Made by a program: the position numbers and the translations under genes. Shown here in pieces: positions 1 through 35,865 of a stretch of 35,865 nucleotides of DNA. The stretch spans positions 1 to 35,865 of the forward strand of contig DVMF01000050.1 of NCBI GenBank assembly GCA_018715125.1, read 5' to 3'. Below the pieces are notes generated by a model. That model searched no databases. It was not told the origin of the DNA and worked only from the letters and a program-made list of their open reading frames with translations. Position 1 is the stretch's first letter; the number at the start of each line of letters is the position of its first letter. Source of the stretch: Candidatus Coprousia avicola (GTDB taxonomy: Bacteria > Actinomycetota > Coriobacteriia > Coriobacteriales > Coriobacteriaceae).

Positions 1-1333
1 AAACAGTCGCCACAGAAGCCTTAACGAGAGCATGATCCTTTCGCCAAAGAGAAAAGAACATAATCAAAATAGCCACAGTCGCAGAAATCGACGTCGCGGC
101 AGCAAGGCCGAGATACTTAAATCGCCCGACAAGAGCAAGATTCAAGCAGATATTAAGCCCAACACAGATGGAACCATTGACCATGGGGGTTACGGTATCT
201 TTCAGAGAATAGAAGATTTTATTTAGAACATCCCTGAATGCAATGCCAATAACACCGACCGCATAGGCAGACAGCGCTCCAGAAACCATAGACACCGATC
301 GTGAATCAAATGCGCCTCGGGCAAACAAGACACAGACGATATCTTTGGAGAAGAGGATCAGAGCAACTGAAGATGGCACAACGATAAGGGAGATAGCTTC
401 AATATATCTGTGTGAAAAAGTAAAACGACTTTCGTCCTTTGACGCAAATAGCTCCGTCAATTTCGGATACATAATTGTCGTCATACTCAGAATGACAACC
501 TGAGTAATAATATTTGTAACTTCGTTAGCATAATTAAGGGCAGAAGCGCTTCCAGCTTCTAGACCCGATGCAAGAGAACGATCGATGATTGTATTAAGCT
601 GACCGATTGCCGTGCTCAGAAACACTGGTCCCACAAGTTTGAGCATTTGCAGCAGAGTTTCATCTCTAAAACTGCACTCAAAATGAAATCTATAATCGGT
701 TTTCTTTCTAGATTCAATATACAAATAAAGAAGCTGTCCAAAAGAAGATAGCAGTATTCCAAGCGCAAGAAGTGGCGGTTTCCCCAAGTAAAACCCGAAG
801 ATAATAAAGGCTATTTGAATCAAGTTGTAGGGGACATTCATCAGGGAATTTTGATTGAAATACCCCTCCGTTTGAAGGAAAGCATTATATACATAGCCGA
901 GAATAATAGCGATGCTGCTTGGCATGATGATTTTCGCAAACGCATTGCAAAGATCATATGTTTTACCTGAAAAGCCACCAGCAAAGATATCGACTAAATA
1001 ATTGGAGTAAATGATTCCAATTACTGTAAACGCCAGCGATAAAATAACAAAAATTGAAATTACGTTGCTCGTAAAGTGTTTGGCACTGTCTTTGCCCTTC
1101 TTGACCTTTAGTTCGGAATACAAAGGAATGAAGCCTGTAGTAACCGCAGCACCAAAAACAGAGAAGATAACCGCAGGAATATTTTGCACAACAACGAATA
1201 CGTCGGACACGGCACCGGCACCATAACAATTAGCTAGAACAACTTCTCGAATGAATCCAAAACCCTTAGCCAAAAGTGCAAACATAATTAATTGCACGGT
1301 CTTAATGAATAGTGAGCCGTTCTTACTTCGCAT
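1..1333 (-). CDS. MurJ/MviN-family lipid-linked glycan flippase, partial (C-terminus beyond left edge)
   Basis: The minus strand is open from ATG at 1333 to the window edge, giving 444 residues with no stop, so the C-terminus lies outside. The protein is highly hydrophobic with many membrane segments. It has the MviN-type N-terminus (about residues 18-75: KGFGFIREVVLANCYGAGA, then FVVVQNIPAVIFSVFGAAV) and the late MviN-like block with RGAFD, FYSLKDTVTPMVN and LGLAAATSISA. This family flips undecaprenyl-linked glycans across the membrane. As the last visible gene of a capsule operon with a polymerase, it probably serves as the repeat-unit exporter (Wzx role) rather than as the essential lipid II flippase. 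That role is inferred from context. Its start overlaps the end of the preceding gene by 11 bases. The DNA is markedly AT-richer than the rest of the window. Confidence 0.85.
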   Translation of the reverse strand, partial: MRSKNGSLFIKTVQLIMFALLAKGFGFIREVVLANCYGAGAVSDVFVVVQNIPAVIFSVFGAAVTTGFIPLYSELKVKKGKDSAKHFTSNVISIFVILSLAFTVIGIIYSNYLVDIFAGGFSGKTYDLCNAFAKIIMPSSIAIILGYVYNAFLQTEGYFNQNSLMNVPYNLIQIAFIIFGFYLGKPPLLALGILLSSFGQLLYLYIESRKKTDYRFHFECSFRDETLLQMLKLVGPVFLSTAIGQLNTIIDRSLASGLEAGSASALNYANEVTNIITQVVILSMTTIMYPKLTELFASKDESRFTFSHRYIEAISLIVVPSSVALILFSKDIVCVLFARGAFDSRSVSMVSGALSAYAVGVIGIAFRDVLNKIFYSLKDTVTPMVNGSICVGLNICLNLALVGRFKYLGLAAATSISATVAILIMFFSLWRKDHALVKASVATV

Positions 1334-2351
1334 CATTGCCCTCTATCGAAGCCTTAACGGCAACTTTTGAATTTGCACGAGTTTTCTCATTCCTAGCCTT
1401 AATCTGAAAAGACTGAATTATTTTGCGAAGAGTCAACTTATGTCGATTCGCAATGGCGACTCGCATGTAGAAGAGGATCGTCGGACATTTTCCGTACCTC
1501 GAAAGATACTCAGCAGTAATCGGACCACAGAGATCTTCAATAACATCTGGTCGCGCAACATAACAATGGTCCGGTAGAGCAGTTGTATTTTTATATTTAA
1601 TCGGACGAGAGAAGAAGTGAATATACATGAATTCATCCCTCTCAACTTCACCGTCAGTAAGATAGTATCGATACACATGCCCGTTATCCCATACGATTAC
1701 TTGACGGTCGTTTTTATAATCCTCGCTAATCGGTAAATGGCCTAAGAAAAAACTGCTGTGGAAACGATCAAGGTGCGCAAAATTCGTTTCACGATAATAG
1801 GGCAGCTCAAGGTAATCGTAAATTGAGCACATTCCGACCTCATCAAAGCAATGGCCTTCAGCACTCGAAAAGTAATCTCGATAGTTAATTCCGGCGTCCG
1901 GTACGACCGTTTTGTAGCGTCCATTAACCTCAGGCGTGTTTTTATATAAGGTTGAATGCCCCTGAAATCCTATCTTTTCATATCGAGAAAGGATGTCATC
2001 GGTGATGAAGGACCTAATATTTCCCCAAAGAAGATCGAGGTCGCAATGCCCCCAATAATCATAGCCTTCTAATTCATCGGCAAAAATCTCACCATAGGCA
2101 GGCCTGAACTCGCATAGCTTCCAAGGGCGATCAATGCAGATGGAAAAATCGAAATGCTCTTTAATTCGCCCAACAAAGGACTCGTAAGTTTGATAAACAA
2201 CCTTAACGTTATTAGGATAGTTATATCCTGTATGGTCATCTGTAAAAAGAATCCAATCAATTGATGGATTGGCCCCTGCGGAAATGAGCCAAAGGTCAAA
2301 CCCTTTGGGCAGGCGACCGAAATACGGAATTAGGTAAGCAATGGACTTCAT
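1323..2351 (-). CDS. DUF6625-like polysaccharide glycosyltransferase
   Basis: A soluble 342-residue protein. It has an N-terminal GT-A-like start (AYLIPYFGRLP) and a central acidic motif, GHCDLDLLWGN, at about residues 101-111 that resembles the metal-binding DxD motif of GT-A enzymes. Near the C-terminus is a segment with HFFSRPIKYKN. This layout matches the DUF6625-type proteins I know from capsule and exopolysaccharide clusters, which are presumed sugar transferases of unknown specificity. The start codon shares a base with the stop of the upstream polymerase gene (TAATG), so the two are translationally coupled. Function is inferred from the fold-like motif and location. Donor and acceptor cannot be read from the sequence. 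Alternative: a processing enzyme carrying a nucleotide-sugar-binding fold. Confidence 0.7.
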   Translation of the reverse strand: MKSIAYLIPYFGRLPKGFDLWLISAGANPSIDWILFTDDHTGYNYPNNVKVVYQTYESFVGRIKEHFDFSICIDRPWKLCEFRPAYGEIFADELEGYDYWGHCDLDLLWGNIRSFITDDILSRYEKIGFQGHSTLYKNTPEVNGRYKTVVPDAGINYRDYFSSAEGHCFDEVGMCSIYDYLELPYYRETNFAHLDRFHSSFFLGHLPISEDYKNDRQVIVWDNGHVYRYYLTDGEVERDEFMYIHFFSRPIKYKNTTALPDHCYVARPDVIEDLCGPITAEYLSRYGKCPTILFYMRVAIANRHKLTLRKIIQSFQIKARNEKTRANSKVAVKASIEGNDAK

Positions 2352-3481
2352 TACTTATGTGCACCCTCTTTCAGATACATATACAGATAGAGCATGGAGA
2401 TGGTTGCGGCAGGGTAGTTGTACTGGCCATTGAAAAAGGCGTTAAACATAAATAGAAACGAAATGACAATTAATAACGAAATGCCGGCATGGGCGTACTT
2501 GACCATTGTTTTCATATAATAGATGAAAGCGAGAAAGTAAATCGTTAGCCCAACTATGCCAGTTGATAGGATCACATTTAGAAAATCGTTATGCGCATAA
2601 ATCAAGGCGATTACAGATGCATTCGCATAATAAACCGCATTGAAACCATGTCCGAAAAGCTTTTCAACCGTTGATCCGCTCTGAAAAAGACGCAAATCAG
2701 CTTCCCAGAAGACCGTGCGACCGCTCGTAATCGACCCCAAGGTGTCAAAATTGCCAACTTGCTTATATTCAAAGTAATTAGCCATATCAGAGCTGGCGAC
2801 CAAACAAACGAACAAAAACAAAAGCGGAATAATACTGATGTAAAAATAAAGCTTGTTATTCAACCATCGATAATAAAAAACGATGAGCAACACCAGCAGC
2901 ATTATCAAGTAAGTACGACTCGTGCTGTTAAAAATGACATATGAGCAAATTAGCAACGGCAATAAATATTTTTTATCTGCGGTTTGCTGAAATAGAAGAA
3001 GCGACTCAACAATAAGCAAAAAAGCTCCTGAAGCAAGTCGATGCCTTCCGAAATATGCATACGAATGATTGGTCACCATAAACAGCAAAAGTATGGTGGT
3101 GGAAAGCGCAACAAAAGATGCAAATACTTTCCCATGTGTCTCAATATATTCCTCAATGTATTCATGTCTTTTCGCAAAATAGCATAAAAACAAGGTCCAA
3201 AATGGCAAATAGAATGCGTCATTGAAATTGATAAGGCCGGTTCGTGTTAAATAATACGCATATAGAGAAATAGCAATAGAGGCTAAAACTAGAAACACTG
3301 AGGCAGCGGTTATCTTGCTTCCCTCCCTCAGGGCCTCCGAAAAAAAGACGAATACGAGAGCGATGACCAATGCAATAAATACAAATCGATTAAGCGAGTT
3401 GTTATACATCTGCACGAATACCGACAAAGGAAATATGCCTGTTAGGCAAATCAGTGCATTTTCAATCGTAAATTTCTTCAT
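2351..3481 (-). CDS. Wzy-like O-antigen/capsule polymerase (multi-pass membrane protein)
   Basis: 376 residues, with about ten hydrophobic segments spread over the whole length and short basic loops. A longer polar, presumably extracytoplasmic region spans about residues 230-300 and contains TLGSITSGRTVFWEADLRLF and HNDFLNVILSTGIVGL. The SGR...W block followed by a HNDFLN-like motif is typical of the Wzy/O-antigen ligase superfamily, where conserved Arg and His residues handle the lipid-linked glycan. It would join repeat units on the outer membrane face before the Wzz-like protein sets chain length. It overlaps the upstream glycosyltransferase by four bases (ATGA). Wzy proteins diverge so much that sequence does not give linkage specificity. 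Strongly AT-rich, consistent with a serotype-variable cassette. Confidence 0.8.
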   Translation of the reverse strand: MKKFTIENALICLTGIFPLSVFVQMYNNSLNRFVFIALVIALVFVFFSEALREGSKITAASVFLVLASIAISLYAYYLTRTGLINFNDAFYLPFWTLFLCYFAKRHEYIEEYIETHGKVFASFVALSTTILLLFMVTNHSYAYFGRHRLASGAFLLIVESLLLFQQTADKKYLLPLLICSYVIFNSTSRTYLIMLLVLLIVFYYRWLNNKLYFYISIIPLLFLFVCLVASSDMANYFEYKQVGNFDTLGSITSGRTVFWEADLRLFQSGSTVEKLFGHGFNAVYYANASVIALIYAHNDFLNVILSTGIVGLTIYFLAFIYYMKTMVKYAHAGISLLIVISFLFMFNAFFNGQYNYPAATISMLYLYMYLKEGAHK

Positions 3482-4638
3482 TTCACGTTAAGCCTATTTT
3501 TATATTGATCGATAAACGAATCCACCAGCGCGTCCCATGTGAAATGAGAATTCACGGTACTTGCGGCATTTGCACCCAGCCTTGCACGAAGTTCCGTATT
3601 GTTCAATACATCGACTATTATATTCACCCATGCGTCTGGATTAAGATTATCCAAAACGAAGCCGTTAACTCCGTCTTCAATTAGCATCGAGCTGCCGCCA
3701 TTTGGGTATGAAATGACAGGCATCCCATAATGCATTGCCTCAAGCAAAACCATGCCGAATATTTCATATGTCGACGGAAACAAGAAGAAATCACAGCTAC
3801 AATATATTGACCTTAGGGCTTTTTGTTCCATAGAGGGGATGTGGATAAATGAATCGCTTAGTCCCCACTGCTTAAATTTATTAATTACTGAAAGCCCGTA
3901 CTCATCAGCAGCAGAGCCGACTGCGACAATTTCGCAGTCGGTACCCAACTGCTTTAACTTCAAAGCAATTTGCCCAATTAGTTCGAGATGACGTCGTGGC
4001 ATGAACCCACCAACATACAGCAATCTAATGCGATCGTGCGCGCCGAGGAGGTCGCTTTTGTCGGTTGGCGAGCCGTCAAGCACGTCGGAGTTAATTCCAA
4101 CCCCGGGAGCAGACACTAGCGACGAATCAATGCCCTTGTCAGTAAGATATTCGGCCGCCATCGTGCTCTTTGTGAGGAACATCGTTTTCTTTAATTTATA
4201 TAGAGGGACACCGAAGAAATCAAAGTACTTACACCAAGTATTATATCGTCGATTATCTTCACCATAGTATTGTCCATGATACACAACAGTTTGATGAGGG
4301 CGCGAAATCGCAAGAAACAGTGATTCCAGTTGGTTGTATTCCGCCGGCTGCAAAATATCGTACTGGTCAAATAGTGGAGCTAAGTTATAGATTGCGTTTT
4401 TGAAAATAGTAAAAGCTTTGCGGTAAAAAATAGTGATAGTAGATGATGAGCCAGGCACCTCATATCGAATATCACGCTCCTCGCCGTTCGTCCAAAAGAC
4501 GATATCGCAAACATGTCCCTTTCGGACCAATGCGGATGCGAGACCTAATTCTTGAATGTTATAGGTCGCGTTTGGCCCGACCTCTATATAGTTTGGATAG
4601 TTTCTAACGATAAGAATCTTCAACTTTGAACCAATCAA
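3478..4638 (-). CDS. GT4-family glycosyltransferase (GT-B fold)
   Basis: 386 residues with the two-domain GT-B layout. The N-terminal acceptor half begins KILIVRNYPNYIEVGP and includes a PAEYNQLESLFLA segment. The C-terminal half has the nucleotide-sugar-binding signature FPSTYEIFGMVLLEAMHYGMP (residues about 306-326), with the EX7E-type acidic pair, followed by PVISYPNGGSSMLIEDGVNG. This is characteristic of retaining GT4 enzymes that build polysaccharide repeat units at the inner membrane face. It overlaps genes on both sides by four bases (ATGA), so it is a core member of the operon. Donor sugar and linkage cannot be deduced. AT-rich like the genes downstream of it. Confidence 0.85.
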   Translation of the reverse strand: MIGSKLKILIVRNYPNYIEVGPNATYNIQELGLASALVRKGHVCDIVFWTNGEERDIRYEVPGSSSTITIFYRKAFTIFKNAIYNLAPLFDQYDILQPAEYNQLESLFLAISRPHQTVVYHGQYYGEDNRRYNTWCKYFDFFGVPLYKLKKTMFLTKSTMAAEYLTDKGIDSSLVSAPGVGINSDVLDGSPTDKSDLLGAHDRIRLLYVGGFMPRRHLELIGQIALKLKQLGTDCEIVAVGSAADEYGLSVINKFKQWGLSDSFIHIPSMEQKALRSIYCSCDFFLFPSTYEIFGMVLLEAMHYGMPVISYPNGGSSMLIEDGVNGFVLDNLNPDAWVNIIVDVLNNTELRARLGANAASTVNSHFTWDALVDSFIDQYKNRLNVK

Positions 4639-5834
4639 TCAGCTAAGAGACTTTTATATAGGGTTCGGTAGTAATTAAATTTGTTATCCCAAATCAGCTC
4701 GCTTTCAACCTCGTCGAAATTCAAATCGTCCAGCAACTCATTCGTAATCCCAAGCAGGGCTTGGGCATACTCATCTGAGCCGGATCCTGGAGAAAGCAGG
4801 ACAGCCGTCTTAGAATCTAGGATCAGGCTCGCGCCGAAGGAATCCGCACATATCAATGGACGATGATGTGAAATTGCCTCCGCGATGACAGCACCTCCCG
4901 TCTCACGAAGGCTCGGCATCGCCACGATGTTCGCCCATCGATAAAACTCTGCAAGCCGATCGCGGTTTACCCGGCCTTCGAACTCAACGCGATCGGTAAT
5001 TCCAAGATTCTTGGCAAGCAATTCCTGCCCTGCTCGGCTTTTGCCGTCTCCACAAATTTTAAGATGGAAATTCAAGCCAGCGGCATTTGCTTTTGCGCAT
5101 GCCTCAAGCAACAGCTCGACGCCTTTACGAGGGACCAGACGCCCGACAAAGAGAATTCGGAGTTCTCCGACCTCAATCGAATTAGGCGCCGGCCCTTCTG
5201 CTTCTCCATCAATTCCGATTTCGGTCTTGAGGCCAAATGACTCAACCTCTACTGAACGGTCTTCAAAGAAGCGCTCGGTTTCTCTGTTAGCAAAATAAAT
5301 AAAGTCAATTGCCTTTACGCGTTTCTTAAAACCCGAACAACGAACGCAAACCTCGTTTAAAACCCTTCGGAATAACTCGACATGCCATTCTCCTTTTAGA
5401 TAGCGCCGATACTGCCTGGGCGCATATTCGCCGCCGCCGACAGGGCCAACCACTGTTCGGGCGTTTAGACCCGAGTAATCGGCAAGGGCCCTGAACTCAA
5501 CTGGCGTTATCTGATGAATGATATCGAAGGGGGCCTCCGCGCAAATTCGCTCCAGAAGCGGTCTAATTGACCGACACCACAGAATGGCGCGAACAGAATA
5601 CAGCGGCCCCTTGCACAAGCCAGCAAGCTTGCCCAGGGGCACATAGACAAAGCGGGGGTAAATCTGAGCCGGGTGAGACTCGATGAAAGTCTGAATCTCT
5701 TCCCGTTTGTCCTCTCTCGTCAGAACGGTCACGTCATGACCGGCTTTGGCGGCAGCAATCGGAAGATGCCACCCGATGGCATCTTCGCTTCCGAGGTTAG
5801 GGCCGCATGAAAGGGCGACGTACAGGATCCTCAT
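4635..5834 (-). CDS. GT4-family glycosyltransferase (GT-B fold)
   Basis: 399 residues. The N-terminal half begins MRILYVALSCGPNLGSEDAI and has a VGPVGGGEYAPRQYR loop (about residues 128-142) resembling GT4 enzymes with a glycine-rich acceptor loop. The C-terminal half carries LRILFVGRLVPRKGVELLLE, the canonical start of the donor-binding domain, then MPSLRETGGAVIAEAISH with the conserved Glu pair. The predicted role is addition of one sugar to the lipid-linked repeat unit on the cytoplasmic side. It lies nine bases after the radical SAM gene and overlaps the next transferase by four bases. Base composition is intermediate, and this gene marks the transition from the GC-rich front of the locus to the AT-rich cassette. 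Confidence 0.85.
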   Translation of the reverse strand: MRILYVALSCGPNLGSEDAIGWHLPIAAAKAGHDVTVLTREDKREEIQTFIESHPAQIYPRFVYVPLGKLAGLCKGPLYSVRAILWCRSIRPLLERICAEAPFDIIHQITPVEFRALADYSGLNARTVVGPVGGGEYAPRQYRRYLKGEWHVELFRRVLNEVCVRCSGFKKRVKAIDFIYFANRETERFFEDRSVEVESFGLKTEIGIDGEAEGPAPNSIEVGELRILFVGRLVPRKGVELLLEACAKANAAGLNFHLKICGDGKSRAGQELLAKNLGITDRVEFEGRVNRDRLAEFYRWANIVAMPSLRETGGAVIAEAISHHRPLICADSFGASLILDSKTAVLLSPGSGSDEYAQALLGITNELLDDLNFDEVESELIWDNKFNYYRTLYKSLLAD

Positions 5835-5843
5835 CGCGTAGCC

Positions 5844-6989
5844 CTACAGCGCCTCATGCGTCTCGTACACGTGCGCATCGGCCTTCGACGCCTCGGACAG
5901 GCCGTCGTTGATCTTGGCGCACAGGTCACAGGTGGAGCAGGCATCAAGCTGTTCCTTTGTCACGCGGCCCTCCTCGTAGTCGCGGACGACCTTGAGCTCG
6001 TGCATGTCGTAGGGCCTCTTGGTGAACAGGGCCTTCACCTTGTGCTTGAGCACCCACCAGCCGGGCTTCCAGATGTACTTGTGCATGGCCGGGCTCACCG
6101 AGCCGATCATCCAGCAGTTGCGGTCGCAGTGGCGGACCTTCGCGCGGACCTTCTCGGCCTGGTCGGAGTTCCACAGCTCGTCCCAGGACTCCTCGTTGAG
6201 GTTGCCCATGACCTCCTTGTCCTTGGTGCCGTTGCAGGACATGACATCGCCGTAGGGGTCGATGAAGAAGGTGTCGAACGCCATGTCGCAGGGCAGCAGG
6301 CGCGGCTGGCCATAGATGTAGTTGATGAGGCCGTGGTTGAAGTAGGCGCGAAACCACTTCTTGGGCGAGCTGCTCCTGAGAAGCTCGTTCACGAGGTTCT
6401 CGAAGTTCTTGGCCACCATCGGCCGATCATGGATGATGTTGTGCGCCTCCACGAAGTAGAAGCTGTTATGCAGGCTCGCCGTGGCGAACTCCATGCCCAG
6501 CTCGTCTGAGAGCCTGTAGAGCGGCACGAGGTCCTTGGCGTTCCTGTCCTGCACCGTCATGCCGAATCCCACGTCGGGGTGCTTCATCTCCACGAGTTTC
6601 TTGAGCGTCTGGTAGCCGCGCTGGAAGCCGTTGGGGAGGCCGCGAATCTCGTTGTTGGTGTCCTCCAGGCCCTCGATGGACACGCGGATGCCGACCTCCG
6701 GGAACTCTTCACAAAGGTCGATGATGCGGTCCGTGAAGAAACCGTTGGTGGAGATCACGATGCGGTCGCTCTTCTTGTAGAGCTCGCGCACGATGTCCTT
6801 GAGATCCGTGCGGATGAAGGGTTCCCCTCCCGTGATGTTGGTGAAGTACATGCGCGGAAGCTTTTTGATCGTCTCGAGCGAGAGCTCCTCCTCCGGACGG
6901 CTCGGCGCCTTGTAGCGGCTGCACATGTTGCAGCGTGCGTTGCACCGGTACGTGACGATGACGGTTCCGTTGAGCTTCTTATCTGCCAT
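5844..6989 (-). CDS. Radical SAM/SPASM-domain enzyme in polysaccharide locus
   Basis: 381 residues. The radical SAM cluster motif is CNARCNMC (CX3CX2C, about residues 17-24), followed by the GGEPF motif (about residues 55-59) that contacts S-adenosylmethionine. The C-terminal half contains SPASM-like cysteines: LPCDMAFDTFFIDPYGDVMSC, then HCDRNCW, and a last CSTCDLC, probably holding one or two auxiliary 4Fe-4S clusters. Such enzymes modify peptides or, less often, sugars and lipids by radical chemistry. It sits inside the capsule operon, three bases after a GT4 gene and nine before the next, so a glycan or lipid-carrier modification is plausible. The substrate is unknown. It is GC-rich, unlike the genes downstream. 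Confidence 0.85.
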   Translation of the reverse strand: MADKKLNGTVIVTYRCNARCNMCSRYKAPSRPEEELSLETIKKLPRMYFTNITGGEPFIRTDLKDIVRELYKKSDRIVISTNGFFTDRIIDLCEEFPEVGIRVSIEGLEDTNNEIRGLPNGFQRGYQTLKKLVEMKHPDVGFGMTVQDRNAKDLVPLYRLSDELGMEFATASLHNSFYFVEAHNIIHDRPMVAKNFENLVNELLRSSSPKKWFRAYFNHGLINYIYGQPRLLPCDMAFDTFFIDPYGDVMSCNGTKDKEVMGNLNEESWDELWNSDQAEKVRAKVRHCDRNCWMIGSVSPAMHKYIWKPGWWVLKHKVKALFTKRPYDMHELKVVRDYEEGRVTKEQLDACSTCDLCAKINDGLSEASKADAHVYETHEAL

Positions 6990-6992
6990 AGG

Positions 6993-8273
6993 TTAGTTGC
7001 CCTTCTTTTGTTGAATCAATGTGCTGTACAGCTCGATGAGTTTGTTCATGTAGGTTGCTTGCGAGCAGCGATCCTTTACGAAATTTCGCCCTGCCTGCTG
7101 CATCTTTTGATAGTCGACGGCTGGAAGCTGTGCCGCAAAGGTCAGAAGGCTGGAAAGTTCCTCGCTGTTGCCAGAGGTGAACGTAAAGCCCGTCAGTCCG
7201 TCGGTTACGAGCTCGGGGATCCCGCCCATGCGGCTGCCTATGACGGGCGTGCCCGCGAGAAGCGACTCCACAACGGAGAATGGCATGTTCTCATGACAGG
7301 CAGAAGACACGACGCTAAACAAGCTGCCGCCGACGAGCCTTCTTAGCTCAGAGCCCGACTTGAACCCGTAGAACACGACTCTGCCGTCAAGCACCAATTC
7401 ACGCGAACGTTCCTCTAGCTGCCCGCGCATGGGACCGTCGCCGACCATGAGCAGGTTGCAATCCCCTGGCAGTCGTGGAATAGCCTTTGAAAATGCCTCG
7501 AGGGCTACGTCTGGGCCCTTCTCCTTTGAAAGACGGCCGAAAAAGATAAAACCTTTGCACTCACTGCGTTTGCGACATTCCTGAAGCCATCCATCAATCT
7601 CGCCAGCAGGCAAAAAGTTAGGCATGGTTACAAGCTGGCTCTCCGGGAAGCCACCCTCGGCCATCTTGCTTTTCAGGAACTGCGAGGGGCAGATGATGCG
7701 GTCGATCTTCTCATACGCTCTCGTAGCGTTGAGGTACCTGGCCTCCAGCGTCGCCAGCGCGCTCTTGGCGGTGGACCCCTTGACGCACTTCCTTCTGAGG
7801 CAGTTCATGCTGCTGCCGCCCACGCAGGCGTCACACACGTCGCCCGCGCCGTCGAGCATGGTGTAGTTGGGACAGACCGCGATGCTATCGTGCGCCGTCC
7901 ACACCACGGGAACATGGCGCTCCCTGAGGTACGGCGCGTCAAGGATCGAGAACGTGATCTGCCGGTGGACGAGGTTCATGTGGACGACGTCCGGTTGCAC
8001 GTCCTCGCAGAGCGCCTCGAACTTCTCCTTGGCCTCCTTGGAGTAGAAGAAGGAGGTCACGGCGCCGACCTTCTCGCTCACCGTCGAGGGACCGTTGTAG
8101 TCCTTCGCCGAAACGAAGTACTTCGCCTGACTGCACGGCTCGTTCCTAGGGTCCTCCATGGCGAAGAAGAACACCTCGTGGCCGAGCGAGCGGAGCGCAT
8201 CCGCCAAGGCGAAGTAATAGGTTTCCGAGCCACCTTTGCGGTAGTGGAACTTGTTGACGAGCAGTACTCTCAC
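6993..8273 (-). CDS. GT4-family glycosyltransferase with cysteine-rich insert
   Basis: 426 residues from a GTG start at 8273 that overlaps the upstream stop (GTGA). It begins MRVLLVNKFHYRKGGSETYY, the classic GT4 opening with a glycine-rich acceptor loop. A mid-domain cysteine cluster (about residues 136-165: VCPNYTML, CDACVGG, NCLRRKC) resembles that seen in a subset of GT4 capsule transferases and may bind zinc. The donor domain carries FIFFGRLSKEKGPDVALEAF and SACHENMPFSVVESLLAGTPVIGS. It probably transfers a hexose to the growing repeat unit. The 5' half is GC-rich while the 3' half (below about 7700) is richer in A and T, which hints at a mosaic origin. Confidence 0.85.
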   Translation of the reverse strand: MRVLLVNKFHYRKGGSETYYFALADALRSLGHEVFFFAMEDPRNEPCSQAKYFVSAKDYNGPSTVSEKVGAVTSFFYSKEAKEKFEALCEDVQPDVVHMNLVHRQITFSILDAPYLRERHVPVVWTAHDSIAVCPNYTMLDGAGDVCDACVGGSSMNCLRRKCVKGSTAKSALATLEARYLNATRAYEKIDRIICPSQFLKSKMAEGGFPESQLVTMPNFLPAGEIDGWLQECRKRSECKGFIFFGRLSKEKGPDVALEAFSKAIPRLPGDCNLLMVGDGPMRGQLEERSRELVLDGRVVFYGFKSGSELRRLVGGSLFSVVSSACHENMPFSVVESLLAGTPVIGSRMGGIPELVTDGLTGFTFTSGNSEELSSLLTFAAQLPAVDYQKMQQAGRNFVKDRCSQATYMNKLIELYSTLIQQKKGN

Positions 8274-9388
8274 TGGTCTCCTCCGTAGAGCTCGAGTGTG
8301 CGCCGGACCACGCTGTCCCAGCCGAAGGACTCGGTGGCACGAACCCGTGCGGAGTCGCCTTTCGCCTTGGTCTCCCCCGGGTTTGCCAGAAGGGAGGCAA
8401 GAACCCTTTGCAGCTCCTCTGCGTCTCCCCTAGGGAACGTGAGGCCCGTCCTCTCGGTCACGTCCGCGCACTCGGGGATGTCGCTCGTGATGCAGCAGCG
8501 CCCGTACGCCATGGCCTCCAAGAGGCTCATCGGCATGCCCTCAACGTCAGAGGGCAGCACGTAGCACAAGGCGTTGGAGTAGAGCTCCTCCAGGGCCTCC
8601 CCTTGGACGAAGCCCGTCAGGACGACCCGTGGATCGTCGGCGGCGAGCCGTTTGATCTCATCGAGGTACTCGGAGGTATCCGATGACCCGCCGGCGATGA
8701 CCAAGCGCTTGTCGGTGTCGAGACCGCGGAAGGCCTTGATGAGAAGCTCGGGGCGCTTCTCGGGCACGATACGACCGAGGAAGAGGACATAGGAGCCCCG
8801 CGAGAGCCCCCAGCGCTCGGAGATGACGTGCGCAGAACGTGGCTCCTTGGGCTCTATGCCGTTGGGGACGAGGCGGGTCTCGCGCCCGTACGCCTCTCTG
8901 AAATAGCTCTGGGCCGAGCGGGAGAGCACGATGACCTCGTCGGCGCGACGGGCGGCGTTCCTCTCCCCCATCTTGATGTAGGTGCTCGCCAGCTTGCCCC
9001 ACTTGGCGCGCTGCCAGTCGAGCCCGTGGATGGTCGCGACCGTGCGGATGCCCGCGCGTCGCGCGAGCGGCAGCGGGACACAAGGGCCCTCGGCGTGGTA
9101 GTGGACGACGTCGGGGCGGTCCTTGATCGCCGCAAGCGTGGCGAAGAAGCTCGAGGAGAGCGCCGCCAAGCCCTTGGCATCCACGGTGCGCACCGGCACC
9201 ACGCGCACGCCGTCCACGACGCGCTCACCTTGGGTGCCCTCTCCCGTCATGACGTCCTTACCGCTGCGGTCGTAACAGGTCACCTCGTGACCCAGCGCCG
9301 CCATCCTTCGCGCCAACTCGGTCACGACAACCTCGACGCCACCTTCGCGGGAGTCGTATCGTTTATGGCCTATCATGGCGATACGCAC
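8270..9388 (-). CDS. GT4-family glycosyltransferase, probably second sugar of the repeat unit
   Basis: About 372 residues. The reading frame is open upstream to an ATG at 9418, but that lies inside the preceding gene. The GTG at 9388 is preceded by GGGGGAG nine bases upstream and follows the preceding stop by four bases, and it gives the family-typical start VRIAMIGHKRYDSREGGVE. The donor domain has YVLFLGRIVPEKRPELLIKA and PSDVEGMPMSLLEAMAYGR. MIGHKR-type enzymes usually sit next to the initiating sugar-phosphate transferase, as here, and commonly add the second sugar (often rhamnose or a hexose) to the lipid carrier. That role is family knowledge plus position, and specificity is not proven. 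Confidence 0.85.
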   Translation of the reverse strand: MRIAMIGHKRYDSREGGVEVVVTELARRMAALGHEVTCYDRSGKDVMTGEGTQGERVVDGVRVVPVRTVDAKGLAALSSSFFATLAAIKDRPDVVHYHAEGPCVPLPLARRAGIRTVATIHGLDWQRAKWGKLASTYIKMGERNAARRADEVIVLSRSAQSYFREAYGRETRLVPNGIEPKEPRSAHVISERWGLSRGSYVLFLGRIVPEKRPELLIKAFRGLDTDKRLVIAGGSSDTSEYLDEIKRLAADDPRVVLTGFVQGEALEELYSNALCYVLPSDVEGMPMSLLEAMAYGRCCITSDIPECADVTERTGLTFPRGDAEELQRVLASLLANPGETKAKGDSARVRATESFGWDSVVRRTLELYGGDQ

Positions 9389-9392
9389 GACG

Positions 9393-10106
9393 CTACTCCC
9401 CCTGCAGCGTGAGCACACAGCCCACGGTCTGGATGATCAGCTTGATATCGGTCCAAATGCCGGACTTGAGGATATAGAGCAAGTCGAGGTCGACCCACTC
9501 CTCGAAAGAGATCGAGTCGCGGTTGCGCCGGGTCTGCCAGTAGCAGGTGATGCCCGGTTTGACGGAGAGACGGAGTTGGTCGCGCAGGCTGTACTGGCGC
9601 ACCTCGCGTGGGAGCGCCGGACGCGGTCCCACGATGGACATATCTCCCACCAGCACATTCCAGAACTGGGGCAGCTCGTCGAGCGAGGTCTTGCGGATGA
9701 AACGGCCCACGCGGGTGATGCGCGGGTCTTCCTTAATCTTGAATACGGGTCCGTCCTTCTCGTTGGCGGGCATAAGGCTCTCGAGGCGATCCTCGGCATC
9801 CACGTACATAGAGCGGAACTTCACCATGCGGAACGTCCTGCCGCGCCTGCCCACGCGCTCCTGAAAGAAGAGCGGGGAGCCATGCGGATCATCGATGTAG
9901 ACGGCGAGCGCGACGGCGAGGTGCACGGGCAGAAGCACTACGAGGACCGCGAGGCTGAATGCGATATCGAACAGGCGCTTCACCGTGCGGTAGAGGAGCC
10001 TGCCCTCGATACCCTGTGCGATGCGCTCGAGCTCAGCCTGCGAGAAGCGGGCGTCCCCTCCACGCGGAACCACGCGGTCGGCAGCCGTGCCCGGCACGGG
10101 AAGCAC
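9393..10106 (-). CDS. Undecaprenyl-phosphate sugar-phosphate transferase (initiating transferase)
   Basis: About 237 residues from the GTG at 10106, which has AAGGGGGG about ten bases upstream. The frame is open to an ATG at 10319, but that start would overlap the NusG-like gene by more than 130 bases. The protein has one membrane hairpin segment (FDIAFSLAVLVVLLPVHLA) and the full bacterial sugar transferase core: PLFFQERVGRRGRTFRMVKFR, TRVGRFIRKTSLDELPQFWN, GDMSIVGPRPALPREV and KPGITCYWQ. It corresponds to the catalytic C-terminal domain of WcaJ/RfbP/CpsE without the N-terminal membrane bundle. It transfers a sugar-1-phosphate from a nucleotide sugar to undecaprenyl phosphate, the first committed step of repeat-unit synthesis. 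GTG 10097 is another possible start. Confidence 0.85.
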   Translation of the reverse strand: MLPVPGTAADRVVPRGGDARFSQAELERIAQGIEGRLLYRTVKRLFDIAFSLAVLVVLLPVHLAVALAVYIDDPHGSPLFFQERVGRRGRTFRMVKFRSMYVDAEDRLESLMPANEKDGPVFKIKEDPRITRVGRFIRKTSLDELPQFWNVLVGDMSIVGPRPALPREVRQYSLRDQLRLSVKPGITCYWQTRRNRDSISFEEWVDLDLLYILKSGIWTDIKLIIQTVGCVLTLQGE

Positions 10107-10185
10107 CGCGCAGCGGCCCCCCTTCCCCTCAACAGAGATGCTTGCTGTATCAACCGAAGTCGCCGGCGATGTTGGGCCCGAAGGC

Positions 10186-10719
10186 TCAACCGTCAGCGCC
10201 TCGCTCGATTCTCCCAACAACTTCCAACCCAACCTTGACGACCTTCGGCCGGCCGAACAGCCGGCCTTCCACGTAGGCCAAGCGCTTGTGGCGGTCGATC
10301 TTTTTGATCTGCGCCTCAAACCCTTTGAGCGGACCGTCGGTAACCCTTATGCGATCGCCGTCGGCAACCGCGATGGATGGCTCCGCCACGTGGTCGGGCC
10401 CGGTCAGTGCGAGTAGCCATGCCGTCTCCTCCTGCGTGAGTGGGGTGATCTTGCCTGCGGTGGCAAGCAGCTTGGTCATGGCGGGCACGCGGCGCAGGAG
10501 CTCGGCAAGCTCTGCCACCTCGGTCTTCTTGGCCGTAAGGTAGACGTATCCCGGCGTCAGGAGCTCCTCTTGGAGCGTCCAGGCGCCGCGGACCTTTCGC
10601 TGAAACTGAAACCGCGGAACAAAGCACCGGGCTGCCACGGCATGGCCCAGCACGCGGCCGATGAGCTCGACCGTCTTGCTCTCGCGGCCCGTTGCCACCT
10701 GCATGGCATACGTGCGCAT
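10186..10719 (-). CDS. NusG paralogue, LoaP/RfaH-type processive antiterminator
   Basis: 177 residues from ATG 10719 (GGGGGG just upstream). An in-frame ATG at 10758 would add 13 residues unlike the family. The N-terminus MRTYAMQVATGRESKTVELI is the NGN domain. The C-terminal KOW domain is VADGDRIRVTDGPLKGFEAQ, then KKIDRHKRLAYVEGRLFG. The housekeeping NusG would lie with secE and rpl genes, so this is a specialised paralogue. Such proteins head long capsule or antibiotic operons and let RNA polymerase read through terminators across the whole cluster. Here it is the first gene downstream of its own promoter and a GC-rich structured leader, ahead of at least nine polysaccharide genes. That it controls this operon is inferred from position. 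Confidence 0.85.
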   Translation of the reverse strand: MRTYAMQVATGRESKTVELIGRVLGHAVAARCFVPRFQFQRKVRGAWTLQEELLTPGYVYLTAKKTEVAELAELLRRVPAMTKLLATAGKITPLTQEETAWLLALTGPDHVAEPSIAVADGDRIRVTDGPLKGFEAQIKKIDRHKRLAYVEGRLFGRPKVVKVGLEVVGRIERGADG

Positions 10720-10867
10720 CGTGCCCCCCAACTGCCACGGCTTCGCCCATACGGGCATGCCGCAGCAGACGCAAGCTATTCAACCCCTCGCAGGTGACGA
10801 CAACGCGCACCGGGCGACGATTGCGTACCTACCAGATATGTATGCGACCGGGCGCACGCGCGGCACA

Positions 10868-10883
10868 GCTGCCGCCCGCGGCA
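10868..10883 (-). promoter_or_regulatory. ops-like sequence within a leader hairpin
   Basis: On the minus strand the leader reads TGCCGCGGGCGGCAGC. The first 14 bases form an inverted repeat (TGCCGC/GCGGCA). The sequence GGCGGCAGC differs by one base from the core GGCGGTAGC of the RfaH ops element. It lies about 90 bases downstream of the likely promoter and about 150 upstream of the NusG-like gene. RfaH reads ops in the non-template DNA, and LoaP reads an RNA hairpin. Either could be served by this site, but the match may be chance in GC-rich DNA. Confidence 0.35.
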
Positions 10884-10966
10884 CCGGGCCGCCTGCAGAG
10901 GCGCCTCATCCCCTATGCCGCGACCTTGGCGGACGCGACTCTCGGGTGGCCCTCGACAGTTTTACG

Positions 10967-10975
10967 ATTTTAGCA
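10967..10975 (-). promoter_or_regulatory. Extended -10 promoter of the NusG-led polysaccharide operon
   Basis: The minus strand has TGCTAAAAT, an extended -10 (TGn plus TAAAAT). It sits in a locally AT-rich patch of an otherwise GC-rich intergenic region. No good -35 hexamer is seen 16-18 bases upstream, which extended -10 promoters tolerate. Transcription from here would give a leader of roughly 240 bases before the NusG-like gene. Confidence 0.5.
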
Positions 10976-11028
10976 CAGTGGTATGGGCGACATCTGACGC
11001 TCCGCCGTCGATTCACCATACCTAACAA

Positions 11029-11045
11029 ACCCTTTGCAAAAGGGT
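11029..11045 (-). terminator. Short hairpin with T-rich tail after cpsB-like gene
   Basis: On the minus strand ACCCTTT-TGC-AAAGGGT forms a seven-pair stem with a three-base loop, followed by TTGTTAGG. It lies about 90 bases after the phosphatase gene and before the next promoter. The stem is AT-rich at its top and the T tract is interrupted, so this is at best a weak terminator. Confidence 0.35.
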
Positions 11046-11048
11046 GCG

Positions 11049-11080
11049 CCGGTTATGACAAAAGATGCCCCGGTTATGAC
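11049..11080. repeat. Two 11-bp direct repeats spaced 21 bp, operator-like
   Basis: CCGGTTATGAC occurs exactly at 11049-11059 and again at 11070-11080. The 21-bp period is two turns of the helix, so both copies face the same side of the DNA. They lie upstream of the extended -10 of the NusG-led operon and downstream of the phosphatase gene, in non-coding DNA. The arrangement resembles a binding site for a regulator acting as a tandem dimer. Confidence 0.5.
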
Positions 11081-11131
11081 GGCGCTGCGGACGTTGCGGA
11101 GCTGGAAGCAGATTTATGCTGGTAGATAGCC

Positions 11132-11779
11132 TTATGCCTGCATCATATCGATGCCGGCGAGATCGCAGGCGCGCCGCAGGTTCTCATAGTGGCCGATGCG
11201 GTGCGCATCGCTGGCGATGTAGGTGTAGAGCCCCCGCTCGAGGAGCTTCTTGGCGGGTCGCTTCTCGCGGCCCAAGCGGCCCCCCACGACAAAATCTGCC
11301 GACGCCTGGAGCTTGCAGCCCATGCGCACGAGCTCCTCGGCGAGGCCCGGGTCCTTCTGGATCGCGCGATAGCGCTCGGGGTGCGCGATGATGACCTCAA
11401 AACCTCGCGCCTGCAGCGCGTAGATGGTGCGCTCGTACTCGGGAAAATCGTCCTTGGTGCAGCGGCTCGAGAGCTCCAGCAAAAACTCGTCGGACCCGTC
11501 GAAGTGCAGGCGATCCGCCCACTCGAGCCCGAGCTCCATCAGCTTGGTGTGGTTGACCTCCCACCCCATCTGCAAAGGGAAGCCCTGCGCGTAGGCCTGA
11601 AGCGTACGGAAGGCGCCCCACATGCGCTCGTAGTCGAAGTACGGGTCGCGCACATGGGGCGTGCAGACGATGCTGGTTATGCCGACGCGCTGCGCCATGT
11701 AGAGCATCTGCCCGCTCTCGGTGAGGTTGCGGGCTCCGTCATCCACGCCGGGAAGGATATGGCAGTGGATGTCGCGCAT
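11132..11779 (-). CDS. CpsB/CapC-like PHP-domain protein-tyrosine phosphatase
   Basis: 215 residues. The N-terminal motif DIHCHILPGVDDGA (residues 3-16) is the PHP metal-binding signature of CpsB/CapC/YwqE phosphatases. Further metal ligands are seen in CTPHVRDPYF (about 39-48), IAHPERYRAI (about 134-143) and SDAHRIGHY (about 190-198). These manganese-dependent enzymes dephosphorylate the tyrosine cluster of the cognate BY-kinase and so control capsule length and amount. The gene starts one base after the stop of the kinase gene (TAACATG), as expected for a kinase-phosphatase pair. The length is slightly below the usual 240-260 residues but all motif blocks are present. Confidence 0.88.
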   Translation of the reverse strand: MRDIHCHILPGVDDGARNLTESGQMLYMAQRVGITSIVCTPHVRDPYFDYERMWGAFRTLQAYAQGFPLQMGWEVNHTKLMELGLEWADRLHFDGSDEFLLELSSRCTKDDFPEYERTIYALQARGFEVIIAHPERYRAIQKDPGLAEELVRMGCKLQASADFVVGGRLGREKRPAKKLLERGLYTYIASDAHRIGHYENLRRACDLAGIDMMQA

Positions 11780-11780
11780 G

Positions 11781-12698
11781 TTAGCGGCCGGTGCTCTGGA
11801 ACTGGTTGATCATCGCCGCCGTGGAGCTGGGCGACACGGGACGCGGCGCCTGCACGGGCTGCGCGGCAGGGGCCGCCTGCTGCGGGACGGTCGCACGCGC
11901 CTGAGGCTGCGCGGACGGGGCCTGGTGCGGAGCCTGCGCCGGGCGCGCCGTCGCGCGCGGCGGGCGCGTCTGCGCCTTGGCGGCGGGCACGCGCGCGGCG
12001 GCCCTGGCCTCGGCATCCAGATCGACGCGGACGCCGTCGCCGTTGTAATAGGCGTAGTAGTAGTCGTCCGCCTTGCGGTCGCAGCCGTTGAGCACGACGC
12101 CGATGACGTTGGCCTCGGCCTTCTGCAGCTGCTCGTAGGCGCCCACGAGGTCGCGGCGCTTCACATAGTTCTCGCGCACCACGAGCACCGTGGCGTCCAC
12201 CACCGCGGCGATGACGGCGGCGTCGACAAACGTGCCCACGGGCGGCGTGTCGAACACCACGTAGTCGTACTTGGAGTTGACTTCCTTCACGAACTTGCGG
12301 AAGCGGTGCGACGCCAGGATGTCCGCCGGGTTGGGGATGTTGGGCTCGGCGTCGAGGAAGTAGCAGTCGCCCGTCTTGGTGGGCACGACGGCCTCCTCGA
12401 GCGTGCAGTCGCCCGCGAGCACGGCGTAGAGGCCGTGGCTCGGGTGCACGCCCAGCTTGCCGGCGAGCGAGCGGCGGCGCATGTCGGTCTCGACCACGAG
12501 CACGTCGCGGCCGCTCGTGGCGATGGCGCGGGCGAGGTTGATCGCAACGGTGGTCTTGCCCTCGTTGGGCACCGACGAGGTGATGACGATGGAGGACACC
12601 GGGTCGTCCACGCTGGCAAAGCGGATGTTGGCCAACAGGGTCTTGACGGCGTTCTGCATCAGGACCTGTTCGTTTTGATGCTTGCGCTTGCGGGCCAT
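11781..12698 (-). CDS. CpsD/CapB-like BY-kinase (tyrosine autokinase) with Pro/Ala/Gln-rich tail
   Basis: 305 residues. Walker A is SSVPNEGKTT (41-50), Walker A' is VLVVETDMRR (66-75) and Walker B is VVFDTPP (147-153). This is the P-loop fold that uses ATP for tyrosine phosphorylation. A tyrosine cluster, DDYYYAYYNG, lies at 211-220 (Tyr 213-215, 217, 218) and is the autophosphorylation site. In most relatives this cluster is near the very end. Here it is followed by about 85 residues rich in Pro, Ala, Gln and Arg ending in INQFQSTGR. It acts with the membrane Wzz-like activator encoded just upstream and is reversed by the PHP phosphatase encoded just downstream. Confidence 0.88.
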   Translation of the reverse strand: MARKRKHQNEQVLMQNAVKTLLANIRFASVDDPVSSIVITSSVPNEGKTTVAINLARAIATSGRDVLVVETDMRRRSLAGKLGVHPSHGLYAVLAGDCTLEEAVVPTKTGDCYFLDAEPNIPNPADILASHRFRKFVKEVNSKYDYVVFDTPPVGTFVDAAVIAAVVDATVLVVRENYVKRRDLVGAYEQLQKAEANVIGVVLNGCDRKADDYYYAYYNGDGVRVDLDAEARAAARVPAAKAQTRPPRATARPAQAPHQAPSAQPQARATVPQQAAPAAQPVQAPRPVSPSSTAAMINQFQSTGR

Positions 12699-12701
12699 GG
12701 C

Positions 12702-13358
12702 TTAGTTACCTCCCTTGACGAGCGGGATGCGGCCGATGACGGGCACACCCAGGAGCTCCACGATCTCGTCGCCGCGCACGCGCGTGTCGAGCATATCCAT
12801 CAGGACGACGATGGCCACGGCGGCGAAGAGACCGGCCATGAGGCCCACGGCGATGTAGAGCGGACGGTTGGGGCCGCTCGGCGCGGTGGGTGCGGACGCC
12901 TCGTCGATGACGTTCACGCTCTCGACGTTCATGACCTCGCGCGCCACGTCGCCCACGCTCTCGGCGAGCGCGTTGGCCACCTCGGCCACGGCGCGGGGCT
13001 CGCCGCCCGTCACCGTGAGGGTGATGACGCGGGTGTTGGTCTCGCTCGCCACCGAGATGTCGAAGCCATCGAGGTCCTCGAGGCCCACGGCGCGGGCGGC
13101 GTCGTCGCGCACGCGCGAGCTGTCCATCAGCTGCGCGATGTCGTTCGCCACCTGCTGCGAAGCGTTGAGGTCGGAGTACAGGTTGGTACCCGTTGCCGTC
13201 TGGTCGAGCGTGAGCACGTACATGCTCGTGGTGGTGGAGTAGGTGTTCTCCATAAACAGGAAGGCGTAGGCCGCCACGGCGATGGCGCACATCACCGGCA
13301 GCAAGATAACGAGCCTGAGGTGCTTGCGCAGCAGCGTCAGGAGTTCCAGCAGGGTCAT
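12702..13358 (-). CDS. Wzz/CpsC-like chain-length determinant and BY-kinase activator
   Basis: 218 residues from ATG 13358, preceded by GAGAGG at good spacing. A TTG at 13385 in the same frame is less likely. The protein has two membrane segments, about residues 20-40 (LVILLPVMCAIAVAAYAFLF) and near the C-terminus (LYIAVGLMAGLFAAVAIVVL), enclosing an extracytoplasmic domain. The second segment is preceded by APTAPSGPNRPLY, the Pro-rich stretch typical of Wzz/CpsC, and followed by a short cytoplasmic tail that would contact the kinase. It sets polysaccharide chain length and activates the BY-kinase. It opens the regulatory trio, three bases upstream of the kinase gene. Confidence 0.85.
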   Translation of the reverse strand: MTLLELLTLLRKHLRLVILLPVMCAIAVAAYAFLFMENTYSTTTSMYVLTLDQTATGTNLYSDLNASQQVANDIAQLMDSSRVRDDAARAVGLEDLDGFDISVASETNTRVITLTVTGGEPRAVAEVANALAESVGDVAREVMNVESVNVIDEASAPTAPSGPNRPLYIAVGLMAGLFAAVAIVVLMDMLDTRVRGDEIVELLGVPVIGRIPLVKGGN

Positions 13359-13499
13359 GACGTACCTCTCACGATCTAGGTGCAAAAAGCCGCGCCGCGG
13401 CGCCTTCGTCCTCCCCCTCCCCCACCTCGAACGTTTAGGGCCCTAAGGGCCCAACCGACCGGGGCTGCGAATGGCGCTGGGCGCTTCGGTGCAGCAGAT

Positions 13500-13539
13500 A
13501 CTATAGGACACCGGCAGGGATAATTGAGGGTCCCCTGCC
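13500..13539 (-). promoter_or_regulatory. Possible promoter and inverted repeat upstream of the wzz-like gene
   Basis: On the minus strand a TATAGT -10-like hexamer lies at 13500-13505, about 140 bases before the wzz-like start. No clear -35 is seen at the right distance. Just upstream, GGCAGGG (13513-13519) and CCCTGCC (13533-13539) form a seven-pair inverted repeat that could be an operator. The leader also holds a 12-bp palindrome, TTAGGGCCCTAA, near 13436-13447. Between 13540 and 13658 I see nothing else of note. Confidence 0.35.
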
Positions 13540-13658
13540 ATAATGGAGGATTTTACCACGAATGGCCATAGGAGGCTGGGGGTTGAACCACCGTCAAAGC
13601 CCTGGGGCGGCACATGCGCGCGGAGGGGACGGCGGACACCGGTGCGGGACGCATACGG

Positions 13659-13692
13659 AAAAGCGGCCGCAGGCACTTGCGCCTGCGGCCGC
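13659..13692 (-). terminator. Intrinsic terminator of the acetate kinase genes
   Basis: A perfect 12-pair stem (GCGGCCGCAGGC/GCCTGCGGCCGC, loop of six) is followed on the minus strand by TTTT. It lies about 100 bases after the stop of the downstream acetate kinase gene. Confidence 0.85.
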
Positions 13693-13790
13693 TCGATGCG
13701 GCAATCTCTCGCCCCGCTGCGGGTTCACCCGCGCGGTCAGGGGGCCCAAGCCTGCGCCCGCACGCGTGTGGGCCGCGCGGATGCGGCCCG

Positions 13791-14969
13791 TTACGCGCCC
13801 GCGACCAGTCGCTTGACGTCGAGCGCGATCATGTACTCCTCGTCCGTGGGGATGACCATGACCGTCACGGGCGAGCCGGCGGCGCTGATGACCTGGGGAC
13901 CGTTGCCCACCGCGTTCTGGTTGCGCTCGCGGTCCACGCGCACGCCCAGCCAGTCGAAGCACTCGCAGAAGGCCTGGCGGATGGTCCAGTCGTTCTCGCC
14001 GATGCCCGCCGTGAAGGTGATGGTGTCCACGCCCGCCATCGACGCGATCATCGACGCGGCCTGGAGCATCGCCTTGTACGCGTACATGTCGAACGCGAGC
14101 AGGCAGTTCTCGTCGCCGTGGTTGGCGCCCTCGCGGATATCGCGCGCGTCGCTCGAGATGCCCGAGACGGCGAGGAGGCCCGACTTCTTGTTCATCATCT
14201 CGTCGACCTCGTCAAAGGTGTAGCCGCCCTCACGCTGGAGGTAGCACACAGTCGCCGGGTCGATGGAGCCGCAGCGGGTGCCCATCATGAGGCCGTCGAG
14301 CGGGGTGAGCCCCATCGTGGTGTCGCGGCAGACGCCGTCCTCGATGGCGCAGAGCGACGCGCCGTTGCCCAGATGGCACGAGAGCAGGCGGTGGCAGAAG
14401 TCGCCGAGCATCTCCTTGGCGACCATCCACTCGTAGCGGTGGCTCGTGCCGTGGGCGCCGTACTTGCGGATGTGGTACTTCTCGCACACGTCCTTGGGCA
14501 GCGCGTAGGTATAGGCGACCTGCGGCATCGTCATATGGAACGACGTGTCGAAGACGGCGACGTTGGGGATCTCTGGATACCGCTCGCGGCACGCGTCGAT
14601 GGCGGCCGCCTCGCCGTAGTTGTGGAGCGGTGCGAGCGGCGCGACCTCGAGGATCTTCGCCATGACCTCGTCGTCTACGAGCGCGGAGTCGTCGAAGTAC
14701 CAGCCGCCCTGCACGATGCGGTGGCCGATGCCCTCAAACGTGTACCCGCCCTCGTCGAGCGTCTTCAGCACGCGGTTGATGGCCGCCTTGTGGTCCGGGA
14801 AGAGCGCGTCTTCCACCACCTTCTCGCCTGAGGGGTCCGTGTGGGTGAAGATGCCGCGGTCGAGGCCGATGCGCTCGCAGTTGCCCTTGGTGGCGATCTT
14901 ACGCGTGTCGGTGTCGAGGAGCTGGTACTTGAGGCTCGAGCTGCCCGCGTTGACGACGAGTACGTTCAT
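13791..14969 (-). CDS. ackA: Acetate kinase, copy 1 (downstream gene of a tandem pair)
   Basis: 392 residues from ATG 14969, with AGGAGAG just upstream. The longer frame to 15059 adds 30 residues of no family likeness. It starts NVLVVNAGSSSLKYQ, the ASKHA phosphate-binding signature of acetate kinases. Catalytic-site blocks are all visible: GHRIVQGG, LAPLHN, VFDTSFH, YGAHGTSHRY, GTRCGSIDPATVCYL, SDARDI, TAGIGEN and IPTDEEYMIA. It makes ATP and acetate from acetyl phosphate, the last step of fermentative acetate production. It lies 108 bases downstream of a second acetate kinase gene on the same strand and ends in a strong terminator. No phosphotransacetylase gene is adjacent. Confidence 0.93.
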   Translation of the reverse strand: MNVLVVNAGSSSLKYQLLDTDTRKIATKGNCERIGLDRGIFTHTDPSGEKVVEDALFPDHKAAINRVLKTLDEGGYTFEGIGHRIVQGGWYFDDSALVDDEVMAKILEVAPLAPLHNYGEAAAIDACRERYPEIPNVAVFDTSFHMTMPQVAYTYALPKDVCEKYHIRKYGAHGTSHRYEWMVAKEMLGDFCHRLLSCHLGNGASLCAIEDGVCRDTTMGLTPLDGLMMGTRCGSIDPATVCYLQREGGYTFDEVDEMMNKKSGLLAVSGISSDARDIREGANHGDENCLLAFDMYAYKAMLQAASMIASMAGVDTITFTAGIGENDWTIRQAFCECFDWLGVRVDRERNQNAVGNGPQVISAAGSPVTVMVIPTDEEYMIALDVKRLVAGA

Positions 14970-15077
14970 GGCTCTCCTATCGGGGGGTCGCCCGGCAAAA
15001 CCGGGGCTGAAGGGTACGGCTGCGGCGCGCCCCCTGGCGTGGGTGCGCGCCGCATGCACTCGTGCTGCTGGAATAAC

Positions 15078-16250
15078 CTACTTGCCGGAGACGATGCGCT
15101 CCACGTCGGCCGCGATCATGTACTCCTCGTCGGTGGGGATCACATAGATCGTGACGGGCGAGTCCTCCGTGGAGAGGCACCAGCCGCCGTCGGCGCGCAG
15201 GGCGTTCTTGGCATGGTCCATCTTCACGCCCATCCACGCGAGGCGGTCGGCCACGCCGGCGCGGACGGCGGGCGCGTGCTCGCCGATGCCCGCGGTGAAG
15301 ACGAGCGTGTCCATACCGCACATGGCGGTCGCCATCTCGGCCACCTTGGCCGCGATCTTGTAGATGAACATGTCGAGCGCGAGCTTGCAGCCGGCGTCGC
15401 CGTCGGCAGCGCCCTGCTCGATGTCGCGGATGTCGTTCGTGCCTGCGATGGCGAGGAGGCCGGACTTCTTGTTCATCATGTCGTCGACCTCGTCAAAGGT
15501 GTAGCCGCCCTCGCGCTGGAGGTAGCACACGGTCGCCGGGTCGATGGAGCCGCAGCGGGTGCCCATCATGACGCCGTCGAGCGGGGTGAGCCCCATCGTG
15601 GTGTCCATGCACTTGCCGTCCTCGACCGCGGCGAGCGAGGCGCCGGAGCCGATGTGGCAGATGACGACCTTGTGCGCCTTGCCGCAGGTGAGCTCGTCCA
15701 CCTTGCTCGAGATGTAGCGGTAGCTCGTGCCGTGCGCGCCGTACTTGCGGATGTGCAGCTTATCGCACACTTCGCGCGGCAGGGAGTAGGTCTGCGCCAC
15801 GGCGGGCATGTTGAAGTGGAAGGCCGTGTCGTAGACGGTGACGTTCGGCAGGTCGGGGTACTGCTCGAGGCAGTACTCGATGACGTTCGCCTCGGGGTTG
15901 TTGTGGAGCGGGGCGAGCGGGGCGACCTCGCGGATCTTGGCGAGGATGTCGGCGTCCACGAGCGTGGAGTCGCCGAAGTACCAACCGCCCTGCACGATGC
16001 GGTGGCCGATGCCGTCGATCTTGACGTTGTGGGCCTCGAGGTCCTTCAGCACGACCTCGATGGCGACCTTGTGGTCGGGGAACTCGACGTTGTCGGTGAC
16101 CTTGGGCTCGCCGGCGACGGTGTGGGTGAAGGTGCCGCCCGTGAAGCCCACGCGCTCACAGGAACCCTTGGCGGAAACCTTGTGGGTCTGGGTATCGATC
16201 AGCTGGTACTTGAGCGTGGAGCTACCGGCATTGACAACGAGAACGTTCAT
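15078..16250 (-). CDS. ackA: Acetate kinase, copy 2 (upstream gene of a tandem pair)
   Basis: 390 residues from ATG 16250, preceded by GAGGGAG. It has the same blocks as its neighbour: NVLVVNAGSSTLKYQ, GHRIVQGGWYF, LAPLHNN, VYDTAFH, YGAHGTSYRY, GTRCGSIDPATVCYL, TAGIGEH and IPTDEEYMIA. It differs in the adenine-site loop, which reads IAGTNDIRDI where copy 1 has VSGISSDARDI, so it is one residue shorter there, and in HGTSY for HGTSH. The second His of that motif is normally conserved. The pair clearly arose by tandem duplication and has diverged throughout. The second copy may have a different substrate preference (for example propionyl phosphate) or kinetics. That is inference. Confidence 0.9.
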   Translation of the reverse strand: MNVLVVNAGSSTLKYQLIDTQTHKVSAKGSCERVGFTGGTFTHTVAGEPKVTDNVEFPDHKVAIEVVLKDLEAHNVKIDGIGHRIVQGGWYFGDSTLVDADILAKIREVAPLAPLHNNPEANVIEYCLEQYPDLPNVTVYDTAFHFNMPAVAQTYSLPREVCDKLHIRKYGAHGTSYRYISSKVDELTCGKAHKVVICHIGSGASLAAVEDGKCMDTTMGLTPLDGVMMGTRCGSIDPATVCYLQREGGYTFDEVDDMMNKKSGLLAIAGTNDIRDIEQGAADGDAGCKLALDMFIYKIAAKVAEMATAMCGMDTLVFTAGIGEHAPAVRAGVADRLAWMGVKMDHAKNALRADGGWCLSTEDSPVTIYVIPTDEEYMIAADVERIVSGK

Positions 16251-16304
16251 GAGTCTCCCTCTTGGTTTTGCGCGTCCGGTGACGCGAAGCTACACAACGC
16301 TTTC

Positions 16305-16310
16305 ATTCTA
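16305..16310 (-). promoter_or_regulatory. Probable -10 element of the acetate kinase operon
   Basis: The minus strand has TAGAAT about 55 bases before the start of the upstream acetate kinase gene. No convincing -35 was found because the DNA upstream is very GC-rich. Confidence 0.4.
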
Positions 16311-16856
16311 CCGCCAAACGCGGCGCGAGCGGCCCGCGATGCCGTGCCCGGCAGCGCCGCGGGGGCAGACGGCGCCCGGCGGGCGTGCCCTGCAGCGCAC
16401 ATGGTAGATGACGGTTCGCAGAAGCAGACAGTAACTTGCTTGCCAAGCGAAGCACTGAAGACGGCTGGCGGAGACGGTAGATGTCAGAGCACACCATACC
16501 GCGAGTAGTTTCCTGCTGTTTAGGAACTCCCAGAAAGCTCAAGACAGCAGAAAAACACTCGCCGATGATCATCGCGCGAAATCGGGATCGGTATTCTGCC
16601 GTTCGGTCTGCTCCAAGAAGAAGAACTAGTTCACGCAGGCCGCCTGAAGAAACATTTCATTTGGCTTCGGAGGCATTACGAAGATTCGGGGTTTATCGGT
16701 ACAACTGAGCTGAGCGCATGCACAGAGACGCTACGTCCTGACCTCCCTCGCGCGAGTCCTTGCCCGCCTGCCGCACAATCTAACACCCCTTCGCGCTGTC
16801 AGACCACCCGCAAGTGAGACACAATGTCGATTCGACGTCGCCCTGCGCCACATCCA
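16311..16856. other. Intergenic region, no supported gene
   Basis: About 550 bases between the acetate kinase promoter and the end of the RpiR-type gene. The part from about 16400 to 16710 is less GC-rich than its surroundings and has no reading frame with a plausible protein on either strand. An imperfect inverted repeat (CTGCTGTTT at 16513-16521 with AAGACAGCAG at 16541-16550) is present without a T tract. It may be a decayed gene, a small RNA locus or a regulatory region. Nothing in it could be identified. Confidence 0.4.
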
Positions 16857-17639
16857 TCAGTCGTTGAGCTCCAGCCATTCCTTGAAGCCCTCAAATAGAA
16901 GGTGCAGTACCAAATGCATCGTCACAAACGACGAGGACGACATGTTGATGTCGTCAAAAATGTTGCCGTTCTGAAAATACAGGTTGTAGGCCGTATAGCT
17001 GGCAAGCTCGTTGTTGCCTAGATTTGTGATAGACACGATGGGCGTGCCGCACACGCTAATGGTCTGAAACACATCTCGATAGCGGTCAACGCATCCCGAA
17101 AGCGATGCGATGATCAGCAGATCGTCCTTCCCCAGATACTGCTTTACCAGTCTGAGCTCTCCCGTGGCGGGAATCATCACCACGTCCCGCCCGATCATCT
17201 GCATGCACCGGCAGAAATCTTCCAGCATGAGCCGCTGACCATAGCCCGTCCCAAAGGCATAGACCTTTCGCGCTCCGGCCATGCGCGCATAAAGCTCATC
17301 CAGCTGGTTCGTTCTCTCAAACAACCGAATCGTCTGCGTTATGTCCTCCGCCACGGCTGCTGATGCCGCCGTGGCGGAGCTCGTTGCGCGCCGTTTTCCG
17401 CGCCCGAGCTTGCTTTCGTGACGCAGGAAGTATTTGAAGTCGCTGTATCCCTCAAACCCCAGGTGCCGCGTCATGCGCACGATCGTCGCGGTGGAGACGT
17501 TGCAGCGCTCGGCCAGCTCGCCGATCGACATTTGGGGGACGAGCTCCATTTCGTCCGAGATCTTCTGCAGAACCTGGATATCGATATCGGTCAGGTTTCG
17601 GTAGCTCTGGTTGACGATGCGGTCGAACGAACTGCCCAT
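16857..17639 (-). CDS. MurR/RpiR-family transcriptional regulator (HTH plus SIS domain)
   Basis: 260 residues from ATG 17639, which has GGAGG five bases upstream. The ATG at 17663 is less likely. The N-terminal HTH_6 domain (about residues 10-85) contains MSIGELAERCNVSTATIVRMTRHLGFEGYSDFKYFLR, where the recognition helix is STATIVRMTRHLGF. The C-terminal SIS domain (about 120-250) has KVYAFGTGYGQRLMLEDFC and LLIIASLSG, the sugar-phosphate-binding signatures. It is transcribed divergently from the GH4 glucosidase and PTS genes and so is probably their regulator, sensing a phosphorylated sugar such as maltose 6'-phosphate. The effector and whether it activates or represses are inferred only. 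Confidence 0.85.
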   Translation of the reverse strand: MGSSFDRIVNQSYRNLTDIDIQVLQKISDEMELVPQMSIGELAERCNVSTATIVRMTRHLGFEGYSDFKYFLRHESKLGRGKRRATSSATAASAAVAEDITQTIRLFERTNQLDELYARMAGARKVYAFGTGYGQRLMLEDFCRCMQMIGRDVVMIPATGELRLVKQYLGKDDLLIIASLSGCVDRYRDVFQTISVCGTPIVSITNLGNNELASYTAYNLYFQNGNIFDDINMSSSSFVTMHLVLHLLFEGFKEWLELND

Positions 17640-17732
17640 ATCTGCCTCCATCGTCCCGCACAAGGTCTCTTACTGACAAGCCACCATTATGAGGCTTTGC
17701 GCCGCTGCCTCGGATGCTTGGCGCCTCGAGCG

Positions 17733-17764
17733 TGAAACTTATTTCTTCATCTGAAACAGATTCA
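17733..17764. promoter_or_regulatory. Possible RpiR-type operator in the divergent promoter region
   Basis: Two TGAAAC-containing elements with TTCA at their ends lie side by side: TGAAACTTATTTCTTCA (17733-17749) and TGAAACAGATTCA (17752-17764). They fall midway between the RpiR-type gene and the GH4 gene in an AT-rich patch. RpiR-family operators are often TGAAA/TTTCA-like palindromes, so this is a reasonable candidate. Promoter hexamers here are not clear. Confidence 0.4.
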
Positions 17765-17798
17765 CAGCTTGCTCACATCCTTACTGGTATGCTCCTGA

Positions 17799-19256
<1,458 letters not shown>

Positions 19257-19289
19257 TGCGATTGTGCGATTCTTCAAGAGGGGGTTCTC

Positions 19290-20894
19290 ATGAGGACATT
19301 CATACAAAAGCTCGGTAAGTCCCTGATGGCGCCGTTGTCGATGATTGTGGCGGCCGGCCTCATGCTCGGCTTAGCGTCGCTGCTCACCAACCAGATGATC
19401 TTTGGCGACGCGTTGTCGAGCGTGCCATTCGTCGACGCGCTCGTGCGCTGCGTCAACGCGCTGGCAGGCGCCCTGTTCTCGCTGCTGCCCTTGCTGTTCT
19501 GCCTGTCGCTCGCGATCGGCATGACGCGCGAGGACAAGGAGATCGCCGCCTTCGCCTCGGTGATCGCCTTCATCCTGTTTCACACCACCATCAACTTCTT
19601 CCTCGGCCTGAACGGCATCACCGCCGACACCACCTCGATCGAGGCACTGCAGGCCGGCGGCATGGGCCTTACCGAGGCGACGCAGCAAAACGCCGCGTAC
19701 GACACCGTGTTCGGTATCTTCACCTACCGCATGAGCATCTTCGGCGGTATCGTCTGCGGCCTGTGGACGGCTTTCATCCACAACCGCTTCCACCGCACGC
19801 AGCTGCCGGCGGCGTTCAGCTTCTTCTCGGGGACGCGGTTTGTGCCGATCATGATCACGGTGACGATTCCCTTCGTCGCCATCGCGATGTACTTCATCTG
19901 GCCGTTCTTCAGTATGCTCATCAATGCCTTCGGCGGGCTTATCCAGGCGGCGGGCGCCTTCGGGACGTTCATCTACGGCTTCCTCGAGCGCCTGCTCATC
20001 CCCACCGGCTTGCACCACATCCTGAACCAGCTCATCCGCTTCACGCCCATCGGCGGTACCGCCATGGTCGACGGCGAGCAGGTGTCGGGCGCGCTCAACA
20101 TCTTCAACGCGCTGCTCATGCAGCAGAATCCTGATATGGACGTCATGCGTATGGCCACGCGCTTCCTCACCCAGGGTACGCATCCGTTCATGGTCTTCGG
20201 TCTGCCGGCGGCTTGCTTTGCGATGTACCGCTGCGCCCTTCCCCAGAACAAGGAGAAGGTCAAGGGCATTCTCCTGGCTGCGGGCCTTACGAGCTTCGTG
20301 ACGGGCATCACCGAGCCCATCGAATTCTCGTTCATCTTTATCTCGCCTGTGCTGTGGATCTTCCACGCCTGCATGGCCGGTCTGTCGTTCCTCATCAACA
20401 CGCTTCTGGGCGTCTGCATCGGTAACGCGGGCGGCGGTCTCATCGACCTGACGCTCTTCGGTATCCTGCGTGGTCCCGAGACGCGCTGGTATCTGAACGT
20501 GGCGGTGGGTATCGTCTACGCGATCGTGTACTACAACGTCTTTAAGTTCGTCATCACTAAGCAGAACCTCAAGACTCCCGGTCGCGACGAAGATGCCTCG
20601 TATGAGACGGGTTCGATCGACGTGAGCGAGATGGGCCTTGCCATCATGGAGGCTATCGGTGGCCGCGACAACATCGTGGATATCGACAACTGCATCAGCC
20701 GCCTTCGCCTCGTGCTCAAGGACACGTCGGTTATCGACGAGGCTGCGCTCAAAGAGACCGGTTCCCTCGGCGTGATCAAGATCAACGATGAGAATGTCCA
20801 AATCGTTTACGGAACGCAGGTAGAGAACGCAGCACACGCGCTCAAGGACGCCGTGCGCGCAGCCGACCTTGCGGCATTGAACGTAACAAAGTAG
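19290..20894 (+). CDS. PTS alpha-glucoside (maltose-type) permease, EIICB
   Basis: 534 residues from ATG 19290 with AGAGGGGG upstream. The EIIC domain (about 1-425) has around ten membrane segments and the substrate-site blocks IPTGLHHILNQ, GTHPFMVFGLPAACFAMYR and TGITEPIEFSFIFISPVLW of the glucose/maltose superfamily. After a short linker the EIIB domain (about 450-525) holds the phosphorylated cysteine, Cys468, in IDNCISRLRLVLKD. It takes up and phosphorylates a disaccharide that the GH4 enzyme upstream then cleaves. No EIIA domain is fused and no EIIA gene is adjacent, so it must borrow one, as known MalX/GlvC-type permeases do. Confidence 0.9.
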   Translation: MRTFIQKLGKSLMAPLSMIVAAGLMLGLASLLTNQMIFGDALSSVPFVDALVRCVNALAGALFSLLPLLFCLSLAIGMTREDKEIAAFASVIAFILFHTTINFFLGLNGITADTTSIEALQAGGMGLTEATQQNAAYDTVFGIFTYRMSIFGGIVCGLWTAFIHNRFHRTQLPAAFSFFSGTRFVPIMITVTIPFVAIAMYFIWPFFSMLINAFGGLIQAAGAFGTFIYGFLERLLIPTGLHHILNQLIRFTPIGGTAMVDGEQVSGALNIFNALLMQQNPDMDVMRMATRFLTQGTHPFMVFGLPAACFAMYRCALPQNKEKVKGILLAAGLTSFVTGITEPIEFSFIFISPVLWIFHACMAGLSFLINTLLGVCIGNAGGGLIDLTLFGILRGPETRWYLNVAVGIVYAIVYYNVFKFVITKQNLKTPGRDEDASYETGSIDVSEMGLAIMEAIGGRDNIVDIDNCISRLRLVLKDTSVIDEAALKETGSLGVIKINDENVQIVYGTQVENAAHALKDAVRAADLAALNVTK

Positions 20895-20923
20895 GGATTG
20901 TTCATTCTGTCCAGAGGGCCTCG

Positions 20924-20964
20924 CGGCGGCAAGCTAGCATGTTTAGCTCGCCGCCGTTGTCTGT
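20924..20964 (+). terminator. Terminator of the GH4-PTS operon
   Basis: CGGCGGC-A-AGCTA pairs with TAGCT-C-GCCGCCG (one mismatch, loop about eight bases) and is followed by TTGTCTGTT. It lies 30 bases after the permease stop. The tail is interrupted. The 200 bases from here to the next terminator hold nothing I can identify. Confidence 0.6.
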
Positions 20965-21164
20965 TCCCGCACGCGGTTTTCTACCTTCTCGCGTCGGATG
21001 ACGGACCGCATCTTTCCAAACCATACACCTGCGGCCCCGACCCTAGAGAAGCCGCGCTTAGGCCCGTTTTTCGTGCCCGTAGAGGGCCTCAACGCGAGTT
21101 CCTTTGCGGGGCGGGGCCCTGGGCAGCGGCAGCTCGCCGCCCGACAACCGGAGGACGCGGCCGT

Positions 21165-21200
21165 AAAAAACGCGGGACGGCCGCAAGACCGTCCCGCGTT
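21165..21200 (-). terminator. Intrinsic terminator of the xseA-xseB-HIT operon
   Basis: A perfect 12-pair stem, AACGCGGGACGG/CCGTCCCGCGTT, with an eight-base loop is followed on the minus strand by a run of T. It lies about 40 bases after the stop of the HIT-family gene. Confidence 0.88.
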
Positions 21201-21238
21201 GAGAGCGAGATATGCGCCCGGCGCCGAGCAGAGGCTGC

Positions 21239-21574
21239 CTAAACGAGGCCCTCGCCGAGGTCGCGGCCGCCGAGCACGTGCCAGTGCAGATGCATCACGG
21301 TCTGGCCCGCGGCGGCACCGGTGTTGGTGATCACGCGGAAGCCCGCCTCAAGACCCTTCGCGCGCGCGACCTCGCCCACGGCGTGCGCCATGGCCTCGAG
21401 CACATCGCCCGGCACGCCGTCGATGATGTTCTCGTAGTGCGCCTTGGGCACCACGAGCGTGTGGACGGGCGCCTGCGGGTTGAGGTCGTCGAAGGCGATG
21501 ACCTTGTCGTCCTCGTACACGATGGTCGAGGGGATCTCGTGGTTGGCGATCTTGCAGAAGATGCAGTCTGACAT
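21239..21574 (-). CDS. HIT-family (HinT-like) nucleotide hydrolase
   Basis: 111 residues, the usual length of the family. The histidine triad is HLHWHV with His95, His97 and His99, and Cys4 and Cys7 of CIFC match the N-terminal zinc-site cysteines of bacterial HinT proteins. FRVITNTGAAAGQTV is the conserved strand before the triad. These small dimeric enzymes hydrolyse nucleoside phosphoramidates and aminoacyl-AMPs. The physiological substrate in bacteria is uncertain. It is the last gene of the xseA-xseB group, 15 bases after xseB, and is followed by a strong terminator. Confidence 0.92.
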   Translation of the reverse strand: MSDCIFCKIANHEIPSTIVYEDDKVIAFDDLNPQAPVHTLVVPKAHYENIIDGVPGDVLEAMAHAVGEVARAKGLEAGFRVITNTGAAAGQTVMHLHWHVLGGRDLGEGLV

Positions 21575-21589
21575 GGTGGTTCTCCTCCC

Positions 21590-21853
21590 TTAGATGCTCA
21601 GCGTGTTCTCGGTCGCGGCCGCCTCGCCGGCAACGAGCGCGTCGTTGCCGTCCATATCCTTAACGAGGATCTTGACCTGCTGCTCCGCATGGTCGAGGCG
21701 CTCGCGCAGGCTCTTGACGAGCGCGACGCCGCGCGTGTAGCTCTCGAGCGACTGCTCGAGCTCGAGGTCGCCCGACTCCAGCGCACGGATGATGCGCTCG
21801 AGTTCCTGCGAGGCCTCCTTGTAGGTGAGCTCGTCGATGTTCTTGTCAGCCAT
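21590..21853 (-). CDS. xseB: Exodeoxyribonuclease VII small subunit
   Basis: 87 residues from ATG 21853, which has AAAGGA upstream. The longer frame to 21931 runs through intergenic sequence. The core LTYKEASQELERIIRALESGDLELEQSLESYTRGV is the coiled-coil signature of XseB, with the usual L-E-x-S-L-x-x-Y-x-x-G pattern. Several copies of XseB wrap the large subunit to form ExoVII, which degrades single-stranded DNA processively from both ends. It lies downstream of the large-subunit gene in the same direction, with a GC-rich perfect palindrome (21872-21887) in the gap. Confidence 0.92.
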   Translation of the reverse strand: MADKNIDELTYKEASQELERIIRALESGDLELEQSLESYTRGVALVKSLRERLDHAEQQVKILVKDMDGNDALVAGEAAATENTLSI

Positions 21854-21962
21854 AGCGTGTCCTTTCTCACCGGGGCCCGCGGGCCCCATGGGTTTCCCAA
21901 TCATGTGCGCGCGGACGGAGCCCGCACGCATCCGGTGCGCTACCGCGCGCCACCGTCCCCTA

Positions 21963-23513
21963 TCACCGCGTGCCCGCGGCGACCGTGTCCACCGTACCGG
22001 TCACGGTGCCGTCGGCAAAGCGGACGGCGATGGCGTCGCCCGGGGCGAAGGCCGCCGCACTCGTGGCGACCGCGTCTTCCCGGTAGGCGATGGCATAGCC
22101 GCGCGCGAGCACCTTGAGGGGCGAGAGCGCATCGAGCGCCGCCGCCTGCCGGGCGAGGTCCGCGTCGCGCGCCGCCGTGATGGTGCGACCCTCGCGGGCG
22201 AGGCGCTCCTGCGCCCGTGCGAGCGCCTGCTGGGGCGCGACGAGAAGCGCCGTACCCGCCGGGAAGCGCGCCGTGAGCGCATCGAGTGCCGCGCGCCAGC
22301 GCTCCTGCTGCCGCGCGAGGGCGCCCTCGAGCCGGTCGGCGCTCTGCTCGAGCTCGGCGGCGCGACGGAGCACCGTCTCGTCCGGGCGCGTGAGGCAGGG
22401 GCGCTGCGCGAGCGCACCGAGCGCGAGCCCCTCGCGCGCGAGACGCTGCTCGACGGCCCTCGTCACGCGCTCGGCAGCGCGCGCGAGGTCGGTGCGGCCC
22501 GTCCCCACCGCACCCGCCATCGCCGTCGCGAGGCGGCGCTCGCGCGTGACCAAGAGCTCGGCGAGCTCCGTCGCCGCCGGCGCCACGGACTCCGCCGCCG
22601 CCGTGGGCGTGGAGCAGCGCCTGTCGCTCACCATGTCGCAGATGGACGTGTCCGGCTCATGGCCGATGCCCGTCACCACGGGCACGGGCGAGGCGGCCAC
22701 GACGCGGGCGAGCGCCTCGTCGTTGAACGTCATGAGGTCCTCGAACGAGCCGCCGCCGCGCACAAGCAGGATGCAGTCGACGGCGGGGGCGATCCGCGCC
22801 GCTCGGCCGAGGGCGTCGATGAGCTCGACCTCGGCCCCCTCCCCCTGCACCTTCGACCCCACGCAGATGAGCTCCACCAGGGGGTTGCGGCGACGCAGGG
22901 TGCGCTTGACGTCGTCGATGACGGCGCCGGAGAGCGAGGTCACCACTGCCACGCGCGTGCAGAATGCGGGGATGGGCCGCTTGCGCGCCTCGTCCATGAG
23001 GCCCTCGCGGCGAAGCTTCTCGGCGAGCGCCGCCACCTGCTGGCGCAGCAGGCCCTCCCCCACCGGCTCGAAGCGCGATATCTGAAAGCTCATCTTGCCC
23101 GTGCGCGCATAGACCTCGAACTTGCCCGTGAAGCGCATCTTGAGACCGTTTCTGAGCTCATAGGGGCTCGCCTTGTAGACGCCGCCCCAGATGATGCACT
23201 CGAGCGAGCTCGCCTCGTCCTTGATCTGGAAATAGCAGTGCCCGCGCGCGCCGTACGGCCCGCGGAAGCCCGAAACCTCGCCCAGCACGGTGATGGGCGG
23301 CAGCTCGGCGAGCGTGGCGCCGGCGAGGCCCACCGCCTGTGTGACGGTGAGGATATGCGGGTCGCGCTCGTCGCCCTCCGTCGCGCCCGGGGCGCCGGCG
23401 TCGGCAGCGTCGCGCAGCGCGGACGGGCCGTGCGAGGAGTCCCGCTCCCAGGGCAGGGGGTCTGTGGCGGCACGCGGGCGGGCGCTTTTGCCCGTCAGGT
23501 TCCATCCGGTCAT
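21963..23513 (-). CDS. xseA: Exodeoxyribonuclease VII large subunit
   Basis: 516 residues from ATG 23513 with GGAGGG upstream. After a variable N-terminal stretch of about 50 residues, the OB-fold DNA-binding domain begins at ILTVTQAVGLAG and includes VLGEVSGFRGPYGARGHCYF. The catalytic domain contains VAVVTSLSGAVIDDV, LLVRGGGSFEDLMTFNDEALAR and TGIGHEPDTSICD, the hallmark blocks of XseA. The C-terminal half is a long Ala/Arg/Leu-rich coiled coil that binds XseB. The N-terminal extension, rich in Asp, Ala, Gly and Arg, is longer than usual, but no better start with a ribosome binding site was found. ExoVII acts in DNA repair and recombination. Confidence 0.92.
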   Translation of the reverse strand: MTGWNLTGKSARPRAATDPLPWERDSSHGPSALRDAADAGAPGATEGDERDPHILTVTQAVGLAGATLAELPPITVLGEVSGFRGPYGARGHCYFQIKDEASSLECIIWGGVYKASPYELRNGLKMRFTGKFEVYARTGKMSFQISRFEPVGEGLLRQQVAALAEKLRREGLMDEARKRPIPAFCTRVAVVTSLSGAVIDDVKRTLRRRNPLVELICVGSKVQGEGAEVELIDALGRAARIAPAVDCILLVRGGGSFEDLMTFNDEALARVVAASPVPVVTGIGHEPDTSICDMVSDRRCSTPTAAAESVAPAATELAELLVTRERRLATAMAGAVGTGRTDLARAAERVTRAVEQRLAREGLALGALAQRPCLTRPDETVLRRAAELEQSADRLEGALARQQERWRAALDALTARFPAGTALLVAPQQALARAQERLAREGRTITAARDADLARQAAALDALSPLKVLARGYAIAYREDAVATSAAAFAPGDAIAVRFADGTVTGTVDTVAAGTR

Positions 23514-23644
23514 GTGCCCTCCGAATCTATACGGCGGGCAGGCGCCCGCCTTGTTGGTCGCCTCTCAGTCTACCCCGTCGTGCGGACAAGGTTTCGCACG
23601 GGGGCGCTCTGGACGGGCCCGCCCCGGGAAAGCCGCACGGCGGC

Positions 23645-23755
23645 GCACCGATTGAACCCGTCCCCAAATGGCCGCGGAGCACCGATTGCATCCACCCCCA
23701 ATTGAGGCGGTGCACAGATTGAACCCGTCCCCAAATGAGGCGCCCAAATGAGGCG
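23645..23755. repeat. Tandem 33-34 bp intergenic repeat between xseA and rnd
   Basis: Three diverged units start at 23645, 23679 and 23712, each beginning GCACCGATTG or GCACAGATTG, followed by AACCCGTCCCCAAATG (changed in unit 2) and a GC-rich tail. A shorter duplication, CCAAATGAGGCG twice, ends at the rnd stop codon. The GGGGACGGGTTCAATC-like core seen on the minus strand resembles REP-like intergenic elements that I recall from Coriobacteriia and other bacteria. That likeness is from memory. Confidence 0.6.
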
Positions 23756-24892
23756 TCAGAGGATCTCGATGCGGCGGTCCTTGACGGTCAGGCCCATGTT
23801 GCCCGAGAGCAGGTCGTCCAGGCGCGTCCCCACGAGCTCGAAGCGCCAGCCCTCGCGCAAGGGGCTCCGCTCGGGGTGGTCGATGTAGTCGGAGAGGTCG
23901 TCGCGCGATGCGATCATGGCCGTCGCCACGCCGGCGCGCTCGGCCACCAGGCGCAGCAGGGCGTACATGAGGTCGACGACGCTCTCGAGCTCGCTCGAGA
24001 GCGCGCGGCGGGCGTGCTGCGCGGGTGGCAGGCGGTCGGGCGGGCAGCGGCGCCCGCGGTCGATGGCCATCAAAATCGCATGCACGTCGCCCTCGGAGAG
24101 CTGCTCGGTGCCGCGGACGCCCCGCACGTCGGTCACCTCGCGCGGCAGCCGCTTAACCAGCGCGATGAGGACCTCGTCCGACATCACCCACTTGCGCGGG
24201 ATGTCGAGCTTCTCCGCCCGGCCCTCGCGCCAGGCGGCGAGCTCGCGCGCGATCGCCATCTGCTTGCGGGTGCAGGAGTTGATGCGCTTGACGCGCTTGT
24301 AGGCGAGGCGCCGGTCGGTCTCGTAGTGCGCGCGCTCGGTCAGGGGACGCAGCTCGTCGAGCACCCACCACAGGCGCCCGGCGCGCTCGAGCCGCTCGCG
24401 GATGACCGCGTAGGCGCGAATGAGATAGCGCACGTCGTCCAAGGCGTACTCGATCTGCTGGTCGGTCAGCGGGCGGCGCGACCAATCGGTGAGCGACTCG
24501 GTCTTGGGGAGCGTCACGCCGCAGAACGTCTGCACCAGCCCGTTGTAGGCGATCTGCAGCCGCTCGCCCAGAAACGCGGCAGCCACCTGCGCGTCGAAGA
24601 TGGGCGCGGGCAGCACGCCGAGGGCGTTGAGCAGCACCTCCATGTCCTGCGTGCAGGCATGGAACACCTTGACGGTCGAGGCATCGGTAAACAGTGCGGC
24701 CAGAGGGTCTAGGTGCCCGGCGAGGGCGATGGGGTCGATGGCGACCGATTCGTCAGGCGTGCCCACCTGGATGAGGCACAGGCGCGGGTGGAAGGTCCGC
24801 TCGCGCAGAAACTCGGTGTCGACGGCGACGGCATCGAAGGCGGCGGCCCGCGCGCAGAAGGCGGCGAGCTCGCTCTCTGTGGATATAATCAT
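23756..24892 (-). CDS. rnd: Ribonuclease D
   Basis: 378 residues from ATG 24892, which has GAGGAG just upstream. The frame extends to a GTG at 24916. The DEDDy exonuclease motifs are present: VDTEF with Asp25 and Glu27, VFHACTQDME with Asp83, and YALDD with Tyr149 and Asp153. An HRDC-like domain follows (about 200-285: KQMAIARELAAWREGRAEKL, then IPRKWVMSDEVLIALV). RNase D trims the 3' ends of tRNA and other small RNAs. The gene is divergent from the lipid kinase, with about 90 bases between them. Its stop codon abuts the tandem repeat downstream. Confidence 0.93.
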   Translation of the reverse strand: MIISTESELAAFCARAAAFDAVAVDTEFLRERTFHPRLCLIQVGTPDESVAIDPIALAGHLDPLAALFTDASTVKVFHACTQDMEVLLNALGVLPAPIFDAQVAAAFLGERLQIAYNGLVQTFCGVTLPKTESLTDWSRRPLTDQQIEYALDDVRYLIRAYAVIRERLERAGRLWWVLDELRPLTERAHYETDRRLAYKRVKRINSCTRKQMAIARELAAWREGRAEKLDIPRKWVMSDEVLIALVKRLPREVTDVRGVRGTEQLSEGDVHAILMAIDRGRRCPPDRLPPAQHARRALSSELESVVDLMYALLRLVAERAGVATAMIASRDDLSDYIDHPERSPLREGWRFELVGTRLDDLLSGNMGLTVKDRRIEIL

Positions 24893-24984
24893 GCTCTCCT
24901 CTGGCCTCGGTATCACGTACGGTCATCCGGGTAGGATACGACAATGTAACTATACGCGCTTTGGCCTAGAACGGAAGCTCACGC

Positions 24985-25914
24985 ATGCGTTGCCTCATCA
25001 TCCACAATCTTCGGTCGGGCCCCCGCTCTGACGAGATCTTCGCGTTTGCGCATGCGCTCGCCCAAGCGGGCGACGAGGTTGTCATGCGCTTCATCGGCGA
25101 CGGCATGGAGCCCGACGAGGCCACGCGCGACGCGCGCACCTTCGACCGCGTCGTCGCCTCCGGCGGGGACGGCACGGTGGCCAACGTGCTCGATTGCCTG
25201 CGCGACACGCACGTGCCCGTGCTCGTCTTCCCCTCCGGCACGGCGAACCTCTTCTTCAACAACATCGGCAACAGCCCCGAGATCGCCGCGCTCGCCGCCG
25301 CGTGCCGCGCCGGGCGCACCGTCCCCGTGGACATGGGCGAGCTCTTCTGGCTGGGCGATGACGGCCGCACCGAGCGCCACGGCTTCACCATCATCGCGGG
25401 CTCGGGCTTTGACGCCACCATCATGGAGAAGGCGGCGCCCGCCAAGCGCGACATCGGCGAGATCGCGTACTTCCTCTCGGCCCTCTCGACGCTCGAGCCC
25501 GAGGTGGCGCACTTCTCCATCGAGCACGACGGCGTGACGGAGGAGCTCGACGGCATATCGTGCATGGTGGGCAACACCGCCGTCATCCAAAACGGCATCA
25601 ACCTCTTCCCCGACTGCCGCATGAACGACGGCCTGCTCGATGTCGCCATCATCGAGCCGGTGGGCCTCGTGCAGCTGCTGCCGACGGCGCTCGCCGCCGT
25701 CATCGACCCCGCGGGCAAGGGGCTCGGTCGCCCGCAGTTCACCATGTTCCAAGCGCGCGAGGTGCTCGTGCGGTGCACCCCGTCGCTCGGCATGCAGTTC
25801 GACGGCGAGCTCGTGGACAACCATGCGGGCACCTTTGGCGCGCGCGTGCTGCCGCGCTGCCTCGACCTCATCGTGGACGACCTCTCGCCGCTCGCGCACG
25901 AGGCGCAAGAGTAA
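24985..25914 (+). CDS. Diacylglycerol-kinase-family lipid kinase (YegS/DgkB-like)
   Basis: 309 residues. The ATP-binding signature is VVASGGDGTVANVLDCL (about 53-69) and the adjacent loop VLVFPSGTANLF is also typical. The C-terminal beta-sandwich includes INLFPDCRMNDGLLDVAII, which in this family helps bind a structural metal, and ends with MQFDGELVD, the usual D-G-E strand. The family phosphorylates diacylglycerol, sphingoid or related lipids at the membrane. DgkB recycles diacylglycerol released during teichoic acid synthesis. The exact lipid here is unknown. It stands alone on the plus strand, divergent from rnd. Confidence 0.88.
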   Translation: MRCLIIHNLRSGPRSDEIFAFAHALAQAGDEVVMRFIGDGMEPDEATRDARTFDRVVASGGDGTVANVLDCLRDTHVPVLVFPSGTANLFFNNIGNSPEIAALAAACRAGRTVPVDMGELFWLGDDGRTERHGFTIIAGSGFDATIMEKAAPAKRDIGEIAYFLSALSTLEPEVAHFSIEHDGVTEELDGISCMVGNTAVIQNGINLFPDCRMNDGLLDVAIIEPVGLVQLLPTALAAVIDPAGKGLGRPQFTMFQAREVLVRCTPSLGMQFDGELVDNHAGTFGARVLPRCLDLIVDDLSPLAHEAQE

Positions 25915-26019
25915 GCGGGCGCGGGGGCATGGGCGCCCTGATGCGCCCGCAACAACGCGACGCGATGCAGGGGTCGCGCCCCGCAGCGCGAAACAGAACG
26001 GCAATCTTAAGGGGAATGC
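25915..26019. other. Intergenic stretch with a GC-rich stem-loop
   Basis: Directly after the lipid kinase stop, GCGGGCGC (25915-25922) can pair with GCGCCCGC (25943-25950). No T tract follows, so an intrinsic terminator is not supported. Nothing else was recognised before the promoter of the leader peptide. Confidence 0.3.
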
Positions 26020-26048
26020 CGGACGGACGGCGCCCCGTGTGCTATAGT
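26020..26048 (+). promoter_or_regulatory. Promoter of the trp-type leader and ECF operon
   Basis: TATAGT at 26043-26048 is preceded by TGC, forming an extended -10. CGGACG lies 17 bases further upstream as a weak -35. Transcription would start near 26055, giving a leader of about 50 bases before the leader-peptide start codon. Confidence 0.6.
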
Positions 26049-26106
26049 GCCCTCAACGTACAGACGGCGGCAGCGGCCGCCCGCACCTCGAAAGGAGCCA
26101 CCGGAT

Positions 26107-26175
26107 ATGTTGAACGTCAACCTCGCCCTCAACAACTGGTGGTGGCGTGATGTGAACTCGGCCGGTCAACGGTGA
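26107..26175 (+). CDS. Tryptophan leader peptide (22 aa) with three consecutive Trp codons
   Basis: A short reading frame begins with ATG at 26107 and ends with TGA at 26173-26175. It has a strong ribosome binding site, AAAGGAG, nine bases upstream. Residues 9-14 read NNWWWR, with three TGG codons in a row at 26137-26145. Trp is rare and encoded by one codon, so this is the hallmark of trp operon leader peptides, including those of actinobacteria with WWW. The peptide itself has no expected function. Translation speed through the Trp codons senses charged tRNA-Trp. The frame is followed by a terminator and then by ECF transporter genes, not by biosynthetic trp genes. Confidence 0.88.
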   Translation: MLNVNLALNNWWWRDVNSAGQR

Positions 26176-26235
26176 GCCCTTCGCGCCTATAGATTTGCGC
26201 AGATACGGCCCCCGGGTTGACCGGGGGCCGTTTTT
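26135..26235 (+). promoter_or_regulatory. Trp attenuator: competing antiterminator and terminator structures
   Basis: CCGGTCAAC (26162-26170) is the exact reverse complement of GTTGACCGG (26216-26224), which forms the loop and right arm of the terminator. The nine-pair antiterminator and the terminator therefore exclude each other. The first segment overlaps the end of the leader frame. A ribosome stalled at the Trp codons (26137-26145) leaves it free to form the antiterminator. A ribosome that reaches the stop codon (26173) covers it, so the terminator forms. A weaker pairing of ACTGG (26135-26139) with CCGGT (26162-26166) could serve as the 1:2 pause hairpin. Confidence 0.8.
26206..26235 (+). 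terminator. Attenuator terminator hairpin
   Basis: A perfect ten-pair stem, CGGCCCCCGG/CCGGGGGCCG, with loop GTTGA is followed by TTTTT. It lies 30 bases after the leader-peptide stop codon and about 106 bases before the first ECF gene, so it must be bypassed for the transporter to be made. Confidence 0.92.
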
Positions 26236-26341
26236 GGTTTTCGCCCCCGCGACCCCACCGGCCCCGTTCGCATCACGCGCCTCCACCCCGCTCGTCGAGC
26301 AGCCCCTCCCACACACCCCACACCCCGAAAGGTTGATTACC

Positions 26342-26926
26342 ATGACTGAGAACACCACCCCGCGCACCACCACCGCCCAGCCCCGCACCGTCGCCTCCGT
26401 CGACCGCGGCAAACTCGACATCAAGGCCCTCGTCCTGCTCGCCGTGCTCCTCGCCGCTGGCTTCATCCTGAACTTCACGCTCGGCCGCGCCATCGGCGCC
26501 GTCTCCGGCGGCATGATCAGCCCCGAGTTCATCATCTCCGCCTTCTGCCTCACCATCCTCATCGTCCGTCCCAACCTGCTGCAGGCGCTCGTCATCGGCC
26601 TCGTCTCCGCCGCCGTCATCCAGCTCACCACGACGCTGCCCGGCGCCGACTTTGTGGCCGAGGGCATCGCCGCCGTGCTGATGGCCGCCATCGTCAACGC
26701 CGGCATGAAGACGGGCGCTAAGGGCGTCGTGCCTGTGGTGGGCACGTTTGTCTGCACGTTTGTCTCCGGCTTCATCTTTATGGTCATCCGCATGGCGCTC
26801 ATGCAGTTCGACATGGCCATCGCCGCCGCCATGCTCCCCGTCGTCGCGCTCACCGCCGTCTTCAACGCCATCCTCGTGGGCGCGCTCTACCTGCCCATCA
26901 AGCACGCGCTCAAGCTCGCCGACTAG
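26342..26926 (+). CDS. ECF transporter S component, TrpP-like, predicted tryptophan-specific
   Basis: 194 residues from ATG 26342. A weak AAAGG lies upstream, and the longer frame to 26195 crosses the attenuator and is not coding. After a polar Thr/Pro-rich N-terminus of about 30 residues, there are some six hydrophobic segments. The first two segments and the loop between them, GFILNFTLGRAIG then GGMISPEFIISAFCLTILI, followed by VIGLVSAAVIQLTTTLPG, resemble the layout of Bacillus TrpP as I remember it. The next genes encode the ATPase pair and EcfT, so this is the substrate-binding subunit of a complete ECF importer. The Trp leader peptide ahead of it points to tryptophan as substrate. Confidence 0.82.
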   Translation: MTENTTPRTTTAQPRTVASVDRGKLDIKALVLLAVLLAAGFILNFTLGRAIGAVSGGMISPEFIISAFCLTILIVRPNLLQALVIGLVSAAVIQLTTTLPGADFVAEGIAAVLMAAIVNAGMKTGAKGVVPVVGTFVCTFVSGFIFMVIRMALMQFDMAIAAAMLPVVALTAVFNAILVGALYLPIKHALKLAD

Positions 26927-26961
26927 TACCGCCAGCGACCCCGACCCCTCGAGAGGACCCC

Positions 26962-28785
26962 ATGCAGCCCACCGAACAGCCGATCATCGAGATGCGCGAC
27001 GTCGCGTTCTCCTATGGGGAGGACGCCGACCGGGCGCTCGACGGCATCACGCTCACCATCGCCCCCGGCTCGTTCACGGGCATCATCGGCCCCTCGGGCG
27101 CCGGCAAGTCGACGCTCGCCGCCGTGCTCGCCGGCGCCATCCCGCACCACTTCACCGGGCAGCTCTTTGGCGCGACGCTCGTCGAGGGGCAGGACACCTG
27201 CGAGCTCACGCTCACCGATATCTCGCGCATCGTGGGCTCGGTCAACCAGGACATCGACGCGCAGATGGTCGCCTCGGTGGTGGAGGACGAGCTGCTCTTC
27301 GGCCTCGAGAACTTCGGCGTGGCGCACGAGCGCATCGACGAGACCATCACGGCGGCGCTCGATGCTGTGGGCATCGCCGACCTCCGCGACCGCGAAATCG
27401 CCACGCTCTCCGGCGGCCAGAAGCAGAAGGTCGCCATCGCGGCGATACTCGCGCTCGCCCCGCGCGTGCTCGTGCTCGACGAGCCCACGGCCGCCCTCGA
27501 CCCCGTGAGCTCGCGCATGGTCTTCGACGTGCTGCGCGACCTCAACCGCGAGCGCGGCATCACGGTTATCGTCATCGAGCAGAAGGTGGCGCTCCTCTCG
27601 GAGTTCTGCGACCGGCTCCTCGTCATGAACGAGGGGCGCGTGGCGCTCGAGGGCACGCCGCACGAGGTCTTCGCGCACGCCGCCGAGCTCCGCGCCATCG
27701 GCGTCGACAGCCCGCGCGTGGCGCGCATCTCGAACAGCCTCGCCCGGCGCGGCCTCTATCCGGCGGGGACCCCGTGTCTCAACGTGGCCGAGGCGGCATC
27801 GCTCATCGCCCGCACCGTGGGCGCCGGCGCGCCTCAGGCGGGCGCGTCCGGCTCGGCCCCCGCAACCGCGCGGCGCACCGGCTCCCCCCACGCCCCCGCG
27901 CCGCGCCCGCATGCGGAGGGGGCGGAGCCCGTGGTCCGCTTCTCGGGCGTGACGTTCGCCTACCCGGGCGGCGGGGCCTCGGTCAACAACCTCGACCTCG
28001 CCGTCTACCCCGGCGAGCTCGTGGGCATCGTCGGCCAGAACGGCGCCGGCAAGACGACGGCCACCAAGCTCGTCAACGGACTTCTGCGCCCGAGCTCGGG
28101 CAGCGTGCGCATCGCCGGCGTCGACACGCGCGACGTCCCCGTGTCCGAGATCGCGCGCCACGTGGCCACGCTCTTCCAGAATCCCGACCACCAGCTCTGC
28201 AAGAACACCGTGCGCGACGAGGTCGCCTTCGGCCTCGAGCTCCAGGGCGTCCCGCGCGCCGAGGCCGTCCGCCGCGCCGAGCGCGTCATCGAGCGCTTTG
28301 GCCTGCCGGCCGACGAGGCGCCGTTCTCGCTCTCGCGCGGGCAGCGCCAGATGGTCGCCCTCGCCTCCGTCGTGGTGACCGAGCCCGCGGTCATCGTGCT
28401 CGACGAGCCCACGAGCGGGCTCGACTACCGCGAGTGCATGACCGTCATGGAGACGGTGCGCGAGATGGCCGAGCAGGGGTCCGCCGTCATCATGGTCTGC
28501 CATGACATGGAGGTCGTCTCCGACTTTGCCGAGCGGCTCGTCGTCATGGCGGACGGCTGCATCCTCGCCCGCGGCGCCACCGCCGACGTCTTCGCCGACG
28601 CCGCGCTCATGGCGCGCGCCCGCGTAACGCCGCCGCAGGTGGTGGAGCTCTCCGCCCGGCTCGCGCACGAGGTCTCCCCCGCCTTCGCCCACGAGACCGA
28701 GGTGTCCGGCATCGTCGACACCACCGTCGCGCTCGCCGGCAGCCCCGCACCCACCGCCGATCCCGAGGAGGCCCTCCGTGCTTAA
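26962..28785 (+). CDS. Fused double ECF ATPase (EcfA-EcfA')
   Basis: 607 residues from ATG 26962 with GAGAGGA upstream. Two ABC domains are joined in one chain. Domain 1 has Walker A GPSGAGKST (43-51), signature LSGGQKQ and Walker B VLVLDEPTAALDP. Domain 2 has Walker A GQNGAGKTT, FQNPDHQLCKNTV as Q-loop, signature LSRGQRQ with Arg for the usual first Gly after Ser, and Walker B VIVLDEPTSGLD. An Ala/Pro/Gly-rich linker of about 40 residues (around 280-320) separates them. ECF ATPases are normally two proteins, so a fusion fits a dedicated transporter with its own S component and EcfT. The next gene overlaps its end by eight bases. Confidence 0.9.
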   Translation: MQPTEQPIIEMRDVAFSYGEDADRALDGITLTIAPGSFTGIIGPSGAGKSTLAAVLAGAIPHHFTGQLFGATLVEGQDTCELTLTDISRIVGSVNQDIDAQMVASVVEDELLFGLENFGVAHERIDETITAALDAVGIADLRDREIATLSGGQKQKVAIAAILALAPRVLVLDEPTAALDPVSSRMVFDVLRDLNRERGITVIVIEQKVALLSEFCDRLLVMNEGRVALEGTPHEVFAHAAELRAIGVDSPRVARISNSLARRGLYPAGTPCLNVAEAASLIARTVGAGAPQAGASGSAPATARRTGSPHAPAPRPHAEGAEPVVRFSGVTFAYPGGGASVNNLDLAVYPGELVGIVGQNGAGKTTATKLVNGLLRPSSGSVRIAGVDTRDVPVSEIARHVATLFQNPDHQLCKNTVRDEVAFGLELQGVPRAEAVRRAERVIERFGLPADEAPFSLSRGQRQMVALASVVVTEPAVIVLDEPTSGLDYRECMTVMETVREMAEQGSAVIMVCHDMEVVSDFAERLVVMADGCILARGATADVFADAALMARARVTPPQVVELSARLAHEVSPAFAHETEVSGIVDTTVALAGSPAPTADPEEALRA

Positions 28786-29524
28786 CGTCATCGACTACGT
28801 GCCCGGCGACACGATCCTCCACCGCCTGAACCCCGTCACCAAACTCGCCCTCGCCGCCTCGATCATCGCCGCGACGTTTCTTGCCGACGGCTACGCGGCG
28901 CTCATCGGCCTGCTGCTCCTGACGCTTCTGCTCGGCGCCTACGCGGGCAGCGCGAGCCGGCTCTTCTCGCTCGTGAAGGTGCTCGTACCCGTCTCCGCCC
29001 TCATGCTCGTGCTGCAGCTCGCCTTCGTGCGCCACGGCGAGGTGCTCTGGCTCTTCATCACCACCGACGGCCTTGTCTCGGGCACCAAGGCGTGCCTGCG
29101 CCTCGTGGGCGTGGCCCTGCCGCTCGTCCTCATGCTCACCGTCACCAAGACGACGGACCTCGCCAACGCCTGCGTGGAGAAGCTGCACGTCCCCTACCCC
29201 TACGCCTTCACGTTTACGACGGCGCTGCGCTTCGTGCCCGTCTTCACGCAGGAGATGAACGCCATCATGGAGGCGCAGACGGCGCGCGGCGTGGCGTTTG
29301 ACACCAAGAACCCCTTAAAGAAGCTCATGCTCATGCTGCCGGTATGCGTGCCGCTCCTCGTGACCTCGGTGGGCAAGACAGATGCGACGGCGCTCGCCGC
29401 CGAGCAGCGCGGCTTCTACCTGCGCACCCGCGCGAGCAGCTACCGGCGCTACCCCTTCTGCGCGCGCGACGCGGCCGCGGCGCTCGTCTGCGTGGCGCTC
29501 ATCGCCGGCGGCATCGCGCTGTAG
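28778..29524 (+). CDS. ECF transporter transmembrane component EcfT
   Basis: 248 residues from a GTG at 28778 that lies inside the end of the ATPase gene, with GGAGG upstream. It has about five to six membrane segments. The opening NVIDYVPGDTILHRLNPVTKL is typical of EcfT. The cytoplasmic coupling helices carry the two Ala-Arg-Gly-type motifs, EAQTARGVAF (about 166-175) and AAEQRGF (about 207-213), which bind the two ATPase domains. It links ATP hydrolysis to toppling of the S component. As the last gene of the operon it is followed by a small terminator-like hairpin. Confidence 0.9.
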   Translation: MLNVIDYVPGDTILHRLNPVTKLALAASIIAATFLADGYAALIGLLLLTLLLGAYAGSASRLFSLVKVLVPVSALMLVLQLAFVRHGEVLWLFITTDGLVSGTKACLRLVGVALPLVLMLTVTKTTDLANACVEKLHVPYPYAFTFTTALRFVPVFTQEMNAIMEAQTARGVAFDTKNPLKKLMLMLPVCVPLLVTSVGKTDATALAAEQRGFYLRTRASSYRRYPFCARDAAAALVCVALIAGGIAL

Positions 29525-29533
29525 GGCAGACAT

Positions 29534-29559
29534 CGCGCAGAAGAGCGCGCCACTTTTTT
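29534..29559 (+). terminator. Terminator of the ECF operon
   Basis: CGCGC-AGAAGA-GCGCG forms a five-pair stem, then four bases, then TTTTTT. It lies ten bases after the EcfT stop. The stem is short, but the T tract is good. Confidence 0.6.
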
Positions 29560-29597
29560 GCTACCATGCCGTCGAACCCCCAATTTGAGGAGACGGC

Positions 29598-30581
29598 ATG
29601 AGCGACGGCGCAACCCTATTTCCCTTTCTCGACGATAAGATCGAGGCCCATTTTGACGAGGAGACCCGTGCGCGCATCCGCGCCGGGCTCGCGGCTGCCG
29701 CTGAGCGCCCGGTAACGCTTCGCGCCAACACGCTGCGCGCAGACCGCGACGAGGTCGCCGCCGCGCTCGACGAGGCGGGCATCGCGTGGAAGAGCGTCTC
29801 CTGGTACCCGGACGCCTTCGTGCTCGCCGACGTGCGCGAGCGCACCCTTTGGGAGCTGCCGCTCTACCAAGAGGGCAAGGTCTACCTGCAGAGCCTCTCC
29901 TCCATGCTGCCCCCGCTCGCGCTGGCGCCGCGCGCCGGGGCAGATGTCCTCGACATGTGCGCCGCACCGGGAGGCAAGACCTCCGAGCTCGCCGCCCTCG
30001 AGCCGCGGGCGCACCTCACCGCCTGCGAGATGAATGCTCCCCGCGCCGAGAAGCTTGCCTACAACCTCCAGAAGCTCGGCGTCACCGGCGTGAACATCAT
30101 GCGCACGGACGCCCGCCGCCTCGATACGTTCTTCTCCTTCGACCAGATCCTGCTCGACGCGCCGTGCACCGGCACGGGCACGGTCCGTGCGGGCGACGAG
30201 CGGGCGGCGCGGCGCATCACGCCGGCACTTCTCGCCAAGGTTACCAAGGCGCAGCGGGCGCTTCTCGACCGCGCGCTCACCGTGCTCAAACCGGGCGGCA
30301 CCCTCGTCTACTCCACCTGCTCGATCCTGCCCGAGGAAAACGGCGAGCAGGTCGCCTCCGCGCTCAAGCGCCACCGCGATTGCACGCTCGTCCCGCTCGC
30401 CGGCGCGCTTCCCGAGGACGCGCCGGCGCGCCCCGCAACCGCCCAGGCCGTGGCAGACGCCATCGACGCGGGCTCCATCCCCGTGCTCCCGGGCGGACCC
30501 GAGGGAACGCTCACCGTCTGCCCCACGCACGAGTTCGAGGGGTTCTATCTTGCCCTTATCCGCAAGGCGGCGCGCCCGTAG
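29598..30581 (+). CDS. RsmB/NOP2-family RNA 5-methylcytosine methyltransferase
   Basis: 327 residues with TGAGGAG upstream. The S-adenosylmethionine site is VLDMCAAPGGKTSELAA (about 117-133). The two catalytic cysteines of the family lie in LLDAPCTGTG (about 183-192) and VYSTCSILPEENGEQV (about 235-250). It methylates C5 of a cytosine in rRNA or tRNA. The short N-terminal part, VTLRANTLRA, is the usual substrate-recognition start. There is no NusB-like domain as in RsmB proper and no long C-terminal PUA extension as in RsmF, so it resembles the compact NSUN6/RsmF-core type. The RNA target is unknown. It appears to be a single-gene unit. Confidence 0.88.
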   Translation: MSDGATLFPFLDDKIEAHFDEETRARIRAGLAAAAERPVTLRANTLRADRDEVAAALDEAGIAWKSVSWYPDAFVLADVRERTLWELPLYQEGKVYLQSLSSMLPPLALAPRAGADVLDMCAAPGGKTSELAALEPRAHLTACEMNAPRAEKLAYNLQKLGVTGVNIMRTDARRLDTFFSFDQILLDAPCTGTGTVRAGDERAARRITPALLAKVTKAQRALLDRALTVLKPGGTLVYSTCSILPEENGEQVASALKRHRDCTLVPLAGALPEDAPARPATAQAVADAIDAGSIPVLPGGPEGTLTVCPTHEFEGFYLALIRKAARP

Positions 30582-30641
30582 CGCAGAGCCCCACGACCCG
30601 GCGGTGATGCGGCGGGGTGGGAGTTCCCGGCAGGCACGCGC

Positions 30642-30836
30642 CTAGCGCCGGTGCGCCCCGTCCCGACGCCCATGCGGGGCGCCGCCGCGCAGCGCGTCGG
30701 CGGCATCGCGCGCGGCCCGGCGCTCCTCGCGCCGCGCCTTGACCGTCGAGACGGCCAGGTAGAGCCCTGCCGCAACCACGATGGCGGCAAGGACGATGAT
30801 GACGGGACCTATGATCTCGGCAATGGAATCGAGCAT
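30642..30836 (-). CDS. Small single-pass membrane protein, function unknown
   Basis: 64 residues from ATG 30836 with AGGTG seven bases upstream. One membrane segment, IIGPVIIVLAAIVVAAGLYLAV (about 8-29), is followed by a strongly basic, Ala/Arg-rich cytoplasmic tail with KARREERRAARDAADAL. No family was recognised. The hydrophobic start, ribosome binding site and positive-inside tail make it a plausible real gene. The tail composition is also what GC-rich non-coding DNA produces, so certainty is moderate. It lies on the strand opposite to both neighbours. Confidence 0.55.
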   Translation of the reverse strand: MLDSIAEIIGPVIIVLAAIVVAAGLYLAVSTVKARREERRAARDAADALRGGAPHGRRDGAHRR

Positions 30837-31011
30837 CTGAACACCTGCTATCGAAAACCCCGCCCCGCGGGGTACACTGTGCGTTGATGTCCTCTAGCTT
30901 AGCAAACGGGCGCCGCGCGCACCGCGGCGGGAGGGGCATCGTCACAAGAAGAGGAGACGCCGCCCGCCGCCATGGCCGCACGGCGCCCCGCCTCGCCGAA
31001 AGGAGACCGGC

Positions 31012-31542
31012 ATGTCGTTTCTCGACCTCGCCCGCGCCCGCTACTCCGAGCGCCGCTTCGCACCCGACCCCATCGAACCAGAGAAGCTATCGCGCATCCT
31101 CGAGGCGGCCCGCATCGCGCCCACCGCGCGCAACCTCCAGCCCCAACGCGTCCTCGTGGTGCAGAGCCCCGAGGGCCTCGCCAAGATCGACCGCGCGACC
31201 TCCTGCCGCTTCGGCGCGCCCCTGGTGCTCGTGCTCTCCTACGACATGACGGTGGCGTCGCGCCACCCCGACGTCGTCGACTTCGGCGTGGTGGACACCG
31301 CCATCGCCGCGACGCATATGATGCTCGAGGCCCAGGAACTCGGCGTCCACAGCTGCTGGGTCGGCCTCATCGACCCGCCGGAGCTGCGCCGGCAGTTTGG
31401 CATCCCGCGCACGCAGCGCATCATCTCGATCATGCCCCTCGGCTACCCGAGCGAGCGGAGCCACCCCGCGCATCTGCATGAGGAATCCCTTCCACTCGAG
31501 CAGATGGTCGTGTGGGAGACCTACGCGGACCACTGCGGCTGA
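31012..31542 (+). CDS. Nitroreductase-family flavoprotein
   Basis: 176 residues, with AAAGGAG upstream of ATG 31012. The N-terminus FLDLARARYSERRFAPDPI holds the Arg-Tyr-Ser-x-Arg motif that contacts the FMN phosphate. APTARNLQPQRVLVV (about 36-50) is the second FMN-binding block, and GVHSCWVGLID (about 114-124) is typical of the small nitroreductase branch. These enzymes form homodimers and use NAD(P)H to reduce nitro compounds, quinones or flavins. Some are specialised for dehalogenation or detoxification. The substrate here is unknown. It appears monocistronic. The 175 bases upstream hold no clear promoter hexamers. Confidence 0.88.
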   Translation: MSFLDLARARYSERRFAPDPIEPEKLSRILEAARIAPTARNLQPQRVLVVQSPEGLAKIDRATSCRFGAPLVLVLSYDMTVASRHPDVVDFGVVDTAIAATHMMLEAQELGVHSCWVGLIDPPELRRQFGIPRTQRIISIMPLGYPSERSHPAHLHEESLPLEQMVVWETYADHCG

Positions 31543-31569
31543 TCCCCCGCGCACGGCGAAGGCGACACG

Positions 31570-31598
31570 AAAAAGGGCGGGCCCGCGGGCCCGCCCTT
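31570..31598 (-). terminator. Terminator of the degV-like gene (possibly bidirectional)
   Basis: A perfect palindrome, AAGGGCGGGCCC-GC-GGGCCCGCCCTT (31573-31598), is followed on the minus strand by TTTTT. It serves the DegV gene, ending ten bases away. On the plus strand it lies 30 bases after the nitroreductase gene but lacks a full T tract. Confidence 0.85.
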
Positions 31599-31607
31599 CT
31601 GCATCCG

Positions 31608-32501
31608 TTAGTCCGCACGCCTGTCGCCCATAAAGAACAGGGCGACGGTGCCGGGGCCCGTGTGCGCCCCGATGACCGTACCGATGTCGTAGATGGCGAT
31701 CTTGCCGGCAAGCTGCGGGAACCTCTCCTCGATACCCGCGACCACGGCCTCGGCCTCGCCGCGGCAATTCGACTGCGAGAGGCAGCACTTGCCCGCGTAG
31801 GCGAGTCCGCCCTCGGCATGCTCCTCCATCATGCGCACGAGCTCGGCGATGGCGCGCTTGACGGTGCGGATCTTCTGCCGCGGAATGAGCTTGCCCTGGT
31901 AGTCCACGTTCAGCACCGGGCAGATCTTAAGGGCGTTGGCGAGCAGCGCGCTCGTGGCGGAGACGCGGCCGCCGCGCTTCAGGCAATCGAGATCCGACAC
32001 GAAGAACCAATGGTTGAGGTTGAGCTTGTGCTCCTCGACCCACGCACAGGCGTCGTCATACGACATGCCGCCGTCGCGCAGGTCGGCGAGATACTCCATC
32101 AGAAGGCCGAAGCCCGCCGACGCGGCAAGGGAGTCCACCACGCACACGCGGCGCTCGGGATAGCGCTCGCGCAGCTGCTCGGCGGCGATGCAGGCGGAGT
32201 TGTACGAACCCGATATGCCCGACGAGAGCGTGAGGTGCAGGATATCCTTGCCCTCTTTGAGGAAGAGCTCCCAGAACTCCTCGTACTCGCCCACACCCAC
32301 CTGCGAGGTGGTGGGCTGTGCACCGGCCTTGATCTGGTTGAAGAACGCCTCGGGCGTGATGGACGTGTAGAGATCGTCCGGATGGCTCACGCCGTCGATC
32401 GTGTAATGGAAGGGAACCCAGGCGATGTCGCGCTGCTCGAAAAACGCGCGCGGGTAATCCGCCGTGGACTCGCAGGACAACACATAACTGCAATCGCTCA
32501 T
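31608..32501 (-). CDS. DegV-family fatty-acid-binding protein
   Basis: 297 residues from ATG 32501, with GAGAGGAG upstream. The start at 32528 is less likely. The family blocks are CESTADYPRAFFEQRDI (9-25), with the first Asp after STAD-type Ser-Thr; PTTSQVGVGEYEEF (about 64-77); LTLSSGISGSYNSA (about 90-103); VVDSLAASAGFGLL (about 119-132); and LKRGGRVSATSALLANALKI (about 167-186). DegV/FakB proteins bind a fatty acid in a pocket and in Firmicutes hand it to the FakA kinase to form acyl phosphate. No fakA-like gene is adjacent, so the link is only by family. It is a single-gene unit with its own terminator. Confidence 0.9.
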   Translation of the reverse strand: MSDCSYVLSCESTADYPRAFFEQRDIAWVPFHYTIDGVSHPDDLYTSITPEAFFNQIKAGAQPTTSQVGVGEYEEFWELFLKEGKDILHLTLSSGISGSYNSACIAAEQLRERYPERRVCVVDSLAASAGFGLLMEYLADLRDGGMSYDDACAWVEEHKLNLNHWFFVSDLDCLKRGGRVSATSALLANALKICPVLNVDYQGKLIPRQKIRTVKRAIAELVRMMEEHAEGGLAYAGKCCLSQSNCRGEAEAVVAGIEERFPQLAGKIAIYDIGTVIGAHTGPGTVALFFMGDRRAD

Positions 32502-32723
32502 GCGCACTCCTCTCCGCGACACCGGCAAGCCCGGTGACGCACATAGCCTCGAACACAGATATGATACGCGCCCGGATACGGCGCGTTGGGCTCATCCCCC
32601 ATGATAGCGGAGGCGGCGTGCCCCCACCTCTCATGTTCCCTGTCGACATATATCCCAAGCAACCCTTGCGCACGCGCAACTGTGCAGAAAACGCGCTTTT
32701 CGCCGCCGGGCGCCCTCCGGCGC
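32502..32723. other. Intergenic region between degV-like and gtrA-like genes
   Basis: About 220 bases holding the minus-strand leader of the DegV gene. CACCGG (32519-32524) and CCGGTG (32530-32535) form a short inverted repeat there, and an AT-rich patch near 32558-32565 may hold its -10. Nothing else was identified. Confidence 0.3.
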
Positions 32724-32752
32724 TTACCGAATCCTTACGGTTACCGTATAGT
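32724..32752 (+). promoter_or_regulatory. Sigma-70-type promoter for the gtrA-like gene
   Basis: TTACCG (32724-32729), a 17-base spacer and TATAGT (32747-32752) form a fair promoter about 80 bases upstream of the GtrA-like start. The spacer includes a second TTACGG-TTACCG-like repeat. Confidence 0.6.
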
Positions 32753-32832
32753 TGCCACCGCTAAGACATGAAACGCTTGACGCGCCGGCGCGCACCTGAT
32801 GGCCGGCCGTCGCCGAGGAGAGGGAGCCCACG

Positions 32833-33231
32833 GTGCGCGCGACGCTCTACAAGCCCACAACGGTGCAGTTCGCCAAGTTCGCTTGCGTGGGCATCATCTC
32901 GTTTGTCGTCGATTGGGCCCTCCTCATCGTGCTCGTCGAGGGCTTCCGCGCCGACTACCTCCTCTCCACCACCATCTCGTTCATCGCCTCGGTCGTACTC
33001 AACTACGCGCTCAGCATGCGCTACGTCTTCGATCACCGCGACGACATGAGCCGCAAGCGCGAGTTCACGATCTTCGCCATCCTCTCGGCGGTGGGCCTGG
33101 GGCTCAACGACCTCTTTATGTTCGTGGGCGTCACGATGCTGAACATCGCCTACCAGGCCATGAAGGTCATCGCCACGTTCTGCGTCACCTGGTACAACTT
33201 CTTTACCCGCAAGAAGTTCCTCGCGGGGTAA
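32833..33231 (+). CDS. GtrA-like membrane protein
   Basis: 132 residues from a GTG at 32833, with GAGAGGGAG upstream. Four membrane segments are visible: FAKFACVGIISFVVDWALLI, YLLSTTISFIASVVLNYALS, FTIFAILSAVGLGLNDLFMF and MKVIATFCVTWYNFF. The short basic end FFTRKKFLAG and the N-Y-x-L-x-x-x-Y-V-F motif in segment 2 are typical of the GtrA family. GtrA-like proteins are thought to flip polyprenyl-linked sugars or take part in surface glycan modification. No partner glycosyltransferase (GtrB type) is adjacent here, so its pathway is unknown. Confidence 0.88.
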   Translation: MRATLYKPTTVQFAKFACVGIISFVVDWALLIVLVEGFRADYLLSTTISFIASVVLNYALSMRYVFDHRDDMSRKREFTIFAILSAVGLGLNDLFMFVGVTMLNIAYQAMKVIATFCVTWYNFFTRKKFLAG

Positions 33232-33400
33232 TGCCCCTCCGCCCGACGCCCCGGCGCCCCGGCGTGGAACACGACGCATCTATGGCGTCTCGCGCACTCC
33301 CCGCGATCGACACATAGCACCCCCGCCCGTGGGGACCGCGGAATCGCGCAGCGCTCATCGTTTGCGTGCCGCTCACGGTTGGCCAAATCGCGCCCAACAG
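33232..33400. other. Intergenic stretch without a recognised element
   Basis: About 170 bases after the GtrA-like gene and before the inverted repeat. There is a GC-rich ACGCC/GGCGT stem near 33246-33265 without a T tract. No coding frame or promoter is supported. Confidence 0.3.
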
Positions 33401-33634
33401 GGCTATAAATAACCCCCTCTGGCCAGAAAAGCGCTTCAAATAACGACAGGACACGGGAGCAGAGGCCTCCGGCGCGCACAAACTGGCCGCACCCACCTTG
33501 GCGGCAGGACGTTTCCTGCGGAAACGCTGGTTGTGGACGGTGCCATGCGCCATCACTCCGCAGGGAAGGACCCTGGAGCGAGGGGTCAATCATTATTTCG
33601 ATGCGCTTTTTGTCCATAGGGGGTTAATTATTTC
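33401..33634. repeat. Long imperfect inverted repeat (arms about 40-45 bp) around a 140-bp core
   Basis: The left arm (about 33401-33446) has TAACCCCCTCTGG, CAGAAAAGCGC and AAATAACGA. The reverse complement of the right arm (about 33587-33634) has TAACCCCCTATGG, CAAAAAGCGC and AAATAATGA, about 80 percent the same by eye. The arms are AT-rich while the core and surroundings are GC-rich. No reading frame in the core resembles a protein. It could be a small non-autonomous mobile element, a long-stem RNA, or two inverted copies of one intergenic repeat. Confidence 0.6.
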
Positions 33635-33711
33635 GGTGAAACGGCGCCTCCGTGCGGGATGCGCGCGGCTCTCCTCCTGCGGCGGCGCTCTCCACAACTC
33701 GCCGGTGCGGC

Positions 33712-33750
33712 AAAACGGGGCGCGGACGCATATCGCGCGCCCGCGCCCCG
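33712..33750 (-). terminator. Intrinsic terminator of the surface-protein operon
   Basis: A perfect ten-pair stem, CGGGGCGCGG/CCGCGCCCCG, with a 15-base loop is followed on the minus strand by TTTT. It lies 35 bases after the stop of the DUF4430 gene. Confidence 0.85.
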
Positions 33751-33784
33751 CAAACTAACGTGTGCCGGGAAACCCTCCCGTCAC

Positions 33785-34846
33785 CTACTCCTCTACGTTC
33801 ACATACGTCCACACGATACTGTCGCCCGCGCTGAGCGTGTAGGCGGAGCACGCCACGCCGGGCTCGACGCCGTTGACGCTGAAGACCCATCCGCTCATGG
33901 GGCCGTGCTGGCGCTCCGCGAGGCCGCCGATCGCAGACACGTACATGCCGTAGGGCGACCCCGAAGCGGAGATGCTGATGCCCGTTTTGACAAGCGCATC
34001 GTAGACCGATGAGCCCGCTGCGAGCGATACCGTTGCGGACGAGGCGCCCGCCCCGGCAGCCGAGCCGTCGACGGTGATGGACACCGTGATGAGGTCTGCC
34101 GTGGTGCCGGACGCGGTGCCAGCTGAGCCGCCTTGCGAGGAGCCGGCAGAAGAGGTGCCGCCCTGCGCGCCGTCGTCACCATCGGTTGCGGTCTGTGCCA
34201 GCTCGATGGGCACCTCGCTGCCGTCGGGCAGCGAGGGCGGCGTGCCCGCCTCCTGATCGAAGGTCGGCCCGTCGAGGGAGGCGTACGCATCGCCCGAGAT
34301 GCGGTAGCCGGTTGCTGCAGAGAGGATATCCGCAGCCGCGGCGTCTGCCGCATCGGACGGAACGGTGGCGGGGTCGAGGGTCAGGGCCAAAAGCACCGTC
34401 TGATCCGCATCCTCGGCGATCCAGGTCACCCGGCTGATGGCGGAATCCGTCTGCGCGGCCCACTGCGCGAGACCCGCCGCCCGCCGCACGGCGCGGTCGA
34501 TGACTTTGGAGGCATCGGCCGCCTCGGGGTACTCCACCCAGATGCCGTCCCCGTCAACCACACAGGTGATGCCCGTGGCGTCCGAGGAAATGGCCAAGTC
34601 GCCGGGGAGCGCCGCGAGCGCCCCCTGCACGTCGTCGACGGTGATCGTCGCCGCGAGCGCGGCATCATCTTCCGCCGGCTCCTCGGCCACCGTCTGGAAG
34701 AGGTCGGAGCCGAAAAGCCCCGCGAGACCGTCTCCGGCGCCGAGGGCGATTGCCCCGGCGGCACCGACGACGATGAGCAGGACGGCGAGCGCGGCGAGCG
34801 CGGGACGGATCCAGCGGGGCGCGCGCCCCTGGTCGGTTGCAGTCAT
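33785..34846 (-). CDS. Membrane-anchored DUF4430-domain protein
   Basis: 353 residues from ATG 34846, with GGAGGAG upstream. The frame runs on to 34918 inside the neighbour. An N-terminal membrane anchor (about 13-36) follows a short basic start. The exported part is acidic and Ser/Ala/Gly-rich, with a low-complexity linker near residues 225-250 (TSSAGSSQGGSAGTASGT). The C-terminal domain (about 260-350) has SSVYDALVKTGIS, then GPMSGWVFSVNGVEPG and LSAGDSIVWTYV, which is the DUF4430 (transcobalamin-like) signature. DUF4430 domains occur in surface proteins and in cobalamin-binding proteins. The ligand here is unknown. Its start lies one base after the stop of the propeller gene (TAGCATG). Confidence 0.8.
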   Translation of the reverse strand: MTATDQGRAPRWIRPALAALAVLLIVVGAAGAIALGAGDGLAGLFGSDLFQTVAEEPAEDDAALAATITVDDVQGALAALPGDLAISSDATGITCVVDGDGIWVEYPEAADASKVIDRAVRRAAGLAQWAAQTDSAISRVTWIAEDADQTVLLALTLDPATVPSDAADAAAADILSAATGYRISGDAYASLDGPTFDQEAGTPPSLPDGSEVPIELAQTATDGDDGAQGGTSSAGSSQGGSAGTASGTTADLITVSITVDGSAAGAGASSATVSLAAGSSVYDALVKTGISISASGSPYGMYVSAIGGLAERQHGPMSGWVFSVNGVEPGVACSAYTLSAGDSIVWTYVNVEE

Positions 34847-34847
34847 G

Positions 34848-35865
34848 CTACTCCTCCCCCGCGCGGCGGCGCGTGACGATAAGACCGATGATGAGGATGA
34901 CGCCCGCCGCGACGGCAATGAGGAAGACGGCTGCGAGCGGGGTGCCCGAGCCCTCGATCACATCGGCGGCAGAAGATGTCGCTACCGCACCGTCCTCCCC
35001 CGCGCGGGCGAAGGCCGAGAGCAGGCTCTGGGACTCCGCGTCGGCGGCATCGGCGGCCGTGCTCGTAAGCACGATTTGCGGAACGGTGTCGCCTGCTGCC
35101 CCGTCCGTGCCGGAAGACGTACCGCCCTGCCCCGCGCCATCCGGTGTCACCGGGCCCTCGGGGTATGCCGGCGCCTCCGGGTCGGGCAGCGCCGCGCCCG
35201 CATCGATGCGGAAGAGGTGGCCGGAGTCGTTGACGTAATAGAGCGCGCCCTCGGCATCGACGGCCACGCTCGCCATGCACCAGTCGGCATAGGCTCCCGT
35301 CGGCTTATACACAAGCACCGCAGCGGTGTCGCCCAGGCGGTAGCGGTACACCGCGCCGGTCGCGGCGTTGCAGGTGAAGTAGACGTAGGTGGCATCACCC
35401 TGCACCGCGACCGTCGGCGCCGCCTTGACGTCACGGGGAAGCGAGACCCCGTTCGCAAAGCCGGTGACCTCGTGCTCGACCGTCATGGTGGCCAGGTCGA
35501 TGACCGCGAGCACGCCCGTGTATCCCTCCGTGGCGCCACCTACATAGGCGCGCCCGTCGGCGATGGTGGGCGTGGAGGTCGAGCTCGCCGCAAAACGGAC
35601 GCTGCCCGTGAGCGCAAGCGACCCGTCCGCCGCAACCGTGATGCGGTGGAGGGTTCCGTCCTGCGTGACGGCGTAGAGCGTCGAGGCGTCCGACGGATCG
35701 GCCACGAGCGCCGCGCGCGCGGGGGCGCCGAGCGCGAGCGTCTGCTCGTCCGCACCCGTTGCCGCGTCGAGCGAGCGCACCGTGCCCGCACCGTCGATGG
35801 CGATCACGCGATCGCCCGCGCGTACGGCACCCGTCCAGTAGTAGCCGGCGTCGCCGGAGCCGGTC
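34848..35865 (-). CDS. Surface beta-propeller (PQQ-like repeat) protein, partial (N-terminus beyond right edge)
   Basis: The minus-strand frame is open to the right edge, so the start is outside. A GTG at 35807 is not the real start because the family-like reading continues through it (YYWTGAVRAGDRVIAIDGAG). Visible are several propeller-blade repeats of the form GxxYVGGATEGYTGVLAVIDL, VYFTCNAATGAVYRYRLGD and GALYYVNDSGHLFRID. A Pro/Gly/Thr-rich linker and one C-terminal membrane segment (LAAVFLIAVAAGVILIIGLIV) before RRRAGEE follow, so it is exported and anchored with the propeller outside. It is co-transcribed with the DUF4430 gene. The two may form one cell-surface complex. Ligand and role are unknown. 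Confidence 0.8.
   Translation of the reverse strand, partial: TGSGDAGYYWTGAVRAGDRVIAIDGAGTVRSLDAATGADEQTLALGAPARAALVADPSDASTLYAVTQDGTLHRITVAADGSLALTGSVRFAASSTSTPTIADGRAYVGGATEGYTGVLAVIDLATMTVEHEVTGFANGVSLPRDVKAAPTVAVQGDATYVYFTCNAATGAVYRYRLGDTAAVLVYKPTGAYADWCMASVAVDAEGALYYVNDSGHLFRIDAGAALPDPEAPAYPEGPVTPDGAGQGGTSSGTDGAAGDTVPQIVLTSTAADAADAESQSLLSAFARAGEDGAVATSSAADVIEGSGTPLAAVFLIAVAAGVILIIGLIVTRRRAGEE

Follow-up and report, generated by a model that had tools for sequence, protein, structure and literature searches.

A classical ribosome-mediated transcription attenuator that senses charged tRNA-Trp very probably controls a Trp-specific ECF importer in Candidatus Coprousia avicola (by our estimate, a probability of roughly 0.9). 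The leader lies at 26020-26342 of the window, by which we mean the whole 35,865-nucleotide stretch that was analysed, upstream of the importer genes for the S component, the fused AA' ATPases and the T component (Table 1), and its recognition in a first-pass annotation is confirmed here. This reading is carried by the leader elements, their conservation and spacing, covariation in a protector stem, antiterminators of changed sequence in divergent relatives and the loss of Trp biosynthesis genes.

Architecture of the leader

The extended -10 element, the strong ribosome binding site, the 22-codon frame with three Trp codons and the nine-pair antiterminator were all found where the first-pass annotation had placed them. 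Its terminator was also correctly located, with five T, although the stem comprises 11 pairs and not ten. We found one further element that it had not described, a protector (1:2) stem, the 5' strand of which falls within the Trp-Arg-Asp codons of the leader. Segment 2 lies inside the coding part directly ahead of the stop codon (26173-26175) and pairs over its nine positions with the 3' strand. The predicted arrangement thus combines what defines a ribosome-mediated amino-acid attenuator: a short frame bearing a ribosome binding site, a codon run, a terminator, an antiterminator that excludes it and a protector stem.

Table 1. Features of the attenuator and the operon behind it, in window coordinates
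Feature	Position	Strand	Evidence or detail
Extended -10 promoter element TGCTATAGT	26040..26048	+	sequence
Leader-peptide ribosome binding site AAAGGAG	26091..26097	+	sequence
Leader peptide MLNVNLALNNWWWRDVNSAGQR and stop, 22 codons, ATG at 26107	26107..26175	+	seen in 82/82 loci
Three regulatory Trp codons TGG TGG TGG	26137..26145	+	WWW in 81/82 loci
Segment 1, protector (1:2) stem 5' strand GGCGTGA	26144..26150	+	covariation
Segment 2, antiterminator 5' strand CCGGTCAAC	26162..26170	+	GGT codon 82/82; own-versus-swapped duplexes
Protector stem 3' strand TCGCGCC	26181..26187	+	covariation
Intrinsic terminator, 11-pair stem 26205-26231 and T5 tract 26231-26235	26205..26235	+	sequence
Antiterminator 3' strand GTTGACCGG, terminator loop and first part of right arm	26216..26224	+	complementarity
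S component of the ECF importer, a divergent relative of TrpP that likely binds Trp (predicted)	26342..26926	+	PF17099; S-component fold
Fused EcfA-EcfA' ATPases	26962..28785	+	two ABC_tran stretches; TIGR04520 444 bits, TIGR04521 413 bits
EcfT transmembrane component	28778..29524	+	PF02361 87.8 bits

The importer and its likely substrate

The controlled genes had been described as a complete ECF importer, and S, A, A' and T indeed stand together at 26342-29524. The EcfT gene begins within the last codons of the fused EcfAA' gene (overlap 28778-28785), which suggests translational coupling. The S protein, which shares 99% identity with its counterpart in Collinsella sp. An268 and so marks the genome as Collinsella-like, reaches 22.1 bits over the full TrpP profile (PF17099; cut-off 27.2), and 19 of 22 homologues match the same profile at E 0.01 or better. 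Several relatives exceed the cut-off (L157, 33.1 bits; L165, 36.4; L163, 45.9; L164, 49.4). Its AlphaFold model has six helices (pLDDT 76) and finds RibU and other S components as best PDB matches, with weak E-values, while a profile search of the PDB with the S alignment gave a folate S component as its best match, at E 0.81. Judged by these profile matches, the S component is likely a divergent TrpP relative and Trp its substrate, and an importer of Trp that is switched on by Trp starvation would follow a conventional logic.

The same attenuator could instead serve an importer of indole, a Trp derivative or Trp peptides that is merely induced when Trp runs short, as might be argued from the sub-threshold TrpP score of the window's own protein, from the many substrates spanned by the S fold and from a second S gene that follows the first in some genomes. 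We consider this unlikely, given the TrpP matches of the homologues, the relatives above the cut-off, the T-box with a TGG specifier on the same genes and the MhsT-like nature of the alternative gene found under the leader (see below). The second S-component gene, with roughly half the score, sits right behind the first in many genomes (G242:C12:6212-7393; G222, G204, G165, G146 and others), and possibly provides another specificity on the same module.

Conservation of the leader among relatives

Our comparison took in the 80 loci retrieved with the S protein and the genomes of the genus, among which 82 upstream regions were readable in the right orientation. All 82 carry the leader ahead of the orthologous S gene, with WWW in 81 and WW in one, and the distance from the first Trp codon to the stop is 36 nt in 81. 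A comparable purine-rich site precedes the leader start in related loci, and TGnTAwnnT occurs 20-110 nt 5' of it in 46 of the 82. The Gly codon within the antiterminator strand is GGT at every locus; with four Gly codons to choose from in GC-rich genomes, such constancy indicates that the RNA is under selection. An intrinsic terminator was present at all 94 loci analysed, 64 of them distinct.

The first-pass annotation had suggested a search for TGG-rich leaders elsewhere in Coriobacteriia, and this search was productive: of 298 class genomes, 90 contain the leader+GGTC+ACCGG pattern, compared with 3 for the reversed control pattern. Together with the 82 conserved loci, the rarity of the control shows that the leader is not a chance arrangement. 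A covariance model of the leader found matches in 116 of 296 class genomes. Two of the weakest matches of the RNA model (L217 and L219) resemble a tRNA gene beginning GGGTGGTGGCGCAG, so matches at E about 1e-4 to 1e-3 were left uncounted. Pattern matches in G071, G081 and G036 do not fit the leader and were set aside as chance.

A few loci depart from the common form. In L172 (G160), WAWR replaces WWWR; no other Trp run was found to be interrupted. L161 (G158) has a TrpP-like S gene and the same type of terminator without a WWW frame, and its relative L218 (G192) retains a two-Trp leader. L039, from Slackia isoflavoniconvertens, has a leader and an S gene that resemble those of Collinsella (71% identity); such a leader in a genome of that name suggests horizontal transfer.

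The peptide itself varies at its start in both sequence and length (20-49 codons), whereas part of its C-terminal end is conserved. This conservation could recall TnaC, in which case the peptide would sense free Trp and stall at its end when Trp is abundant, and would not respond to a shortage of charged tRNA-Trp. The conserved end, however, coincides exactly with the stretch where the RNA must pair (the invariant GGT), and L166 and the leaders of SNF genes differ at the peptide end while keeping the RNA architecture. Three consecutive Trp codons are moreover a signature of starvation, and induction of an importer by abundant Trp is not expected, so that a TnaC-like mode seems extremely unlikely. 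The terminated leader RNA or peptide might in addition act in trans on other genes, as is reported for peTrpL of Sinorhizobium (PMC7298713). Only the existence of such a product here favours this idea; the free variation of the first half of the peptide makes it less likely that the peptide has a function of its own, and we regard trans action as very unlikely.

Pairing evidence

The protector stem covaries. Over 48 sequences, its pairs are 90.5% formed, and three pairs show changes on both strands. Of its cells, 91.4% are paired, compared with 17-57% for slid versions, and 18 are doubly changed against 2.6 expected from shuffles. The covariation check that had been proposed for this region was therefore positive for the protector, while the antiterminator core is mostly conserved within the order and yielded weak covariation only. 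The near invariance of CGGTC:GACCG accounts for this: within the order, loci form 7.77 of 9 antiterminator pairs with their own strands and 7.56 with swapped ones. For 21 diverged loci, the mean duplex energy was -25.2 kcal/mol for own and -23.0 for swapped strands (0 of 5000 permutations), a difference to which kinship of the loci contributes.

The clearest cases come from divergent relatives, in which aligned strands indicate an antiterminator that is kept with changed sequence. L166 has ACTCTGA:TCAGAGT, L159 and L160 combine CGGTCAACTC with GAGTTGGTCG or GAGTTGATCG (GAGTTG(G/A)TCG), and L157 has an altered helix with a bulge. The leader frame and the 26162/26216 complementarity, on whose persistence in relatives the first-pass annotation had staked its proposal, are thus both conserved at the level of sequence.

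Proposed mechanism and folding calculations

When Trp is ample, a translating ribosome would reach the stop codon at 26173 and cover segment 2 (26162-26170), so that the terminator stem (26205-26231) could form and transcription would end near 26235. When Trp is scarce, the ribosome would stall on 26137-26145, break the protector stem (26144-26150/26181-26187) and leave segment 2 free to pair with the emerging 26216-26224 before the terminator is complete. Polymerase would then continue into the S-AA'-T genes and Trp import would rise; read-through past the terminator would accordingly depend on Trp.

Folding of the region, another check that had been suggested, gave 26050-26245 a greater stability than any of 200 shuffled versions (z -3.2). 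When ribosomes were represented by masked stretches, equilibrium folding did not reveal the switch: with the ribosome stalled on Trp, the terminator had a probability of 0.98 in the window and fell below 0.5 at just 5 of 64 loci. This calculation has a similar outcome for the E. coli trp attenuator (terminator 0.83), so the equilibrium result does not discriminate. On partial transcripts, the antiterminator was favoured with a stalled ribosome, and less so when the protector stem could form. When the window was folded co-transcriptionally, at the point where 6 nt of the right arm had emerged, the terminator strands paired with the leader at 0.46 with a stalled ribosome and at 0.00 without one. 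Because the terminator wins at equilibrium and the antiterminator on partial transcripts, we infer that the switch must be kinetic.

The preference for the terminator in almost every equilibrium fold might also suggest a constitutive terminator, or the end of the upstream gene, next to a chance frame that regulates nothing. A leader of fixed geometry at 82 of 82 loci, the covariation of the protector stem and the rarity of the reversed control pattern leave this a negligible probability, and the kinetic attenuator remains our preferred reading.

Loss of Trp biosynthesis

Genes for trpA and IGPS are missing from 56 and 59, respectively, of 60 genomes of the family, including that of the window, while both searches were positive in all 14 control genomes. 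These absences point to Trp auxotrophy, and most gut bacteria of the Collinsella group appear unable to make Trp, to judge from their gene content. The earlier remark that the leader acts on transport "instead of biosynthesis" is literally correct here, as this genome lacks trpA and IGPS. The attenuator has been retained where no pathway remains to attenuate. Gut bacteria mostly lacking Trp biosynthesis genes must obtain Trp from host and diet, and an unnamed transporter of common gut bacteria hereby gains a likely substrate and a control logic.

Relation to known systems

The leader resembles E. coli trpL in its order of Trp codons followed by Arg (WWR), stop, protector, antiterminator and terminator. 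While trpL controls trpE-A biosynthesis, the leader of Coriobacteriia precedes an importer, and its antiterminator 5' strand lies in the last codons of the peptide, where its partner is formed by the loop and right arm of the terminator. In Actinobacteria, Trp attenuators have been described for trp operons and trpS (Seliverstov 2005, PMC1262725). Those of Corynebacterium and Streptomyces, from the same phylum, share a double or triple UGG and a GC-rich terminator with a U tract, whereas they serve biosynthesis operons and trpS only, with no transporter mentioned, and have a conserved triple GGCC-GC-GGCC in place of GGTC-GACC (PMC1262725).

Other systems share the type of target. TrpP (YhaG) of Bacillus subtilis is a TrpP-family transporter with Trp-responsive control at the RNA level, exerted by TRAP, a Trp-binding protein that represses translation, and not by a leader peptide (PMC13170310, PMC11255114). 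The bmrBCD genes of B. subtilis encode an ABC transporter under ribosome-mediated attenuation, although this is an exporter that responds to antibiotics and lacks an amino-acid codon run (PMC4191407). The first-pass annotation had considered attenuation of an ECF transporter little described. The literature searched, which covered few subscription journals, gave no case of a Trp leader on a Trp importer or of its exchange with a T-box; transporters under leader-peptide control are already known, which makes the novelty smaller than that annotation judged. Classical in mechanism, the attenuator would here serve an apparently new target class, Trp uptake in auxotrophs.

Exchange with a T-box and a second transporter type

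A T-box precedes the homologous S gene in six sister genomes of another family, and its specifier reads TGG in each of them; L163 and L168 represent this version. These T-boxes score 60-71 bits (E 5e-11 to 1e-13), under the Rfam gathering score of 93. A Trp T-box thus precedes TrpP-like ECF transporters of sister lineages with the same specifier, and differs from the leader in that it senses uncharged tRNA directly. In the tree, the leader-bearing L157 is nested within the T-box clade, which makes a replacement of one type of control by the other probable.

The same leader also stands ahead of an SNF symporter in six genomes of one genus (L154-L156 and L213-L215; Pfam was run on two). For one of the SNF proteins, a sequence comparison with the PDB gave 4us3 as the closest entry, which is MhsT, a protein known to bind Trp. 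The SNF family also includes the Trp transporter TnaT, and in the B. cereus group an SNF gene is under the control of a Trp T-box (PMC2494555). One genome (G072) contains both the leader-ECF and the leader-SNF arrangement, 1.6 kb apart.

We lean towards regarding the Trp leader of Coriobacteriales as a portable starvation switch dedicated to uptake, which alternates with the Trp T-box ahead of one and the same ECF transporter and has also come to precede an unrelated, MhsT-like SNF transporter, in lineages mostly without Trp synthesis. If so, orthologous transporter pairs under leader-peptide and T-box control would offer a natural side-by-side comparison of two ways to sense tRNA-Trp.

The window gave no match to any Rfam model, the T-box (RF00230) included, at gathering scores, a threshold below which the sister-lineage T-boxes also fall. 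Elsewhere in its genome, there are three sub-threshold T-box matches (G000:C60:6519-6667, C42:17248-17354 and C32:78653-78918), which suggests that T-box control is likely available there and is unused for this importer.
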